Positions 1 to 64,000 of a DNA stretch of 64,000 bases are shown here, piece by piece. The notes below the pieces were generated by a model that made no database searches, had not been told where the DNA came from, and saw only the letters and a list, made by a program, of their open reading frames with translations. Each line of letters starts with the position of its first letter. Within the stretch, counting starts at the first letter, position 1. The translations under genes were made by a program, and so were the position numbers. The stretch is from Alicyclobacillus pomorum DSM 14955 (GTDB taxonomy: Bacteria > Bacillota > Bacilli > Alicyclobacillales > Alicyclobacillaceae). Location: assembly GCF_000472905.1 (NCBI RefSeq), contig NZ_AXAR01000001.1:1-64000 (forward strand). Direction: 5' to 3'.

Positions 1-19
1 GCGATGAGATACATATAGA

Positions 20-81
20 GGTTCGCGGGGTGTCTGCGAACGGCTCGCTTCAGCGCAGGAGTGAGCAGACACCCACGAACC
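20..81 (+). other. Long hairpin in the 23S-5S rRNA spacer
   Basis: Positions 20-37 and 65-81 are complementary over about 17 pairs (GGTTCG...GTGTCTGC against GCAGACAC...CGAACC), with a smaller GCTC/GAGC-type stem inside. The structure ends two bases before the 5S gene. It probably forms the processing stem that brackets 23S or precedes 5S in the rRNA precursor. The processing role is inferred. Confidence 0.6.
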
Positions 82-83
82 GG

Positions 84-201
84 GTCTGGTGGCAATGGCG
101 GAGGGGAAACACGCGTACCCATCCCGAACACGACCGTTAAGACCTCCAGCGCCGATGATACTTGGGGCGGGAGCCCCTGGGAAAGTAGGACGCCGCCAGG
201 C
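84..201 (+). rRNA. rrf: 5S ribosomal RNA
   Basis: This 118-nt stretch has the 5S hallmarks. The ends GTCTGGTGGC and GCCGCCAGGC pair to form helix I, and the interior carries the conserved CCCATCCCGAACACG loop and the CTGGGAAAGTAGG segment. It is the last gene of an rRNA operon read into the window, followed at once by a terminator. The 23S gene lies upstream outside the window. Ends are set by helix I pairing and may be off by one or two bases. Confidence 0.95.
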
Positions 202-212
202 AAGAGAGCAGA

Positions 213-247
213 AGAGCTCAGTGCTACATGCACTGGGCTCTTTTGTT
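213..247 (+). terminator. Intrinsic terminator of the rRNA operon
   Basis: AGAGCTCAGTGC and GCACTGGGCTCT form a 12-bp stem with one G-T pair and a 5-nt loop, followed by TTTTGTTT. It lies 11 bases after 5S. Confidence 0.9.
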
Positions 248-417
248 TGGCTGAGTGCATACGGCACACTGCTGTCCGTGTCGCGTGAAAGCGGGCTCAG
301 TTATGCCGACCTCAGCGTTTAACGGCGCCATGCGAGAGGCCGTTTACGAACTATGTTCATCAAGTCATGGCTATCAGTTACTTCTAAGCCAAACAAGGGA
401 TTTACCCTTTCGCTCAC

Positions 418-1395
418 TTATGAATCTGCATGCAAGTTGAGATCAGATTGTACAGTGGCCGCTTGCTCGCGCTTCTGCATGCGGCTGTATATGTTGGCCA
501 AAATTGCGCCAGAAATATTATGCCAAACACTGAAGATGGCACTAGGCACCGCGGCAACGGGATTAAAGTGTGCCTTGGCAATCGCGACGCCCAAAGCGGA
601 GTTTTGCATGCCAACCTCGAGAGATACAGCGACGCGTTTTGGGAGTTCCATACGCATCAGTTTGGCCAAAAGGTAACCTAGCAAGAAGCCACATACGTTG
701 TGCAACACAACCGCAACGAAGATGAGGAAGCCGGTGGCTGCGATTTGTTTGTGACTGCCGCTAACCACGCCCGCCACAATCGCGATGATGGCAATCGCGG
801 ATACCAGTGGTAGGACTTTGCTACTTGCTTTGGCAGTGCCACGGAAAATGGACTTGATGATCAATCCAAGTGCAATTGGAATGATGATGACCTGTACAAT
901 CTGCCAGAACAGTGAATATGGATTCACCGCAACCCATTTACTCGCAAACAGGTAGATTAACGCTGGTGTCACAATGGGAGCCAAAATCGTCGACACCGAA
1001 GCAATCGATACGGCAAGTGACACATCTCCTCTCGCCAAGAAGGTCATCACATTGGACGATGTACCACTTGGGCAGCTGCCCACTAGAATGACACCCACTG
1101 CGATATCGGGTGGCAGGCGCAATACCAGACAGATCAGATACGCCAATAGCGGCATCACGATAAAGTGACTCGCCACTCCAATTGCGACATCCTTTGGGCG
1201 ACGAAGCACCTCCCTAAAATCCGATGGAGACAATGTTAACCCCATCCCAAACATGACAACACCGAGTAAGTAAATCGTGTATTTTCCAAGCCATACAAAC
1301 TGATGTGGTAAGAAGAATGCGACAACCGCAAACAGCAGAACCCACCACGCAAACGTGTTCCCAACAAATCGACTTACTGACTCTAACGCTTTCAA
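418..1395 (-). CDS. Bile acid:sodium symporter (SBF) family transporter
   Basis: This 325-residue integral membrane protein has about nine or ten hydrophobic segments and the SBF-family motifs SCPSGTSSNVMTFLARGD in the middle and EVGMQNSALGVAIA near the C-terminus. The family includes the YocS/PanS-type carriers, which move organic anions with sodium across the cytoplasmic membrane. The substrate here cannot be read from sequence. The start is a TTG preceded by GAAGGGG about 10 bases upstream. It stands alone, with 5S rRNA behind its stop and an intron-RT remnant in front. A weak cre-like sequence overlaps the start codon. Confidence 0.88.
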   Translation of the reverse strand: MKALESVSRFVGNTFAWWVLLFAVVAFFLPHQFVWLGKYTIYLLGVVMFGMGLTLSPSDFREVLRRPKDVAIGVASHFIVMPLLAYLICLVLRLPPDIAVGVILVGSCPSGTSSNVMTFLARGDVSLAVSIASVSTILAPIVTPALIYLFASKWVAVNPYSLFWQIVQVIIIPIALGLIIKSIFRGTAKASSKVLPLVSAIAIIAIVAGVVSGSHKQIAATGFLIFVAVVLHNVCGFLLGYLLAKLMRMELPKRVAVSLEVGMQNSALGVAIAKAHFNPVAAVPSAIFSVWHNISGAILANIYSRMQKREQAATVQSDLNLHADS

Positions 1396-1544
1396 ATGTA
1401 TCAGTCCCCTTCAAATGATTGATAAACATACTAAAATGAAATTTCGGAATACGCAATAAGATTCACGTGATATCTGCTGCATGCACAGACCGTGTTGCAC
1501 GCCGAGAAAGCGTTCTCGATGGCTAGAAATCCCAGAAATGTAGA

Positions 1545-1724
1545 ATGGAAAAGGTTAGAACGAAGCGAGCCGAACGCAGGTTACATGCCATGTATAACAA
1601 GGCGTATAGGACAGAGGTCGTGGGGGAAGCATGGAAACGGGTTGAGGCGGAAGGAAGGTGTAGCGCCGGTATCGACGGTGTCACGATACAACGGCACATT
1701 GTACAGGAGTATGGGAAGGGGTAA
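1545..1724 (+). pseudogene. Remnant of group II intron reverse transcriptase/maturase (N-terminal part)
   Basis: A 59-codon frame starting at ATG 1545 reads as the N-terminus of a group II intron-encoded protein. It carries a basic start (KVRTKRAERRLHAMYNKAYR), then GEAWKRVEAEG, then the family hallmark SAGIDGVTI, and ends at TAA 1722. Intact relatives are over 400 residues long, so only the first seventh survives. I see no downstream RT palm motif (YADD) and no domain V-like hairpin nearby, so this is a dead fragment. The gap between the neighbouring genes (1396-1841) holds nothing else except a tandem 15-bp repeat and the ppk1 leader. Confidence 0.7.
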
Positions 1725-1745
1725 CCGGACCATTTCGGGTACAGT

Positions 1746-1775
1746 GTACGTTTAGACCGAGTACGTTTAGACCGA
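1746..1775 (+). repeat. Tandem 15-bp direct repeat
   Basis: GTACGTTTAGACCGA occurs twice back to back without a mismatch, just after the intron-RT remnant and about 70 bases before ppk1. It may be a scar of mobile-element activity or a duplicated regulatory site. Nothing else indicates its role. Confidence 0.75.
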
Positions 1776-1841
1776 TTTTGGGGCACAATTCCATAATGCT
1801 TACGCATGAGGACTCTGTGATGAAAATGAGGTTTTGTCGCC

Positions 1842-3971
1842 ATGAAAAACTTTGACGATAAATCGTACTACATTAACCGTGAACTAAGTTGGTTAGCGTT
1901 TAACGAGCGGGTCCTAGCACAAGCCATGGACAAAGGAATTCCTTTGTTTGAACGCTTGAAGTTCATCTCCATTACGGCCTCCAATCTGGATGAGTTTTTT
2001 ATGGTGCGTGTAGCCGGGCTTAAAGACCAGGTGAAAATCGGATACAACCGCCCTGAGAACAAAACCCAGATGATGCCAGTACAACAGTTGCGGGCCATTT
2101 CAAAACGAGTTCACGCACACGTTGCGAGGCTTTATTCCCTGTTGACCCTTTCCATCTTGCCAGCCTTAAAGAAGCAAGGGATTTCTTTTGTTCGCCCTGT
2201 AGACATGTCTAAGAAACAGAAGGACTTTCTGTCTGACTATTATCACCATCACATCTTCCCTGTGTTAACCCCGCTTGCCATCGATGCGAGCCATCCGTTT
2301 CCAAAATTGGGGAATAAGACACTGAACCTGGCTGTCCTTTTGAAGCCAATAGACCGTGAAATGGAAGAGCGAGAGGACAACCTATTCGCTGTCGTTCAGG
2401 TACCTTCCGTACTTCCACGATTTATCGAGCTTCCGTCTCGACCTGACAAGCTCCAATACATATTGTTGGAAGACGTCATTCAGGAGTTTATCGGCACGTT
2501 GTTTCCCGGAAACGAGATTCTGGAGTCCGCTCCTTTTCGAATTACCCGAAATGCCGATATTGATGTAGATGAGGAAAGCGCAGAGGACCTTTTGGAGGAA
2601 ATCGAGAAAGAACTGAAGAACCGTAGGAAAGGTGCAGCTGTTCGCTTAGAAGTAGCATCCAACATGACCATGACCCTCGTCGAGACTCTGTGTGATTGGC
2701 TTGAGTTGGAAACGGATGATCTGTACTCTATACGTGGTCCACTGGATGTTACGTTCCTTTCAAAGATTACGAGTCTACCAGGATACGACCATCTGCGGTA
2801 TGATTCCCTTGTCCCGCAAACGCCAAGAGACCTGCTTGGAGAAGTTGGGTTATTTGATGCCATTGCACGAAAAGATATCATGCTGTTTCATCCGTACGAA
2901 TCATTTGAACCTGTTATTGATTTAGTGAGTCAAGCCGCCGATGACCCAAACGTACTCGCCATCAAACAGACGCTCTATCGCGTCAGTAAGAACTCCCCGA
3001 TAGTCAATGCATTGGTGCGTGCGGCCGAAAACGGGAAACAAGTGACTGTTATCGTGGAATTGAAGGCGCGTTTTGATGAAGAAAATAACATTGTGTGGGC
3101 AAAAAAGTTGGAGGAATCAGGGTGCCACGTGATTTACGGGCTCGTTGGCCTCAAGACACACAGCAAGATTACTTTAGTGGTTCGCAAGGAAGGCACGATA
3201 CTCCGACGATACGTCCATCTCTCAACAGGGAACTATAACGATACGACGGCACGTATTTACACAGATATCGGTATGTTTACCGCACGAGAAGACTTCGGGT
3301 ACGACGCTTCCGAGTTCTTCAATCACTTAACTGGTTTTGGTGCTACACCTGTATGGAAGCAGATTACCATTGCCCCAACAGGACTCAAAGCCAAGTTCTT
3401 AGAACTGATTGAGAACGAAATTGAAACGAGTACACCAGAGAATCCGGGTCGAATCATCGCAAAAATGAACTCTTTAACAAACAAGGACCTGATTATGGCG
3501 TTGTATAAAGCATCTTGCAGCGGTATTCGAATCGATTTAATTGTGCGCGGCATCTGCTGCCTGCGCCCAGGCATACCTGGTGTCAGCGAGAACATTCAGG
3601 TATCCAGCATCGTGGGCAGATTTCTTGAGCATAGCCGTACATTTTACTTTCGAAACGGCGGCGATGAACTGTTGTTCTTATCCAGCGCAGATTGGATGAC
3701 TCGCAACATGATGAACCGAGTTGAGATTCTCTTCCCGGTAGTGCAGGACAACTTAAAGGAGCGATTAAAGCATATCTTGCACGTCCAACTCTCGGACAAT
3801 GTCAATCGCTATCAGTTGAACGCGAAGGGCACATACCGGAAAGTGACCAGGCAGGGCAAGTCTCATTCTGTGGCCAGCCAACTGTATTTTCACGAAGAGG
3901 CTATAAATTATGCCTATTTCACAGAAGACCAGCATCATCACATTACCCCTATCACGAGCCACGGCAAGTAA
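1842..3971 (+). CDS. ppk1: Polyphosphate kinase 1
   Basis: This 709-residue protein makes inorganic polyphosphate from the gamma-phosphate of ATP, reversibly. The typical N-terminal segment INRELSWLAFNERVL is present, followed by the middle domain and the phospholipase D-like C-terminal catalytic half. The autophosphorylated histidine of the family fits His459 in YVHLSTGNYNDTTARIYTD, and a second conserved histidine lies in LEHSRTFYF. The length is normal for Ppk1. The start is ATG with TGAGG about 11 bases upstream. It converges on ppx, so synthesis and hydrolysis of polyphosphate are encoded tail to tail. Confidence 0.97.
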   Translation: MKNFDDKSYYINRELSWLAFNERVLAQAMDKGIPLFERLKFISITASNLDEFFMVRVAGLKDQVKIGYNRPENKTQMMPVQQLRAISKRVHAHVARLYSLLTLSILPALKKQGISFVRPVDMSKKQKDFLSDYYHHHIFPVLTPLAIDASHPFPKLGNKTLNLAVLLKPIDREMEEREDNLFAVVQVPSVLPRFIELPSRPDKLQYILLEDVIQEFIGTLFPGNEILESAPFRITRNADIDVDEESAEDLLEEIEKELKNRRKGAAVRLEVASNMTMTLVETLCDWLELETDDLYSIRGPLDVTFLSKITSLPGYDHLRYDSLVPQTPRDLLGEVGLFDAIARKDIMLFHPYESFEPVIDLVSQAADDPNVLAIKQTLYRVSKNSPIVNALVRAAENGKQVTVIVELKARFDEENNIVWAKKLEESGCHVIYGLVGLKTHSKITLVVRKEGTILRRYVHLSTGNYNDTTARIYTDIGMFTAREDFGYDASEFFNHLTGFGATPVWKQITIAPTGLKAKFLELIENEIETSTPENPGRIIAKMNSLTNKDLIMALYKASCSGIRIDLIVRGICCLRPGIPGVSENIQVSSIVGRFLEHSRTFYFRNGGDELLFLSSADWMTRNMMNRVEILFPVVQDNLKERLKHILHVQLSDNVNRYQLNAKGTYRKVTRQGKSHSVASQLYFHEEAINYAYFTEDQHHHITPITSHGK

Positions 3972-3972
3972 A

Positions 3973-4027
3973 CCGTCGTACGCAATGAACGACGGCCTGC
4001 AATTTCATATCCGGTTGTTCCGGATAT
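3973..4027. other. Two tandem hairpins between convergent ppk1 and ppx
   Basis: CCGTCGT (3973-3979) pairs with ACGACGG (3989-3995), and ATATCCGG (4007-4014) pairs with CCGGATAT (4020-4027). Neither is followed by a clear T-tract, so they could protect 3' ends or act as weak bidirectional terminators. Confidence 0.5.
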
Positions 4028-4054
4028 CTCTGGATTGAAGTGATAAAGCGCTCT

Positions 4055-5479
4055 TCACGATAAAGGAAAGTGCTTTTTAAATCCCTTGAGAATGGATTTG
4101 AAATCGGCGTCTAAATCTTTCAAAGCCTTTCCGGATGATGTGGTAGTTAATTTATGATTCATGGCATTCAGAACATCGTCATACCGGAGACCTGCATCGT
4201 GAACCAGGAAATTTGCAAGTTGAAGGATGAGATGCAACTGTTTCGCCGACTTTGGGCCTTTTCCTAACACCACGCTGCTCACGGTATGTATTTCTTCCTG
4301 AGTCAATCCATAGAGGTGTGAAGAACGGATGAGATAGTCCGTGTGTTTTGCGCACTTCTCAACGTTCACGAATGCTCCGGTCATATAGACAAGTACTGAA
4401 ATCCGCAGCAGCCTTTTGTGATCTTCAGACAGCCGATGAATGGGCGCTAAATCATCAAAAAGTTTTTCCGCGCACTCCGCAGATTCATACGCGGCCGCCA
4501 AATTCACATCGTACAATTGCATAAAATTGTGCAGGCTGTGCTCCTTGACCGAAGGCAGTACAGGCGCGGGTTGACCGCATAAAAGGTACTCGTAAAACAA
4601 CCCATCGCGCAATCCACTTCCACTGATGAGAAGACGCGTTGCGGATGTGATACTGGTCAATGCCCAAGCCACAGCGACCCCTGCATGGATAACTTCCGCC
4701 CTGGAGTCTGAAAGGCCGCCCAACTTTCTGCGCCGACCTACAGTTAAATTTTTCATTTTCTCGTAAATCTGTTTCATCACACTCGATTCCAATTCATATC
4801 CATGCAATCGACTCAGCACGTGGCCTTGCATTTTACTCGAAATCTTTCCAATGGCCCGCATGGTCCCACCGATGCCTACCAAAGGTAAATCGCTAATTGC
4901 TCTTAACCAATCGAGTTTCGACAATTCTTCACTCATAAATTGAAACACTGCATCGCTTTGAAGTGCGGGCTCGACATGATGAAACTTCTTAGCCAGCGTT
5001 AAAGCCCCATACGGAAGACTTACCGACTTCACCAACTCTCTATCGCGGACGAGAGTGACCTCAGTACTCGCGCCACCGATATCCACAAGCACGGCATCTT
5101 CGATGTCCATCGTATTGATAACACCCAAATAGCCGTACCACGCCTCCTGTTCACCAGTCAGAAGGCGAAACTGGATGCGCGTTTCCTCATGCAGTAGATC
5201 AAGTACATCTCTTCCATTCTCCGCCTGGCGCATTGCGGCAGTAGCCACTGCAATCCATGCCTGGACATGGTACAGCCGACCCACGTTTCGGAACGCACGC
5301 GCACTGACGGTGGCTATACGGATACCTTCTTGGGACAATCGTCCATCGGCTATGTACTTAGCGAGTTGGATATTTTTCTTCATGCGGTACGATACCCGAT
5401 AGCTCCCGTTACGATGGATATCATAAATCACTAGGCGCGAAGAATTTGAGCCCATGTCAATGATTCCAATTCTATTCAT
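4055..5479 (-). CDS. ppx: Exopolyphosphatase / Ppx-GppA phosphatase
   Basis: This protein of about 474 residues degrades polyphosphate or hydrolyses pppGpp. It starts with the ASKHA-fold phosphate-binding motif NRIGIIDMGSNSSRLVIYDI, has the second motif VLVDIGGASTEVTLV and a GIGGTMRAIGKIS motif, and ends in an HD-like helical domain (about residues 300-470). The open frame runs 21 codons further upstream to a TTG, but that TTG lies inside a copy of an intergenic repeat and those residues fit no Ppx N-terminus. I therefore chose the ATG at 5479. An ATG at 5500 is also possible, and neither has a strong ribosome binding site. It is convergent with ppk1. Confidence 0.93.
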   Translation of the reverse strand: MNRIGIIDMGSNSSRLVIYDIHRNGSYRVSYRMKKNIQLAKYIADGRLSQEGIRIATVSARAFRNVGRLYHVQAWIAVATAAMRQAENGRDVLDLLHEETRIQFRLLTGEQEAWYGYLGVINTMDIEDAVLVDIGGASTEVTLVRDRELVKSVSLPYGALTLAKKFHHVEPALQSDAVFQFMSEELSKLDWLRAISDLPLVGIGGTMRAIGKISSKMQGHVLSRLHGYELESSVMKQIYEKMKNLTVGRRRKLGGLSDSRAEVIHAGVAVAWALTSITSATRLLISGSGLRDGLFYEYLLCGQPAPVLPSVKEHSLHNFMQLYDVNLAAAYESAECAEKLFDDLAPIHRLSEDHKRLLRISVLVYMTGAFVNVEKCAKHTDYLIRSSHLYGLTQEEIHTVSSVVLGKGPKSAKQLHLILQLANFLVHDAGLRYDDVLNAMNHKLTTTSSGKALKDLDADFKSILKGFKKHFPLS

Positions 5480-5530
5480 TCTCACACCACGATTTCCCAT
5501 GTATTCGTCCGCGGAAGCGACTCTTATTAC

Positions 5531-5544
5531 AGTGATTTGCAAAA
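5531..5544 (+). repeat. AGCGATTTGCAAAAT repeat, single arm
   Basis: AGTGATTTGCAAAA matches the repeat arm with one change (C to T). It is oriented towards the inverted copy at 5646-5660 and lies just upstream of the ppx start. Confidence 0.65.
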
Positions 5545-5593
5545 GCTGGCATCAAACAGACCATCCAAGATGTGTGCTGGACCATTCCAAGTG

Positions 5594-5660
5594 GAAATGT
5601 GCAAAACGCAGGCAACATCTCGCCGTGCTGAACCGCTCAGGAGAAATTTTGCAAATCGCT
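5594..5660 (-). repeat. Degenerate inverted-repeat element (AGCGATTTGCAAAAT family)
   Basis: On the minus strand the element begins with a perfect arm at 5646-5660, continues with a centre that still resembles the conserved loop (AGCGGTTC), and ends in a decayed arm GTTTTGCACAT near 5597-5607. It is longer and less symmetrical than the 52-bp copies at 49245 and 60882. It lies in the ppx upstream region. Confidence 0.6.
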
Positions 5661-5910
5661 CATTTGTATCATCTTCAAATTGCAGGATTTGTAAACATGG
5701 ACTGAAGGTCTATTACGAATTCAGTTGTGCGGGAAGCGTTTTGTCCGAGTCACGGGTGTACCTGTTGGAGACAAGGCTAAGCAGTAGCGGAGACCGCCGC
5801 CAATGATGATGAGGGGAGGTCAAGCCATTGGGGTTAAGCGTTCTTGGCGACGCGCGGCCGACATCATAGGTCAGTGGACGGCAGCGGTACTCCGCATCAT
5901 GCGTGTTGAA

Positions 5911-6417
5911 TTAGACCCAACCACCATCTCCGTTATTGTCATTGAAATCATTGTAGTCATCATGGCCGACGTCATAGTTGACGTTATCGGCATAGGTGTC
6001 ATGTCCTGGACCATCGGAATGGTCGTAACTTCCGTTCCCAAAGTCGTTGCCGAAGTGATTGTCATCCAAACGCCGCTGCAACTCGTCAATTTCATGCTGC
6101 TGAATGATGTTTTGTTGCATTAACTCCTCCATCATCCGCTGTTGGTCGAGACTGTTAAAGTAGTCGTACTGCGTCATGTCAATGCGCCCTTGTTCGAGGA
6201 GGTACTCCAACAGTGCGCCGGCTGCCATTCCGCCCAAGAAACTGCCAACTCCGAATCGTGGAGATGGCGGATTGTACGGCGGATCGTACTGCGGTGGCGT
6301 CACATCGTAATAAGGGTGTTCACGATAATATGGTTCATTCCGGTATCCACTACGGCCCCTTTGAACCAACAGGACAACCAATAAGACGACAATAATGATA
6401 AGGAGTATCACAGTCAT
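5911..6417 (-). CDS. Membrane-anchored acidic low-complexity protein, unknown function
   Basis: About 168 residues. From the chosen ATG (AAAGGGTGAG lies 7 bases upstream) it begins with one very hydrophobic segment (VILLIIIVVLLVVLLVQ, about residues 3-19), then a Tyr/Pro-rich stretch (about 25-50), then GVGSFLGGMAAGALLEYLLEQG. A short coiled-coil-like part follows (QQRMMEELMQQNIIQQHEIDE), and the C-terminal 55 residues are rich in Asp, Asn, Gly and Tyr. I recognise no family. The arrangement suggests a single-pass protein with a disordered acidic tail, perhaps metal-binding or surface-associated. That role is inference only. Confidence 0.75.
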   Translation of the reverse strand: MTVILLIIIVVLLVVLLVQRGRSGYRNEPYYREHPYYDVTPPQYDPPYNPPSPRFGVGSFLGGMAAGALLEYLLEQGRIDMTQYDYFNSLDQQRMMEELMQQNIIQQHEIDELQRRLDDNHFGNDFGNGSYDHSDGPGHDTYADNVNYDVGHDDYNDFNDNNGDGGWV

Positions 6418-6841
6418 TCCGCACTCACCCTTTACGTTGAACGCAGTTTCAATCTGAGTCATCCTCGATAACGCACAGGTTAGTACATACCCAATTACGC
6501 TAACATGATACCAAACCTTTTCATGCCATTACACATGTGTCGTGACACTTCGATAAACCCTTTCAGGGCGTCCAACAACGCCATTGGACACGTTCGCGGA
6601 TACTCTGGGGAACAACTGGTCCCTAGAATATTGTAATCGTTGAAAACCTACCTTCTATTTTGCTCCTTTTCATGATCCAAAGACAAATGTTGATGCGCAG
6701 AGGTCATTTGAAGACGGTAGGCATAAGCCGCCTCGGTACTTGCTGCTTCATCCAAACCGTGAACAAAATGCACAAAATGAAGCAAATTATGTTTCTCTCA
6801 TTACTTATTTAATCTATCTCTTGAATAATCACCATCTTAAA
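6418..6841. other. Gene-free region between the acidic membrane protein and the decayed transporter
   Basis: No supported gene is seen. The sequence becomes AT-rich after about 6770, which fits a promoter region for the transporter pseudogene. The cre site at 6842 follows. Confidence 0.5.
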
Positions 6842-6856
6842 ATGAAAACGTTATCA
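6842..6856 (+). promoter_or_regulatory. cre site (CcpA) upstream of the decayed sugar transporter
   Basis: ATGAAAACGTTATCA fits the consensus WTGNAANCGNWNNCW at every fixed position. It lies in AT-rich DNA 56 bases before the transporter start. CcpA with HPr-Ser-P represses at such sites when preferred sugars are present, which fits a carbohydrate transporter. Confidence 0.65.
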
Positions 6857-6911
6857 CATATTTCTATAAAAATCAGATACCGAGTAAATGACAAAATGGG
6901 GAGTGATTTGT

Positions 6912-8296
6912 GTGTCGAACGCGTCTATCGCTGTCATGCTAAATGGTCTGCCGTTGACAAGCCGCCACAAGGTGGCTGCGTTTGTCATTGGATTTGCACT
7001 TTTCTTTGAATTTTTTGATGTGAATTTGTCCGGCGTACTGGGGACTGTGTTACAGAACAATTTCATGTGAGCAGTTCGGTTCAACCATTGCTCTTGGGAT
7101 CAGCTTTTTTGGGAATGTTCTTAGGTGCATTGGGAATTAATACTCTCAGTGACCGGATTGGCAGGAAAAAGGCGTTTTTTCTGAATTTACTAGTTTACTC
7201 CGTGTTCACTTTCTTCGGGGCCTTTAGTCCCAACATTGCTTTTCTGATTGTATGTCATTTCCTCGCAGGCGTTGGCATTGGTTCGCAACCAGCTTTATGC
7301 GATGTGTATCTGACTGAAATTCTTCCTGCTAAAAACCGAGGACGCATTATAGGGTGGGCTTACACGATACAAGTGTGTGCCGTACCTCTTGAAGGTTTCC
7401 TGGCCCGTTGGATTGTGCCGACGCATCTGGGGATGGCCGGCTGGAGATGGTTGTTCATTATCGGAGCACTTGGTGCATTGGCGGCTTGGGTGATGCAGAA
7501 AAACCTTCCTGAGTCACCGCGCTGGTTGGAGGCTGTAGGACGACGCACGGAAGCAGAGAAAGTCTTCAAATATTTTGCGGAAAAGGCCGGGACGTTGGCT
7601 ACAGTGATTCGAGAAGACGATGGATGGACGGTGAATCCGGAGAAATTGCCGATTTCAACACTTTTCCGGAAAGAGCTTGTTGGTCGTACCCTCATGTTGT
7701 GGACATTTCACATTCTGCAGACCATTGGTTATTACGGTTTTGGTACACTGGTTCCAATCGTCCTGGCGGTCAAGGGATATACGATGGTTCACTCCCTGGA
7801 ATACGCTGCGATTTCTTACATTGGATATCCCATTGGTTCATTGCTCTCGCTCCCGATTATCGAACGCGTTCAGAGAAAGTGGATGATTGTCGCTTAGGCT
7901 TTCTGTATGGCACTGTTCGGGATTCTTTTCGGTATGTCAGATTCCTCTACAACCATTATGCTATTTGGCTTCCTTTACACATTGAGTAGCAACATCTTTT
8001 CCTATGTGTATCACGTGTTTCAAGCTGAGATATTTCCAACTTCGATTCGGGCCACTGCAACGGGGAGTGCATACAGCTTAAGTCGTCTCATGAGTGGATT
8101 GATGCCATTTATCCTGTTGCCAGTATTGAAGCAAGATGGTGCCACGGCAATGTTTTCTGTGGTTGCTATTGCGATGGTGATCATTATGCTCGACATTGGA
8201 ATTTTTGGTCCGAAAACAACAGGATTGGCTTTGGAGCGTGTGAATGAAAACAAACTCGTGAATCCAAATGCAAACGATACGACGATGTCGATGTGA
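6912..8296 (+). pseudogene. Decayed MFS sugar-type transporter (one frameshift, one in-frame stop)
   Basis: Three consecutive open stretches together make one major facilitator protein. The first runs from a GTG at 6912 (GGGGAG upstream) through the first helix (FALFFEFFDVNLSGVLGTVLQNNF). The next frame resumes at 7067 with SSSVQPLLLGSAFLG and the MFS signature SDRIGRKK. After a TAG at 7895 the same frame continues to 8296 (AEIFPTSIRATATG is the typical late MFS loop). The frameshift fits loss of one C in TTC-CAT-GTG near 7064. Two independent lesions argue for real decay over a sequencing slip, although both could be checked from reads. The product would have imported a sugar or organic acid. 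Confidence 0.85.
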
Positions 8297-8365
8297 GTTG
8301 TAATCCCATTTTACATGTGTGGCGAAGTCGCAGGTGTACGGTTTTACAGTATTCATAGGGAGTTT

Positions 8366-8393
8366 TTGATGTTGCCCATGAACATATTATAGA
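8366..8393 (+). promoter_or_regulatory. Probable sigma-A promoter of the flavin reductase-like gene
   Basis: TTGATG and TATAGA are separated by 16 bases, 56 bases before the start codon. The match is good but not perfect. Confidence 0.45.
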
Positions 8394-8448
8394 ATGATTG
8401 TAACGGCGCAAGAAACCGAAACAATCACGACGAAACGGGGGCAAAAAC

Positions 8449-8925
8449 ATGGACGAGCAAGCGAAAAAGACGGCATTGCGTGGCATCACCTATGGCCTGT
8501 ATGTGATTGGCACGAAGGTGGGGGATGATGTGAACGCCTTCACCGGGAACTGGGTAACCCAGACTTCTTTCACTCCGCCGTTGGTCGCCATCGGCGTGAA
8601 AAAGGGCACAACGTCGTATGACGGAATTTTGGAAAGCCGTGTGTTTTCGGTGAATGTGTTGGAATCTGGGCAAAAGGATCTGGCTTTTGCTTTCTTCAAA
8701 CCCGTCTCTAGAGTCGGCAATAAGTTTGGCGACATCGAGTTCTACACGTCCACAACAGGAAGCCCAATCTTGAAAGATGCTTTGTCGTGGTTTGAATGCC
8801 GCGTGGTCGACGTGAACGAACGGGGCGATCACGCCTTAGTCACGGGTGAAGTCGTCGATGCTGGTGTTCATCGTACCGGAGATCCGCTGACCCTCAAAGA
8901 AACCGGTCTATTTTACGGAGGTTAA
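8449..8925 (+). CDS. Flavin reductase-like domain protein
   Basis: This 158-residue protein covers the full length of the flavin reductase-like FMN-binding family. It opens with the family-typical stretch ALRGITYGLYVIGTK, followed by FTGNWVTQTSFTPPLVAIGVKKGTTSYDGI, where FMN would be bound, and SVNVLESGQKDLAFAF. Relatives use NAD(P)H to reduce flavin for partner oxygenases or act as flavin-dependent oxidoreductases. No partner gene is adjacent, so the role is open. It is a single-gene unit with its own promoter and terminator. Confidence 0.88.
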   Translation: MDEQAKKTALRGITYGLYVIGTKVGDDVNAFTGNWVTQTSFTPPLVAIGVKKGTTSYDGILESRVFSVNVLESGQKDLAFAFFKPVSRVGNKFGDIEFYTSTTGSPILKDALSWFECRVVDVNERGDHALVTGEVVDAGVHRTGDPLTLKETGLFYGG

Positions 8926-8944
8926 TGACAATTTCACCTGTAGC

Positions 8945-8968
8945 GACACCCGAAAGGGTGTCTTTTTT
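8945..8968 (+). terminator. Intrinsic terminator after the flavin reductase gene
   Basis: GACACCC-GAAA-GGGTGTC forms a 7-bp stem with a GAAA tetraloop followed by six T. Confidence 0.9.
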
Positions 8969-9013
8969 GTATCAAAAATGGGTTCTGCCGTGTACTTGAC
9001 GTGAGGAAAATTC

Positions 9014-9029
9014 ATGTAACCGCTTAACA
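9014..9029 (+). promoter_or_regulatory. cre site (CcpA) of the mannitol operon
   Basis: ATGTAACCGCTTAACA fits WTGNAANCGNWNNCW at every fixed position. It lies 137 bases before mtlA. A possible -10 element (TATTAA) lies near 9051, and TTGTCAC...TGTCACA follows at 9062-9085, which could belong to the MtlR operator. Catabolite control of mtl operons by CcpA is known in Bacillus and Geobacillus. Confidence 0.7.
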
Positions 9030-9165
9030 CGGGCAGCTTGTAGCACAAGGACTATTAAATTTTGTCACGTTGGGCGGTGTCACACGTGAATTTCTTGCGA
9101 TTGAAACGGTCATTTGAACACTTTAAAGTAGCCAACGTAGACGATAGGACAAGGAGGAAAGAGGA

Positions 9166-10653
9166 ATGGCAACCGTGGAAAGCTCAATTCACAAAAACTC
9201 CACAACCGTTGCTTCCAGAGGCAAGACGCAGGCCGGGTTGCAAAGGTTCGGTGGATTCCTGGCTGGAATGGTCATGCCAAACATTCCAGCGTTTATTGCA
9301 TGGGGTCTCATCACGGCGTTCTTTATTCCAACTGGTTGGACGCCGAACGCACACTTGGGGCAGCTTGTCGGACCGTTCGTGAACTTCCTCATTCCAGTAC
9401 TCATTGGTTTCACTGGTGGTAAATTAGTTCACGGCGATAGAGGGGCTGTTGTCGGTGCGCTCGCCACCGCAGGTGTCGCCGTCGGTTCCTCGCAGCCGAT
9501 GTTCATTGGTGCAATGATTATGGGTCCGCTCGGCGGTTACCTCGTGAAAACGCTTGACCGGATGATTAAGGACCGAGTCCCCTCTGGGTTTGAAATGCTA
9601 GTCAATACGTTTTCTGCTGGCATCATCGGTGGCGGCTTGGCCATTCTTGGATTTGAGATAGTAGAGCCTGTCATGATTTTGGTCTCCAACGCGTTGGGTG
9701 CAGCAGCAACGTGGATTACATCTGTTCACCTTCTCCCGTTGATTGCCATCTTCATTGAACCGGGTAAAGTATTGTTTCTCAATAACGCGATTAACCATGG
9801 CATCTTGGACCCGTTGGGCCTTCAGCAAGCCAAGGACACCGGAAAATCAATCTTTTTCCTTTTGGAAACTGATCCTGGACCGGGGCTAGGCATCTTGATA
9901 GCATATTGGTTGTTCGGTAAAGGGACGGTTCGGCAATCAGCACCGGGTGCAATCGTGATTGAATTCTTTGGTGGGATTCATGAGATTTATTTCCCGTATG
10001 TGTTGATGAAACCGATTCTGATTCTTGCTGTCATTGCCGGCGGCATTGCAGCCGATGGAACGTTTATGCTGTTGCATGCCGGACTGGTCGCTACGGCGTC
10101 ACCGGGGAGTATCATCGCAGAAATGATGATGTCGCCACGCGGCGGATACATTCCCGTACTTACCGGTATCTTCGTTGGTGCAGCGGTTTCTTTCATCATC
10201 GCGTCCTTGATCTTAATGCGGTCGCGGGACGAAATCGGCGGTGACTCACTGGCTGAGGCAAAAAGCATGGTCCAAACCATGAAGGCACAAAGTAAAGGTC
10301 TGGCGACGGCGGCTCAAGCTGCAACGCCTGAAGCTAAACCGTCACAACCCGGTAGCACCACATTGTCCGCTCTCCCGGACCGAGTCATCTTCGCCTGTGA
10401 GGCAGGGATGGGGTCAAGTGCGATGGGGGCGTCTCTGTTGCGGAAGAGGCTGACAGATGCGGGTTATAATATCCCGGTAGACCACATGCCCGTCAATCAG
10501 TTGCCCTCTGACGCACAAGTGGTGTTCACCCAAAAGAGCTTATCAGAACGGGCCAGCCAAGTGGCTCCGAGAGCAAAAATCTACATTGTAGATAACTTCT
10601 TGGATAAGACTACGTACGAAGCATTTGTTGAGGACCTAAATCAGCTCAAATAA
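9166..10653 (+). CDS. mtlA: Mannitol-specific PTS enzyme IICB
   Basis: This 495-residue permease imports mannitol and phosphorylates it to mannitol 1-phosphate. The IIC membrane part covers about residues 20-345, with GGIHEIYFPYVLMKP as the typical IIC loop carrying the substrate-binding glutamate. After a linker rich in Ala, Gln and Pro, the IIB domain (about 400-495) carries the phosphocysteine Cys411 in FACEAGMGSSAMG. There is no IIA domain, since MtlF supplies it. AAGGAGG lies 9 bases before the ATG. It is first in an operon with mtlR, mtlF and mtlD, the Geobacillus stearothermophilus gene order. Confidence 0.97.
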   Translation: MATVESSIHKNSTTVASRGKTQAGLQRFGGFLAGMVMPNIPAFIAWGLITAFFIPTGWTPNAHLGQLVGPFVNFLIPVLIGFTGGKLVHGDRGAVVGALATAGVAVGSSQPMFIGAMIMGPLGGYLVKTLDRMIKDRVPSGFEMLVNTFSAGIIGGGLAILGFEIVEPVMILVSNALGAAATWITSVHLLPLIAIFIEPGKVLFLNNAINHGILDPLGLQQAKDTGKSIFFLLETDPGPGLGILIAYWLFGKGTVRQSAPGAIVIEFFGGIHEIYFPYVLMKPILILAVIAGGIAADGTFMLLHAGLVATASPGSIIAEMMMSPRGGYIPVLTGIFVGAAVSFIIASLILMRSRDEIGGDSLAEAKSMVQTMKAQSKGLATAAQAATPEAKPSQPGSTTLSALPDRVIFACEAGMGSSAMGASLLRKRLTDAGYNIPVDHMPVNQLPSDAQVVFTQKSLSERASQVAPRAKIYIVDNFLDKTTYEAFVEDLNQLK

Positions 10654-10660
10654 AGCTGGG

Positions 10661-12694
10661 ATGTCTATGGCACAAGGGTTAAATTCCCGACAAAAATATA
10701 TACTTCATCTGCTGTCCGAACGTGTGGACGTCGGCATCGATGAATTGGTACGTCGACTCGAGGTGAGTCGACGTACCATTCAGCGAGATCTCACAGCGTT
10801 GCAACGCTACCTGAGCCCGTTTGATGTGGAACTGGAAACTGGGGCTGACGTGGTTCGACTGTCGGGGCTTGATACAGAGATTCGTCGGGCCATTGACGCC
10901 ACCGGGAAGCTCCCCTCAACGCTCGCCTTCACATCGAAAAATCGTGCGCTATACGTAGCCCTGGAACTACTGTTGAGCCATGGGCCTTTAAAACTCAGTT
11001 ATCTTGGAAAGAAATTTCATGTTACCAGCGCGAGTATCAGCCATGATTTGGACCAGGTATCGGACTGGCTAAGATCCCGAAAGATGACGCTGATCCGGCG
11101 GCAAGGGTACGGGATTGAAGTCGCTGGCGATGAGGTATCACGTTTAGAAGCGATGGCTGAGCTGATTCATCAGCAGCTGTCGATGAATGAATTCATGTCT
11201 ATATTACGGGGGCAGGCCGACGAGGTCGATGTGCATCCATTCGATGTGTGGCTCACCGAATGGTTCGGGTTCGAGCGTTTAGAGGAAGTCCGCGCTGTGC
11301 TCTCTGAAGAACTTGCAAGCATGGTCCCGCCATTGGACGAGGCAGCATTTTATGGATTCATGTTGCATGTTCTCCTCACGTGCTCACGCATTGAGTCGGG
11401 AGTCCAGATGGATCACGTGGATGGGCAACAAGGCTTGTCCGCGGAGATTGCGCTGTGCACGCGTATCCTGCAACAACTTGTGCCGGATGCCAAACAGGTT
11501 GAGGCTGAAGCCATGTATCTCGCCAAACATTTGCGAGGTGCAAAGGTCCAGATGACGGAAGACAGCCGGATTCTTCCGCTCAACATCACCACAATGGACT
11601 TGGCTTATCACTTAGCCCGCAACCTGAGTGAGACGCTGCAAGTGCCGCTGGCTGAGGACCGCGAATTGTTACTTGGCCTGGCGCAGCATTTGGAACCTGC
11701 CATTTATCGGATGAAACACGGGCTTACCATACGCAATCCACTTTTGGATGAAGTGAAGCGTCGTTATCCATTTTTGTTTGACGCGATGCGTGCTGCCAGT
11801 CAGCAGGTCATTGAACTACATGGGCTGAATGTTCCTGATGCAGAAATCGGGTATCTTACAATGCACCTTGGTGCGGCCCTGGAACGATGGAAGTCTGGTA
11901 ATGTCTGGCGGGTGAAGATTGTTTGTCCAAACGGTATTAGTTCAGCCGAACTGCTTGCAAGTCGTATACGCAATGAGTTTCCACAGGTTCAAGTCGTGAG
12001 TATTAATGCCATAGACACAATCAATGACCAGGACTGTGATTTTATTGTTTCGACAGTGCCCATTCAAGCTCGCATGAGACCCACAATCACTGTGTCCCCT
12101 TTTCTGCACGAAGAAGACGTACTGCGCGTACAAAATGTCATACAAGATTTGGAACGTACATTTACACCGATGAAGCAGCGCTACGCTCAGTTGGAACGAG
12201 ATCCCGTGGATCTCACCACACAACTGGCGGAAGAGTTGTCGAGGCGAGTTCAGGTTTATCGTGCGGGTCCGGATGACGTGACAGAGCTGATCAAGTGGGT
12301 TTCCGAGACTGCTGTCCTCACGGGGGACGCGACCGACGTGAAGGCGGTCGTCTCCGCGATTGAGGAACGTGAACGACTGGGAAGCATTGTCTTGCCGGGG
12401 AAGGCATTCGCTGTCTTACATGCTCGTACTTCTGTGCTCAACCGCTGTCATGTGGCTGTTTATCGGCTTCATTCGCCCATTGCGATGCAAAGTGTGGGTG
12501 AGACGCACGAGGCGGTAGACAGCGCATTGGTGCTCTTGGCACGCAAAGAAGAAGAACCAGCCGTGGTGCACCTGCTCGGGCGGTTGAGTTCTGCACTCGT
12601 CATGGATCCATCCATCGTTGAAACATTGCGGACAGCGCCCGTTGAAGAGGTTCGCCGGAGCGTCTTGGACGCAATGAATCAAACAGAGGAGTGA
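10661..12694 (+). CDS. mtlR: Mannitol operon transcriptional activator MtlR
   Basis: This 677-residue PTS-regulated activator contains, in order, two N-terminal helix-turn-helix domains (about 1-150, including ELVRRLEVSRRTIQRDL), PRD1 and PRD2 (about 190-400, with histidines in MYLAKHLRG and MHLGAALERW contexts), a GatB-like IIB domain (about 405-495) and a C-terminal IIA-like domain (about 530-677). In Bacillus, phosphorylation of the PRDs by HPr and of the IIB/IIA-like domains by MtlA and MtlF sets activity. It lies 7 bases after mtlA. A perfect 14-bp inverted repeat sits in the DNA coding for the first HTH. Confidence 0.96.
   Translation: MSMAQGLNSRQKYILHLLSERVDVGIDELVRRLEVSRRTIQRDLTALQRYLSPFDVELETGADVVRLSGLDTEIRRAIDATGKLPSTLAFTSKNRALYVALELLLSHGPLKLSYLGKKFHVTSASISHDLDQVSDWLRSRKMTLIRRQGYGIEVAGDEVSRLEAMAELIHQQLSMNEFMSILRGQADEVDVHPFDVWLTEWFGFERLEEVRAVLSEELASMVPPLDEAAFYGFMLHVLLTCSRIESGVQMDHVDGQQGLSAEIALCTRILQQLVPDAKQVEAEAMYLAKHLRGAKVQMTEDSRILPLNITTMDLAYHLARNLSETLQVPLAEDRELLLGLAQHLEPAIYRMKHGLTIRNPLLDEVKRRYPFLFDAMRAASQQVIELHGLNVPDAEIGYLTMHLGAALERWKSGNVWRVKIVCPNGISSAELLASRIRNEFPQVQVVSINAIDTINDQDCDFIVSTVPIQARMRPTITVSPFLHEEDVLRVQNVIQDLERTFTPMKQRYAQLERDPVDLTTQLAEELSRRVQVYRAGPDDVTELIKWVSETAVLTGDATDVKAVVSAIEERERLGSIVLPGKAFAVLHARTSVLNRCHVAVYRLHSPIAMQSVGETHEAVDSALVLLARKEEEPAVVHLLGRLSSALVMDPSIVETLRTAPVEEVRRSVLDAMNQTEE
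10746..10778 (+). repeat. Perfect 14-bp inverted repeat inside mtlR
   Basis: TGGTACGTCGACTC and GAGTCGACGTACCA flank a 5-base centre with no mismatch. The repeat lies in the first HTH codons, about 85 bases into mtlR. It could form a strong mRNA hairpin or be a DNA operator, or it could be chance in Arg/Ser/Val codons. Confidence 0.8.
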
Positions 12695-12700
12695 GAGATA

Positions 12701-13138
12701 ATGAAGATCCTTGAAGAATCGAACGTCATGCTGAATGTTGGCAAAGAAGATAAACGCGCCGCCATTGAACGCGTCGGCAAAAAACTTGTGGAGAACGGAT
12801 ATGTCGAAGCTCCTTATATAGAAGGTATGTTTGCGAGAGAAGAATCCATGACCACATACATCGGCAATGGTGTAGCTATTCCTCACAGCATGCCGGAATA
12901 TGTCCAATATATTCGGCATTCCGGTATCGTGATTGCTCAGTATCCAGAGGGTGTTGACTTTGGAAATGGAAACGTTGCGCATCTTGTAATAGGTATCGCT
13001 GGCAAGGGGGATGACCACCTGCAAGTTCTCTCTCAAATCGCGATTGTCTGCCAAGAACAAGAAAACATCGACAAACTGGTGCACGCGACGACCGCTCGTG
13101 AAGTCCTGGAGGTCATTTCTCAAGGAGGATCACTATGA
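12701..13138 (+). CDS. mtlF: Mannitol-specific PTS enzyme IIA
   Basis: This 145-residue phosphocarrier passes phosphate from HPr to the IIB domain of MtlA. The active histidine is His62 in the motif NGVAIPHS, followed by GVDFGNGNVAHLVIGIAGKGDDHLQVLSQIA, as expected for the MtlF/FruA IIA fold. GAGGAGTGAGAG precedes the ATG. Its last codons overlap the mtlD start (ATGA), which suggests translational coupling. Confidence 0.97.
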   Translation: MKILEESNVMLNVGKEDKRAAIERVGKKLVENGYVEAPYIEGMFAREESMTTYIGNGVAIPHSMPEYVQYIRHSGIVIAQYPEGVDFGNGNVAHLVIGIAGKGDDHLQVLSQIAIVCQEQENIDKLVHATTAREVLEVISQGGSL

Positions 13139-14295
13139 GAAAAGCTGTACATTTTGGGGCGGGAAACATTGGCCGCGGTTTCATCGGGCTGCTGCTTCAT
13201 CGAGCTGGCTACGAGGTGGTATTTGCCGACGTCGTGGACACGCTCGTGGACGAGCTCAACGTGTCGAATTCGTATCGCGTGGTGACTTTGGACTCCGAAG
13301 TTCAAACAGAAGTGGTAAATCACGTACGAGCCGTACGGCTTGATTCGGCTGCTTGTAAACAAGAAATCGTTGATGCTTCCATCATTACAACAGCCGTGGG
13401 ACTGAGAAACTTGGTGAGCGTGGCCGAGATCATTGCGGAAGCATTGCGCATGCGCTACCGGCAGAATCCAAGTCAAACGGTAAACATTATGGCGTGCGAA
13501 AATGCAATACGGGCCACCACCACATTGAAGGAGGCTATCCTGAGCCGCTGTGACGATGAGTTGCGTGCCTGGATTGAGTCCACGGTGGGCTTCGCCGATG
13601 TTGCGGTGGATCGGATTGCGCCGAACCGTGAAGGATATGCAACGCAGCCATTGGACGCCGTGGTGGAACGGTATTTTGAGTGGGATATCGAAAAACCTGC
13701 TCTGAAGGGACAAGTTGACATTCCAGGTGCCACCCTTGTGGAGCAGCTCGATCCATATCTGGAACGCAAATTATTCGTACTCAATGGTGCGCATGCCGCT
13801 GCCGCCTATGCAGGATTCCACAAGAATTATGAGACGATTTTAGATGCCATGCAGGATCCGGAAATTTTTCAGATTGTGTCCGATGTTCAGCACGAAGCGA
13901 TTCTCGGACTCATGCACCGCTATCCGCAGTTTCGGGAAAGTGAGTTAACCCAATATGCGGAAAGTGTTCGGGAACGGTTTCTCAACCCGCACATTCGCGA
14001 TGATGTCGCGCGGGTTGGTCGGGATCCTTTGAGAAAGTTGTCTGCAAATGACCGACTCGTCGGTCCGCTGAAATTGGCGCGGGAGGTGACACACGAAACC
14101 CCGGGGCTTGTGACCGCCATCGCCATGGGTTTCGCGTATAACAATCCCGATGATGAGGCGGCGACTCGGCTTCAACAGGGGATCAAAGAAAAGGGTATTG
14201 GTGCTACGCTGGCCAGAGTCACTGGGATTGAAGATGAAGATTTGCTCGACGAAATGACAATGGCGTACTTACGTGTGACGAAGCAACTTGCGTAA
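13135..14295 (+). CDS. mtlD: Mannitol-1-phosphate 5-dehydrogenase
   Basis: This 386-residue enzyme oxidises mannitol 1-phosphate to fructose 6-phosphate with NAD and so closes the pathway started by MtlA/MtlF. The N-terminal Rossmann motif AVHFGAGNIGRGFIG, the ACENAIRAT segment and the C-terminal all-helical domain with FVLNGAHAAAAY are all present, and the length is normal. AAGGAGG lies just before the ATG inside mtlF. No T-rich terminator follows, but a GC-rich stem-loop lies at 14311. Confidence 0.97.
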   Translation: MRKAVHFGAGNIGRGFIGLLLHRAGYEVVFADVVDTLVDELNVSNSYRVVTLDSEVQTEVVNHVRAVRLDSAACKQEIVDASIITTAVGLRNLVSVAEIIAEALRMRYRQNPSQTVNIMACENAIRATTTLKEAILSRCDDELRAWIESTVGFADVAVDRIAPNREGYATQPLDAVVERYFEWDIEKPALKGQVDIPGATLVEQLDPYLERKLFVLNGAHAAAAYAGFHKNYETILDAMQDPEIFQIVSDVQHEAILGLMHRYPQFRESELTQYAESVRERFLNPHIRDDVARVGRDPLRKLSANDRLVGPLKLAREVTHETPGLVTAIAMGFAYNNPDDEAATRLQQGIKEKGIGATLARVTGIEDEDLLDEMTMAYLRVTKQLA

Positions 14296-14310
14296 TGGCG
14301 GAGGTATGTG

Positions 14311-14364
14311 GCCAGGACGGGGATGAGGTGATGATACGAGATACGGTCGCCCACCCCGTCCGGC
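14311..14364 (+). other. GC-rich stem-loop after the mannitol operon
   Basis: GCC-A-GGACGGGG pairs with CCCCGTCC-GGC across a 31-nt loop. There is no T-tract, so it is more likely a 3'-end stabiliser or a poor terminator. Confidence 0.5.
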
Positions 14365-14509
14365 GCGTACGTTGGATTGGAAGGTCAAGCGTGTCGTGGT
14401 ATAGTTGAAAAATCACGTTCTGATGTACGGAGCCATTGAACATGGTCGTGTGTCGGCACGTCGGACAGTCACGCAGAAACATATGACATGTATGGGAGGT
14501 CACATCTTC

Positions 14510-15775
14510 GTGGACGCACGTCATGGTAAGAGTGTACCTTATGTCATTTCCGACGAGGTCGCAAAGACATATGAAACACTGCTGGCAGACGTTCAGGTGA
14601 AAGCTGCACTGCAGTTCACTGAATGGGATCATCAGACGACCATTGAAGATCAGATTCGCATCACGGAGATTCCAGCGCCCCCTTTTATGGAAGAGACGCG
14701 CAAGCTCTATTACCAGGCCTGCTTGGAGGGACTGGGGTTACAAGATGTGACCACTGACGCAGAAGGAAACGTGTTTGGTGTTCGAAAAGGCTCGGGAAAC
14801 GGACCGCGGATCTTTGTTTCGGCGCATTTGGATACGGTTTTTCCTGAGGGAACGGATACCACGGTGAAAGAACGAGACGGGATACTATACGCGCCGGGGA
14901 TTGCCGATGATGGCCGGGGACTCGCTGTGACCCTGGCCGTTCTTCGTGCCCTCAACCACGCCAACATTCAGACGCAAGGGGACATCATCTTTGGTGCGAC
15001 CGTCGGGGAAGAGGGACTGGGGGACTTGCGAGGCGTGAAGGCGTTCTTCCGGGACCATCACGTCGATGGATTCATCTCCATAGAGCCTGATTCACCAGCC
15101 AGGGTGACATATCTGGCGACGGGCAGCCATCGGTATCGAATTACATACCATGGTCCAGGAGGACACAGTTTTGGTGCGTTCGGCATTCCGAGTGCCATAC
15201 ACGCCATGGGACGAGCCATCGCCATGATCTCCGATATTACCGTGCCTGAAGTCCCGAAAACGACGTTCACGGTTGGCACTGTCAGTGGCGGAACATCCGT
15301 CAACACCATCGCAGCGGAAGCACAAATGATGATTGACATGCGTTCCAATTCGGAACAGGCACTGTTGCAACTTGAAGAAGAGGTGTTACGGAGAGTTCGC
15401 CAAGCTGCACAAGAGGAGAACAAACGGTGGAACAGTGATGCCATCACGATCCATATTGAACTGGTAGGCAATCGCCCGGCAGGTTCCCAGTCTTCAGACG
15501 CCATTATTGTTCAGGCAGCCTTGGCCTCTGCTAAAGCCATCGGATTCGAGCCTACACTGGATGGTCCCAGCAGCACCGATTCCAACGTACCCATCAGTTT
15601 AGGGATTCCGGCAGTGACGCTTGGGGGCGGGGGCCAGTGCGGAGGCTTGCACACCTTACAAGAATTCTACGATCCCACCGATGGGCACTACGGTGTCCAA
15701 AAGGTGCTACTCACCGTTCTTGGATTGGTTGGCGTCAAGGATGTGAGTGACCCTTTACTGAAGCCAACGAAGTGA
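14510..15775 (+). CDS. M20-family metallopeptidase
   Basis: About 421 residues of a zinc-dependent aminoacylase/peptidase fold. Metal and catalytic motifs are present: SAHLDTVFP, then GIADDGRG, then GATVGEEGLGD with the catalytic Glu pair, a dimerisation lid domain in the middle and GGGGQCGGLHT near the end. It probably cleaves small peptides or N-acyl amino acids in the cytoplasm. No signal peptide is seen. The open frame extends 35 codons upstream, but GGGAGG lies 10 bases before the GTG at 14510 and homology starts after that. It is a single gene with its own terminator. Confidence 0.9.
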   Translation: MDARHGKSVPYVISDEVAKTYETLLADVQVKAALQFTEWDHQTTIEDQIRITEIPAPPFMEETRKLYYQACLEGLGLQDVTTDAEGNVFGVRKGSGNGPRIFVSAHLDTVFPEGTDTTVKERDGILYAPGIADDGRGLAVTLAVLRALNHANIQTQGDIIFGATVGEEGLGDLRGVKAFFRDHHVDGFISIEPDSPARVTYLATGSHRYRITYHGPGGHSFGAFGIPSAIHAMGRAIAMISDITVPEVPKTTFTVGTVSGGTSVNTIAAEAQMMIDMRSNSEQALLQLEEEVLRRVRQAAQEENKRWNSDAITIHIELVGNRPAGSQSSDAIIVQAALASAKAIGFEPTLDGPSSTDSNVPISLGIPAVTLGGGGQCGGLHTLQEFYDPTDGHYGVQKVLLTVLGLVGVKDVSDPLLKPTK

Positions 15776-15776
15776 G

Positions 15777-15805
15777 GCCTGCCGCACCATGACGGCAGGC
15801 TTTTC
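15777..15805 (+). terminator. Intrinsic terminator after the M20 peptidase
   Basis: GCCTGCCG and CGGCAGGC form an 8-bp stem followed by TTTTCTCG, directly after the stop codon. Confidence 0.85.
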
Positions 15806-15864
15806 TCGTGATGTTCGCACTGTGAGAAGAACGTGAATTTGGTTTTTTCGTTGAGGAGAACCAC

Positions 15865-16002
15865 TCACTTCAACTTTTTGAGGAGCGATGTGGTCCAAGC
15901 CTTGAAACCTTCTACCGATGGCGTCGTACCTTCTTGCCTGCACTTCTTCTTATATAACTCCCAGATGGTTTGCTCGTGGGTCTGGTCCTTGTCTTGTGTC
16001 AT
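15865..16002 (-). CDS. Small basic protein of 45 residues, unknown function
   Basis: A minus-strand frame from ATG 16002 to TGA 15865 encodes a hydrophilic, Lys-rich peptide that begins MTQDKDQTHEQTIWELYKKK and ends in FKAWTTSLLKKLK. GGGGGG sits 5 bases before the ATG, and amphipathic helices are likely at both ends. I know no family for it. The good ribosome binding site and protein-like composition in an otherwise empty 500-bp gap support it as a real gene. The rest of the gap holds a terminator and, at 16090-16200, AT-rich promoter-like DNA. Confidence 0.6.
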   Translation of the reverse strand: MTQDKDQTHEQTIWELYKKKCRQEGTTPSVEGFKAWTTSLLKKLK

Positions 16003-16246
16003 GTTTTCCCCCCATTCATGCGAAACCAGTCTGTACGCTTTCGCTGTGTTCCTTTTAGAGTATTGGCCGTGAGTAGGTGCCGTTATTCCTGATATATCTC
16101 GAGTATTGAAACGTCCGGAGGTTTGTTGTAGAATGACAATATTCTGAATTTCTTATATGAATATTATTTTCAAATAAGAAATCTAAAATAGTGGACCGAC
16201 GCACGAAGGCACATGATGGACTTGTCCTAAAGGCTCCAGCTCATGT

Positions 16247-16260
16247 TGTAAGCGCTTTAC
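16247..16260 (+). promoter_or_regulatory. cre-like site upstream of the acyl-CoA dehydrogenase
   Basis: TGTAAGCGCTTTAC contains the AAGCGCTT core palindrome of cre sites with one deviation at the 3' side. It lies 35 bases before the start codon, a position suited to a CcpA roadblock or repression. Confidence 0.5.
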
Positions 16261-16294
16261 CAATTCTAAGTTTGTGTTAATGGAGGGGATTCGA

Positions 16295-17446
16295 ATGAAC
16301 TTTGAATTACCGGAAGAGATAGTGCAGATGAAGCGAACGATACGCGAGTTCATTGACAACGAAGTTGAGCCGCTCGCGATGCAGATTGAAGAGAACGACC
16401 AAGTGCCGGACACGTTGCTGGAAAAATCGAAGGAGCTTGGTTTGTTTGGTCTCAGCATTCCGGAGGAGTACGGCGGAATGGGGCTGAACATGGTGGGCAA
16501 GTGTGCGTTATTCGAGGAACTCGGCAAGACCATTAACGGGTACACAACCATCCTCGGTGCGCATAACGGTATCGGTTCTGTCGGCATTGTGGAATTTGCG
16601 AATGAAGAGCAAAAGCAACGGTATCTACCGAAAATGGCGAGTGGGGAATACATTGGCGCGTTTGCGTTGACCGAACCTGAAGCGGGATCGAATGCAGCCA
16701 ATTTGAAAACAACCGCGGTCAAAAAAGGAGATAGGTACATCATCAACGGCCAGAAAATATACATCACCAACGCGCCGATTGCGGACGTGTTCACAGTCAT
16801 GGCCGTGACGGACAAGAGCCAGGGTGCCAAAGGGATCACGTCCTTTATTGTCGAGAAGAACTTCCCTGGATTTCACGTTGGAAGTATTGAGAAAAAGATG
16901 GGGTTGCATGGCTCACATACCGCGCAGCTGTATTTCGAAGACCTGGAGGTGCCAGAGGAAAATGTGCTGGGGGTTCCAGGCCAAGGCTACGTCAACGCAT
17001 TGAAGATCTTGGCCAACGGCCGTGCGGGATTGGCGGCGAGGTGCCTTGGATCGTGCCAGTACTTATTAGATAAGTCTCTGGCGTATGCCATCCAGCGAGA
17101 ACAGTTCGGGAAACCCATCTTTGAACAACAAATTATCCAACACTACCTCGCAGAAATGGCCCTGGACATTGAGACGCTTCGCTCCTTCATCTACAGAGTG
17201 GCCTGGATGACTGACCAAGGCATGAATGTCATCAAAGAGGCGGCCATGGTGAAATTGTACGGCTCTGAAGTCTACAACCGGGTGGCGGACAAGGCCGTTC
17301 AAATTCACGGTGGGATTGGCTACATAGCCGAATACCCGATTGAGCGTTTCTACCGGGATGCGCGCATTACGAGAATCTACGAAGGCACGTCGGAAATTCA
17401 AAAGAACATTATTGCTTCGCGGTTGAAGAAAGAATACGAGGGATGA
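16295..17446 (+). CDS. Acyl-CoA dehydrogenase
   Basis: This 383-residue flavoenzyme removes two hydrogens from an acyl-CoA, passing electrons to ETF. Family motifs run through the protein: FALTEPEAGSNA (FAD/substrate loop), YIINGQKIYITN, REQFGKPIFEQQ, and the C-terminal IHGGIGYIAEYPIERFYRDARITRIYEGTSEIQ. The catalytic glutamate of short-chain enzymes fits RIYEGTSEIQ. The start was moved to the ATG with GGAGGGG 6 bases upstream. It lies 3 bases before the CoA-transferase gene, so the two are one operon. Chain length or branching of the substrate cannot be told. Confidence 0.95.
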   Translation: MNFELPEEIVQMKRTIREFIDNEVEPLAMQIEENDQVPDTLLEKSKELGLFGLSIPEEYGGMGLNMVGKCALFEELGKTINGYTTILGAHNGIGSVGIVEFANEEQKQRYLPKMASGEYIGAFALTEPEAGSNAANLKTTAVKKGDRYIINGQKIYITNAPIADVFTVMAVTDKSQGAKGITSFIVEKNFPGFHVGSIEKKMGLHGSHTAQLYFEDLEVPEENVLGVPGQGYVNALKILANGRAGLAARCLGSCQYLLDKSLAYAIQREQFGKPIFEQQIIQHYLAEMALDIETLRSFIYRVAWMTDQGMNVIKEAAMVKLYGSEVYNRVADKAVQIHGGIGYIAEYPIERFYRDARITRIYEGTSEIQKNIIASRLKKEYEG

Positions 17447-17449
17447 ACC

Positions 17450-18631
17450 ATGCGACCACTGACGGGCATCAAGGTATTGGATCTCAGTCGTGTCTTAGCG
17501 GGGCCATTTTGTTCGCAAATTTTAAGTGACCTTGGTGCAGACGTGATCAAGGTGGAGAGTCTGGAAGGTGATGAAACGCGTCGGTACGAGCCGGTGGTGG
17601 ATGGAGTCAGCTGCTACTATCTGGCGTTCAACCGCAATAAGCGGAGTATCGCGCTGAACTTGAAGACGAGCGAGGCGCAGGACATCATACGTGAACTGGT
17701 CAGAGATGCGGATGTTCTGATTGAGAACTTTCGGTATGGAACCATGGACCAGTGGGGGCTGGGGTACGAAGCCCTGAAAGAAATCAATCCGCGGTTGGTG
17801 TACTGTTCCATCAGTGGTTTTGGCAGAACGGGTCCGCTCAAGGACCGCCCTGGGTACGACTTGGTCATGCAGGCGTTCAGTGGCTTGATGTCTGTCACGG
17901 GGGTTGAGGAGGGACCACCAGTCCGTACGGGATGGTCCATTGTGGATCTGACAGCCGGAATGTGGGCCGCCCTCAGCATTCAGGCTGCTCTTTTGCAACG
18001 GAACCAGACGGGAAAGGGCCAGTTTGTCGAATCCAGCCTGTTTGAAGGGCAACTCGGTTTGATGACGTACTATGCCACGACCTACTTCGCCACAGGGCAA
18101 GTTGGTCAGCGATTGGGCTCCGCCCACTTCAGTCTCGCACCGTACCAAGCGTTTCAGACGAAGGATGGGTATGTCATTATTGCTGTCGGCAACGATAGGC
18201 TGTTTGCGAAATTGTGCAAAGGACTGGGTGCAGCCACGTTGCTCGAAGACGAGCGCTTTCAGTCTAATGCGCTGCGTGTTCGCAACCGCAAGGAATTGGC
18301 CAAGCTCCTGGAGAAACGCACCAGGCAGTATGAATCCAGCGAGCTGGTGGAACTGATGGACCAAAGCGGGGTTCCCTGTGCGCCCGTGCAAACGATTGAC
18401 CAAGTCTTGAACCACGAGCAGGTGGCGGAGCGGGAGATGGTTCTTGCGTGCGATTACCCCGGGGTGGGTCCGGTGCGCATGTTGCGTTCACCGTTTCGGT
18501 TCTCCGAATCCGAGGTGAAGTTGGAACGCCGACCTCCGCTATTGAGTGAGCATGCTGAGGAAATTTTGGCAGACCTCGGACTTTCCAAAGAGCGGATTGC
18601 GCAATTGAAACAAGCCGGAATTGTACTGTAG
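17450..18631 (+). CDS. CaiB/BaiF family (family III) CoA-transferase
   Basis: This 393-residue protein moves CoA between carboxylic acids. It has the typical start LTGIKVLDLSRVLAGPFCSQILSDLGADVIKVE, the conserved NRNKRSIALNLK stretch, the catalytic Asp context RPGYDLVMQAFSGLMSVTG, and the C-terminal VPCAPVQTIDQVL. Paired with the acyl-CoA dehydrogenase just upstream, it probably activates an organic acid whose CoA ester is then oxidised. The IclR regulator downstream fits a substrate-induced catabolic unit. The actual acid is unknown. Confidence 0.94.
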   Translation: MRPLTGIKVLDLSRVLAGPFCSQILSDLGADVIKVESLEGDETRRYEPVVDGVSCYYLAFNRNKRSIALNLKTSEAQDIIRELVRDADVLIENFRYGTMDQWGLGYEALKEINPRLVYCSISGFGRTGPLKDRPGYDLVMQAFSGLMSVTGVEEGPPVRTGWSIVDLTAGMWAALSIQAALLQRNQTGKGQFVESSLFEGQLGLMTYYATTYFATGQVGQRLGSAHFSLAPYQAFQTKDGYVIIAVGNDRLFAKLCKGLGAATLLEDERFQSNALRVRNRKELAKLLEKRTRQYESSELVELMDQSGVPCAPVQTIDQVLNHEQVAEREMVLACDYPGVGPVRMLRSPFRFSESEVKLERRPPLLSEHAEEILADLGLSKERIAQLKQAGIVL

Positions 18632-18817
18632 AGATTGCAGAGGCCCAACCATGCGGAAACGGTCCTACTGACCTTGATTCGAGTCTGTCTGAACGGCGGA
18701 TGGACAGGCAGTCACATCGTTCATTACATTGAACCTGTTTTTCACCACTCAAGTGGTCCGGACGCACCGGTCCATGCCATTCGGTGCCCGGTCCTACGAT
18801 GGAATGGGGTCTGCTCT

Positions 18818-19612
18818 GTGGATTATCAAGTTCCTTCCGTGGCGCTGGCAATGCGCATGCTCAAGTTGCTCAGCCGCTACAAGTACAAGCGCTGTTCATT
18901 GAAAGAGATATCTGATCTCTTGGACGCAAATCCGACCACGTGTTTGCGGGTTCTTCGGACCTTGGCGCGAGAGGATTTTATCCAATTCAATCCGGAGACG
19001 AAAAAATATAGTCTGGGTCCGTATCTCATCCCGTTAGGGAACCGGGCCCTAGAGCTCAACGACTCGGTTGCGACCATCCTTCGGGAACTCAAATCCATTG
19101 CGGAACTGACCGGTTTTACCACTGTGTTGATTGAGCGACTGCAGGACAACCACTTGATTTATATTGGCTCCGAGGAGTCTCCCAATGACGACGTGAAAAT
19201 ATCGGTCTCCATCGGACAACAGTTTCCGATTGGCGGCGTGGCGTTTGGTCGGTGCTTCTTAGCGTACGATGATGAACAACAGTGGCCGAGGTTGATCCAA
19301 GAAGGCGTGTTGAGAAGTGGGGAGGATGTCCCGGCAGATCCGGAGACGTTGATTCGCAAGCTACAAGAGATCAGGAAACAGGGGTACGCTGTTTCACACG
19401 GCGAGTTGACACCTGGGATATCGTCCTTTGCTGCACCCATCTTCGATAAAGCAGGGAACGTGGAATTTGTCTTGGCATGCCTTGCCATGACGTCACAATT
19501 GGACCATGAGCAGGGACAGCGCGCCATTGCAGTGTTGGTGGAGAAGACACGCAAGTTGTCGGAATGGAACGGGTTTCAACACAGACCGACAAACGGGCCC
19601 GTGTTTGGATGA
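18818..19612 (+). CDS. IclR-family transcriptional regulator
   Basis: About 265 residues. The N-terminal winged helix includes LKEISDLLDANPTTCLRVLRTLARED (about residues 25-55), and the rest is the IclR effector domain with ISVSIGQQFPIGGVAFGRCFLAY and HGELTPGISSFAAPIFD. The open frame reaches back to 18635, but the GTG at 18818 with GGGGT upstream fits the family length. It lies 186 bases after the CoA-transferase and likely controls the acyl-CoA cluster. The gap between them shows no gene. Confidence 0.9.
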   Translation: MDYQVPSVALAMRMLKLLSRYKYKRCSLKEISDLLDANPTTCLRVLRTLAREDFIQFNPETKKYSLGPYLIPLGNRALELNDSVATILRELKSIAELTGFTTVLIERLQDNHLIYIGSEESPNDDVKISVSIGQQFPIGGVAFGRCFLAYDDEQQWPRLIQEGVLRSGEDVPADPETLIRKLQEIRKQGYAVSHGELTPGISSFAAPIFDKAGNVEFVLACLAMTSQLDHEQGQRAIAVLVEKTRKLSEWNGFQHRPTNGPVFG

Positions 19613-19635
19613 GTTGTCCATCCGTTTCCGCTGCG

Positions 19636-19658
19636 GGGGATCAGCCATTGCTGACCCC
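19636..19658. other. Hairpin between convergent iclR-type gene and spoVR
   Basis: GGGG(A)TCAGC pairs with GCTGACCCC across a 4-nt loop with one bulged A. It sits 24 bases after the regulator stop and 40 before the spoVR stop. It lacks a long T-tract on either strand. Confidence 0.5.
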
Positions 19659-19698
19659 TCTCGCCGCGGCGGGTCGAATGGTACTGGACATCCGACGA

Positions 19699-21093
19699 TT
19701 ATACGGCTTTCCGCTGTGTCGTGGTTCCGTCAAAAACAAATTCGACGGGGCGGCCATTCACAAGGGTCTGGAGCGTCACGGGCTGTCCCCATAGCCGATA
19801 CACGTTGGGCAGCGTTCGTTCAATGTACTCAACATCTAGTTCCTGGCCTTCAAACGAGTGGGTGATACGCAGCCCACGGGGGTCCTTGGGATTCTCGTTG
19901 GTCACGTACAGGGTCGGGAATCCACCGTTGGTGCGTTGCTGGACAAGGATGTCTCGGATGACTTCGTAATCCCGCTCAACCACCACCCAATCGATACCTC
20001 TCTTCTCGTACAAGTACAAGTCACACTCATCCACGACGTCTTGGTTCAGGTAGTTGCGAAGAAAACTTGTGTCAGACTCGCACTCCCGGACTTCAAACAT
20101 CTTCTCTCTACCGTATTTCCGTTCGATATCCCGCCAGATAGCAAGCCCGACGTTGTAAGGGTTGAGGGTGTATCGGTTCGGTTGCGTCACGCCGGCCGTG
20201 AGTTGAGCGAAATCGATGGCGTCCTGGCCGTCCAGATCCATCGCTTGCATGAGCTCGGTGTGCCAATAGGTCGCCCAACCTTCATTCATGATTTTGGTTT
20301 CCAGTTGCGGCCAGAAGTACAGCATTTCGTCGTGTACTACCGAGATGACGTCGCGCTCCCAATCTTCGAGATGACGACTGTGTTCGACGATGTACATCAA
20401 CAGGTCTTTCGAGTGCCCTGGTTCAGGTGAGTGGAGGCGAGTTGCACCGGTCGACCGTTCGTTGCGAATGACATCCGCGATGCGTGAACGGGTGCTGTTT
20501 TCTTCCGATTTGGGCTGGCCGATGGACCAAAGGTCATCGTATGGGCTCCGGCCAGCTTTTTTCACTTCCTGTTCGGGGACGTGGGCTCTCGAACGCCAGG
20601 ATGCATCCACATGTTCCTGGATGGAGAGAGCGGCATCCAGTATTTCTTCCATGCGGTTTATCCCGTACATTTCCTCATATTTCCGAAATCGCTCTGCAGA
20701 TGCCGCCATGGAATCGACCATCCGACGGTTGGTATAGCGGAAGCGGGCGTTATTCTTGAAGAAATCGCTGTGCCCAAGCACGTGAGCGACAATCATCTCA
20801 TTCTGCAGGACGGTATTGGAGTCCAGCAAGAATGCGAAACATGGGTCGTTGTTGACGACGAGCTCGTAGATGCGCGACAGGCCGAGATCGAAGTCCAGCT
20901 TCTGACGGTAATATTGCTTGCCAAAGCTCCAGTGGCTGTATCGGGTGGGCATACCAAATCCAGCAATGGTGTAGACGACGTCCGCGGGACAAATCTCGTA
21001 CCGCATGTCGAAGAAATCGAGTCCATAGGACCGCGCCTGTGACTCCATCCATGCAATGGATTCCTCCAAACGAGCATAGTCCTCTTGCTTCAT
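19699..21093 (-). CDS. spoVR: SpoVR family protein
   Basis: This 464-residue protein is collinear with SpoVR, which in Bacillus subtilis affects spore cortex formation. Typical stretches are LDFFDMRYEICPADVVYTIAGFGMPTRYSHWSFG, then LAHVLGHSDFFKNN-like sequence with conserved histidines, and MNEGWATYWHTE. The biochemical activity is not known; the His/Glu-rich motifs hint at metal binding. The ATG overlaps the yhbH stop (ATGA), so it is translated from the yhbH message. It is the third gene of the prkA-yhbH-spoVR block, which many bacteria conserve together. Confidence 0.96.
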   Translation of the reverse strand: MKQEDYARLEESIAWMESQARSYGLDFFDMRYEICPADVVYTIAGFGMPTRYSHWSFGKQYYRQKLDFDLGLSRIYELVVNNDPCFAFLLDSNTVLQNEMIVAHVLGHSDFFKNNARFRYTNRRMVDSMAASAERFRKYEEMYGINRMEEILDAALSIQEHVDASWRSRAHVPEQEVKKAGRSPYDDLWSIGQPKSEENSTRSRIADVIRNERSTGATRLHSPEPGHSKDLLMYIVEHSRHLEDWERDVISVVHDEMLYFWPQLETKIMNEGWATYWHTELMQAMDLDGQDAIDFAQLTAGVTQPNRYTLNPYNVGLAIWRDIERKYGREKMFEVRECESDTSFLRNYLNQDVVDECDLYLYEKRGIDWVVVERDYEVIRDILVQQRTNGGFPTLYVTNENPKDPRGLRITHSFEGQELDVEYIERTLPNVYRLWGQPVTLQTLVNGRPVEFVFDGTTTQRKAV

Positions 21094-22217
21094 GCACTGG
21101 TCACTTCCTTTCTTTGAAAGAAAAGGCGCAACGCGTTCAGGATTTGCTTATTATCCGTGATACTGGTCCACCGGAACTCCGGTTGATGCAGACTTTCTAC
21201 AGCCTTAGAGAGCACCGTCGTGCGGCTGTACGAGTTGACTTCGAGATAGCCAATCATCGATGCTACGTTGCACAGTTCGCCAATCAATGTCACCGTTCGT
21301 TCATTGTCACTGAACAGATTGTCCCCGTCGCTGACATACATCAGGTAGATGTTCCACAGTTCCGGCGGATAATCGGACTGAATCAAGTCTTTCGCGGCTT
21401 GGAACACGGAAGAACACAGGGTTCCGCCACTTTCTCTGACAGTGTAGAAGGTGTCCTTATTGGTTTCATACGCTTCAGTATGGTGGACGAGGTAGCGCAT
21501 ATCCACGTGCGAGTATTGCTTTTTCAGGAATTTCTCCATCCAGAAAAAGAACGTTCTCGCTACGTATTTTTCGGATGCGCCCATACTTCCCGAGACATCC
21601 ATCATGGCGATGACCACGGCGCCCGTTTCCGGGCGTACCGTGTCTTCCCACGTCTTGAAGCGCAAGTCATCTTCGGTAATGGTCAGTCTGTGACCCTTGT
21701 TTTTACTTCTGCGCAACGCTTCTATCAATGTTCGTTTGCGGTCGATATTGGACCGGATTCCTTTGTTGCGTATATCCGTAAAATCAAAACCATCGGTCAT
21801 GATGTTCTTCGTCTGTGGCTTATCTTTTAAGTTGGGCAGGCAAAGTTCGGAAAACAAGGCGTCTTCAATTTCTTCCAGCGTGACATCTACTTCCAGGTTG
21901 TGTTCTCCGGGTTGGTCACCCGCACCGGCTCCAGGGGCGCTCGGCCCCGGGATAGCCTTACCGATGGATTGTCCTTGTTGCCCGGGGCCTTGTCCCGCGT
22001 GTTTTTGCTTGCCGTAGTCATACCGGAAATGTGGCTCATCGAGCTGTTTTACCGGGATCCGCACCGTGCGTTTGCCATCCGATAGGATGATGTCATGGTG
22101 AGAGACGATGTCTGCGAGGTTGCCACGGATGGCCTCCTTAATCTTCTCACGGTGTCGCGCCTGCGCCCGCTGGCCTCGTCGGTCCAGCGACCAGTCGTCG
22201 TGTACCAAAATACCCAT
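21090..22217 (-). CDS. yhbH: YhbH family protein (DUF444), sporulation-associated
   Basis: 375 residues. The N-terminus has the DUF444 start with RRGQRAQARHREKIKEAI. Residues about 90-125 are a Gly/Pro/Ala-rich linker, and the C-terminal half is a von Willebrand A-like domain with the metal-ion-dependent adhesion motif DVSGSMG. A good AAAGGAGGGG precedes the ATG. In Bacillus and in gamma-proteobacteria (YeaH) it is co-encoded with PrkA/YeaG and SpoVR/YcgB, which suggests one shared stress or sporulation pathway. Confidence 0.96.
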   Translation of the reverse strand: MGILVHDDWSLDRRGQRAQARHREKIKEAIRGNLADIVSHHDIILSDGKRTVRIPVKQLDEPHFRYDYGKQKHAGQGPGQQGQSIGKAIPGPSAPGAGAGDQPGEHNLEVDVTLEEIEDALFSELCLPNLKDKPQTKNIMTDGFDFTDIRNKGIRSNIDRKRTLIEALRRSKNKGHRLTITEDDLRFKTWEDTVRPETGAVVIAMMDVSGSMGASEKYVARTFFFWMEKFLKKQYSHVDMRYLVHHTEAYETNKDTFYTVRESGGTLCSSVFQAAKDLIQSDYPPELWNIYLMYVSDGDNLFSDNERTVTLIGELCNVASMIGYLEVNSYSRTTVLSKAVESLHQPEFRWTSITDNKQILNALRLFFQRKEVTSA

Positions 22218-22239
22218 CGTGTCCCCTCCTTTTGTCGCT

Positions 22240-22254
22240 ATTTTGCAAATCGCT
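22240..22254 (-). repeat. AGCGATTTGCAAAAT repeat, single arm
   Basis: This is a perfect 15-base copy (read ATTTTGCAAATCGCT on the plus strand). It lies in the 62-bp spacer between prkA and yhbH, about 10 bases upstream of the yhbH ribosome binding site. Confidence 0.85.
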
Positions 22255-22279
22255 GACTTTCCGAATGCTGGCTTTCTGT

Positions 22280-24166
22280 TTAACGGTTCAACAAGCTTCC
22301 CACGTATTTCAAGACCTCATTTGCACAGATGTGACAGTACCCGTGCTTTTCCACAAGGGTCTCGTGGACCTGGTTAATCCGCTTGAGTTGGTCGGGGTCG
22401 GGTGTCTTGGCGTTCGTGGTAATTTTGACAACGTCTTTCAGGTCATTGAACAGTTTCCGTTCAATGGCTTCTTTCAACCGTTCGTGCGAATCGTAGGAAA
22501 AAACTTTTCCCCGTCGGGCGTAAGAAGACATCCGGATGAGAATCTCTTCGCGGAATTGTGTCTTGGCGTTGTCGCTTACGCCAATCTGTTCCTCGATGGA
22601 GCGCATGAGTGTTTCATCGGGATCGACTTCTTCGTCTGTGATGGGATCCTTCAGCTTTTGCTTGTTGCAGTACGCTTCCACATTGTCCAGGTAGTTGTTG
22701 AACAGGGACTGTGCAGATTCTTCGTAGGAATAAACGAAGGCTTTCTGCACTTCCTTTTTCACCACTTCGTCATACTCCTGGCGGGCGGCACCGATGTAGT
22801 TGAGGAGCTTTTCCTTATCCGCCGGGGAGATGCTCGCGTGCTGATCCAATCCGTCTTTCAAAGACCGCAAAATGTCGAGGGCATTAATGCACGTTGACTC
22901 ATTGCGGACGAGGGCGGAGGAAATGCGGTTGATGACATACCGCGGATCAATCCCACTCATGCCCTCGAGCGGATGTTCGCTTTGCAGTTCCTTTACGTCA
23001 ATGTCGTTTCCTTCCACCGATTGGCCGTCGTACAGTTTTAGCTTTTTCAGCAAATCGGCCTTTGTCGATTCCTTCAACCGGGATAAGACGGAGAAGATGG
23101 CCGCTGTACGGAGACCATGAGGGGCCACATGGACATGGCGCAAGTCACTTTGTGCAACGAGCTTCTCGTAGATTCTGACTTCGTCGCTGACACGCAAGGT
23201 GTAGGGAATGGGCATGACGACCATCCGGGAATGCAAGGCTTCGTTCTTCTTGTTTGAGATAAACGTCTGGTACTCTGTTTCGTTGGTATGTGCAATGACC
23301 AGTTCATCTGCGCTGATGAGTGCGAATCGGCCGGCTTTAAAGTTGCCTTCTTGTGTCAGGCTGAGCAGGTGGTACAAAAACTTGCTGTCAATCTTCAACA
23401 TCTCTTGCATTTCCAAGATGCCACGATTGGCCTTGTTCAGTTCTCCATCAAATCGAAATGCACGTGGATCCGACTCTGATCCGTATTCGGCGATGGTCGA
23501 AAAGTCGATGCTCCCGGTCAGTTCCGAGATATCCTGAGACTTTGGATCAGACGGGCTGAACGTGCCGATGCCGACGCGCCTGCCTTCACTAAACAGAACA
23601 CGTTCTACGGGCATTTTCAGGATGTCTCCATTGAACTCTTCGTCCAACCGCAATTGACAGACTGGGCACAAGTCTCCTTCAATGTGCACGTGCAATTCTT
23701 TTTCCATCTCAGCCCGAAGTTTGTGCGGGATGAGGTGTAGAGGCTCCTCATGCATGGGGCAGCCTTTGATTCCGTAGACGGCACCTCGGTCTGTGCGGCT
23801 GTATGCCTCTAAGCCGCGTTTCAATAAGGTAACGAGAGACGACTTGCCGCCGCTGACGGGACCCATCAGCAGGAGGATTCGCTTACGGACGTCCAGGCGA
23901 CGGGCTGCCGAGTGGAAATACTCTTCCACCAGCCGCTCGAGAGGAATTTGGAGTCCGAAAAGTTCATTTTCGAAAAAGTGGTAAATCTTGTGCCCGTCCA
24001 CTTCTTCCACGCCGGCTGAGACAATCATGTCGTAGACTCTCGCATGTGCCGTGTTCGCCACTGCTGGGTTTTGCTCCACAATCCCTAAATATTGTTCGAA
24101 CGTACCTTCCCACTGTAGTTCTCGCTCGTGTTCCTTAAATTCTCTCAATCGTAGTGCAAGGCTCAC
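22280..24166 (-). CDS. prkA: PrkA-type serine protein kinase / AAA protein
   Basis: 628 residues, full length for PrkA. The N-terminal AAA-like domain has the P-loop MGPVSGGKSSLVTLL (about residue 100), followed by a zinc-ribbon-like stretch CPMHEEPLHLI...CPVCQLRLDEEF (about 135-180). The C-terminal part covers the family's predicted kinase domain. In Bacillus subtilis PrkA acts in sporulation and sigma-K control, and in enterobacteria the homologue YeaG acts in nitrogen stress. AAGGAGG precedes the GTG start. It heads the prkA-yhbH-spoVR operon. Confidence 0.96.
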   Translation of the reverse strand: MSLALRLREFKEHERELQWEGTFEQYLGIVEQNPAVANTAHARVYDMIVSAGVEEVDGHKIYHFFENELFGLQIPLERLVEEYFHSAARRLDVRKRILLLMGPVSGGKSSLVTLLKRGLEAYSRTDRGAVYGIKGCPMHEEPLHLIPHKLRAEMEKELHVHIEGDLCPVCQLRLDEEFNGDILKMPVERVLFSEGRRVGIGTFSPSDPKSQDISELTGSIDFSTIAEYGSESDPRAFRFDGELNKANRGILEMQEMLKIDSKFLYHLLSLTQEGNFKAGRFALISADELVIAHTNETEYQTFISNKKNEALHSRMVVMPIPYTLRVSDEVRIYEKLVAQSDLRHVHVAPHGLRTAAIFSVLSRLKESTKADLLKKLKLYDGQSVEGNDIDVKELQSEHPLEGMSGIDPRYVINRISSALVRNESTCINALDILRSLKDGLDQHASISPADKEKLLNYIGAARQEYDEVVKKEVQKAFVYSYEESAQSLFNNYLDNVEAYCNKQKLKDPITDEEVDPDETLMRSIEEQIGVSDNAKTQFREEILIRMSSYARRGKVFSYDSHERLKEAIERKLFNDLKDVVKITTNAKTPDPDQLKRINQVHETLVEKHGYCHICANEVLKYVGSLLNR

Positions 24167-24287
24167 CGTGTTCTCCTCCTTATTCGAATAGGTATTTCAA
24201 CATTGGGAGAGGGAATGAAAGACATGTTGTTAATAAACCAGTGTCGCAATTTTGAGCTAAATTAAACCTGGCAAGAAGAAAAAAGAG

Positions 24288-24443
24288 ATGAATGTGGAGG
24301 AAGTTTCACAAGTGGTGGGACCGATGTGTATCGTACGGGATGGCCATGGCCCTGAATCAACGGAATTACGGGCCTGCGTCATATGCATCCATTGTGGACA
24401 GAGCTTGCTTCAACCCAGGATGTCATCATTCTTTCTGTATTAA
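24288..24443 (+). CDS. Possible 51-residue protein with a cysteine cluster
   Basis: An ATG frame at 24288 runs to TAA at 24441. It encodes MNVEEVSQVVGPMCIVRD and then a cysteine-rich centre CVICIHCGQSLL resembling a small zinc-knuckle. The ribosome binding site is poor (AAAAAAGAG). The stretch lies in a 450-bp gap between divergent prkA and the next gene. The remaining gap is AT-rich and includes GTTTA...TAAAC inverted arms at 24490-24506, perhaps an operator. The Cys spacing is the only real support. Confidence 0.25.
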   Translation: MNVEEVSQVVGPMCIVRDGHGPESTELRACVICIHCGQSLLQPRMSSFFLY

Positions 24444-24614
24444 GGTTATATTAACTTACATAATAAATGAAAATTTAAAATTGATGTTAGTTTACATTAC
24501 ATAAACCATTGATCATTCCGCTCGTCTCCATGTATCGTTGAAATCAAATCTGAGCACAGCGAAGGGGGGATTCCGAACTTGATACCAATCGTGCACAGGG
24601 CAGGAGGTACCACT

Positions 24615-24791
24615 GTGGAAAATTTCAATGTATTTGAAACTGTGATTTTGTCGCGCTCCGACTTGATTCATTGGCCAGCGATTTTGAACGAAATTCGCAG
24701 TCTCGTCGAGTCATCTGACATCAAAGTTGTTGACATTCAGCGAGACAAAGAACAACTCATTGTTGTTTTTCGCAGGCGTTCTTTGGGATAG
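24615..24791 (+). CDS. Small protein of 58 residues, unknown function
   Basis: AGGAGG lies 7 bases before a GTG at 24615 and opens a 58-codon frame. The product has balanced charged and hydrophobic residues (FETVILSRSDLIHWPAILNEIRSLVE, then VVDIQRDKEQLIVVFRRR), so a small alpha/beta fold is plausible. It ends 48 bases before the exporter-like gene and may share its transcript. I recognise no family. Confidence 0.55.
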   Translation: MENFNVFETVILSRSDLIHWPAILNEIRSLVESSDIKVVDIQRDKEQLIVVFRRRSLG

Positions 24792-24839
24792 GCGAAATGT
24801 ACATGAATCCATATGAATCTCGCCGGAGGGATGATTGTG

Positions 24840-25907
24840 ATGAATCGCTTGCGCGGGTCCATGCTTCCAATTGTGACGGGGATGCGCCTGATGGTGCCGA
24901 AAATTGGAGCGCGGACGTTGAAAACTTGCGTCGCCATCGCTTTCTCCGTGATGACTGCACGGTACCTCCACCTCGCCGCTCCGCAATTTGCAGGCATTGT
25001 GTCGGTTCTCGCTGTTCAACCCTCCGTCTATCGTTCTCTCCGTCAGGGCTTTCAACAACTTCTCAGTGCTTTATTGGGGGCTGGTGCTGCCGTTCTGGCG
25101 CTCTACGCCTTTGGCCCTTCTGCATTGACATTTTGTATTGTGCCTTTGCTTCTCATGGGGTTGCATGTGAGATGGCACTGGACAAATTCACTGCTCGTCG
25201 CCGTTGTGATTGCTGTGAATACCATCGGGGCACAGGGCATGTCTTACCTGCACGGGGGGCTTAACCAATTGGCGCTCGTCGGGATTGGCATCGGCTACGG
25301 CAATGCCATCAACCTCCTGTTCAGACCGACACATCGGGCGCGCTCTGGGAGTTTGCTGGCTAGCTGTGAAAAATCTGTCTTCCAGTTGATTCGCGTCGTT
25401 CATCGGGACTTGGAACGAGGAATCGCCACGCCGTATCCAGTATTCCGGCGGACCATAGACCGCGTCCGAGAATCTCTCGAGGAGGGCAAGCGAATTGCCG
25501 GGTACGTGCGTGAAGACCAGAGGTACGGGCGCGTTGTTGAGGAAAATACGCTGGACGCCTTCCATGCGTTAGAGTCCATGGTGGAGCGTGTACGGGATAT
25601 GAACAAGACGCTTCAAAGATTGTCCAATCTGCAAAGACGGTCTGACCTGGTTCGGCTGGCCGCGTTGCTTCTACGGATTCAGCGACGCATCATTTGGGGA
25701 AAACCGTGCCATTTCCATTGGGTCGATGCTGCATACGCGAATGTGGAAGCGCGTTTTTATCGGGGACCGTTGCCCGCTACCCATGAGCGCTTTGTTCAGC
25801 AAGCGACCGAATATCACCTGTTTATGTTTTTGAAAGAGTACTACGGGAAGTTAAAGGATTTGCGCGTAGACAGCCGTCATGCGCTCGATGCGGCTCACAT
25901 TGGCTGA
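24840..25907 (+). CDS. FUSC/aromatic acid exporter (ArAE) family membrane protein
   Basis: About 355 residues. The N-terminal 150 residues hold closely packed hydrophobic helices (IGARTLKTCVAIAFSVMTARYL is the typical opening, followed by AGIVSVLAVQPSVYRSLRQGFQQLLSALLGAGAAV). The C-terminal 200 residues are cytoplasmic and helical, with many Arg and Glu. This is the layout of the Bacillus-type ArAE_1/DUF939 proteins, thought to export small aromatic acids or amphiphiles. The start is the ATG 9 bases after GGAGGG. A 20-bp palindrome follows its stop. Confidence 0.85.
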   Translation: MNRLRGSMLPIVTGMRLMVPKIGARTLKTCVAIAFSVMTARYLHLAAPQFAGIVSVLAVQPSVYRSLRQGFQQLLSALLGAGAAVLALYAFGPSALTFCIVPLLLMGLHVRWHWTNSLLVAVVIAVNTIGAQGMSYLHGGLNQLALVGIGIGYGNAINLLFRPTHRARSGSLLASCEKSVFQLIRVVHRDLERGIATPYPVFRRTIDRVRESLEEGKRIAGYVREDQRYGRVVEENTLDAFHALESMVERVRDMNKTLQRLSNLQRRSDLVRLAALLLRIQRRIIWGKPCHFHWVDAAYANVEARFYRGPLPATHERFVQQATEYHLFMFLKEYYGKLKDLRVDSRHALDAAHIG

Positions 25908-25961
25908 AAGCAAGTGCGAACGAAATTTGTTCTCGAACCTGCTAGGTCATATCCCATAGCT

Positions 25962-26006
25962 GAAATAATAATTGCAGAAACATTGAGTTTCTGCAATTAT
26001 TATTTC
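25962..26006. promoter_or_regulatory. Perfect 20-bp palindrome, candidate operator
   Basis: The arms GAAATAATAATTGCAGAAAC and its exact complement flank a 5-base centre ATTGA. The inner part, GAAAC-N5-GTTTC inside TTGCA...TGCAA, has the spacing of operators used by RpiR/MurR-type regulators, and such a regulator is encoded 1.4 kb downstream. It lies 25 bases before the aminotransferase pseudogene. As RNA it lacks a T-tract, so a DNA operator is more likely than a terminator. Confidence 0.6.
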
Positions 26007-26031
26007 ATAACACAATATTGGTGGCATACCA

Positions 26032-27362
26032 TTGGACCTTTGTGACTTGAAACATCAGTATAAAGAAATGACGCCCCGTTCCATGCAGGCTTTTCATCGC
26101 GCGGAGACCATGATTCCGGGTGGAGTGCAAGGCAACGTAAAGTTTTTCGATCCGTATCCACTATCGTTCCAACAGGCTGACGGTGCCTGGTTGATCGACG
26201 TGGACGGTCATTATTATGTGGACTATTTGCTATCTTTCGGCGCGTTGATTCTGGGGCACGGACATCCCGTCGTGAAGGAAGCAGTGAACGAGGTTTGGCG
26301 TACGTACGGGACCTCCTCATTTGGCGTTCCTTATCCCCTGGGAACAGAGATGGTTGCACTCCTTCAGTCGCTATTCCCTAGCATTGAGGCCGTCAGATCC
26401 ACCAATTCCGGATTAGAAGCGACCCTTTTAGCCATTCGTTTAGGGTTGTCGTTTACGGGGAAGACACACATTGCAAAGTTTGACGGGCATTATCATGGCG
26501 GTCATGAACGTGTGTTGATTAGCACGCATTCGACGCAGGGAGGGCAACATGAACGTCCACGCGTCGTCTCCGAATCGATGGGGATACCAGACTATTTTTT
26601 GGATCACACTGTGGTGCTACCATTCAATGACTTTCCGCTATGTGAGCAAATTCTTCGTGAGCAACAAGAAAAGGTGGGCGTTGTCATCCTTGAACCTGTA
26701 CAGGCAGGCTATATCCCAGCGGAGCAGGAGTTCATTCAGCAACTTCGTGCGCTCACTCAAGAACTTGGCATTCTGCTGGTATTTGACGAAGTAAAAACTG
26801 GATCGCGTTGCCCTGGGCGGTGCTCAAGAATATTACAATGTCAAACCGGATCTGACTGCGCTCGGAAAGGTGTTAGGTGGCGGGTTTCCCATTGGTGCCG
26901 TTGGCGGCAGAAAGGATATCCTGGAACTGAGCTCCCCAAAACGATCACAGAACCCCATTGGCACGTAACCCAATCTCCCTGTCTGCCGGACTCAAAACCA
27001 TACAATTTCTTCAGGAACCAGGGCGTTTCGAACACATACTCCACACCACGAACCAATTAAAAGAAGGGATTCGAGCCATTGGGGAGTCTTACGGCTTTGG
27101 CGTACGCGTGCTTGGAATCGGGACGATTTTCAATTTCATGGTGAGCGAACGAAGCAAGCCAGAAGAGGACTCTGCCTTTACTCCGTCGAAAGATCTGAGA
27201 GAAGCATTGGACTACTTACTGATGAGGTTTGGTGTGTTTTCGAAACCATTCAATCGGTTCTCCGTGTCTGCGGTTCATGGAGAGAAAGAAGTTCAACATA
27301 CACTAGACGCGTTTGAACGGAGCTTCTCCGAATTGAAAAGAATAACCATTCACTTATCGTGA
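26032..27362 (+). pseudogene. Frameshifted glutamate-1-semialdehyde aminomutase-like aminotransferase
   Basis: Three frames together give one class III PLP aminotransferase. Frame one carries AETMIPGGVQGNVKFFDPYPL, NSGLEATLLAIRLG and KFDGHYHGGHERVL, up to FDEVKTG near 26800. The reading frame then shifts (two bases appear lost in GGATTCCGC) and continues [34 protein letters not shown], with the PLP lysine in GKVLGGG. A second shift near 26960 leads to NPISLSAGLKTIQFL and the C-terminus. The family includes HemL, but this copy next to an RpiR regulator is more likely a catabolic or secondary aminotransferase. Two shifts make it non-functional unless they are sequencing errors. Confidence 0.85.
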
Positions 27363-27380
27363 AAGGAACCTTGTTGACAC

Positions 27381-28247
27381 GTGCAGGAAACAGAGGTTTT
27401 AAAACGCATTACTGAAAAATACCCCACAATGAGTGCTTCGCAACAGCGAATTGCGGATGTGATTTTACAGGATCCTGAAACTGCCGCTTTTTTCAACGTC
27501 GCACAATTAGCAAAGCAGGCAGGTGTCAGCGATTCCACTGTCACAAGGTTTTCGACGTTTCTTGGATATACGGGCTTTCCTGCTCTATCACAGCAGTTGC
27601 AGGCCATGGTCCGTTTGCGTTTAACCACCAAAGAGCGCTTAGAACGTTCTCAGTCTATTCAGCATGAAGACGAAGCATCCATTTTCTTTTCATCGCTTGA
27701 GGACGATGTACAAAATTTAAAACTGATGATTCACCAGCTGGACGCTGCCTCATTGCGGCGTTCAGCGGACATGCTGGACCGTGCAGAGAAAATTGCGCTG
27801 GTTTGCTCGCGGAGTGCTGTTGCCCTTGGAGTATTCTTTGAGTTTTATTTAAATATTTTCGGTAAGCAACCGATGGTGCTCACTGGGGAACCACGAACCA
27901 TGGATGTCATGAATCGCTTTGGTCCATCGGACGTTGTCGTTGGGATTGGGTTTTCAAGATACTCGAGGTTCACAGTTGACAGCTTGCGTTACTTTAAGAA
28001 CCTCGGGGTACCAACCATTGCCATCACAGATTACGCGTCTTCTCCACTTTCCCAGTACGCACTGGAGACGCTGTATTGTCCAACTGGCATTGCATCGCAT
28101 ATGGATTCATTTGTTGCCCCACTCGCCTTAATTCAAGCACTTTTACGTTGCATGGCCCAACATGTATCATCAGAGCAGATGAAAAACCTCGAGCAGATGT
28201 GGGAGCACCTTGACGTATACTTCAAGCCACGCAACGACAAACGATAG
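27381..28247 (+). CDS. MurR/RpiR-family transcriptional regulator
   Basis: 288 residues with a GTG start. The N-terminal helix-turn-helix domain (ASQQRIADVILQDPETAAFFNVAQLAKQAGVSDSTVTRFSTFLGYTGFPALSQQL) is the RpiR type. The C-terminal SIS domain (about residues 125-255) would bind a sugar phosphate or a similar ligand; VGIGFSRYSRFTVD is its phosphate-binding loop region. It follows the aminotransferase pseudogene by 18 bases, so it probably regulated that unit through the palindrome at 25962. Confidence 0.93.
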   Translation: MQETEVLKRITEKYPTMSASQQRIADVILQDPETAAFFNVAQLAKQAGVSDSTVTRFSTFLGYTGFPALSQQLQAMVRLRLTTKERLERSQSIQHEDEASIFFSSLEDDVQNLKLMIHQLDAASLRRSADMLDRAEKIALVCSRSAVALGVFFEFYLNIFGKQPMVLTGEPRTMDVMNRFGPSDVVVGIGFSRYSRFTVDSLRYFKNLGVPTIAITDYASSPLSQYALETLYCPTGIASHMDSFVAPLALIQALLRCMAQHVSSEQMKNLEQMWEHLDVYFKPRNDKR

Positions 28248-28424
28248 CAGGCGTATGCGCAAGTGGTAGAATGTCATGTTTTTCTAGACAACAGACCCCC
28301 ACAGCATCGTGGCTGAGCCCGAAGTCTATTAGGAATATGTATTGCACCGTCACATTGAGGTGCTGGTTGTGTGTCTCATGCAAACCACAATTTCCCTGGA
28401 TTCAGTAAGAAAAGGTGGCACAAA

Positions 28425-29213
28425 GTGATAGGAGCAAATACAGGATTGAAAATAGGTTCAAACGAGTTGTTAAAATCCGCTATACACAAGTCACTCACTT
28501 ACGCGATTACGGAACTTGGCCTGCCAGAGTTTTCGCAGGAACAGTTCACCCGTGAAATCAGCCCGCTTCTTCGGAACCCACTAAGTACGATAGAGGACAG
28601 TGAGGCAACGCGCGTTAAGCTTTGGAAATCCACGCTGCGTGGTGAGGTCTTCGCCACAGAGGTCCGGAACGACGATACGTTGGTGTTGTACGTTCGAAGT
28701 GCTCTCCGGGGGACCGTAATCGATTTGCGACTGACATGCCGCAACTTGGAATGGCACATCGAAGAAGTCATCTCGATGCATTCTCGGCCCATTGTACATT
28801 CACCGTGGTTTTATCGTGCAACGTTTGTCGGAGCGGTTATCGTGGCAGGCGTTGTTGGCTATGCTCTCCACCAGCCGACGGAGAAGGTTGTGACGCAGCA
28901 AGTGGCAGCGGTACCCAGCGCATCCACTTCCGTTGCACAAGCGACCCGGGCAGCAGAGCCGTCCGCGAAGCCGAAAACGAGCAAACCATCGCCGCCACAA
29001 ACCTTCAGCTTCACCCTGAGTCACGGGATGTCTCTCTACGACCTCTGCAAGTTTCTGCAAGCGCATCACTTGGTAGACAATGCCATGGGGTTTGCCATGA
29101 CCCTGAAGAAGACAGGCGTTGAGAAAGACGTACACCCAGGGACATATACGTTCAAAAGTGGGATGAACGAAAGTCAAATCCTCCAGGTGCTGAAACAGGG
29201 ACCGAAAAAATGA
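28425..29213 (+). CDS. Single-pass membrane protein with MltG/YceG-like domain
   Basis: About 262 residues. The N-terminal 120 residues are cytoplasmic and unrecognised. One membrane segment follows (FVGAVIVAGVVGYAL), then a Ser/Thr/Ala/Lys-rich linker (TSVAQATRAAEPSAKPKTSKPSPPQ). The outside C-terminal domain, FTLSHGMSLYDLCKFLQAHHLVD...HPGTYTFKSGMNESQILQVL, matches the N-terminal LysM-like part of YceG/MltG. The catalytic transglycosylase part is absent. Firmicutes encode short YceG-like proteins of this kind, presumably linked to the cell wall. The GTG at 28425 has AAAGGTGG upstream; an upstream GTG at 28371 is less well placed. Confidence 0.7.
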   Translation: MIGANTGLKIGSNELLKSAIHKSLTYAITELGLPEFSQEQFTREISPLLRNPLSTIEDSEATRVKLWKSTLRGEVFATEVRNDDTLVLYVRSALRGTVIDLRLTCRNLEWHIEEVISMHSRPIVHSPWFYRATFVGAVIVAGVVGYALHQPTEKVVTQQVAAVPSASTSVAQATRAAEPSAKPKTSKPSPPQTFSFTLSHGMSLYDLCKFLQAHHLVDNAMGFAMTLKKTGVEKDVHPGTYTFKSGMNESQILQVLKQGPKK

Positions 29214-29333
29214 GACGTGGGGCAAACCACGGAGATCACCACTCTACGCTGGGTGCACCGTATCCGGGAAAGAAGGACGGGGCATCCAGCGATTTACTTC
29301 TTTATTCTCCTTAAAACCCCCCTTGTTTACCCG

Positions 29334-29381
29334 AGCGATTTGCAAAATTCCAACTATGGCGTGCTCAGTTTGAAAATCGTC
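29334..29381 (+). repeat. Degenerate inverted-repeat element (AGCGATTTGCAAAAT family)
   Basis: A perfect left arm at 29334-29348 is followed by an 18-base centre beginning TCC as in the 52-bp copies, and a right arm AGTTTGAAAATCGTC with four changes. It lies between two convergent genes, and the right arm overlaps the stop codon of the acetyltransferase. A further partial match, AGCGATTT, lies at 29288. Confidence 0.6.
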
Positions 29382-29832
29382 AATGTGTGGAAAGCGGTTT
29401 CCACATGGCGATGTGTTCAATGCCCGCTTCGAAAAATACGTTCCCCACCGCTTTGTACCCCAAACGTTCATAGAAGCATTGGGCGTGTGTCTGGGCGTTG
29501 AGCCGAAGTTCCCGAAAGCCTTCGTGGCTCGCTTCTGCCTCAATGAATTTCATGAGGGAACGACCCAATCCCGTGCCTCGATGGCTACCAACGACAGCCA
29601 CGCGTTCTACTTTTGCAACGCCAGCATCATGGTAGGGGCGGAAGCGGGCTGTCCCTACTGGAGATCCGTTCTCATCACGGGCGAGAATATGTATCGTTTG
29701 CGGAGCGTCATCGTACTCGTCCAGCTCCATGTCCTCCGGAACGTGTTGTTCCTCAATGAACACCTGTCGACGAACTTCAAACGCATCTTGCAGTGAAGAT
29801 GGATCTTCGACACGAATGATGGAAATGGCCAC
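29380..29832 (-). CDS. GNAT-family N-acetyltransferase (YjcF-like)
   Basis: About 150 residues of an acetyl-CoA-dependent acetyltransferase fold. FEVRRQVFIEEQHVPEDMELDEYD is typical of the YjcF/ElaA-like subgroup. The acetyl-CoA loop is VVGSHRGTGLGRSLM, and LNAQTHAQCFYERLGYKAVG is the usual end. GGGAGG lies 8 bases before the GTG at 29832; the longer frame adds 13 residues without support. The substrate is unknown. Confidence 0.9.
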   Translation of the reverse strand: MAISIIRVEDPSSLQDAFEVRRQVFIEEQHVPEDMELDEYDDAPQTIHILARDENGSPVGTARFRPYHDAGVAKVERVAVVGSHRGTGLGRSLMKFIEAEASHEGFRELRLNAQTHAQCFYERLGYKAVGNVFFEAGIEHIAMWKPLSTH

Positions 29833-30029
29833 AAATATCCTCCCAGCAAAGACGAATTGAACGCATTGCACTTGGTCTACGCATTTGATTGTATGTTGCC
29901 TGTGAAACGGGGGTCAAATCGCCGACTTATAAAACGCGCGTGTTCAGGGGATATTTTCATGTGTTACTGATTTGTGGTCGCCATTCTTTGTTTTTCCGTA
30001 GATAGGCGATCCACGCTCGGGAGGCTCCT

Positions 30030-33000
30030 ATGATTCTCAACAACGAACAACTACAAGCCCGGGCACGCGAGTTTGCTCTGACCCACGAGTTGTCGGCGAG
30101 CCAGCGTTCGACGGCTCGCTTCTGGCCGGCTTTTCAGTCTGACGTAGCCAGTCTCCACGCATTCGCCCAGCGGCTCACGCTGAGTCGGTCGGAGTGCGCA
30201 CAGCCTGCGGAGGACTGGCTGCTGGACCATATTGCGTTTCTGGAGACGCAAGCGCAAGTGGTCCAGCGGGAATTGCCGCGCGCGACGCTTCACCAGTTGC
30301 CGAGGTTGAGAGACACCGGGACACCGCGAATTTACGCAGTTTGCGACGACTATTTAGAGTGTGTAGATGGACGCTATGACTTCCATTCGTTTGAATCGTA
30401 CCTGCATTCGTACCAGGAAGTCTCCGTGCTCAAGATTGCAGAAGGCTGGGCGCTGCCCAGCGCCATGCGCGTCGTGATGATTCGTAGACTCGCGAAGGCT
30501 ATGCGCGAGGTGCGTCGACGCCACGAGGTGTGCAGCGATGTGGCGTCCTTGCTAGAACGCCTCGGTACGAAGAACATGACGGATGAAAAGATTCGCACCT
30601 TGCTGGAGCGTGAAACGCGTGGGAGATCACTCAGCACAACCGAAATCGTGCACCTCGTACAGCACTTAAGCGAGTGGGAACCGGATATCCGCACGGTTCG
30701 AGAGTGGCTCGCCGCACACGTTGAAAACAGTGAGTCGAGCCTTGAGCAAATGGTCTCTTTTGAACATCAGCTGCAGGCTGAACTGCAGGTCACGTGCGGG
30801 AATTTGGTGCAAAGTCTGCACATTTTGGAGCGTCATCCGTGGCGCTTGACCTTCACGAAAATCTGTCACGTCGAACAAATCCTCCTCTGTGATGCCAGCG
30901 GTGACTATGAGCGTATGGATCTCGCGAGTAGAGACGTGCTTCGACGGCGCGTCGCGGACATCGCAAGCCAGCTTCGCGTGCCAGAGACGTTGGTTGCAGA
31001 GACGGCAGTTCGGTTGGCAAAGTGTGGCTTGGCGGACGACACTCCAGCCGGTGAACCGCCGCAAAACGTCTGCATCGCCTATTATTTACTCCATCCACAC
31101 GGCATCACGTCCATGCGCAGGGCACTCTGCAAGGTGACGCGACCTCGTCGCCTGCCGCAGATTGCTCTGCGCCGGCGCCCGCTCGCCGTGTACTTGTCGA
31201 GTGTGGCGGTGTTATTTGTGGCCATGATGTTGTTGGCCGGGGGGTGGACAGCGCTCGGAGCCATCCGCCGCCCGTTGTCCTGGCTGGCGGTCTTTGTTGC
31301 ACTCGCATTGCCAGTCAGTGAATGGGTTGTGGCCATTGTGCACGAGGTCATCAGCAGGTGTTGCCGTCCGTCACCGCTCTTGCGATACGACTTTTCCAAG
31401 GCGTTGCCCGAGGATGCCCGCACGATGGTAGTCATCCCGGTCATCTGGTCGGACATCCAAGAGGTGGACGATGTCATGGATAGACTGTTGGTCCACTACC
31501 TGGCCAACCGACAGGAGCACATCCACTTCGCCGTCCTCGCCGACTTTACGGACGCTCACACGCAAGCGCTGGCAGAGGACGAGTCGATTGTCCAGCACGC
31601 GGTCCAAAAGATTGAAGCGCTGCAGGCGAAGTACGGGGCAGACCGGTTCTTCCTCTTTCACAGATCCCGGTGCTACAACCCAGTCGACCAAGTCTATATG
31701 GGGTGGGAGCGCAAGCGCGGCAAATTGGTGGAGTTCGTCGAACTGTTGTCGGGGAGTACCGATACCAGTTTTACCACGGTGGTTGGACAAACGGACATTC
31801 TGAAAAACATCCGCTACGTATTTACCGTGGATCACGATACGCAGCTTCCGATAGGGGTGGTGGGCCGTATGGCCGGCACCCTCCACTTGCCCTACAACAG
31901 GCCTCGGCTGAACCAGGATGAAACGAGTGTCGTGGAAGGGTACGGGGTGTTGCAACCAGCCATCGGTGTTAGCTTTGAGTCCACGCAAAAGTCGCGGTTT
32001 GCCGCGCTGTGGGCGGGGGAACCCGGCATTGACCCGTACGCGTTCGCGGCCTCCAACCCGTATCAGGACTTTTTCGGCCAGGCCGTATTTGTCGGCAAGG
32101 GCATTTTCGACGTTGACGTGTTTCGAAAGACACTCGTCCGTCGCATTCCGGACAACCAGGTGCTCAGCCACGATGTGCTCGAAGGCGGCTTTCTTCGCGC
32201 TGGACTGACGTCCGACGTCGAAGTGATTGAGCAGCACCCGAGCACGTTCTACGCATACCAGCGCCGAGCCCACCGCTGGATTCGAGGTGACTGGCAGCTA
32301 CTTCCGTGGTTGGGGCGAATCTGCCGAGACCGCACAGGCCGGAAGCGCCACAATGATCTCTGCGGACTCACGCGTTGGCACATCTTGGACAATCTGCGTC
32401 GGAGCCTCGTTGCACCAGCGCTCATGCTGGTGGCACTGCTCGGAGCCACCGTACTGCCGGGCCGAGCATTCGCATGGGAAGCCATTGTGCTCCTGACATT
32501 GTTTCTTCCATTTCTCAGGGCGCTTGGTCAGGCGTTGGTCGGACGCAGCAGCATGCGTTCTCTGGGAGCTGGCTTCCTGCAAAGCGTCATCCAGTGCATG
32601 ACATTACCCTTCGTCGCAGTGGTGGCAGTGGATGCCGTTGTTCGAAGTGTATTCCGCATGTGGGTGAGCCGGCGCAAACTCCTGGAGTGGGAGACGTCTG
32701 CCCAGCTGGACCAGCGTCCCGTAAACGGGCCCGTGTTTGTGCATGAACCCATTGGGTACATGGTGGTAGCCCTGTTTGTTGCGCTGATGTGGGGGGGCGG
32801 GGGAACTACAGGCAGAGTCAGCGCAGTGGTCGCCCTCGTCATGTGGCTGCTGGCTCGCCCCGTCATTCAACAGCTGAATCGTCCAAGAAGAGAACCGTCC
32901 CGTAAGTGGCTGGATGAGATGCAGCCTGAGCTGAAGGCGTTGGCTCGACAAATTTGGTCGTTTTACGAGCGGTACGTGACGGCAACCGATTCCTGGTTGC

Positions 33001-36000
33001 CCCCGGACAACGTGCAGTATCATCCCAAGGAAGTCGTCGCGCATCGCACGTCTCCGACCAACATTGGGTTGTATCTCGCAGGTGTGGTGGCCGCGCGTGA
33101 TCTCGGGTTTATTGATACATTGACCATGGTCGAGCGCCTCGAGGCCTCCATGAGAACCCTGGCCGCTCTGGAGAAGTGGAACGGGCATTTGTACAACTGG
33201 TACGATACACAATCTGCAAAACCGCTGGCGCCCCGCTATGTGTCCACCGTCGACTCTGGCAACCTGGTTTCATACCTCATGGTGGTTCGCCAAGGGTTAC
33301 ACGAGTGGCGTCTGCGGGACAGAGCACTGCAGTCTCGGGTGGAACGGCTCCTGGAGGACATAGATCAGTTGGTTGAACAGACCGACTTCGCGTCACTGTA
33401 CAACGCCGACGAGCGACTGTTGTGTCTGGGGTATCACGTCGATGCAAACCGAAGGGAAACCATTCTCTACGACCTACTGGCTTCGGAAGCGCGGCAAGCG
33501 AGCTTTGTGGCGATTGCTTTAGGGCAAATTCCAGTGTCGCACTGGTTCACCCTGGGCCGCACCATGACGATTGCGGGCGGTCACAAAACCTTGTTGTCCT
33601 GGTCTGGAACGATGTTTGAATACCTGATGCCCGCCCTCCTCATGCGGACGTACCGGAACACCGTCTGGGACTCCACATATCGCGGGGTTGTGCAGCGACA
33701 GCGGGAGTACGCACAGGTGCATCGCGTGCCATTCGGCATTTCCGAAAGCGGCTACTACGCGTTTGACTACGACCACAACTACCAGTACCGGGCGTTTGGT
33801 GTCCCTGGGCTCGGGTTGGATAGGGGCCTGGAACGGAACTTGGTCGTGGCGCCGTACGCCACCATCTTGGCGTTACCGGTGGCTGGCGAAGCTGGTGTGG
33901 AAGCCCTTCGCAAGTTCGAAGAACTCGGTGCAAAGGGCCCGTACGGTTTTTACGAAGCGGTTGACTTCACGGTATCAAGGTTGCCGAAAGGGCGCCGACA
34001 TGAAGTCATTCAGAGCTTCATGGCCCACCATCAAGGCATGAGCCTGTTGACCGTCGCCAATCTCTTGGTGGACGACGTCATGGTGGAGCGATTCCACGCA
34101 GATCCACGCGTTCGCGCCACCGACTTGCTCCTACAGGAGCGAATTCCCGCAAAAGCGGCACTCATTGAAGAGCCAGTGGGACGCAACGCTACGTTGCCGA
34201 CACTGGGTGGGCAGACCGACGACGCAGAGCGCAGGTTCACGGAACCGACGGCACTGCCAGAAGTCAACGTGCTATCCAATGGCCGGATGATGAGCGTCGC
34301 CACCAACGATGGCAACGGCATGCTCATGTGGAACGGGCTCGCGGTCACGCGATGGCGAGAAGACCCAGTCATTGACACGTCCGGTGTGGTGGTTTACATC
34401 CACGACGTCACTTCGGAGGAGACGTGGAGCCCAACGCGGTTCCCTTGTCGTGCTCTAGAGGATACGAGCGCCGTGTTCCGACTGGACAAGACAGCGTACG
34501 AGGGGCAGTACCAGGGGATTGCGTCCAGGTTGGAGCTGACTGTGTCCTCTGAGGTCGACGCGGAGGTGCGGCGCCTCCAACTGGTCAATCACAGCGCAGA
34601 AGGCCGCACTTTGGAGGTGACGTCGTTCCTCGAGCTGGCATTGGCCAGCCCCTCTGCGGACAGCGCGCATCCGATGTTCAGCAAACTGTTCGTCCAAACC
34701 AGCCACGATGCCAATGCGCAGTGCCTGCTGGCCAAGCGTCGGCCCCGGGAAGAGGATGAAAAGGAGACGTGGGCTGTTCACACCGTGTACGTGGATGGGG
34801 CTGAGTCCGGAGAGTACGAGTTTGAAACCGACAGGGCATCGTTTATCGGTCGCGGCTATTCCTTGCAGGCGCCCAAGGCAGTGCAGGCCCATCTGCGTGG
34901 CTCCGTCGGGTCTGTTGCGGATCCCGCGTTCGTCATGCGGCGCTGTATCCACCTTGCACCCAAAGCGTCGGCTACGGTGTACATCGTGACCGGCGTCGCA
35001 GCCAGTCGGCAGCAGGCGCTCGACATTGTGCAGCAATTGCGGGAGCCTGCACAGGCGGATCGGGCGTTTCATCTGGCCTGGGTGCGGGCACAAATTGATT
35101 TGCGACATCTCCACCTGTCTCCAGCGCAGGCGGTGGTCGCACAGCGTTTGGCGGGGCGGCTGTTGTACACACCGCCGCTGTCGCGGGCTCGCCGGGAGGC
35201 CATCACGCGCAATACGCTTGGGCAGTCTCGGCTGTGGCCGCGCGGCATCAGCGGTGACGCACCGATTCTGACGGTGGCCATCCACAACTTGGCCGACTTG
35301 CCGTTTGTCACGCGCCTGGCTCGTCAGCACCAGTACCTGTGTGCATTGGGGCTGGCGGTGGACTTGGTGGTACTGGATGAGACGGTCGGCGGTTACCAGG
35401 ATGAACTCATACACCGCTTGCGGGAGAACCTTGCCTCGTGCGGCGTGGGTGAGCTGAAGCGAGTCGTCAGTATCAAGGGATCACAGCTGTCCAAGGAGGA
35501 GAGAACGCTCCTAGAGTCGGTATCTCGCGTGTGGTTACGGGCTGGTGGCCCCAGTGTGCGCACGCAGTTGCACATTGACCCGAGTGACTTGCCGACATTG
35601 CCGCCGACTGAGCTTTCGTCCGTGCGACCGACCAGGCGGTCCCGAGTGCTCCAAGCCACGTCGGACGGCGAGTTCTTCAACGGCTGGGGCAGCTTTGTGG
35701 ACGACGGGCGCGCTTACCGAATCCACGTGCAGGCGGGTGCCTACCTGCCTAGGCCCTGGACCAACGTTCTCGCGAATCCGAGGTTTGGCTGTCTTGTGAC
35801 GGAACTAGGCACCGGTTACAGTTGGTGGCGCAATTCGCGCGAGTGTAAATTGACGCCTTGGACCAATGATCCGGTGCTCGATCAGCCGGGGGAGTGCCTC
35901 TATTTTCGCGACCTCGGCACCAATGAGATCTGGTCTGCGACGCCGAAGCCTGCGGGGGGGCAGCGTCCGTACGAGGTCACACATGGGTGGGGCTACACGC

Positions 36001-38096
36001 GGGTGGAACAGACGAGCGGCGAGATTGCGCATGTCATGGAGACGACCGTTCCGCTAGACCACCCGTTGAAAGTTGTCAAACTCACCTTGCGCAACACCAC
36101 TGCAGAGGCGAAGCGGATTTCGGTGACGTACTACGCGGAGTGGGTGCTTGGTGTCCAACGAGAAGCGCAAGCGCCGTTCATTGTCACGGAATGGGATGAG
36201 AAGAGTTCCGCATTACTCGCCCACAACACGTACCAGGATGCGTTTCGAGAGGCTGTGGGTTTCCTGCATCTGACGCAACTGGAGCAAACGCACACCGCGT
36301 CGTACTCGTGGACAGGCGACCGAGCGGAGTTTATGGGCCGCGGGGGAGAACGAGCACATCCAGCATCCTTGTACGAGGAGAGGTTGTCGGGACGTGCAGG
36401 TGCGTATGCCAATACGTGTGGCGCCATCCAGACCGTGGTGGACCTGTCCGCAAACGCCGAAACGACTGTGCTCATTCTGCTCGGCTGCGCGGCTTCAAAA
36501 GCAGAAGCGCGGGCGCTGGTTCACCAGTACAGCACTGTCTCCGCCTACGAAGATGCACTGGCCAAAGTGACACAGTTCTGGGAGCGCATGTGCGGGCAAG
36601 TGAAGGTGAAAACACCCGATAGGGCGATGGACCTCATGTTGAACGGGTGGCTGTTGTATCAAGCGCTCGCTTGCCGACTGTGGGCACGCACCGCGTTTTA
36701 CCAAGCGGGGGGTGCGTTTGGATTTCGGGATCAAATCCAGGACTCGCTCGCCTTATTGCACGCGGATCCGGCCATCACGAAGCAGCAAATTTTGCACAAC
36801 GCGGCGCATCAGTATCAGGAGGGGGATGTGCAACACTGGTGGCACGATGAGACAAAGAAAGGCATACGGACGCGGTTTTCCGACGACTTGCTCTGGCTTC
36901 CGTACGCGGTCTCGCGATATGTGGAGCACACCGGCGACGTCGCGATTCTCGACGAGGTCGTACCGTTCTTGCACAGCGATGTCCTGAAAGAGGGAGAACT
37001 GGAGCGATATGAAGACACGGTGGTGTCCGACGAGGAAGGAACGTTGTTGGATCACTGCCTGCGCGCCATTCGCCATGCTATGACATTTGGGGAACACGGC
37101 ATTCCACTGATAGGGATTGGCGATTGGAACGACGGTATGAACCGCGTCGGGGCGAAGGGCCGAGGCGAGAGTGTCTGGTTGGGGTGGTTTTTGCTCGACG
37201 TCCTGAAGCGATTTCTACAACTGCCACAAGGGGTCTTGCCACCTGAGATTGTCGATGCGTTCAAGCACACAGCGCGTGAACTGGAGCAGCACTTGAACGA
37301 AAACGCCTGGGACGGAGCCTGGTTCCGGCGCGCATTTACGGACGCAGGGACGTGGCTCGGCTCCATCCAGGACGTAGAGTGCCGGATTGACGCTATCGCA
37401 CAGTCGTGGTCGGTGATCTCGCAAGGAACGTCACCCGAGCGTCAACTGCGCGCCATGCGCTCGTTTGACCGAGAACTGGTGGAGCGAGACTTGAGCTTGG
37501 CTCGACTGTTGACCAAGGCGTTTGACGAAACGCGGCCGAGCCCTGGGTATATCCAGGGCTATCCGCCAGGGATTCGCGAAAACGGAGGCCAGTATACACA
37601 CGGCGTGATTTGGAGCATCGTCGCCTGGTCCATGTTGGATGCCCGCGACAAGGCGTTTGAGCTCTTTTCCATGCTCAACCCCATTTCGCACACGCAGACA
37701 CCGCGGGAGGTTCAGGTGTACGGAAACGAGCCGTACGTGATGTCCGCAGACGTGTATACAGCCCATCCGCATCGGGGAATGGCGGGCTGGTCCTGGTATA
37801 CAGGTGCAGCCGGCTGGATGTACCAAGCGGGGTTGGAGTACGTGTTAGGGGTCACACGGAGGGAAGATCGGCTTTACATCCGACCGTGTGTTCCTGACGA
37901 GTGGGAATCGTTCAATATCGATTACCGTTTCGGCAAGTCCACGTATCACATCGAGGTGAAATGCGGGGAGCCCGCCACATGGGTCGTGGACGGCCGTGAA
38001 ACGGCGGGCCAGGCGTATCTGCAATTGTTGGACGACGGGAAAGAACACACCGTGACGGTGTACGCGCCGCAAAAACCGCTGGAGACGGTGGGCTAG
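30030..38096 (+). CDS. Giant cyclic beta-1,2-glucan synthase-like protein (GT84 / GH189-like / GH94)
   Basis: 2688 residues in one unbroken frame. The N-terminal third has an extended cytoplasmic part, membrane helices near 385-440 and 790-930, and between them a GT84-type glycosyltransferase with VFTVDHDTQLP (DxD metal site, about residue 600) and QRRAHRWIRGDWQ (QxxRW-like, about 745). The middle third (about 1000-1450) matches the glucoamylase/cyclisation region with MSLLTVANLL. The C-terminal third is GH94 phosphorylase-like, with GFRDQIQDSLAL and the catalytic Asp in GIGDWNDGMNRVG (about 2370). NdvB/ChvB of Rhizobiaceae make cyclic beta-1,2-glucans this way, and Thermoanaerobacter has a related enzyme. 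GGGAGG lies 6 bases before the ATG. No partner export gene is adjacent. Confidence 0.9.
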   Translation: MILNNEQLQARAREFALTHELSASQRSTARFWPAFQSDVASLHAFAQRLTLSRSECAQPAEDWLLDHIAFLETQAQVVQRELPRATLHQLPRLRDTGTPRIYAVCDDYLECVDGRYDFHSFESYLHSYQEVSVLKIAEGWALPSAMRVVMIRRLAKAMREVRRRHEVCSDVASLLERLGTKNMTDEKIRTLLERETRGRSLSTTEIVHLVQHLSEWEPDIRTVREWLAAHVENSESSLEQMVSFEHQLQAELQVTCGNLVQSLHILERHPWRLTFTKICHVEQILLCDASGDYERMDLASRDVLRRRVADIASQLRVPETLVAETAVRLAKCGLADDTPAGEPPQNVCIAYYLLHPHGITSMRRALCKVTRPRRLPQIALRRRPLAVYLSSVAVLFVAMMLLAGGWTALGAIRRPLSWLAVFVALALPVSEWVVAIVHEVISRCCRPSPLLRYDFSKALPEDARTMVVIPVIWSDIQEVDDVMDRLLVHYLANRQEHIHFAVLADFTDAHTQALAEDESIVQHAVQKIEALQAKYGADRFFLFHRSRCYNPVDQVYMGWERKRGKLVEFVELLSGSTDTSFTTVVGQTDILKNIRYVFTVDHDTQLPIGVVGRMAGTLHLPYNRPRLNQDETSVVEGYGVLQPAIGVSFESTQKSRFAALWAGEPGIDPYAFAASNPYQDFFGQAVFVGKGIFDVDVFRKTLVRRIPDNQVLSHDVLEGGFLRAGLTSDVEVIEQHPSTFYAYQRRAHRWIRGDWQLLPWLGRICRDRTGRKRHNDLCGLTRWHILDNLRRSLVAPALMLVALLGATVLPGRAFAWEAIVLLTLFLPFLRALGQALVGRSSMRSLGAGFLQSVIQCMTLPFVAVVAVDAVVRSVFRMWVSRRKLLEWETSAQLDQRPVNGPVFVHEPIGYMVVALFVALMWGGGGTTGRVSAVVALVMWLLARPVIQQLNRPRREPSRKWLDEMQPELKALARQIWSFYERYVTATDSWLPPDNVQYHPKEVVAHRTSPTNIGLYLAGVVAARDLGFIDTLTMVERLEASMRTLAALEKWNGHLYNWYDTQSAKPLAPRYVSTVDSGNLVSYLMVVRQGLHEWRLRDRALQSRVERLLEDIDQLVEQTDFASLYNADERLLCLGYHVDANRRETILYDLLASEARQASFVAIALGQIPVSHWFTLGRTMTIAGGHKTLLSWSGTMFEYLMPALLMRTYRNTVWDSTYRGVVQRQREYAQVHRVPFGISESGYYAFDYDHNYQYRAFGVPGLGLDRGLERNLVVAPYATILALPVAGEAGVEALRKFEELGAKGPYGFYEAVDFTVSRLPKGRRHEVIQSFMAHHQGMSLLTVANLLVDDVMVERFHADPRVRATDLLLQERIPAKAALIEEPVGRNATLPTLGGQTDDAERRFTEPTALPEVNVLSNGRMMSVATNDGNGMLMWNGLAVTRWREDPVIDTSGVVVYIHDVTSEETWSPTRFPCRALEDTSAVFRLDKTAYEGQYQGIASRLELTVSSEVDAEVRRLQLVNHSAEGRTLEVTSFLELALASPSADSAHPMFSKLFVQTSHDANAQCLLAKRRPREEDEKETWAVHTVYVDGAESGEYEFETDRASFIGRGYSLQAPKAVQAHLRGSVGSVADPAFVMRRCIHLAPKASATVYIVTGVAASRQQALDIVQQLREPAQADRAFHLAWVRAQIDLRHLHLSPAQAVVAQRLAGRLLYTPPLSRARREAITRNTLGQSRLWPRGISGDAPILTVAIHNLADLPFVTRLARQHQYLCALGLAVDLVVLDETVGGYQDELIHRLRENLASCGVGELKRVVSIKGSQLSKEERTLLESVSRVWLRAGGPSVRTQLHIDPSDLPTLPPTELSSVRPTRRSRVLQATSDGEFFNGWGSFVDDGRAYRIHVQAGAYLPRPWTNVLANPRFGCLVTELGTGYSWWRNSRECKLTPWTNDPVLDQPGECLYFRDLGTNEIWSATPKPAGGQRPYEVTHGWGYTRVEQTSGEIAHVMETTVPLDHPLKVVKLTLRNTTAEAKRISVTYYAEWVLGVQREAQAPFIVTEWDEKSSALLAHNTYQDAFREAVGFLHLTQLEQTHTASYSWTGDRAEFMGRGGERAHPASLYEERLSGRAGAYANTCGAIQTVVDLSANAETTVLILLGCAASKAEARALVHQYSTVSAYEDALAKVTQFWERMCGQVKVKTPDRAMDLMLNGWLLYQALACRLWARTAFYQAGGAFGFRDQIQDSLALLHADPAITKQQILHNAAHQYQEGDVQHWWHDETKKGIRTRFSDDLLWLPYAVSRYVEHTGDVAILDEVVPFLHSDVLKEGELERYEDTVVSDEEGTLLDHCLRAIRHAMTFGEHGIPLIGIGDWNDGMNRVGAKGRGESVWLGWFLLDVLKRFLQLPQGVLPPEIVDAFKHTARELEQHLNENAWDGAWFRRAFTDAGTWLGSIQDVECRIDAIAQSWSVISQGTSPERQLRAMRSFDRELVERDLSLARLLTKAFDETRPSPGYIQGYPPGIRENGGQYTHGVIWSIVAWSMLDARDKAFELFSMLNPISHTQTPREVQVYGNEPYVMSADVYTAHPHRGMAGWSWYTGAAGWMYQAGLEYVLGVTRREDRLYIRPCVPDEWESFNIDYRFGKSTYHIEVKCGEPATWVVDGRETAGQAYLQLLDDGKEHTVTVYAPQKPLETVG

Positions 38097-38248
38097 ACTT
38101 CGGTATTGGCATGAAAAGGGGGAGCACCTGGAATCGACCGTTTCCTACGCCCCCCACAAGTCGTGGAAAGGTCCCCGAAGGCGCAAAAGTGCTGGCAGTG
38201 GAGTCCAAGGCGTCGCCCTCGTGCGACGCCCCATTGACCCCAACAAGT

Positions 38249-38539
38249 TTATGCTTGTACCGGCGTGTATAGTGTGCGCTCTCGTTTCTCGAGCAACGGG
38301 ATGACGGTATCCAGAACAATGCGCTGAAAGTAGGGTGTTTCTGAGTGCCGTGCAAGTGCTGCTTCATCTTCGTATTGCTCAAACAGCAAAAACTCGTCTC
38401 TGTTGTCCTTTGATCGATTCACGAGGTAGTGTATACATCCCTCCTCTTGCTCGACGAGTCGGATCATTTCACGCAGTGCTTCCTCGACCTTATCGCCCAT
38501 CCCCGGCTTACATTGATACTTCGCTGTGAGTACAATCAC
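38249..38539 (-). CDS. Antibiotic biosynthesis monooxygenase (ABM) domain protein, putative quinol monooxygenase
   Basis: About 96 residues, the usual length of the dimeric ABM ferredoxin-like fold. VLTAKYQCKPGMGDKVEEALREMIRLVEQEEGCIHYLVNRSKD and EFLLFEQYEDEAALARHSETPYFQ are the typical first and second halves. Relatives such as YgiN oxidise quinols without a cofactor, and others handle autoinducer or haem. AAGGAG lies 9 bases before the GTG at 38539. A frame extension upstream adds 17 residues with no support. Confidence 0.88.
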   Translation of the reverse strand: MIVLTAKYQCKPGMGDKVEEALREMIRLVEQEEGCIHYLVNRSKDNRDEFLLFEQYEDEAALARHSETPYFQRIVLDTVIPLLEKRERTLYTPVQA

Positions 38540-38762
38540 TGGGATCTGCTCCTTGCGCTGTAATTTTTGATGTGAACGTCCTGTGCTCACGTTGTTTTGT
38601 TGGCAAGAGTATACCGCTTTGTTTCTGTTCCCGCATACGCTCTGCTCGAGTTATCCCCATCCGACGACAGTAACATGGCTGTCTCGAACTCTTACCAGGT
38701 GATATCTTGTGAATGAGCCAGCATTCGTGAGAAAAACCTTACATTCAGCAGCTCCTATATAG

Positions 38763-39569
38763 CTATTGCTGAAGAGCCATGGGCGAGCGAGCTTCGTGCT
38801 GAATCACATCCCTGCGGGTAACCGCGAGATAACCGACAAGGACAATGATCATCATCGTTAAAACAAGGCTGACCGGACCTTTGCCCAGTCCGAGACCTCC
38901 ACTGGTATGAGACACCGAGAGCCAGTCCGAAAAGGAGGCGCCTACTGGCCGTGTCATGATGTAGGCAAACCAGAAGGCGAAAATCTTATTGAGACCAAAC
39001 AGCCAATAGCAAAGAGCCGGGATAACAAGCAAGGCGGTAAACAGCACTCCTGAAGAGAAGTAGCCCAGGTGCATGGTTGACGCGGTCAAGTCTCCCGCCG
39101 CGGTGCCAAGTGCAAACGTTGCCATGACGGTGGTCCAGTAAAAAGCTTCGCGACGACGGGTATAGATACTGTGTATGGACAGCGTCTTCTCCATGGCGTA
39201 CCAGGTTACGAAGATGATGGTCAGCACCGCCACAAAGAACGTGGTGGATACAAGGTATGGGATTCCAAGCACAACATGGACAACGTCCGCAGCCATCGTG
39301 CCAAAGATACTCACCATGACGACAACGAACCAGTAGATCCACGCCACGTATTGGCGTACGAAGAACTGCAGTGCCAACGACGCTACCAGACCGATTCCGG
39401 CGAGAGCTACGGCAATGAACGGGTTTAGATGCTGGACTAGATAATCAGAGAACACTTCGCCCATTCCAGTGGTCAGCAGCTTGGTGATCCAGAAATAGAC
39501 CGTAATTTCCGGAACCTTAGTGAAGATCTGCTTCGCATCATTCATGGTGGCCGACAAAGATTGATTCAT
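38763..39569 (-). CDS. DUF347 (COG4705) integral membrane protein
   Basis: 268 residues with about eight membrane helices. The duplicated family motif is present as KVPEITVYFWITKLLTTGMGEVFSDYL near the N-terminus and FWFAYIMTRPVGASFSDWL in the second half. The function is not established; some relatives have been linked to metal homeostasis. GGGGGAAG precedes the ATG. It is a single gene on the minus strand downstream of the pgcA terminator. Confidence 0.88.
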   Translation of the reverse strand: MNQSLSATMNDAKQIFTKVPEITVYFWITKLLTTGMGEVFSDYLVQHLNPFIAVALAGIGLVASLALQFFVRQYVAWIYWFVVVMVSIFGTMAADVVHVVLGIPYLVSTTFFVAVLTIIFVTWYAMEKTLSIHSIYTRRREAFYWTTVMATFALGTAAGDLTASTMHLGYFSSGVLFTALLVIPALCYWLFGLNKIFAFWFAYIMTRPVGASFSDWLSVSHTSGGLGLGKGPVSLVLTMMIIVLVGYLAVTRRDVIQHEARSPMALQQ

Positions 39570-39683
39570 ATGCGAATTCTTCCCCCTAATTCGTTACGTG
39601 GGCTTCTTGCTTGACAGTTCTTGCAAAACAGCGGATTTGCCGTTCGCTACCCAATCAATAATGACAAATGAATCACAAAAAAA

Positions 39684-39712
39684 GTTCATCGGGATTCCCG
39701 TGAACTGTTTTT
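39684..39712 (-). terminator. Intrinsic terminator after the phosphoglucomutase gene
   Basis: GTTCA(T)CGGG and CCCGTGAAC form a stem around ATT with one bulge. On the minus strand it is followed by seven T, and on the plus strand by GTTTTT, so it could act in both directions. It mainly ends the pgcA transcript. Confidence 0.85.
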
Positions 39713-39717
39713 ATGTC

Positions 39718-39732
39718 AGCGATTTGCAAAAC
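39718..39732 (+). repeat. AGCGATTTGCAAAAT repeat, single arm
   Basis: This 15-base copy has only the last base changed. It lies between the pgcA stop codon and its terminator, so it would be transcribed as part of the pgcA 3' untranslated region. Confidence 0.8.
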
Positions 39733-39774
39733 TACCGGGCTACGCGCGGCCAGAAGTAGCCTTCGACTTCCGAG

Positions 39775-41511
39775 CTATTGTAGATGCTGTTCAATGGTTC
39801 GTTGCATGTGCTGTATTTTGGCCTTGCAGTCTTCGTCATGTTGGCCGCGCGCTGCCAGGTACACTTTGATTTTCGGCTCTGTTCCAGAGGGGCGTATGGC
39901 CATCCACGAACCATCTTCATACAGGTACTTGAGTACATCAGACTTCGGCAACTGCAGCGTATCCATCGAGGTCTCTTGTCCCGAAGCGTCCACGTGCGAC
40001 CGCCTCGACGTCTTGTAATCCTCAATGGCGACAAGGCGGAGACCTTCGACGCTTGGCGTGCTTTGGCGCAACCCGTCCATGACCGACTGCACCCGGTTTG
40101 ATGCGCCCTTCTGTTGAAGGGGTACGCTGATCAACGCTTCACGGTAGTGGCCGAATCTCGCAAACAACGCATGTAACGCATCGAGCAGTGTCTTATCTTG
40201 GCTTTTGTAGAATGACACCATCTCGGCGATGGCCAGGCATGTTTGTACGGCATCCTTGTCGCGCACGATGGGAGACACCAAATACCCGTAGCTCTCTTCG
40301 TACCCGAATAAAAACGTGTGTTCACCCGTCTGTTCGTACCGGGTGATGCCATGTCCAATGTATTTGAACCCGGTGAGTGTGTTTTCTGTGGGGACGTCGA
40401 ATGACGCGGCTACTGTCCGCCCGAGGTCTGAGGAGACGATGGTCTGAAAGACAATCCCGTTCTTCGGGAGGCGGCCTTCGGCCTGGCGCGTGCGAAGAAT
40501 GAACTCCATTAAGAGGGCCCCAACCTGATTGCCAGTGAGCAACTGGTATTCGCCTTCTTTACTGCGGACTGCAATACCCACTCGGTCTGAGTCTGGGTCG
40601 GTCCCCATGACCAAGTCGGCAAACACCTCACGTGCCTTGCCAATACCTAATTCGAGCGCTTTTGGTTCCTCTGGATTTGGACTTTTCACGGTTGGAAAGT
40701 CGCCGTTCGGTTCTTCTTGCTCCTGCACGATGTGGACTTTTTCGTAACCTGCCGCGTGTAAGGCTTCACGCACCGGTACATTGCCCGCGCCATGCAGTGG
40801 CGTGTACACCACAGTCAGGGCCTTCCGTTGGTCTTGAGAGATGGATGGAAATTGCACAGTGCGCACCACGGTGTCTACGTAGGTGCTTCTGACGTCACGG
40901 GCAATCCATTGAAATCGTCCTTGCTTTATCGCTTCGTCAAGCGCCATCGTTGGCAGTTCGAACACGTCCGGATGTTGCATCATAATGGCGTGAATTTCCG
41001 ATGTCACGTCTGGCAACAACTGCGCGCCATCTGGGCCGTACGCCTTGTAACCGTTGTACTCTGGCGGGTTGTGACTTGCGGTAATCATCACGCCGCCGGC
41101 GGCCTGGAAGTGGCGAACGCTGAACGAGACTTCAGGAGTCGGGCACAAGTACGGAGAGACATATGCGTGGACACCGACTGCAGCCATGGTGAGACCCGCT
41201 TCGCGAGCAAATTCGGCCGACATATGGCGACAGTCATATCCGATGGCCACGCCTTTGGCGGTGGCATCGGTTCCTTGACGCAGAATGTACTGCGCAAAGG
41301 CCCAAGACGCTCTGCGGACAGTGTAAATGTTCATTCGGTTGAGACCGGCCCCCATGACACCGCGAAGTCCCCCTGTGCCAAAGTCTAGTGTTTTCCCGAA
41401 TCGGTCTTCAATCTCTTGTTCATTCCCTTGGATGGAGACAAGCTCTTCGCGAAGTGCCTTGGGGAGTTCTGAGTCATTCAACCACTTTTGATATTCCTGC
41501 CGTCCGTTCAA
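39775..41511 (-). CDS. pgcA: Phospho-sugar mutase (phosphoglucomutase/phosphomannomutase)
   Basis: 578 residues of the alpha-D-phosphohexomutase family, long form as in Bacillus PgcA. The phosphoserine loop is GGVMITASHNPPEYNGYKAYG, the metal loop is VMGTDPDSDRVGIAV, the sugar-binding loop is FGYEESYGYLV and the phosphate-binding loop is IRPSGTEPKIKVYL. It interconverts glucose 1- and 6-phosphate, feeding UDP-glucose and thus glycolipid or glucan synthesis, including possibly the giant glucan synthase nearby. GAAGGAG lies 9 bases before the TTG start. Confidence 0.96.
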   Translation of the reverse strand: MNGRQEYQKWLNDSELPKALREELVSIQGNEQEIEDRFGKTLDFGTGGLRGVMGAGLNRMNIYTVRRASWAFAQYILRQGTDATAKGVAIGYDCRHMSAEFAREAGLTMAAVGVHAYVSPYLCPTPEVSFSVRHFQAAGGVMITASHNPPEYNGYKAYGPDGAQLLPDVTSEIHAIMMQHPDVFELPTMALDEAIKQGRFQWIARDVRSTYVDTVVRTVQFPSISQDQRKALTVVYTPLHGAGNVPVREALHAAGYEKVHIVQEQEEPNGDFPTVKSPNPEEPKALELGIGKAREVFADLVMGTDPDSDRVGIAVRSKEGEYQLLTGNQVGALLMEFILRTRQAEGRLPKNGIVFQTIVSSDLGRTVAASFDVPTENTLTGFKYIGHGITRYEQTGEHTFLFGYEESYGYLVSPIVRDKDAVQTCLAIAEMVSFYKSQDKTLLDALHALFARFGHYREALISVPLQQKGASNRVQSVMDGLRQSTPSVEGLRLVAIEDYKTSRRSHVDASGQETSMDTLQLPKSDVLKYLYEDGSWMAIRPSGTEPKIKVYLAARGQHDEDCKAKIQHMQRTIEQHLQ

Positions 41512-41735
41512 GTGCAGTAACTCCTTCTCTGGGATTTCATGCGATACATTTCAAGGTAAGTCATCCTGCTTATGAGTGTGTGTAAAAAGCTTTGATGTAT
41601 TCTGTACCTTCGCCGGACCGCCCCTCGCGACGTGGCCGTAAGCACGTTCGATGAAGGATTTGGGGACAGAAAATTCAGGATAACTTGTCGTGATGATGAA
41701 GGATTTCGGAATATCATGTCGAAACATTCATATGA

Positions 41736-41751
41736 ATGAAAGCGCTTAAAT
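41736..41751 (+). promoter_or_regulatory. cre site (CcpA) at the aldehyde dehydrogenase gene
   Basis: ATGAAAGCGCTTAAAT carries the ideal core TGAAAGCGCTT with one deviation at the C near the 3' end. It lies 18 bases before the start codon and directly before the ribosome binding site, a place where CcpA would block transcription. Confidence 0.55.
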
Positions 41752-41768
41752 TAGGAGGGGATAGAGAC

Positions 41769-43238
41769 ATGGAATTGAAGCCCAGAGTTGCGGAATTCTT
41801 AAAGGGCACGAAGAAGTTGTTCATCAATGGTGAATTTGTCGAGTCCGTGTCGGGGAAGACGTTTGAAACGGTAAATCCGGCCACGGGTGAAGTTTTGGCT
41901 GTGGTGTCCGAAGCACAGAAGGAAGACGTTGACCGAGCAGTCCAGGCTGCGCGGAAAGCGTTTGATGAAGGAAAGTGGTCCAAGCTCAGCGGCGCGAAAC
42001 GTTCCCTGCTCCTGTATCGATTGGCAGACTTAATGGAGCAACACAAGGAAGAGTTGGCGCAACTAGATACGTTGGACAACGGAAAACCCATCCGCGAGTC
42101 GTTGAATGCCGACGTACCGCTGGCCATTGAACACTTCCGGTACTACGCTGGTTGGGCGACGAAGATTGTAGGACAGACCATTCCTGTAAGTGGGAACTTT
42201 TTCAACTACACGCGTCACGAACCGGTGGGCGTGGTTGGACAAATCATCCCGTGGAACTTCCCGCTGTTGATGGCCGCGTGGAAACTCGGCGCTGCACTGG
42301 CCACCGGTTGTACGGTCGTCCTCAAGCCGGCAGAGCAGACCCCGCTGTCCGCCTTGTATCTCGCTGGCTTGATTCAGGAAGTCGGTTTCCCTGAAGGCGT
42401 TGTCAACGTAATTCCTGGGTTTGGAGAAACAGCCGGTGCGCCGTTAGTGGAGCACCCGCAGGTCGACAAAATTGCATTTACCGGTTCGACCGAAGTCGGA
42501 AAGTTGATTATGAGGCAAGCGGCGGGCACCTTGAAGCGCGTGACGCTGGAGCTTGGCGGCAAGTCGCCCAACATCATTCTTCCGGACGCGGATATGTCCC
42601 GCGCCATCCCAGGTGCATTTTCAGGGATTATGTTCAACCAGGGCCAAGTATGCTGCGCTGGCTCGCGACTGTTTATCCAAAAGAAGGCGTACGACAACGT
42701 GGTCGCGGACTTGGCATCGATGGCAAGCAAGATTCGTCAGGGACAGGGCCTTGATGAGACCACGGAAATGGGGCCCCTGGTGTCTGATGAACAGCAGGAT
42801 CGCGTACTGCGGTACATCGATTCCGGCCTCAACGAGGGTGCGGAACTCGTGACAGGCGGTAACCGTCCCTTCGAAAGAGGGTATTTTGTTGCTCCGACCA
42901 TCTTTGCGAACGTGAAAGACGAAATGACCATTGCCCGAGAAGAAATCTTTGGGCCTGTCGTGGCGGCGATGCCGTTTGAGGATTTGGACGATGTCATTCG
43001 TCGTGCCAATGACAGCGAGTACGGCTTGGCTGCTGGTTTGTGGACCGAAAATGTGCGGAACGCGCACTACGTTGCGAGCAAGTTGAAGGCCGGTACGGTT
43101 TGGGTGAACTGCTACAACGCATTTGACGCGGCAGCGCCATTCGGTGGCTACAAGCAATCGGGTATCGGTCGCGAAATGGGATCCTATGCGCTGAACAACT
43201 ACACAGAAGTCAAGGATGTGTGGATTAACTTAAGTTGA
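41769..43238 (+). CDS. NAD(P)-dependent aldehyde dehydrogenase
   Basis: 489 residues, full length for the ALDH superfamily. It has [32 protein letters not shown] (cofactor binding), FTGSTEVG, the catalytic glutamate in LELGGKSPN and the catalytic cysteine in [13 protein letters not shown], then EEIFGPV. It oxidises an aldehyde to the acid; the substrate is unknown, but the sequence style is that of DhaS/AldA-type enzymes. The start is the ATG after AGGAGGGGATAG. It is a single gene with a cre site before it and a terminator after it. Confidence 0.95.
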
Positions 43239-43308
43239 TGGCGCGGGTCGGTTGATGTTCGCAAAGAATGCCATACTCTCCCTTTCGGGGAAACGGGCAC
43301 CTGCACTG

Positions 43309-43347
43309 GCGGGGGCATCTGCATGCGCAGTTGCCCCCGCTATTTTT
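43309..43347 (+). terminator. Intrinsic terminator after the aldehyde dehydrogenase gene
   Basis: GCGGGGGCA pairs with TGCCCCCGC, with an inner CTGC/GCAG stem, followed by TATTTTTG. Confidence 0.88.
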
Positions 43348-43395
43348 GCGCGGCCCAGTCCCATGTGATATACGTCTGAAGATAAGGACACAGTA

Positions 43396-43410
43396 ATTTT
43401 GCAAATCGCT
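43396..43410 (-). repeat. AGCGATTTGCAAAAT repeat, single arm
   Basis: A perfect 15-base copy, 38 bases before the EcsC-like gene. A weaker copy follows the same gene at 44191. Confidence 0.85.
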
Positions 43411-43448
43411 GAGTACACAAAACAGGTCTTTGTGGCAGGGAAGATGGT

Positions 43449-44171
43449 ATGCGCACCTACGAAGAAAAGATCCGTGATGAAGTGATGGCGTGGAAGAGAA
43501 AGATCACAAAGCCGTCGGGGTGGTTTCGGCGTCTCGCCAACAAGTCCCAGGCGAAAATGAACGCGCTGATCCCAGAAAAAGCGCACGTCGTGATAACGGC
43601 GAGCATCAAGAAAATGGTACAAGCAGTTCTGACTGGGGCGGAATTTACGACGAAGAAACGGGATGTAGGCAATCTGAGTCTGGAAGCAAAGGACGAAATG
43701 TTGCAACAGGCCATCAATACTTACAAAAAGATGGCCGCTGCCGAAGGCGCCGGAACCGGTGCGGGTGGTCTCTTATTGGGACTCGCCGATTTTCCGCTGT
43801 TGCTCACCATCAAGTTTAAGTTTTTGTTTGAGGCGGCTGCCATTTATGGGTTCGACGTGACAGACTATCACGAACGCCTGTTTATCCTTCATGTGTTTCA
43901 GTTGGCTTTTTCCAGCGACGAACGGAGGCGCTACATCCTCGATTGCATTGAGCACTGGGACCAGTGCATTCAGGAGTCACAAGAAATTGACTGGCGCATG
44001 TTTCAGCAGGAATACAGGGACTACATTGATGTGGCCAAGCTATTGCAGTTGGTTCCAGGGATTGGTGCCATCGTGGGTGCCTATGCGAACTATAACCTCC
44101 TGGACCATTTGGGTCAAACTGCGATGAACGCGTATCGATTGCGGTTACTGCAAAAGTTGCTGACGGCATAG
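43449..44171 (+). CDS. EcsC family protein
   Basis: 240 residues. The protein has a basic N-terminus (EKIRDEVMAWKRKITKPSGWFRRLANKSQAKMNALIPEKAHVVIT), the EcsC-typical Gly/Ala-rich stretch AAAEGAGTGAGGLLLGLADFPLLLTIKFKFLFEAAAIYGFD, and FQLAFSSDERRR. EcsC is named after the third gene of the Bacillus ecs operon, but no EcsA/EcsB transporter genes are here, and the function of the family is unclear. It is flanked on both sides by copies of the intergenic repeat. Confidence 0.9.
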   Translation: MRTYEEKIRDEVMAWKRKITKPSGWFRRLANKSQAKMNALIPEKAHVVITASIKKMVQAVLTGAEFTTKKRDVGNLSLEAKDEMLQQAINTYKKMAAAEGAGTGAGGLLLGLADFPLLLTIKFKFLFEAAAIYGFDVTDYHERLFILHVFQLAFSSDERRRYILDCIEHWDQCIQESQEIDWRMFQQEYRDYIDVAKLLQLVPGIGAIVGAYANYNLLDHLGQTAMNAYRLRLLQKLLTA

Positions 44172-44190
44172 CAACGCGTCGTTTGCATTG

Positions 44191-44205
44191 ATTCTGCAAA
44201 TCGCG
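44191..44205 (-). repeat. AGCGATTTGCAAAAT repeat, weak arm
   Basis: ATTCTGCAAATCGCG differs from the arm at two positions and lies 20 bases after the EcsC-like gene. Upstream GCGTCGTTTGCA can pair with it as a short degenerate hairpin. Confidence 0.5.
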
Positions 44206-44490
44206 ATTGGAAATCCACACACAGGTCTTTCCAATGTCATGTACTTCGCCTATAATAAATTTCGTTGCTCGGCACCCCATGTCGGGCATTCACTGTATAG
44301 CATCCCACGTATTCTATATTTTCCATGAGCAGCGGTTGACGTCTGCTCTTTTTCTTGCTCCTCAAGGTGCTGGCGTGCAGAAAGCGGAGCCGAGTGGAGA
44401 GACATAGTGGCTTTACCCACATGAGTGTCTGCGCGTTGCAAACGCCGAGTGAGTGAAAACATCAGAGAATGGATAAGGAGTTATTGCAAG

Positions 44491-45411
44491 ATGAGCGAGT
44501 TATCACGGACACGCACAGCATGGATGATTGCCTGTTTGGTGTTGATTTGGGGCCTAAGTTGGCCCATCTACAAAATGGCACTTCATGATACACCGCCCAT
44601 ATTGTTCGCTGGCTTGCGGTGCTTGCTCGGGGGACTTCTCCTGACAATTTTGGCACTGCCCAGGTACCGAAACATTCGATGGCAACAAACCTGGCACATC
44701 TATTTGATTTCAGCGTTGTTGAACGCGTTCCTGTTTTTTGTCCTGCAAACGGTCGGTCTTCAGTATTTGCCGTCGGGGTTATTTTCCGTGATTGTCTATT
44801 TGCAACCCGTTTTGGTTGGTTTGCTGGCATGGATTTGGCTCGGTGAGAGTATGTCCGTGTTGAAAATTGTTGGCCTTCTGCTTGGATTCGTGGGTGTGGC
44901 TTGTATTAGCATGGAAAGCCTGTCCGGTCAAATTTCCTGGGTGGGTATCTTGTTTGCTCTCGGTTCCGCCGTCAGTTGGGCGATGGGCACTGTGTATACC
45001 AAGAAAATTGCAGACGCCGTGGATGCGCTGTGGCTTGTGGCTGTCCAGTTCACCGTCGGGGGATTGGCCATGACAGCGTTCGGAACCGTTGTAGAACAAT
45101 GGACCCGCATTGGATGGGGGCATCCATCATATCTCATCGGGCTTGTGTATGGCGCGGTGTTTGGCGTCGCCATCGCTTGGCTCCTGTACTTTCGTCTCGT
45201 GACATCCGGTGAGGCCAGCAAGGTGGCGTCATTTACCTTTATGGTTCCGCTTGTGGCGGTATTGACGGGAACAGTCTTCCTTCATGAACCGTTTACGTTG
45301 AACTTGTTCGCGGGTATTGTGTTGATTGTGGTGAGTATTTACCTCGTGAACCGTCCCGCTCGGGCGGCACTGCGTCCGAAAAAACAGTCTGTCGAGGTAT
45401 TGCGTCACTAG
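44491..45411 (+). CDS. EamA-family drug/metabolite exporter
   Basis: About 306 residues with ten membrane helices in two EamA repeats (GLSWPIYKMALHDTPPILFAGLRCLLGGLLL opens repeat one, GILFALGSAVSWAMGTVYTKKI opens repeat two). Such proteins export amino acids, metabolites or drugs. AAGGAG lies 10 bases before the ATG at 44491. The longer frame from 44425 encodes a charged stretch that does not fit the family. Single gene with a good terminator. Confidence 0.92.
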   Translation: MSELSRTRTAWMIACLVLIWGLSWPIYKMALHDTPPILFAGLRCLLGGLLLTILALPRYRNIRWQQTWHIYLISALLNAFLFFVLQTVGLQYLPSGLFSVIVYLQPVLVGLLAWIWLGESMSVLKIVGLLLGFVGVACISMESLSGQISWVGILFALGSAVSWAMGTVYTKKIADAVDALWLVAVQFTVGGLAMTAFGTVVEQWTRIGWGHPSYLIGLVYGAVFGVAIAWLLYFRLVTSGEASKVASFTFMVPLVAVLTGTVFLHEPFTLNLFAGIVLIVVSIYLVNRPARAALRPKKQSVEVLRH

Positions 45412-45436
45412 AAAGATCACAAACGATATCGAGGGG

Positions 45437-45467
45437 GCGGTCACCGTGAATAGGTGACCGCTTTTTT
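45437..45467 (+). terminator. Intrinsic terminator after the EamA exporter
   Basis: GCGGTCACC and GGTGACCGC form a 9-bp stem with a 7-nt loop followed by six T. Confidence 0.92.
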
Positions 45468-45703
45468 CGCAAGCTCTCACTCTATCTCGGGAGAACACAA
45501 ATTTTCAATTTGGAAGTAGACTATTCATTCGCGTGAGTCGTCTTGCCTTGTTTGCCGCGATGTTGGCGTTCGCTGATGTCTATCATACTATCTCCCAGCA
45601 TCCATCTGGACCATAAATTGTCTGTTCAAAGGGCGCTTTACGGTCTAATATGGAGTCAAGCATACGTAATTTATAGAATATTGGAATGGGGAGGACGATG
45701 GTC

Positions 45704-47212
45704 ATGAAACGAAAAATTCTGTTCGCGACGGGTAGCGTGCTGCCGAACAACGGAAGCGGCTACTTTCCCCAAGACGTCCGGCGCTTGTACAACATCCCCG
45801 CTGATTTGGACGGGGCAGGACAGACCATCGGAATTCTGGAATACTCCAACGGCTACAACATTCAAGACGCACACAGCTTCTGGGCTGCCCATGGCATTAC
45901 GCCACCCCAGGTGGAGTTTGTAAGTGTCGATGGCACCCGAAACGACGGAGGTACCAGTCCTGACGATGAAGAGGCTTCCTTAGATTTGCAGTGGGCGGGG
46001 GCCATCGCACCCAAGGCGAAACTCGTAGTCTATGAAGCCAATGGCGGGGATACGTACCAGACCTTCGCCGATGCCGTGCTTGCAACGTTGCGGTACGTCC
46101 TTCAAGATACAAAGAATCATCCGTCCGTGCTGTCCATCTCCTACGGTGACGCAGAGTTGAATATTGGACAACAGGCGATGCAGGAGATTGCCGACGTGAT
46201 TCAGCAACTCAGCGCCAAAGGCGTGACGGTGTGCATTTCTTCGGGGGATCAGGGCGCGTATGGCATGCATGACACCCGTGGCCCGAGGGTCCAGCATGCG
46301 GATGCCCCAGCCAGTGCACCGTACGCCGTGGCCGTGGGCGGAACGTCTCTGCAACCGGACGGAACGGAGTCCGCTTGGACGTACAACGGTCCGGACAACG
46401 GGGGGGCAACCGGTGGAGGATTCAGTTCCTTTTTCCCAAGACCGGATTACCAGGCGAGTCTGGGCGTCGTTTCGCGAGGCATTCCAGACGTGTCCTTGAA
46501 CGCAGATCCAGCCACAGGATACCAGATCATCTTCCAAGGACAGCCCGCAGTGGTAGGGGGAACGTCTGTGTCCAGTCCCGTTTTCGCCGCCATTGTCGCG
46601 CTCGCCAATCAACGGAGAGCGCAGCTTGGACTAGCCCCTGTGGCCAATCTGACGGAGAAGTTGTACAGTAACCCGAAGAGCGCTGGATACCGGGATATCA
46701 CCGTAGGCAACAATTCATTCAACGGCGTCAAAGGCTATGACGCGGTACCAGGCTGGGATGCTTGTACCGGATGGGGATCGCTCGATGCTACGGCGTTCAT
46801 CAATTTTTTGGCGACCGAGGACCGTGGGGGAGCTACATCCACGACACTCCAGCGTCAACATGCACCGGTTGTCCACCTCCAAGCGGTCATCAAGACGGTT
46901 GAATCGGACAAGGTGGAGCACGGTGTATCCCATCACCACTTGCTGATTCACCGCATCGAGGTCCTTCAAAGTGACGGCGTGGATCCCTCAAGCATCAAAC
47001 CCGAATTGTTTTGTGCCATCCGCTATGGCGATTCGTTGGGACTACCAGGGCCCATTCCCGGTTTGCAGGCGGGACAGGCGATTGAACTGCAGGGCGAGTA
47101 CATCGATGAGAACCACATTTACCCCACTATCGGCAATCCGGGCGATCCGGTTCTCCACTTCACCCACCATCCGGTCGGGTTTGTCGTTTACCAAGGCAAA
47201 CGCTACGAGTAA
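45704..47212 (+). CDS. Sedolisin (S53) serine-carboxyl protease, without prodomain
   Basis: About 502 residues. The mature sedolisin domain starts almost at residue 20 (YFPQDVRRLYNIP). The catalytic Glu90 and Asp94 lie in DDEEASLDLQWAGAIAP, the oxyanion Asp182 in SSGDQGAYG, and the nucleophile Ser288 in GGTSVSSPVFAA. The calcium-site region YRDITVGNN and GWDACTGWG follow. This closely tracks kumamolisin of acid-loving Bacilli, which works at low pH and high temperature. Unlike kumamolisin there is neither a signal peptide nor the N-terminal prodomain of roughly 190 residues. About 130 extra residues follow the protease domain and match nothing I know. GGGAGG lies 9 bases before the ATG. Confidence 0.93.
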   Translation: MKRKILFATGSVLPNNGSGYFPQDVRRLYNIPADLDGAGQTIGILEYSNGYNIQDAHSFWAAHGITPPQVEFVSVDGTRNDGGTSPDDEEASLDLQWAGAIAPKAKLVVYEANGGDTYQTFADAVLATLRYVLQDTKNHPSVLSISYGDAELNIGQQAMQEIADVIQQLSAKGVTVCISSGDQGAYGMHDTRGPRVQHADAPASAPYAVAVGGTSLQPDGTESAWTYNGPDNGGATGGGFSSFFPRPDYQASLGVVSRGIPDVSLNADPATGYQIIFQGQPAVVGGTSVSSPVFAAIVALANQRRAQLGLAPVANLTEKLYSNPKSAGYRDITVGNNSFNGVKGYDAVPGWDACTGWGSLDATAFINFLATEDRGGATSTTLQRQHAPVVHLQAVIKTVESDKVEHGVSHHHLLIHRIEVLQSDGVDPSSIKPELFCAIRYGDSLGLPGPIPGLQAGQAIELQGEYIDENHIYPTIGNPGDPVLHFTHHPVGFVVYQGKRYE

Positions 47213-47286
47213 CAAGCTCGGTCGAGTGCCATTACCGTTTCGTACGGTTGCAGGTACGAGGCATTCGTAGTGAATTGCTGACGAAG

Positions 47287-47316
47287 GGGCGCCAGTGTAG
47301 ACTGGTGCCCTTTTTG
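47287..47316 (+). terminator. Intrinsic terminator after the sedolisin gene
   Basis: GGGCGCCAGT and ACTGGTGCCC form a 10-bp stem (with one mismatch/G-T pair) around GTAG, followed by TTTTTG. Confidence 0.88.
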
Positions 47317-47426
47317 TGCGGTGCCGAGCAGTTGAAAAGGACATTGCAAGCAACCGTCGTGGCGTGTATTATTCAGTTATACTTAGTAAGTGTAACGTTA
47401 TAATTTTGCTGCGGGAGGGACGTCGC

Positions 47427-47744
47427 ATGCCGAAACACGATGTAGGACGGTTCTCCGATGCGTCGTATTTGATACTGGCAAGTTTGGCGAGCGGACCGAA
47501 ACACGGATACGCGATGATGGAGGACATTCGGGAGTTTAGTGGCACGCATTTGGAACCGGGTACGTTGTATGGCGCGATTAGTCGGTTGGAGCAAAGAGGT
47601 CTCATCGAAGCGTGTGATTCCGAAGCGCGTCGAAGACCGTATCGAATTACAGCTTCCGGAATCCAGGTGCTCAAGGAACGCGTGGAAGTGTTGGAGCGCG
47701 TCGCTCATGTGGGGAAGGCAAGACTCCGAACGGTTGAGAGATAA
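47427..47744 (+). CDS. PadR-family transcriptional regulator
   Basis: 105 residues. SYLILASLASGPKHGYAMMEDIREFSGTHLEPGTLYGAISRLEQRGLIEA is the PadR winged helix, followed by RRRPYRITASGIQVLKERVE. PadR proteins are repressors of efflux, detoxification or envelope genes and often sit beside the gene they control. GGGAGGG lies 7 bases before the ATG. The next gene, 13 bases on, is broken. Confidence 0.93.
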   Translation: MPKHDVGRFSDASYLILASLASGPKHGYAMMEDIREFSGTHLEPGTLYGAISRLEQRGLIEACDSEARRRPYRITASGIQVLKERVEVLERVAHVGKARLRTVER

Positions 47745-47757
47745 GGGGGGACGTCCA

Positions 47758-48332
47758 GTGAAGACTCTTGCGAAGTGGTTGTTGAAGCTGTATCCACGAC
47801 AATGGCGTATCCGGTACCAGGACGAATTAACGTCCGTCATCGAAGCCCATCGTGTGACGCTGGTTACCTTTGTCGACTTGTGCATTGGAATCATCCATGC
47901 CTATTTCACGTATCCACGGGCAGGCTTGTGGAAATTTCGATTTGCTGTAGCAGCCATCGCAGCAGACAAACGGACATCGCAACCAGTCTGGATCCGTTTG
48001 TCATCGTGTACAACAATCATGGCGTTCCAATGGGGAGCTCGGGGTTGCTGGATGGACAAATTCCCATGTTACCGTCGGGCGTATTTGCATATACCAGGCA
48101 GCACGGTGAGGAAAAGGTCACTTGGCAACCTCGTCCTGGCGTGCGCATTGCGGCAGTGGTCGTGCAACATGCAGGAAAGAATCCGGGATTCGTATTGGTC
48201 GGTCGATCCTTGCGAGAAACGGAAGCCAGCGAGACGCTGTTGGAGATTGTGGTCGGATTATTTTGGGCCATCTCCATTGGTTTGGCGGGGACTGTGTTCG
48301 CGTGGAAATCTGTTCGACGCAATCCAGTGTAA
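47758..48332 (+). pseudogene. Broken PadR-linked gene, apparent fusion of two remnants by deletion
   Basis: A GTG at 47758 with AAGGGGGG upstream opens a frame with KTLAKWLLKLYPRQWRIRYQDELTSVIEAHRVTLVTFVDLCIG, typical of membrane proteins encoded behind padR genes, up to about FRFAVAAIAAD near 47970. The sensible reading frame then changes to DIATSLDPFVIVYNNHGVPMGSSGLLDG...PGVRIAAVVVQ...FVLVGRSLRETEASE and one membrane helix, ending at 48332. That second half resembles a separate extracytoplasmic domain family. I infer a deletion that joined the start of one gene to the end of another, out of frame. A single frameshift in one gene is the alternative. Confidence 0.6.
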
Positions 48333-48523
48333 CCAGATATAAGTCGAACCTGGAGTTCCTTTCCACCGTTTCCGGATGGTAGTCCACCGGAATGGTACCT
48401 GTGGATAACTTGTCATAAATCGCTCATTCGGGCTCGTTCCATAAACACAGATAACGATTACAATGAACACTGTCGGAGATAGACTAGGAATCATTCCTCA
48501 GGTACAAAAGGAGAGGGTACTTC

Positions 48524-49159
48524 ATGCGTCGTTGTTGGAAGCGATTCTCTGCGATGTTTGCCTCAGTCGCCGCATGTATGGTTGCGTTTGCGGGGATTGC
48601 GAGCGCGCACGTCACCGTCTGGCCGCAGACGTCCACGGTTGGTGCGTGGGAAAAGTACACCATGCGCGTACCCACAGAAAAGGACGTCCCAACCGTCAAG
48701 GTTGTGTTGAAAATCCCGAATGGGGTAACGTTTGAACAGTATGAGGCGGTTCCCGGGTGGTCGGTAACAGAACAGAAGGATGCGTCCGGTAACGTAACAA
48801 CGGTAACCTGGACAGCGACATCGGGCGGCATTGCCCCGGGCCAGTTTGCGGAGTTTCCTTTTGTCGCTCAAAACCCAAAAACACCAGAAGACGCTGCGTG
48901 GAACGCATTCCAGTACTACAAGGACGGTTCCATCGTAGAGTGGACGGGTGACAAAAATTCAGAGACGCCTCACTCCATCACGACCATCATGGCAGCATCG
49001 GCCAATACGCCGAGTGCTACAACGGGCACCGTTTCACCAGCTCCATCCACGAGCACAAGCAAGTCATCCACGTGGTTACCTACCACGCTCTCTATCGTTG
49101 CCATTCTGCTATCGATTGGATCTATCTTTGTCTCAGCACGTTCAAAACGGAAAAACTAA
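48524..49159 (+). CDS. YcnI-like copper-binding protein (DUF1775)
   Basis: 211 residues. A signal peptide ends at SASA-type FAGIASA, so cleavage would expose HVTVWPQ. In YcnI proteins that N-terminal histidine forms a monohistidine copper brace. The DUF1775 core follows (about 30-155, with VTFEQYEAVPGWSV and PGQFAEFPFVAQNP), then a Ser/Thr/Pro-rich spacer, one C-terminal membrane helix (LSIVAILLSIGSIFV) and SARSKRKN. In Bacillus, YcnI sits with the copper importer YcnJ and the regulator YcnK, but neither is here. AAAGGAGAGGG precedes the ATG. Confidence 0.9.
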   Translation: MRRCWKRFSAMFASVAACMVAFAGIASAHVTVWPQTSTVGAWEKYTMRVPTEKDVPTVKVVLKIPNGVTFEQYEAVPGWSVTEQKDASGNVTTVTWTATSGGIAPGQFAEFPFVAQNPKTPEDAAWNAFQYYKDGSIVEWTGDKNSETPHSITTIMAASANTPSATTGTVSPAPSTSTSKSSTWLPTTLSIVAILLSIGSIFVSARSKRKN

Positions 49160-49176
49160 AGTTCCACAATAGATTG

Positions 49177-49206
49177 GAAGGGGGTAAAATCCCCCTTCTT
49201 TCTTTT
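49177..49206 (+). terminator. Intrinsic terminator after the YcnI-like gene
   Basis: GAAGGGGG and CCCCCTTC form an 8-bp stem around TAAAAT, followed by TTTCTTTT. Confidence 0.92.
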
Positions 49207-49244
49207 CCAAGAACGAACTGGCACTCGAAGAGCCGTTTATATTG

Positions 49245-49296
49245 AGCGATTTGCAAAATTCCCCAAGCGTTGTCCGTCGTGATTTTGCAAATCGCT
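49245..49296 (+). repeat. 52-bp inverted-repeat element, type copy (AGCGATTTGCAAAAT family)
   Basis: The left arm AGCGATTTGCAAAAT and its exact complement ATTTTGCAAATCGCT flank a 22-nt centre that contains AAGCGT and CCGTCGT. The copy at 60882-60933, read on the other strand, matches at 45 of 52 positions including 16 of 22 in the centre. It lies between the YcnI terminator and the 3' end of the convergent ABC gene. As RNA it would form a 15-bp stem. Each arm also contains a near-palindrome, ATTTGCAAAA. Confidence 0.85.
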
Positions 49297-49314
49297 GGCG
49301 TGAAAACTCAGAGA

Positions 49315-50103
49315 TTATGCAATCACGTGAACCCAAGGCCGATTCGCTTGCCACGCCACGTCCACTTCTACGTCGAACGCTTTCGACAGCAACACGCTGG
49401 TCAGAACATGCCCCTTCTCACCGCTCGCAAGTACCTTGCCTTGCTTCAACACGAGTGTGTGGCTGAACAGGGGCAAGACTTCCTCGGGATGATGTGTCAC
49501 ATACAACAATGTTGGGCCGTGGTTCTGTTTGTACAGCGACTCGATGGTTCTCAGCAACGTTTCACGTGCCTTGATGTCCAGTCCAGTACAAGGCTCATCC
49601 AGAATGAGCAGTTCGGGCTTCGCCATCCATGCCCTGGCTATCAGGATGCGCTGCTTCTCGCCCTGGGACAGGATGTGGAATGGTTGGTCGGCGAGATGAA
49701 CGCACTGAAACATTTCAAGAATCTCCAATGCTTGCTTGTCGTCGTCCTCCGATTTGTCTGCCCACATCCCGATGGAGGCATATTTTCCACTGATCACGAC
49801 ATCCAGCGCGCGTTCCTCGGGGCGAGATTGATGGACGCGCTCCGTCATGGACGAACTGACCCAACCAATTTTCTTCCTGAGCTCCGCCATGTTGACACGG
49901 CCAAACGTTTCTCCGAGAACCTCAACGGTGCCTGTGGTCGGCCATACATACCCGTTGACGATGTTGAGGAGCGTCGTCTTGCCGGCTCCGTTGCTGCCAA
50001 TGATAGCCCAGTGTTGACCCGGTTCTACCGTCCAATTCAGATCTTGCAATATGGTGGTTTGGCCTCGCCTGCAAGAAACAGATTCCATTCGAATGATGCT
50101 CAT
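49315..50103 (-). CDS. ABC transporter ATP-binding protein (YlmA-like)
   Basis: 262 residues, one ABC domain: Walker A GSNGAGKTTLL, signature LSQGEKQR, Walker B LLILDEPCTGLD and switch histidine VTHHPEE. WTVEPGQHWAIIGSNGAGK and the VNMAELRKKIGWVSSSM stretch are typical of YlmA. No permease gene is adjacent, so the partner is elsewhere or absent. On its upstream side (minus strand) an AT-rich stretch includes GATAATGATA, half of a Fur-box-like sequence, too weak to call. Confidence 0.9.
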   Translation of the reverse strand: MSIIRMESVSCRRGQTTILQDLNWTVEPGQHWAIIGSNGAGKTTLLNIVNGYVWPTTGTVEVLGETFGRVNMAELRKKIGWVSSSMTERVHQSRPEERALDVVISGKYASIGMWADKSEDDDKQALEILEMFQCVHLADQPFHILSQGEKQRILIARAWMAKPELLILDEPCTGLDIKARETLLRTIESLYKQNHGPTLLYVTHHPEEVLPLFSHTLVLKQGKVLASGEKGHVLTSVLLSKAFDVEVDVAWQANRPWVHVIA

Positions 50104-50290
50104 GGTTGTACGGAACTCCTCTCATTTCTGTGACAGATGAAAAACCGCCACGGTGACACTCGAATAATTCGAATACTTTCGTTTATTGTATCTCGATTTG
50201 ATAATGATAGGAAAGCTATTCGCCTGGCTGGATATACATCCAGTTGTGTGTCTACATGAAGGCGCGTGGATGACAGACACGGAAAGCAGG

Positions 50291-50326
50291 AAAAAGCCTG
50301 CTGGCACTCCACCAACAGGCTTTTTT
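50291..50326 (-). terminator. Intrinsic terminator after the thioesterase gene
   Basis: AAGCCTG-C-TGG pairs with CCA-A-CAGGCTT around a 7-8-nt loop. The minus strand then reads TTTTTCC and the plus strand TTTTTT, so it can work in both directions. Confidence 0.85.
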
Positions 50327-50373
50327 AGAAGCGGTTGAGGGGGGCATGGAGAACATCCCACCCGCACCGTGTA

Positions 50374-50892
50374 TCATATCTCGTCCCAAAATTTGTCGAC
50401 GGTGAGGTGTGCAGCGAGCCTTTTACTCTCCTCACGGTGACGCTTTCGCAATTCAGCGCGAGCCGGTGCCGTTTCATACAGTTTCTTTTCTTCCTCGGTT
50501 TCTGGAATGACTTTCGGGACCCGCATCGGCTTCCCGTTCTCGTCGAGGGCAACGAAGGTTAGGAACGCCGTGGCAGCCACCCTGCGCTCCCCAGATTTCA
50601 AATCCTCCGCTACGACCTTAACGAAGATTTCCATCGAAGTGGTGCCTGTCCACGAGACATAGGACGACAGACACACGGAATCTGTTTGCCGTATGGGTGA
50701 AAGAAAGTCCACCGAGTCTGTGGAAGCGGTGACGACTTCTGCGCGTGCGTGACGAGATGCGGAAATGGAGGCAACATCGTCGATATACGCCATGAGCTTG
50801 CCCCCGAACAACGTATTGTGGTCATTCAAGTCTGGGGGAAACACGCGGCTGATTTTTACACATCGGGACTCTCTACACTTCTTCGCTTCCAA
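50374..50892 (-). CDS. Acyl-CoA thioesterase (hotdog fold, YkhA-like)
   Basis: About 172 residues. RVFPPDLNDHNTLFGGKLMAYIDDVASISASRHAR is the catalytic hotdog helix region with the conserved Asn/Asp, followed by TDSVDFLSPIRQTDSV and the late AATAFLTFVALDENGKP. It hydrolyses acyl-CoA esters, probably as part of membrane-lipid or CoA homeostasis. A TTG at 50892 with GAGGTG about 8 bases upstream gives the family length; the frame extends 38 codons more without support. Confidence 0.9.
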   Translation of the reverse strand: MEAKKCRESRCVKISRVFPPDLNDHNTLFGGKLMAYIDDVASISASRHARAEVVTASTDSVDFLSPIRQTDSVCLSSYVSWTGTTSMEIFVKVVAEDLKSGERRVAATAFLTFVALDENGKPMRVPKVIPETEEEKKLYETAPARAELRKRHREESKRLAAHLTVDKFWDEI

Positions 50893-51076
50893 TGGATTCA
50901 CCTCAGGTACCAATATTACCACATTCTGAAACATAATATGCAAAGGTCCATCTCTCTGGCAGATGGACAACAGTTCTATTATAAGCCCTGGCGAAAGACC
51001 CCCCAAACGTGACGAAGGGATGGGAAGAGCACGTGAGCGTTTTCGTGGCAGGCAGACTACTTCACTTGAAATTCAA

Positions 51077-51105
51077 TTGACAGAAGAGGAAGGGAATGTT
51101 AAAGT
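51077..51105 (+). promoter_or_regulatory. Sigma-A promoter of the leader-bmrCD-like operon
   Basis: A perfect TTGACA is separated by 17 bases from TAAAGT. Transcription would start near 51112, about 34 bases before the leader open frame, which fits the ribosome binding site at 51128. Confidence 0.6.
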
Positions 51106-51145
51106 CAGCGAAGAGGATGTAACGTTGAAAGGAGGTCTCATTCCC

Positions 51146-51235
51146 ATGATCAAGCGACTCATCCTTTGGAGGACGCAGTGGATTCTTGCGGACAACTACA
51201 TATATGGGGATGTGACCGAGGGAGTACGTTCATAA
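51146..51235 (+). CDS. Leader peptide of 29 residues before the bmrCD-like genes
   Basis: AAAGGAGGT lies 10 bases before an ATG that opens a 29-codon frame, MIKRLILWRTQWILADNYIYGDVTEGVRS. The upstream frame that continues into it begins before the predicted promoter and is not supported. In Bacillus subtilis the small bmrB reading frame precedes bmrC and bmrD, and its translation controls them by attenuation when ribosome-targeting drugs are present. This frame has the same position, but the name is not carried over because I cannot compare the sequences. Confidence 0.65.
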   Translation: MIKRLILWRTQWILADNYIYGDVTEGVRS

Positions 51236-51266
51236 CGGTTCAGCGCAACCAATGACACTGAAGATT

Positions 51267-51296
51267 ACGCAGGTCACGTCCGTTCGTGACCTGCGT
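51267..51296 (+). other. 12-bp hairpin in the bmrCD-like leader
   Basis: ACGCAGGTCACG and CGTGACCTGCGT pair perfectly around TCCGTT, 32 bases after the leader stop codon. The 3' arm includes CCTGCG (51290-51295), which can also pair with CGCAGG at 51329-51334 inside the terminator. The two structures may therefore exclude each other. Confidence 0.75.
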
Positions 51297-51318
51297 TTCT
51301 GATTTTGAGAGGCATCGA

Positions 51319-51349
51319 AGGTATGTCGCGCAGGCGGCATACCTTTTTT
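51319..51349 (+). terminator. Leader terminator (attenuator) before bmrC-like gene
   Basis: AGGTATGTCGC and GCGGCATACCT pair (one G-T) around a short loop and are followed by TTTTTT. It ends 20 bases before the transporter start codon and after the promoter, so it would stop most transcripts unless disrupted. Confidence 0.8.
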
Positions 51350-51368
51350 ATGTGGAGGGTTTGGATGC

Positions 51369-53198
51369 ATGTTTACTGTGTTGAAAAAACTAGGTTGGTT
51401 TTTCCGTGAGCACAAGAGGCGGTACGCGATTGCGCTTGGCATTCTTCTCATCCTGAATTTTGTCGAAGTCGTCCCTCCTAAGCTCGTAGGCAATGCGATT
51501 GACCAGATGAACCAGGGAACGATGAACCTTTCCCGTCTGCTCGGCATTGTGGGTATGTACGCGGCGCTCATCGCGGTCTCGTACATCATGGGGTACACAT
51601 GGATGTACCAGCTGTTCGGCGGGGGCTTCATTCTGCAGCGGACCCTTCGCTCCCGGTTGATGCGCCACTTTTTAAGGATGACACCGACGTTCTTTGAAAA
51701 GAACCGCACAGGTGATCTCATGGCGCGGGCAACCAACGACTTGACCGCGGTGTCACAGACCGTAGGGTTTGGCATGTTGACCTTGATTGACTCCACCACC
51801 TTTTCAGCCACCATTTTGCTGACCATGGGAACGCTCATCAGTTGGAAATTAACCCTCTTGTCCCTGTTGCCGCTGCCCGTCATCGCCTGGGCAGTGACCA
51901 AGTACGGCAAGGTGGTGCATCGCCGATTTACGCTGGCGCAGGACGCGTTCGGCGACATGAACGACAAGGTACTCGAGACCATCGCCGGGATCCGCGTGGT
52001 CCGGGCCTATGTGCAAGAGCGGGCGGAGGAACAGCGCTTCGCAGAAACCACAGAAGAAGTGTATCGGAAGAACGTCTCTGTCGCACGCATCGACGCCCTC
52101 TTTGAACCCACCATCAAACTGCTCGTCGGCATCAGTTACCTCATTGGTCTGGGATACGGGGCGTACATGGTGTTTCGCAGCCAAATCACGCTCGGTGAAC
52201 TTACGTCGTTCAACGTCTACCTCGGGATGCTGATCTGGCCCATGCTCGCCATCGGTGAGCTGATTAACGTCATGCAGCGCGGCAACGCGTCACTCGACCG
52301 AGTGAACGAGACGCTCGCCTATCCACCAGATGTGCAGGATGCAAAGGACGCCACGCCTGTGACCATCCCGCAGGTGATTGAATTTGAGTACGTCACATTC
52401 CGGTATCCGCGGTCTACAGAAGACAACTTATGCGATATTACGTTGACCATCCGGCGTGGCGACACGCTCGGAATTGTGGGGCGCACGGGGAGTGGCAAGA
52501 CCACATTGATTCGGCAGCTCTTGCGCGAATATCCAACCGGGCGCGGAACCATACGCATCAATGGCGTGCCCATTGAGCAAATTTCGCTTTCCCAGTTGCA
52601 CGGGTGGCTAGGGTACGTACCGCAGGAATCGATGCTGTTCTCACGCACCATCGAAGAGAATGTGCGTTTCGGCGCGCCGCAGGCGACGGACGAAGCGGTT
52701 GCACGGGCACTGGAAATGGCCGGCTTCAGCAAGGACGTTGCAGCGTTGCCAAACGGGTTGAAAACCCTGGTGGGCGAAAAAGGGGTGTCGTTGTCCGGCG
52801 GACAGAAGCAGCGCATTGCGTTGGCGCGCGCACTCATTACGGATCCGGAGATCCTCATCCTGGACGATGCGATGTCTGCGGTGGACGCGCGCACGGAAGC
52901 GCATATTATCGAACAGATTCGCCGTGAGCGCGCTGGGCGCACCACGTTGATTGCCACGCACCGGCTGTCTGCGGTGGAGCATGCAGACTGGATTGTGGTG
53001 CTGGACGAAGGACGTATTGTCGAGCAGGGGACCCACGAAGACTTGTTGCGAAGAGGCGGCTGGTATTTTGAGCAGTATCTGCGGCAACAAACGGAACAAG
53101 GCTTGAATGGATTGATAGATGAGGAGACCCAAAGCGGGGCAGACGTCGATACGTGTGAGGGGCAACTTGAGGCATCGGAACGTGGGGTGAGACCATGA
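51369..53198 (+). CDS. bmrC: Heterodimeric multidrug ABC transporter half, BmrC-like
   Basis: 609 residues with six membrane helices (about 15-320) and a C-terminal ABC domain: Walker A VGRTGSGKTTLI, signature LSGGQKQR, Walker B ILILDDAMSAVD and switch histidine ATHRLSAVEHAD. The residue after the Walker B aspartate is Asp instead of the catalytic Glu, as in the degenerate site of BmrC-type heterodimers. It would work with the next gene product to export drugs from the cytoplasm. GGAGGG precedes the ATG. Expression is probably set by the leader attenuator upstream. Confidence 0.93.
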   Translation: MFTVLKKLGWFFREHKRRYAIALGILLILNFVEVVPPKLVGNAIDQMNQGTMNLSRLLGIVGMYAALIAVSYIMGYTWMYQLFGGGFILQRTLRSRLMRHFLRMTPTFFEKNRTGDLMARATNDLTAVSQTVGFGMLTLIDSTTFSATILLTMGTLISWKLTLLSLLPLPVIAWAVTKYGKVVHRRFTLAQDAFGDMNDKVLETIAGIRVVRAYVQERAEEQRFAETTEEVYRKNVSVARIDALFEPTIKLLVGISYLIGLGYGAYMVFRSQITLGELTSFNVYLGMLIWPMLAIGELINVMQRGNASLDRVNETLAYPPDVQDAKDATPVTIPQVIEFEYVTFRYPRSTEDNLCDITLTIRRGDTLGIVGRTGSGKTTLIRQLLREYPTGRGTIRINGVPIEQISLSQLHGWLGYVPQESMLFSRTIEENVRFGAPQATDEAVARALEMAGFSKDVAALPNGLKTLVGEKGVSLSGGQKQRIALARALITDPEILILDDAMSAVDARTEAHIIEQIRRERAGRTTLIATHRLSAVEHADWIVVLDEGRIVEQGTHEDLLRRGGWYFEQYLRQQTEQGLNGLIDEETQSGADVDTCEGQLEASERGVRP

Positions 53199-55216
53199 GT
53201 GTGAGTCGGAGACTACTCAACTACGCGGCGCTCTACAAGCGCACCATTTTGCTGGCATTGGCCATGTTGGCTGTGGCGGTGGCCGCCGAGCTGAGTGGGC
53301 CGTTCATCGCCAAGACGATGATTGACCGGCACATCCTCGGCATTGAACAGCCTTGGTATCAGACGTCTGGACCATGTCCGGACGCGGTGTCATTCCAGGG
53401 ACACTGGTACAAGCGGGCGGACTACTTCTCGGCCGGGGAACATCGCGGACGGCCTGCACGTGTGCTCCAGGTCGGTCACTCGTTCTACTTCGTGAACGGA
53501 ACACTGCCGTTTGATGGAGAGAGAACCGTGCACGATGGACAGTTGACCGTTCACCAGGGAAGTCGTGAGGCCACGTTGCCGGTGACTCGTTTGAGCACGC
53601 AGGCGTTATACGCATTCTACAAACCGGAATTGCCCCGCATGTGGCTGCTCGCGCTACTCTACTTCGGACTGCTGATGGTGTCGGTGCTGTTCACGTACGG
53701 GCAGCGGTTGCTGTTTCAAATTTCAGCCAATCGGATTTTACAGCAAATGAGGCAAGACGTCTTCCGGCAAATTCACCGCATTCCGATTCAGTACTTTGAC
53801 AATACCCCGGCTGGCAAGATTGTCTCGCGGGTCACGAACGACACCGAAGCGATTCGCGATCTCTTCGTGACGGTACTCGCGAACATCTGCTCCAGCATCA
53901 TTTATATGGTGGGCATTTACGTGGCCCTCTTCATCCTGGACGTGCGCATGGCGCTCATCAGTCTGCTGCTCGTGCCGATTCTCGCCGTGTGGATCACACT
54001 GTACCGGAAGTACGCGGTGACCATCAATCATCGCATTCGCGCCTTGCTCAGCGATATCAATGCGATGATCAACGAAACCATTCAAGGCGTGCCCGTCATT
54101 CGCGCGTTTAACCGCCAGGAGCGTACCTTGGAGGAGTTTGAGGCGTTAAACCACGAGCAATATATCAGCCAGACCCAGTTGCTCAGCATCAATTCGGCGA
54201 CGGGCTACAACCTGGCCGGAATGGTGCGCAACCTGTTCTTCGTCGCCATGATAGCGTACTTTGGGTGGAAGTCGTTTCACTTGGCAGGCGCCATCTCGTT
54301 TGGTGCCTTGTACGCTTTCGTGGACTACTTGAACCGCCTGTTCCAACCCGTGGTGCAAGTGGTCAACCAGCTGGCAAACCTCGAACAGGCTCGCGTATCT
54401 GCTGACAGGGTGTTTCAACTTCTGGATGAACCGGGGATTGACGTGGTGGACGGGGAAATGCCCAAGTATCGAGGCGACGTCGTGTTCGACAACGTGTATT
54501 TCTCCTACGACGGCAAACACGACGTCTTAAAAGGCATCTCGTTTTCGGCCAAACAGGGTCAGACCGTGGCCTTGGTGGGACACACGGGGTCGGGGAAGAG
54601 CTCCATCATGAACCTATTGTTCCGCTTCTACCAGCCTCGGTCGGGTAAGATTACCATAGACGGCGTAGACATTTCTATGATTCCGCGGCAACATCTCCGC
54701 AGGCACATGGGCATCGTGTTGCAGGATCCGTTCCTGTTTACAGGCACCATCGCCTCCAACGTCAGTTTGGGAGATCCAGCAGTTCCGCGTGAACGTGTAG
54801 AACAAGCGTTAAGAGATGTGGGAGCCGACAAACTGCTTGGCCATCTGCCACAAGGCTGGGATGAGCCTGTGCTGGAAAAGGGCAGCACGCTGTCCGCCGG
54901 GCAACGGCAACTCATTTCGTTTGCGCGGGCGCTGGCGTTTGATCCAGCCATTCTGGTGCTGGACGAGGCCACGTCCAGCATTGACACGGAGACGGAGGCC
55001 GTCATTCAGGACGCACTCGAGGTGCTGAAGCGGGGGCGTACGACGTTCATCATTGCGCATCGGCTGTCCACCATTCGTAACGCCGACTTGATCTTGGTAC
55101 TCGACAAAGGTGTCATCGTCGAACGCGGATCTCACGATGAATTGATGGCTTTGAAGGGACGCTATTATCAGATGTATCAGTTGCAACAGGGTGAGCGCGT
55201 ACGGGAAACGGGGTGA
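53195..55216 (+). CDS. bmrD: Heterodimeric multidrug ABC transporter half, BmrD-like
   Basis: 673 residues, the same size as Bacillus BmrD. The first helix is followed by an unusual extracytoplasmic insertion (about residues 45-145, HILGIEQPWYQ to KPELPRMW) typical of BmrD. Then come five more helices and the ABC domain with LVGHTGSGKSSIMNLL, LSAGQRQL, a normal Walker B LVLDEATSSID and the switch region IIAHRLSTIRNAD. It supplies the Walker B glutamate that the partner lacks. The ATG overlaps the bmrC-like stop (ATGA). Confidence 0.94.
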   Translation: MSVSRRLLNYAALYKRTILLALAMLAVAVAAELSGPFIAKTMIDRHILGIEQPWYQTSGPCPDAVSFQGHWYKRADYFSAGEHRGRPARVLQVGHSFYFVNGTLPFDGERTVHDGQLTVHQGSREATLPVTRLSTQALYAFYKPELPRMWLLALLYFGLLMVSVLFTYGQRLLFQISANRILQQMRQDVFRQIHRIPIQYFDNTPAGKIVSRVTNDTEAIRDLFVTVLANICSSIIYMVGIYVALFILDVRMALISLLLVPILAVWITLYRKYAVTINHRIRALLSDINAMINETIQGVPVIRAFNRQERTLEEFEALNHEQYISQTQLLSINSATGYNLAGMVRNLFFVAMIAYFGWKSFHLAGAISFGALYAFVDYLNRLFQPVVQVVNQLANLEQARVSADRVFQLLDEPGIDVVDGEMPKYRGDVVFDNVYFSYDGKHDVLKGISFSAKQGQTVALVGHTGSGKSSIMNLLFRFYQPRSGKITIDGVDISMIPRQHLRRHMGIVLQDPFLFTGTIASNVSLGDPAVPRERVEQALRDVGADKLLGHLPQGWDEPVLEKGSTLSAGQRQLISFARALAFDPAILVLDEATSSIDTETEAVIQDALEVLKRGRTTFIIAHRLSTIRNADLILVLDKGVIVERGSHDELMALKGRYYQMYQLQQGERVRETG

Positions 55217-55357
55217 CGGTCAAGCGGAGGACCGTACGGATGCTTGCCCACAATGTTGCGTCGGCGACTTACAAAACTCTCGCGTAGAAACGCGGCCTTG
55301 GTGATACAGTAGGACTATGGATTGTATTCTGGAAACTTTTGACGTGAGGTGGATGGA

Positions 55358-56308
55358 TTGTCCAAGGTGTCAAGCCGCTTAGAAGGTGCGCGCGTTCGTC
55401 TTCCGGTGATCTTAACCGTGGCGGCGATTCTGATGTGGGGGTGTGGTACGCCTCGCCAAGCGCCGTCCGTGCAATCCACTGTGCATACCACAAACGGTGT
55501 CACGCAAACGACTCCACCCGGTGCTGACCTGCCGAGACCGGATCACATCGTGATTGTGGTGGAAGAGAATCACTCTCGCTCGGAGATCATTGGAAATCCA
55601 GATGCGCCGTACATTAATGCGCTGCGCAATGAGGGAGCGTATTTTTCAAACTCACATGCAATAGAACACCCCAGTCAGCCGAATTACCTCGACTTGTTTT
55701 CTGGCAGCAACCAGGGGGTAACGAGTGACGCTTGTCCGCGACGCCTGTCCGCACCCAATCTGGCCAGTGAACTGCGGGACGCGCACCTGACGTTTGCCGG
55801 ATACGCGGAAGATTTGCCGTCGGTCGGATACACTGGCTGCAACAACGGCCACGTATTTTCGTTGGGTGCCACCTATGTCCGGAAGCACTGCCCCTGGGTG
55901 ACCTTCACCAACGTCCCGCCCAGCGCCAACCTCCCGTTCTCGCAATTTCCCACAGATTTCACGCGCTTGCCGACGGTGTCGTTCGTGATTCCCAACCTGA
56001 ACCACGATATGCACAACGGCACCGTCAAGTCCGCGGATATCTGGTTGAAGAACAACATTCAGCCATATGTGGACTGGGCGAAAACGCACAACAGTCTGCT
56101 CATTCTCACGTGGGATGAGGATGATCAGTCAGAGCAGAACACGATTCCCACTATCTTCGTCGGTCCCATGGTGAAGCCTGGCACGTACAGCGGGTATATC
56201 AATCACTTCAATGTCCTCCGCACCGTCGAGGACATGTATGGCTTGCCACATCTAGGCGAGAGTGCGCATGTGTCACCGATTCCCGATGTGTGGCAAAAAA
56301 ACGCTTGA
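55358..56308 (+). CDS. Secreted phosphoesterase (acid phosphatase-like), probable lipoprotein
   Basis: About 316 residues. An N-terminal signal LPVILTVAAILMWGCG ends in a lipobox-like LMWGC, suggesting lipid anchoring outside the membrane. The phosphoesterase family domain follows, with HIVIVVEENHS near the start, AIEHPSQPNYLDLFSG, FVIPNLNHDMHNGTV and LLILTWDEDDQSEQNTIPTIFVGP near the end, giving the metal-binding Asp, His and Asn residues. It probably cleaves phosphate esters, perhaps phospholipids or nucleotides, outside the cell. A TTG 5-7 bases after GAGGTGG is the likely start; an ATG 9 bases earlier is possible. Confidence 0.88.
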   Translation: MSKVSSRLEGARVRLPVILTVAAILMWGCGTPRQAPSVQSTVHTTNGVTQTTPPGADLPRPDHIVIVVEENHSRSEIIGNPDAPYINALRNEGAYFSNSHAIEHPSQPNYLDLFSGSNQGVTSDACPRRLSAPNLASELRDAHLTFAGYAEDLPSVGYTGCNNGHVFSLGATYVRKHCPWVTFTNVPPSANLPFSQFPTDFTRLPTVSFVIPNLNHDMHNGTVKSADIWLKNNIQPYVDWAKTHNSLLILTWDEDDQSEQNTIPTIFVGPMVKPGTYSGYINHFNVLRTVEDMYGLPHLGESAHVSPIPDVWQKNA

Positions 56309-56439
56309 GATGTCTGCTGTACTGACTGAGCGAACGTTGGAATAAATGGTCGACTCACCACAGGCCATGTCCCTCTATTTTCTCATCGCGTTTCGCTGAA
56401 GTATGATGGATGCAACAAATCATGTTGGGCATGGTGACA

Positions 56440-58362
56440 ATGAACATCTTATCAGCAGAAAACGTGTCGAAAAGTTATGGGGATAAAGTCTTGTTGGACT
56501 GCGTATCATTTGGCATAGACGACCAAGATAAAATTGGTCTAATTGGCGTCAATGGGACTGGCAAGTCCACCCTTTTGAAAATGGTCGCTGGCGTCGAGCA
56601 CCCCGAGTCCGGCACGGTCATTCTAGGAAGTCGGGTGACCGTTCACTACCTGCCTCAAGAGCCTGTGTTTGATCCGACATCCACGGTGTTGGACCAGGTG
56701 TTTCACGGCGAGGCTCCGGTCATGAAGCTGCTCCGAGAGTACCAACACACCTTGGACGCGTTGACCCAATCGCCGGAGGATAGGGGTCTACAAACGAAAT
56801 TACTTCGGCTCCAATCCCAGTTGGATGAACTGGATGCTTGGCAATTGGAACACGAGGCCAAGGTCATTTTGACGAAACTCGGCATCACCGATTTTCATGC
56901 GGTGGTGGGGACGCTGTCGGGAGGTCAAAGGAAGCGCATCGCGTTGGCGAGCGCTTTGATCCAGCCGGCGGATTTGTTGGTGTTGGATGAGCCAACCAAC
57001 CACATTGACAACGAAAGTGTGCAGTGGTTGGAAACGTACTTGCAAAAGCGCAAAGGTGCCCTATTGATGGTTACGCACGATCGCTACTTCCTCGACCGCG
57101 TGGTCAATCGGATATTCGAACTGGATAAGGGCAAGTTGTACCGCTACCCAGGCAACTACCAGGTGTTTCTGGAAGCGAAACTGGAACGCGAGGCCCAGCA
57201 AAGAGCTTCGGAGGAGAAACGACAGAATTTCCTCCGCAATGAACTCGAGTGGGTACGACGCGGCCCCAAGGCCAGGGGTACGAAGCAGAAAGCACGCACG
57301 GAACGCTTCTACGAAGTCTTGGAGCAAACACCGGACACCGGTCCGGAAACACTGGAGTTTGCCGCGGCAAGTTCTCGGTTGGGGCGAACCGTGATTGAAC
57401 TGGACCACGTTTCCAAAGCGTATGCAGGGAAGTCGGTGATCCCGGATTTCAGCTACATTGTGATGCGCAATGACCGAATCGGCATTGTGGGACCCAACGG
57501 GAGTGGGAAGACCACCCTGATGAAAATGATGGCGGGCCGGTTGACGCCAGACAGCGGAGTTATCACGATTGGATCCACCGTGAAAATCGGCTACTTTTCA
57601 CAGGAGCACGACGAGATGAACGGGCAGCAGCGGGTCATCGACTATATTCGCGACGAGGTGGAATACGTGGTGACTGAAGATGGCCACACCATCTCGGCCG
57701 CGCAAATGTTGGAGCGGTTCCTGTTTCCAGGCCCTTTGCAGTGGACACCGATTGCGAAGTTGTCTGGCGGGGAAAAGCGCCGATTAGCACTGCTCAAAAC
57801 GCTGATGGCTGCGCCCAACGTCCTGTTGCTCGATGAACCGACCAACGACCTGGACATTCCTACGCTCTCCGTGCTTGAATCGTATCTCGACGAGTTTCCG
57901 GGTGCAGTGATTGTGGTTTCGCACGACAGATACTTTTTGGACCGCGTCGCAGAGAAAGTGTTTGCGTTTGAGGGCGGGGGACAGGTATCCACGTACTTCG
58001 GGAACTTCTCAGACTATCTCGCGCATCATCCAGAGGAGGAGTCGGAGGCGCCTTCCGAGAAGTATACTGAAAAGACTGAAAAGCGGAGTCGCCGTTCGTC
58101 GAAGCCCACCATTCGGAAGTTCACTTTCAAAGAGCAAAAAGAATACGATGAGATTGAGGATAGGATTGCAGAGGTAGAGCAATCTCTGAGCGTTGTAACG
58201 CAGCAAATGGACGAGGCCGGTGGCGATTACGGTCGATTGCAGGCGTTGTACGAAGAGCAACAGGCATTGGAGGAGCGGTTGAACGAATTGTTGGACAGGT
58301 GGACGTACCTAAACGAAATCGCCGAAGAAATGGAACATAGCCGCAAATCCGGGCGTGGCTGA
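56440..58362 (+). CDS. ABC-F family ATPase (Uup/YfmR-like)
   Basis: About 640 residues without membrane helices. The first ABC domain has GVNGTGKSTLL, LSGGQRKR and LLVLDEPTNHID. The interdomain arm is rich in Arg, Glu and Gln (residues about 240-310), and the second ABC domain has GPNGSGKTTLM, LSGGEKRR and LLLDEPTNDLD. A C-terminal coiled coil (about 560-640, KQKEYDEIEDRIAEVEQSL) marks the Uup type. These act on the ribosome to resolve stalled or misfolded states and are not transporters. The start is uncertain: ATGs at 56410, 56431 and 56440 are possible, with homology beginning at the last. Confidence 0.92.
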   Translation: MNILSAENVSKSYGDKVLLDCVSFGIDDQDKIGLIGVNGTGKSTLLKMVAGVEHPESGTVILGSRVTVHYLPQEPVFDPTSTVLDQVFHGEAPVMKLLREYQHTLDALTQSPEDRGLQTKLLRLQSQLDELDAWQLEHEAKVILTKLGITDFHAVVGTLSGGQRKRIALASALIQPADLLVLDEPTNHIDNESVQWLETYLQKRKGALLMVTHDRYFLDRVVNRIFELDKGKLYRYPGNYQVFLEAKLEREAQQRASEEKRQNFLRNELEWVRRGPKARGTKQKARTERFYEVLEQTPDTGPETLEFAAASSRLGRTVIELDHVSKAYAGKSVIPDFSYIVMRNDRIGIVGPNGSGKTTLMKMMAGRLTPDSGVITIGSTVKIGYFSQEHDEMNGQQRVIDYIRDEVEYVVTEDGHTISAAQMLERFLFPGPLQWTPIAKLSGGEKRRLALLKTLMAAPNVLLLDEPTNDLDIPTLSVLESYLDEFPGAVIVVSHDRYFLDRVAEKVFAFEGGGQVSTYFGNFSDYLAHHPEEESEAPSEKYTEKTEKRSRRSSKPTIRKFTFKEQKEYDEIEDRIAEVEQSLSVVTQQMDEAGGDYGRLQALYEEQQALEERLNELLDRWTYLNEIAEEMEHSRKSGRG

Positions 58363-58420
58363 TACGTGAATAATTCCTTCCTCCGCTCCCCATGCTATGT
58401 GCGACAAAGGAGGAGCGACT

Positions 58421-58957
58421 GTGCATTGGTATGACAGGCTGGCAGAGTATTTCCCTGAACACGAGCTGAAGGAAAAAGGACAACTGCAGGATTTGCTGGT
58501 TCACCATGATGCGTATAAGAAATTCGAGACCGAGGATTTCCTCGTGGCATATGCGGAGTTTCCAACGTTCATTTTCATTGATTACCTCATCGTGAACCCG
58601 AACACCAGAGGTCGTGGCGTCGGCAGCAAGGTAATCAATCATTTTAAGCAAATGGGGAAGACCATCATCCTCGAAGTGGAGCCACCAGACACAGACGATG
58701 CAGACACGGTAAAGCGCATCCGTTTCTACGAAAAAAACGGTTTCCGCAGAGCGGAGCACATTGAATACACGCGGTCTGACGAGGACGGTACGCCGTTCAC
58801 CATGGACGTGTACTACTGGTCGCCGAACGAAGTGTCCGAACGGACGATTCTGGAGCAAATGTCCACTGTGTGTCGGGAAATTCACAACTTCCGGTCGCTT
58901 AAATACTACGGGCGTATTGTAGCTGATCCGGACGATGTGCTAACCTGGGTTCATTAG
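58421..58957 (+). CDS. yjbC: GNAT acetyltransferase, YjbC-like
   Basis: 178 residues. The order HWYDRLAEYFPEHELKEKGQLQDLL, then YAEFPTFIFIDYLIVNPNTRGRGVGSKVI (acetyl-CoA loop), ILEVEPPDTDDADTVKRIRFYEKNGF and VYYWSP follows Bacillus subtilis YjbC closely. That protein is a putative acetyltransferase encoded next to spx and induced by stress. Here no spx gene is adjacent. AAAGGAGG lies 8 bases before the GTG at 58421. Confidence 0.9.
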   Translation: MHWYDRLAEYFPEHELKEKGQLQDLLVHHDAYKKFETEDFLVAYAEFPTFIFIDYLIVNPNTRGRGVGSKVINHFKQMGKTIILEVEPPDTDDADTVKRIRFYEKNGFRRAEHIEYTRSDEDGTPFTMDVYYWSPNEVSERTILEQMSTVCREIHNFRSLKYYGRIVADPDDVLTWVH

Positions 58958-59015
58958 CGTGAGGGAAGGGGCATCTCCTGACCCGCACGGATGACCAAGG
59001 GAGTTACGTGGAACC

Positions 59016-59231
59016 ATGGCGAAAAACGGACAGCAACGTAAAGATATTTACCCCGGGCTTGAGGTCGACATCGTTTTGAAAAAAGATCAGCCGACAGGGA
59101 AGACCACCCGGGGCATTGTCAAGGACATCCTCACAAAGTCTCCGACACATCCCCATGGCATCAAAGTGCGCCTGCAGGATGGCCAGATTGGTAGGGTTCA
59201 AACGATTGTTGGGTCGTCTTCCGAATCATAG
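59016..59231 (+). CDS. ywbE: YwbE family protein
   Basis: 71 residues, full length for YwbE. QQRKDIYPGLEVDIVLKKDQPTGKTTRGIVKDILTKSP, then HPHGIKVRLQDGQIGRVQTI, is the whole conserved domain, a small SH3-like beta fold. The function is unknown. It stands alone, with the next gene convergent only 16 bases away; ACTCC/GGAGT arms near 59232-59253 could serve both ends. Confidence 0.93.
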   Translation: MAKNGQQRKDIYPGLEVDIVLKKDQPTGKTTRGIVKDILTKSPTHPHGIKVRLQDGQIGRVQTIVGSSSES

Positions 59232-59247
59232 AAACTCCGGCCTCTGG

Positions 59248-59676
59248 TCAGGAGTGTCTTTGTGTGCGGCGGTAGCGGTATTGCGTCCATTGGTAGCGAA
59301 TGAAACATCCGATGCAGAAGCCGAGGATGGCGATAAACGCAGCCAAGGCAACCATGGCGGTAAATAAATATGCTACAATCAGCCAGTGCATGAGATAGCC
59401 AATTAGGCCGAGCGCAAGACAGGCGACGGCGATGATTTGATTGAACTGTTGTTGGTCGCGGTCTTCCGGAACGTATTCCGACAGCGGTTTCCGCAGGAAC
59501 ACCCTGGCCAAGCGCATGATGGGGTTCAAGCCAACCACAATGCCCATGATCCCCGCGATGAATGGAATCAGCAGAATCCAATACGCGCCAGTGACCCATG
59601 TAACGAGAACGGACAAGACAATCACCCATTGATTGGTACGCACCAAGGGACGAGGAATTGTTGAGCTTCTTTGCAT
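59248..59676 (-). CDS. DUF4395 integral membrane protein
   Basis: 142 residues with four membrane helices. IPRPLVRTNQWVIVLSVLVTW, the family motif GLNPIMRLARVFLRKPLSEYVPEDRDQQQFNQIIAVACL, and a C-terminal helix pair ending CFIRYQWTQYRYR identify DUF4395. The function is unknown; relatives often sit near thiol-redox or rhodanese genes, but none is here. AT-rich promoter-like DNA (TATATCGGTATATAAGTATATT) lies upstream. Confidence 0.88.
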   Translation of the reverse strand: MQRSSTIPRPLVRTNQWVIVLSVLVTWVTGAYWILLIPFIAGIMGIVVGLNPIMRLARVFLRKPLSEYVPEDRDQQQFNQIIAVACLALGLIGYLMHWLIVAYLFTAMVALAAFIAILGFCIGCFIRYQWTQYRYRRTQRHS

Positions 59677-59871
59677 CGTTTAATCCCGCCTTTTTATATC
59701 GGTATATAAGTATATTACGCGTCTGGAGGGGGAATGGGAAGCATAAGGAGCCGATGTGTTCTAATTAGAGTTGTCCAAAGAACCTTTGGCGTGCTGTACA
59801 GTCCATCGCGGCTTGTGTAACGTAGGTAGGAGGCGGATCGTCCAATACAATGACGACGTTCGCAGACGCCT

Positions 59872-60429
59872 GTGCGTAGGAGCCAGACGGCTGCGTCTGG
59901 GAGTGTGCTTTGTGAAAAAGATCCGAGTCCTCATCACCACATGCCTTGCCCTCGTTCTAACAAAGGCTATGACACACATCAGAAATATCCTGTGTTGTGC
60001 CTCTTTCATGGCAAAGATGGAAACGCAGATTCGTGGATGGACGGGTCACAAGGAAGTGGTGCGGTGGGTGTAAATGCCATGGCGACAGCACTCATTGCAG
60101 AGGGGAAGATCCGCCCGCTGATGATTGTTTCTCCAGAAATCGATAACGGATATGGCATCAACACATCCTTGACCACTCAGTCGGTAAGTGGATACAGCCG
60201 GGGCATGTACGAGGATTACGTCATGAAGGACCTGATTCCATATGTGGATCACCACTACAGCACCATCGCCAACAAGTCCGGACGGTACGTGGGTGGACTG
60301 TCAATGGGCGGTTTTGCTGCACTGCACGACAGTTTCCTTCATCCGGATGTGTTTTCGAAAGTCGGTGTGATGAGCGCGCACGCAGCCGACCTGCTATTGT
60401 TCTTCGACGGCACGTCTGGCACGTCATGA
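59872..60429 (+). pseudogene. Truncated esterase (enterochelin esterase/Fes-like, PF00756)
   Basis: The frame reads NKGYDTHQKYPVLCLFHGKDGNADSWMDG, then LMIVSPEIDNGYG, DLIPYVDHHYSTIANKSGRYVGGLSMGGFAALHDSFLHPDVF with the nucleophile Ser in GLSMGG, and SKVGVMSAH, then stops. The family needs a further 60 or more residues with the catalytic Asp/Glu and His, which are missing. At the 5' side an overlapping frame has a signal-peptide-like VKKIRVLITTCLALVL at 59910, out of frame with the esterase part. I infer loss of the region after the signal peptide and of the C-terminus. Confidence 0.75.
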
Positions 60430-60440
60430 GCAGATGGAGT

Positions 60441-60478
60441 TTCGGGATAAGGTAACAGGGGAGCCCCCCTATCCCGAA
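60441..60478. other. Strong inverted repeat after the truncated esterase
   Basis: TTCGGGATA and TATCCCGAA pair perfectly, with further GG/CC pairs inside. There is no T-tract. It lies between the broken esterase stop and the stop of the convergent VOC gene, and may be a bidirectional 3' structure or a rearrangement scar. Confidence 0.6.
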
Positions 60479-60491
60479 TCGCAATTCCGTG

Positions 60492-60854
60492 TCAGCCCTT
60501 CAACAGAAACTCGTTTCCATCGATGTCTTCAAACGTTGCGTAGGTGCCCCATGACATGGCTTTCGGTGAATCATTGAATTTCACGCCGTTTGCAACCATC
60601 TGTTCATATGTTCCTTGAATGTCATGGCACTCAAAGACGATGGATGGCTTTCTTTCCTGCCAATCTGGCATCATCGCCTTCGGATATATCACGAGTCGAG
60701 ACTGCGCGCCTGGAGGTGCCACTTCAATCCAATTGGCATTCGGTCCCATCGGGTGGTTTGCCACCACTTCAAAACCGACCTTTTGTGTCCAGAACTCGAG
60801 CGCCTTTTGTTGGTCCTCGACATATACGGCGACGGTTGCAATGGATTGAATCAC
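60492..60854 (-). CDS. VOC family protein (glyoxalase/dioxygenase-like)
   Basis: 120 residues with two beta-alpha-beta-beta-beta modules: IATVAVYVEDQQKALEFWTQKVGFEVVAN and PSIVFECHDIQGTYEQMVANGVKF...ATFEDIDGNEFLLKG. The final Glu is a typical metal ligand. Members include glyoxalases, extradiol dioxygenases and fosfomycin/bleomycin resistance proteins, so the reaction is unknown. The 52-bp repeat lies 28 bases upstream of its start. Confidence 0.92.
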   Translation of the reverse strand: MIQSIATVAVYVEDQQKALEFWTQKVGFEVVANHPMGPNANWIEVAPPGAQSRLVIYPKAMMPDWQERKPSIVFECHDIQGTYEQMVANGVKFNDSPKAMSWGTYATFEDIDGNEFLLKG

Positions 60855-60881
60855 GAATCCTTCACCCCTGCCTTATTTTTC

Positions 60882-60933
60882 AGCGATTTGCAAAATAACG
60901 ACGAACCACGCTAAAGGAAATTTGCAAATCGCT
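60882..60933 (-). repeat. 52-bp inverted-repeat element, second copy (AGCGATTTGCAAAAT family)
   Basis: The arms at 60882-60896 and 60919-60933 are complementary with one mismatch and flank a 22-nt centre. Read on the minus strand, the whole element aligns without gaps to 49245-49296 with 45 of 52 identities, and the centre keeps AGCGT and CGTCGT. It lies between the divergent VOC and EamA-like genes. Confidence 0.85.
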
Positions 60934-61115
60934 CATTTTCACGACAACTAGTATACCCTAGCATCGGACAGAGTTTCTCGCCTTTGCCTTACTCATCGGT
61001 CTGTTTGTCGGAAGTTTAAAACCTCATTGAGCTCGAAAAGGTCAGTATACACTCCTATCACAGTGACATATTGTGCGAGTATGATGGATCTGACTGATCC
61101 GCGGGGAGGTGTATC

Positions 61116-62090
61116 ATGAAGCCCATCGTACTCGGCGTTCTGTCATCCTTCTTTTTTGCGTTCACCTTTGTCCTGAATCGCATGATGAGTGTTCACGGAG
61201 GGAGCTGGCTGTGGAGCGCTTCCCTGCGCTACCTGTTTATGCTTCCGTTTTTGTTGGCCATTGTGGCGATGAGAGGGAATCTCTGGTCGTTGTTCGCCCA
61301 AATGCGCGAACGTCCGTGGGCATGGCTTTTGTGGAGCACGGTCGGGTTTGGGTTGTTCTATGGTCCTCTGTGCATGGCAGCTTTGTACAGCCCCGCCTGG
61401 TTGGTGGCAGCCACTTGGCAATGTACCATTGTTGCCGGGTCGCTGCTCGTTCCCTTGTTCCATGAACATCTGGAGACTCGGACGGGCGTCGTCAAAGTCC
61501 GTAAACGGATTCCCTTGAAAGGGCTGGCGGTGTCGTCCATTATTCTCGTCGGCATCGTCCTCGTCGAAGTGCAGCAGGCTGGTGAAGTGCCGTGGCGCGA
61601 CCTGCTTCTCGGAGGCGTGCCGGTTCTTGTCGCGGCCTTCGCGTATCCTCTTGGCAATCGTAAAATGATGGAGTTATGTAGTGGCCGTGTAGACACGGTG
61701 CAACGTGTGCTGGGCATGACACTGGCAAGTTTGCCACTGTGGCTGATTCTCGGGCTGTACGCGCTATTCCGAGTCGGGCCCTCGGGCATCGGCCAGACGA
61801 CACAATCCCTCGTGGTTGCAGTATTTTCCGGCGTGATTGCGACCATCCTGTTCTTTTACGCGACCGACCTCACGAAAGGCAACGTTCATCAATTGGCCGC
61901 AGTAGAAGCGACGCAATCGGGCGAAGTTGTTTTCGCGCTGATGGGTGAACTGCTGTTATTGCCAGGCACGGCCGTGTCGGGCGTGGCCTTGGCAGGCATC
62001 GGCATTATCATTATTGGCATCGTGTTACATAGTTTTTCCTCAGTAAGACCGACGAAACATGAATCCACATCCGTTACCTCTCAGGGGTAG
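61116..62090 (+). CDS. EmrE-type multidrug resistance efflux transporter family protein
   Basis: 324 residues with about ten membrane helices. The start FFFAFTFVLNRMMSVHGGSWLWSASLRYLFMLPFLL and the AAFAYPLGNRKMMEL motif are typical of the large DMT subgroup annotated as multidrug resistance efflux (PF13536). The substrate is unknown. GGGGAGGTG precedes the ATG. Upstream lies the 52-bp repeat shared with the divergent VOC gene. Confidence 0.9.
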   Translation: MKPIVLGVLSSFFFAFTFVLNRMMSVHGGSWLWSASLRYLFMLPFLLAIVAMRGNLWSLFAQMRERPWAWLLWSTVGFGLFYGPLCMAALYSPAWLVAATWQCTIVAGSLLVPLFHEHLETRTGVVKVRKRIPLKGLAVSSIILVGIVLVEVQQAGEVPWRDLLLGGVPVLVAAFAYPLGNRKMMELCSGRVDTVQRVLGMTLASLPLWLILGLYALFRVGPSGIGQTTQSLVVAVFSGVIATILFFYATDLTKGNVHQLAAVEATQSGEVVFALMGELLLLPGTAVSGVALAGIGIIIIGIVLHSFSSVRPTKHESTSVTSQG

Positions 62091-62241
62091 TAGCTAGCAG
62101 ATCTCTGTGCACGAATCAATGTTTCGCGAATTCCATTGATTTCCGGGTCTATGCACGGTTACGATAGACTCGAAAACGACAGAAAAGCCGTATGATTATG
62201 CAAGTGTAGTTTGCTCATGTGAACATTGAAGGAGGCCCAAC

Positions 62242-63930
62242 ATGTCCACCATCTCAACCTCGTACTACCAACGCGGGATAGACGTCACCGATGCTGCTTC
62301 GGTAGAGGCAGAGCTGCAGTCTTTGCTGAAAACCCCGATTCATTCTGTCGGGGACCTGGAACAGTGGCTGAAGGCAGAGCTTGACCTCGGCAATCGGCTC
62401 GGTGAAGTCCTCATGGGGCATACCATAGACTTTTATCGGGACACCGAGAATGAAGAGAAGAAAGCGACGTATCTACACGACCAATCGGTTATCCAGCCTC
62501 TGTTGATGAAATACCAGGCGGAGATTGACCGGAAGTTTTGCGAAAGCCCGTTCATGAAGGAACTTGATGACCAGAAGTACGGTATGATGAAAAAGGTGCG
62601 CGCCACCAGCTTGGCGTTGTTCCGCGATGAAAACGTGCCACTTCAGGTCCGTGAACAGGAATTGGACACGGAATACAACGCCATCATGGGCGGCTTGTTG
62701 GTGGACCTGGATGGGGAACGGAAGCCGTTACCCGTCGTCCAAGCACTGTTGGACAGCCCTGACAGAGCGGTGCGTGAAAAGGCGTGGAAGGGCATTGCAG
62801 CGGCGTATGCGTCTGTGAAACCCGAATGCGATCGCATCATGAACGAACTGGTGCGTGTGAGACACCAGATGGCACACAATGCCGGATTCGAAAACTACCG
62901 CGACTACGTATTTCGGGAGAAGAACCGAGAGTACACACTGGATGATTGCCGCCGCTTCCACGCTGCAGTGGAGAAGTACGTCGTGCCAGTCTGGGACGAG
63001 GTTGCGGAAGATCTTCGCAAAACGTTGGGCGTAGACGTATATCGCCCGTGGGATCAGACCTCGTGCACCATACCCGCTGCTCCTTTCCAGGAAGTTGACG
63101 AGCTCATGGCTGGGGTTGAGACGATTCTGCGCAAGACAGACGAAGAATTTGGAGACATCTTCGCACAGATGCGAGACAACGGATTACTGGACCTTGAGGG
63201 ACGCAAAGGAAAAGCACCTGGCGGATTCAATGCTTCGCTCATGCTATCCCGGACCAGCTTTGTCTTCGCGAACTTCAGTCCGTCGTATTTTGCGGTGATT
63301 GCCTTAATTCACGAGATGGGCCACGCCATCAATGCGTGTTATCAACTCCGCAAAGAACCTCAATGGTTCCATCATCGATCCGAAATTGCTGAATTGTTTT
63401 CGCACAGCATGGAACTGCTGTGTCTCGATAAGTTGAACGAATTCTATCGAGATCCACAGCAGTACCGAGCGGCCGTGGGCGAACGCATACGCCGCAGCCT
63501 CAACATGCTGATGGGTCCGCTCGCAGGTGACTTGTTTCAGCACTGGATGTACGAGAATCCAGAACATACTGCAGAGGAACGAGATGCAGCGTATGCTGCC
63601 ATCATGAAGCGCTATTCTGCGCATCCGACCGACTGGTCTGGCTTTGAGAAGAATCTAGGGGCGCAATGGGTCGGATCGCTACATTACTTTGGCTATCCGT
63701 TCTACAACATCGAATACTCCATGGCGGAACTCGGCGCCCTTCAGTTGCTGCAGCAGTACCAGGGAGATCCGGCCAAGGCCGTGGCGAACTACAAGCGCGG
63801 GGCGGCTGCGGACTACAACCAGTCCATCGCGGACGTGTACGCGGAGACCGGCGTGAAATTCGACTTCTCCGACGAAGCCATCCGAAACACAGCGGAGTTC
63901 ATTCGTCACTTTTGGACATCGCTCGCATGA
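62242..63930 (+). CDS. M3-family oligoendopeptidase
   Basis: 562 residues of a zinc peptidase of the PepF/thimet type. HEMGH (residues 357-361) carries two zinc-binding histidines and the catalytic Glu, and the third zinc ligand is a Glu in SEIAELFSHSMELL (about 385). The C-terminal motif GSLHYFGYPFYNIEYSMAELGALQL is typical. It degrades peptides of about 5-20 residues in the cytoplasm. GAAGGAGG precedes the ATG. The last 70 bases of the window after it show no gene. Confidence 0.95.
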   Translation: MSTISTSYYQRGIDVTDAASVEAELQSLLKTPIHSVGDLEQWLKAELDLGNRLGEVLMGHTIDFYRDTENEEKKATYLHDQSVIQPLLMKYQAEIDRKFCESPFMKELDDQKYGMMKKVRATSLALFRDENVPLQVREQELDTEYNAIMGGLLVDLDGERKPLPVVQALLDSPDRAVREKAWKGIAAAYASVKPECDRIMNELVRVRHQMAHNAGFENYRDYVFREKNREYTLDDCRRFHAAVEKYVVPVWDEVAEDLRKTLGVDVYRPWDQTSCTIPAAPFQEVDELMAGVETILRKTDEEFGDIFAQMRDNGLLDLEGRKGKAPGGFNASLMLSRTSFVFANFSPSYFAVIALIHEMGHAINACYQLRKEPQWFHHRSEIAELFSHSMELLCLDKLNEFYRDPQQYRAAVGERIRRSLNMLMGPLAGDLFQHWMYENPEHTAEERDAAYAAIMKRYSAHPTDWSGFEKNLGAQWVGSLHYFGYPFYNIEYSMAELGALQLLQQYQGDPAKAVANYKRGAAADYNQSIADVYAETGVKFDFSDEAIRNTAEFIRHFWTSLA

Positions 63931-64000
63931 GTGATGTGAATTTGGTTTGGTTGACGTAAATGAGACGGGGCTATCCCTCAGTGCGTTAGGCACTTTTGGG

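What the first reader, a model, noticed from the sequence alone, without database searches (positions are those of the whole stretch)
45704..47212. Kumamolisin-like protease with no prodomain or signal peptide and an unknown C-terminal domain
All catalytic and calcium-site residues of sedolisins are present, but the mature domain starts within 20 residues of the start codon. Known bacterial sedolisins are made as secreted precursors with a prodomain of roughly 190 residues. No upstream frame supplies one. About 130 extra C-terminal residues, with a His-rich start (HGVSHHHLL), match no domain I know and might replace the prodomain as chaperone or act in export.
Basis: partly seen in the sequence, partly recalled or inferred. 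Interest (0 to 1): 0.5.

Follow-up and report, generated by a model that had tools for sequence, protein, structure and literature searches.

The report
Prodomain-less sedolisin with OB-fold tail
This gene encodes an acid-protease relative that has lost both the export signal and the folding/safety segment its known relatives carry; it belongs to a conserved group of such shortened enzymes, and its odd tail is a small, optional binding module rather than a replacement for the missing segment.

Summary
Window 45704-47212 (+) encodes a 502-aa sedolisin (S53) whose mature domain begins about 20 residues after the start codon, with no prodomain and no evident signal peptide. It is not a frameshift: 22 further loci share the architecture and form one group with the window gene (SH-aLRT 99), mostly Alicyclobacillus plus two Salinisphaera. 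Catalytic residues are invariant in 23 of 23. The C-terminal ~117 residues are not a new domain. They are a divergent DUF3465 relative (profile match 99.9%, small alignments), probably an OB-fold, also found free-standing and beside or fused to other hydrolases. They do not replace the prodomain: 12 of 23 members lack both. Three 99%-complete genomes carry the gene but no recognisable sedolisin prodomain. Neighbouring Sulfobacillus-type sedolisins keep a divergent prodomain without evident signal peptide, as does a kumamolisin-type paralogue in this genome. So the signal was probably lost first and the prodomain later. Best reading: a cytosolic sedolisin, a counterpart of intracellular subtilisins, perhaps kept quiet by cytosolic pH. 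Location and regulation are inferred, not shown. New variant of a known kind.

The parts
45704..47212 (+). CDS: 502-aa prodomain-less sedolisin with C-terminal DUF3465-like domain
   Evidence: orthologues
45688..45694 (+). ribosome-binding-site-like GGGGAGG, 9 bases before ATG 45704
   Evidence: sequence; by eye, GGAGG-like stretches also lie near most of the 20 orthologue starts listed
45704..45745 (+). N-terminal head, residues 1-14 (MKRKILFATGSVLP), basic-hydrophobic; occupies the place of the prodomain linker
   Evidence: residues 1-10 disordered in model
45746..46822 (+). sedolisin (S53) catalytic domain, about residues 15-373
45971..45973 (+). catalytic Glu90 (kumamolisin E78)
   Evidence: kumamolisin numbering from PMC11593635 (table passage)
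45983..45985 (+). catalytic Asp94 (kumamolisin D82)
46247..46249 (+). oxyanion Asp182 (kumamolisin D164)
46565..46567 (+). nucleophile Ser288 (kumamolisin S278)
46859..47209 (+). C-terminal DUF3465-related domain, probably an OB-fold (residues 386-502)
45430..45469 (+). hairpin plus T-run, terminator-like, after the upstream EamA gene
   Evidence: z -4.7; the consensus scan listed none
47277..47322 (+). hairpin plus T-run, terminator-like, after the sedolisin gene
   Evidence: z -5.7; the consensus scan listed none

Best explanation
It is an active, single-gene sedolisin that stays in the cytosol, a sedolisin counterpart of the intracellular subtilisins. Shown here: within a kumamolisin-side lineage without evident signal peptides, the neighbouring Sulfobacillus-type enzymes keep a divergent prodomain, while this group has none and starts with a head of about 14-20 residues. 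The Ser-Glu-Asp site is invariant. The DUF3465/OB module is present in about half the members. Inferred: the catalytic domain folds without an intramolecular chaperone. Near-neutral cytosolic pH keeps the Glu/Asp-dependent enzyme nearly inactive, so the proton gradient of an acidophile does the inhibitory job of the prodomain, and the short head may lie in the active-site cleft as the pro-peptide of intracellular subtilisins does. The enzyme would act when the cytosol acidifies or the cell (or mother cell) lyses into acid. The OB module would tether it to a partner or substrate and is dispensable.
For: One group, SH-aLRT 99, of 23 prodomain-less genes. No prodomain in 22 of 22 loci plus the window, in the ORF or in any frame of the flanks held. 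Genomes G028, G035, G036 (99% complete) carry the gene and no PF09286 hit. 12 of 23 lack the tail. The heads show no leader-like hydrophobic segment by reading. Group I catalytic domains hold on average 3.4 Cys (21 of 23 counted) and Sulfobacillus-type ones 2.9 (21 of 23), against 0.7 in 30 prodomain-bearing ones; group I against the 29 of these with a hydrophobic leader, p 1.2e-9; this fits a reducing compartment. Basic-hydrophobic head in 17 of 23 against 21 of 187 control N-termini. dN/dS 0.07 for catalytic domain and 0.06 for tail in L062/L063; the three other pairs are saturated at synonymous sites in both domains. No conserved neighbour gene found in 23 loci. 16 of 22 records are named Alicyclobacillus, acidophiles as recalled. 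Precedent: in intracellular subtilisins a short pro-peptide across the active site replaces leader and prodomain (PMC6220982, passages).
Against: Location is not measured. Kumamolisin-type enzymes without signal peptide are, as recalled, recovered from culture fluid, so lack of a signal does not prove cytosolic residence. Five of 14 aligned fused orthologues (L013, L016-L019) have long Pro-rich linkers typical of extracellular enzymes. The Cys comparison is not corrected for kinship, and the leader-less but prodomain-bearing paralogue L029 has 6 Cys. The head is disordered in the model (pLDDT about 31), so cleft binding has no structural support; its motif was chosen after seeing the sequences, and 6 of 23 heads miss it. 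Two members are in Salinisphaera, which as recalled is not an acidophile. No stress or sporulation promoter was recognised (one chance-like match in 21 upstream regions).
Confidence: 0.5

Rival explanations
1. An extracellular acid protease released by lysis or a non-classical route, with the tail as a substrate- or surface-binding module. It folds directly in the acidic medium, so neither prodomain nor signal is needed.
For: Long Pro-rich linkers in 5 of 14 aligned fused orthologues; free-standing tail homologues include a lipoprotein-like (L025), a signal-peptide-like (L020) and a TM-anchored (L021) form; leader-less kumamolisin-type paralogue in the same genome.
Against: No evident targeting signal; 2-5 Cys per catalytic domain against 0 in 19 of 29 leader-bearing relatives; no conserved export partner next door.
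Confidence: 0.3
2. The C-terminal domain replaces the prodomain as intramolecular chaperone or inhibitor.
For: The tail is under purifying selection in the one pair that can be measured. It recurs with other hydrolases: overlapping a papain-family gene in L116, fused to trypsin plus endonuclease in L117.
Against: 12 of 23 group members, and 14 of 28 genes in 26 of 101 genomes (by open-frame length), lack both prodomain and tail.
Confidence: 0.08
3. A separately encoded prodomain acts in trans; the genome has a solitary 216-aa prodomain ORF without evident signal peptide (C36:33593-34006).
For: Solitary prodomain ORF found.
Against: It is the only full-length PF09286 match in so short an ORF in the list for 101 genomes; shorter fragments are listed in G045 and G021. 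G028, G035 and G036 hold the protease and no PF09286; a prodomain too divergent for PF09286 would be missed. The ORF's similarity to a paralogue runs past its stop, as in a decayed gene.
Confidence: 0.04
4. Frameshift, assembly error or pseudogene hiding a prodomain.
For: None found.
Against: No prodomain in the ORF of 22 other loci or in any frame of window and flanks; low dN/dS in the measurable pair; a hairpin after the upstream gene ends 234 bases before the start.
Confidence: 0.01

Closest known systems
Kumamolisin / kumamolisin-As (S53; PDB 1gt9, 1t1e, 1sio)
   Same: Catalytic fold (Z 47.7, rmsd 1.8 over 340, 38% identity), Ser-Glu-Asp site and calcium ligands.
   Different: No prodomain. 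W129 is Tyr in the window protein and in 34 of 34 rows examined (23 group I, 11 of 23 Sulfobacillus-type). Extra tail.
Sulfobacillus-type sedolisins (loci L081-L103)
   Same: 38-51% identical over the aligned part, no evident leader, NxGQGFFP-like junction in many, Tyr at the W129 site.
   Different: Nearly all keep a divergent prodomain (21 of 23 match the prodomain model, mostly in part). Exception: L088 has only about 35 residues before the domain.
Intracellular subtilisins (ISP, S8)
   Same: Related fold; leader and prodomain replaced by a short N-terminal extension (PMC6220982, passages).
   Different: Different catalytic triad and family; no LIPY/F motif here; inhibition by the head is not shown.
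DUF3465 (PF11948)
   Same: The tail aligns end to end with a set containing a bona fide member, including the H-[FW]-T-H-H motif near the C-terminus.
   Different: The window tail alone has no Pfam hit at E <= 1; function of DUF3465 is unknown.
Physarolisin II
   Same: Recalled as a sedolisin described without a usual prosegment.
   Different: Eukaryotic (Physarum); the paper asked for is not held.

Membership tests
Sedolisin / S53 peptidase | Ser-Glu-Asp site with oxyanion Asp in subtilisin fold | tested here: met
   E90, D94, D182, S288 invariant 23 of 23; fold Z 47.7
Sedolisin / S53 peptidase | calcium site near C-terminus of catalytic domain | tested here: met
   D331, I332, G350, D352 present in the window protein; D331 and D352 in 21 of 23 relatives each
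Sedolisin / S53 peptidase | N-terminal prodomain (PF09286) of the precursor | tested here: not met
   Usual but not catalytic; so filed as a prodomain-less variant, not as a standard member
Sedolisin / S53 peptidase | proteolytic activity with acidic optimum | not testable with these tools
   needs purified enzyme
Intracellular subtilisin (works like) | no leader, no prodomain, short N-terminal extension | tested here: met
   leader judged by hydropathy and reading only
Intracellular subtilisin (works like) | Asp-His-Ser triad, S8 family | tested here: not met
   Ser-Glu-Asp instead; so not a member
Intracellular subtilisin (works like) | extension lies across the active site and inhibits | tested here: inconclusive
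   residues 1-10 at pLDDT about 31
DUF3465 (PF11948) for the tail | profile similarity to the family | tested here: met
   hhalign 99.9% to a 7-row set, 92.5% to one bona fide member; but the window tail alone has no Pfam hit, 4 of 20 homologues do at E <= 1, best 5.4e-7
OB-fold for the tail | OB barrel topology | tested here: inconclusive
   model pLDDT 84; the best aligned rows are PriB, SSB and other OB-fold proteins by name, best Z 9.4, only a little above the level the tool calls common; Foldseek best E 0.03. Likely, not proven

The most novel reading that the evidence does not exclude
Sedolisins have evolved an intracellular branch that dispenses with the prodomain because the acidophile's own pH gradient is the safety catch: the enzyme is made mature, is nearly inactive at cytosolic pH, and is switched on by acidification or lysis. 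This would be a convergent counterpart of intracellular subtilisins, with an optional OB-fold (DUF3465) tether that also serves other signal-less hydrolases.
Probability: 0.3. Interest if true: 0.65.

Novelty: new variant of a known kind. Interest (0 to 1): 0.45.

Why it matters
The prodomain is regarded (recalled) as chaperone and inhibitor of sedolisins. A conserved branch that lacks it in nature allows a direct test of what the prodomain is needed for, and may offer acid-stable sedolisins that can be made without activation. It also gives DUF3465, a family of unknown function, a recurrent context beside hydrolases, several of them without evident signal peptides.

Tried and rejected
Hidden prodomain: searched with PF09286 in the own genome and in 101 relatives and with a home-made prodomain model in six frames; none near the gene. 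Trans-acting prodomain: rejected as a general rule because three 99%-complete genomes with the protease have no PF09286 match. Tail as prodomain substitute: rejected by tail-less members. Conserved partner gene: none found; the groups that I read were overlapping frames of the gene itself, ABC/MFS/regulator-type paralogues, or shared by close species. Promoters: one chance-like sigmaG/F match in one of 21 upstream regions. The tail against viral models: only weak, partly SSB-like matches; a PDB profile search with the tail found nothing at E <= 1. The tail's tree mixes fused and free forms and is poorly resolved, so one fusion event is neither shown nor excluded. Wider spread: of 398 genomes of the phylum only the query genome has the tail; DUF3465 in 3 of 299 genomes of the class; no match of the L116 tail in the phage collection.

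Corrected on rechecking: my note calls the Sulfobacillus-type prodomain 'reduced'. Their N-termini show a divergent prodomain that starts near the start codon and is about as long as usual, matched only partly by my model.

Rows dropped: the G041 match (L022; two stops, E 8e-4) was left out of alignment A1. L028 and L046 were left out of the prodomain model, and L044 too from the tree. L104-L111 (more distant sedolisins) were left out of the tree. In one search two of 23 group I rows and two of 23 Sulfobacillus-type rows were not counted because the simple motif used to cut the domain did not match. Alignment A3 held 11 of the 23 Sulfobacillus-type loci. The head motif was chosen after seeing the sequences.

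Literature: ten searches gave no title or abstract start on prodomain-less bacterial sedolisins in their listings; most subscription journals are not held. Papers opened, passages only: PMC6220982, PMC11294657, PMC11593635, PMC9549277.

Full report
WHAT IS THERE. The ORF is real and starts most likely at ATG 45704, nine bases after GGGGAGG; an in-frame ATG at 45686 precedes that site. It encodes 502 residues. It seems to stand alone: the EamA-type gene upstream is followed by a hairpin with a T-run at 45430-45469, and another such hairpin follows the gene at 47277-47322 (z -4.7 and -5.7; the simple terminator scan listed none). Neighbours are an EcsC-family gene, the EamA transporter, a PadR-type regulator, an ORF without Pfam hit, a DUF1775 gene and an ABC ATPase on the other strand. 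No conserved neighbour gene was found in 23 loci with flanks of up to 6 kb.

THE CATALYTIC DOMAIN. It matches kumamolisin at E 1.4e-59. The AlphaFold model (mean pLDDT 82) superposes on 1gt9 with Z 47.7, rmsd 1.8 over 340 residues. E46, E90, D94, D182 and S288 correspond to kumamolisin E32, E78, D82, D164 and S278; the kumamolisin residues are tabulated in PMC11593635 (passages). All five are invariant in 23 of 23 prodomain-less relatives. Kumamolisin W129 is Tyr in all 34 rows examined (23 of group I, 11 of 23 Sulfobacillus-type). The one pair close enough to measure in both domains shows strong purifying selection (L062/L063: dN/dS 0.07 catalytic, 0.06 tail).

NO PRODOMAIN, AND NOT AN ERROR. 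A scan of the genome collection (84,980 species) with the fused orthologues as query used two short peptide patterns of the catalytic domain, so other members may be missed; it returned 53 loci. Twenty-two (L059-L080) share the architecture: 16 records named Alicyclobacillus, one Alicyclobacillaceae, three unassigned Bacilli/Bacillota MAGs and two Salinisphaera. The open frame before the match is 5 to 109 residues, and likely starts lie about 20-30 residues before the domain. A prodomain model built from 31 relatives found nothing in these 22 ORFs or the window ORF, while it hit 21 of 23 Sulfobacillus-type ORFs. It found nothing in any six-frame ORF of at least 40 aa in their flanks or in the whole window. 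In the tree (76 rows, quick method, no bootstrap) the 23 form one group, SH-aLRT 99. The Sulfobacillus-type rows stand beside it, not resolved as one group, then the kumamolisin-type paralogue of the same genome. Several long branches make deeper joins uncertain. With L088, prodomain-less but outside the group, presence of the prodomain changes twice on this tree. In the relatives search 26 of 101 genomes hold 28 such genes, 14 with and 14 without the long C-terminal extension (by open-frame length). PF09286 occurs in 45 of the same 101 genomes. G028, G035 and G036, each 99% complete, hold the protease and no PF09286; G014 does too but is only 62% complete.

SIGNAL PEPTIDES. In this genome one paralogue (L002/L029, kumamolisin-type, 558 aa from its likely start, E 2.4e-193 to pro-kumamolisin 1t1e) has a prodomain but no hydrophobic leader, and two others (L003, L004) have leader-like N-termini (by eye). 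The 23 Sulfobacillus-type loci show no evident leader by reading either: their likely starts run almost directly into the prodomain, or into the domain in L088, and hydrophobic stretches there lie in its first strand (L102 and L098 are the least clear). So loss of the signal probably preceded loss of the prodomain. One in-frame hydrophobic stretch upstream of the likely start occurs in the A. suci-type genes (L060, L012; also L010) and is probably untranslated.

THE TAIL. The window tail alone hits no Pfam family. Of 20 homologues, 4 hit DUF3465, best E 5.4e-7. A profile of the 14 fused tails aligns with a seven-row set containing a bona fide Vibrio DUF3465 (212 bits) at 99.9%, and with that one sequence at 92.5%. 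Modelled alone (pLDDT 84) it resembles OB-fold proteins: PriB Z 9.4, SSB, editosome proteins; Foldseek E-values are weak (0.03). The His-rich HGVSHHHLL is part of a conserved domain core. Free-standing copies include a lipoprotein-like (L025), a signal-peptide-like (L020) and a TM-anchored (L021) form. Others sit in what reads like prophage lysis cassettes (L023, L024; by eye), overlap the end of a papain-family gene without evident signal peptide (L116), or close an 857-aa trypsin plus DNA/RNA endonuclease protein in Stanieria with a matrixin gene next (L117). L006 and the Rhizobium copies L119 and L120 have no such partner that I recognised. The tail is optional for the sedolisin: 11 of 23 have it, with four changes on the tree, three of them forced by well-supported branches.

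HOW IT PROBABLY WORKS. Inference: the lineage lost its leader, then, in this group, its prodomain. What remains in front of the domain is a short head with a basic-hydrophobic start in 17 of 23 (21 of 187 control N-termini; motif chosen after the fact). Intracellular subtilisins show the same kind of change: leader and prodomain are replaced by a pro-peptide that binds across the active site (PMC6220982, passages). Cytosolic residence is supported by Cys content: mean 3.4 in group I catalytic domains against 0.7 in 30 prodomain-bearing ones (group I against the 29 leader-bearing members, p 1.2e-9 without correction for kinship). Sedolisins work in acid (kumamolisin-As best at pH 4.0; PMC11294657, passages). 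A near-neutral cytosol would hold the enzyme down, and acidification or lysis would release it. That step is not shown. The head is disordered in the model, so the analogy to the subtilisin pro-peptide remains a hypothesis. Pro-rich linkers in five fused orthologues, recalled recovery of signal-less kumamolisin from culture fluid, and the Salinisphaera members speak against or leave open the cytosolic reading.

VERDICT. The finding is genuine and more general than reported: a conserved group of prodomain-less sedolisins, with an optional tail related to a known family. It is a new variant of a known kind. Searches listed no paper on such bacterial enzymes; physarolisin II is recalled as a possible precedent but could not be read.

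Noticed in passing
G000 C36:33593-34006 (L028 1354-2001): Solitary sedolisin prodomain ORF of 216 aa without evident signal peptide; similarity to a paralogue runs past its stop, so probably a decayed gene. The only full-length solitary prodomain listed among 101 genomes; fragments are listed in G045 and G021.
   Followed up: partly
L117 281-3720 (Stanieria plasmid): Trypsin-like domain, DNA/RNA non-specific endonuclease and DUF3465-like domain in one protein without evident signal peptide, followed by a matrixin gene.
   Followed up: partly
L116 3159-4381 (IMG/VR contig): Papain-family gene overlapping a free-standing DUF3465-like gene of the same type as the tail.
   Followed up: partly
L023 and L024 (genome G091): DUF3465-like genes between NlpC/P60-like, holin-like and amidase/glycosidase-like genes, reading like prophage lysis cassettes (by eye).
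   Followed up: no
L078 and L079: Members of the prodomain-less group in Salinisphaera (Gammaproteobacteria), 61-62% identical to the window protein: likely horizontal transfer.
   Followed up: no
L088 4687-5808: A second prodomain-less sedolisin outside the group, with a tail that looks like a copper-amine-oxidase N-terminal type domain (by eye).
   Followed up: no
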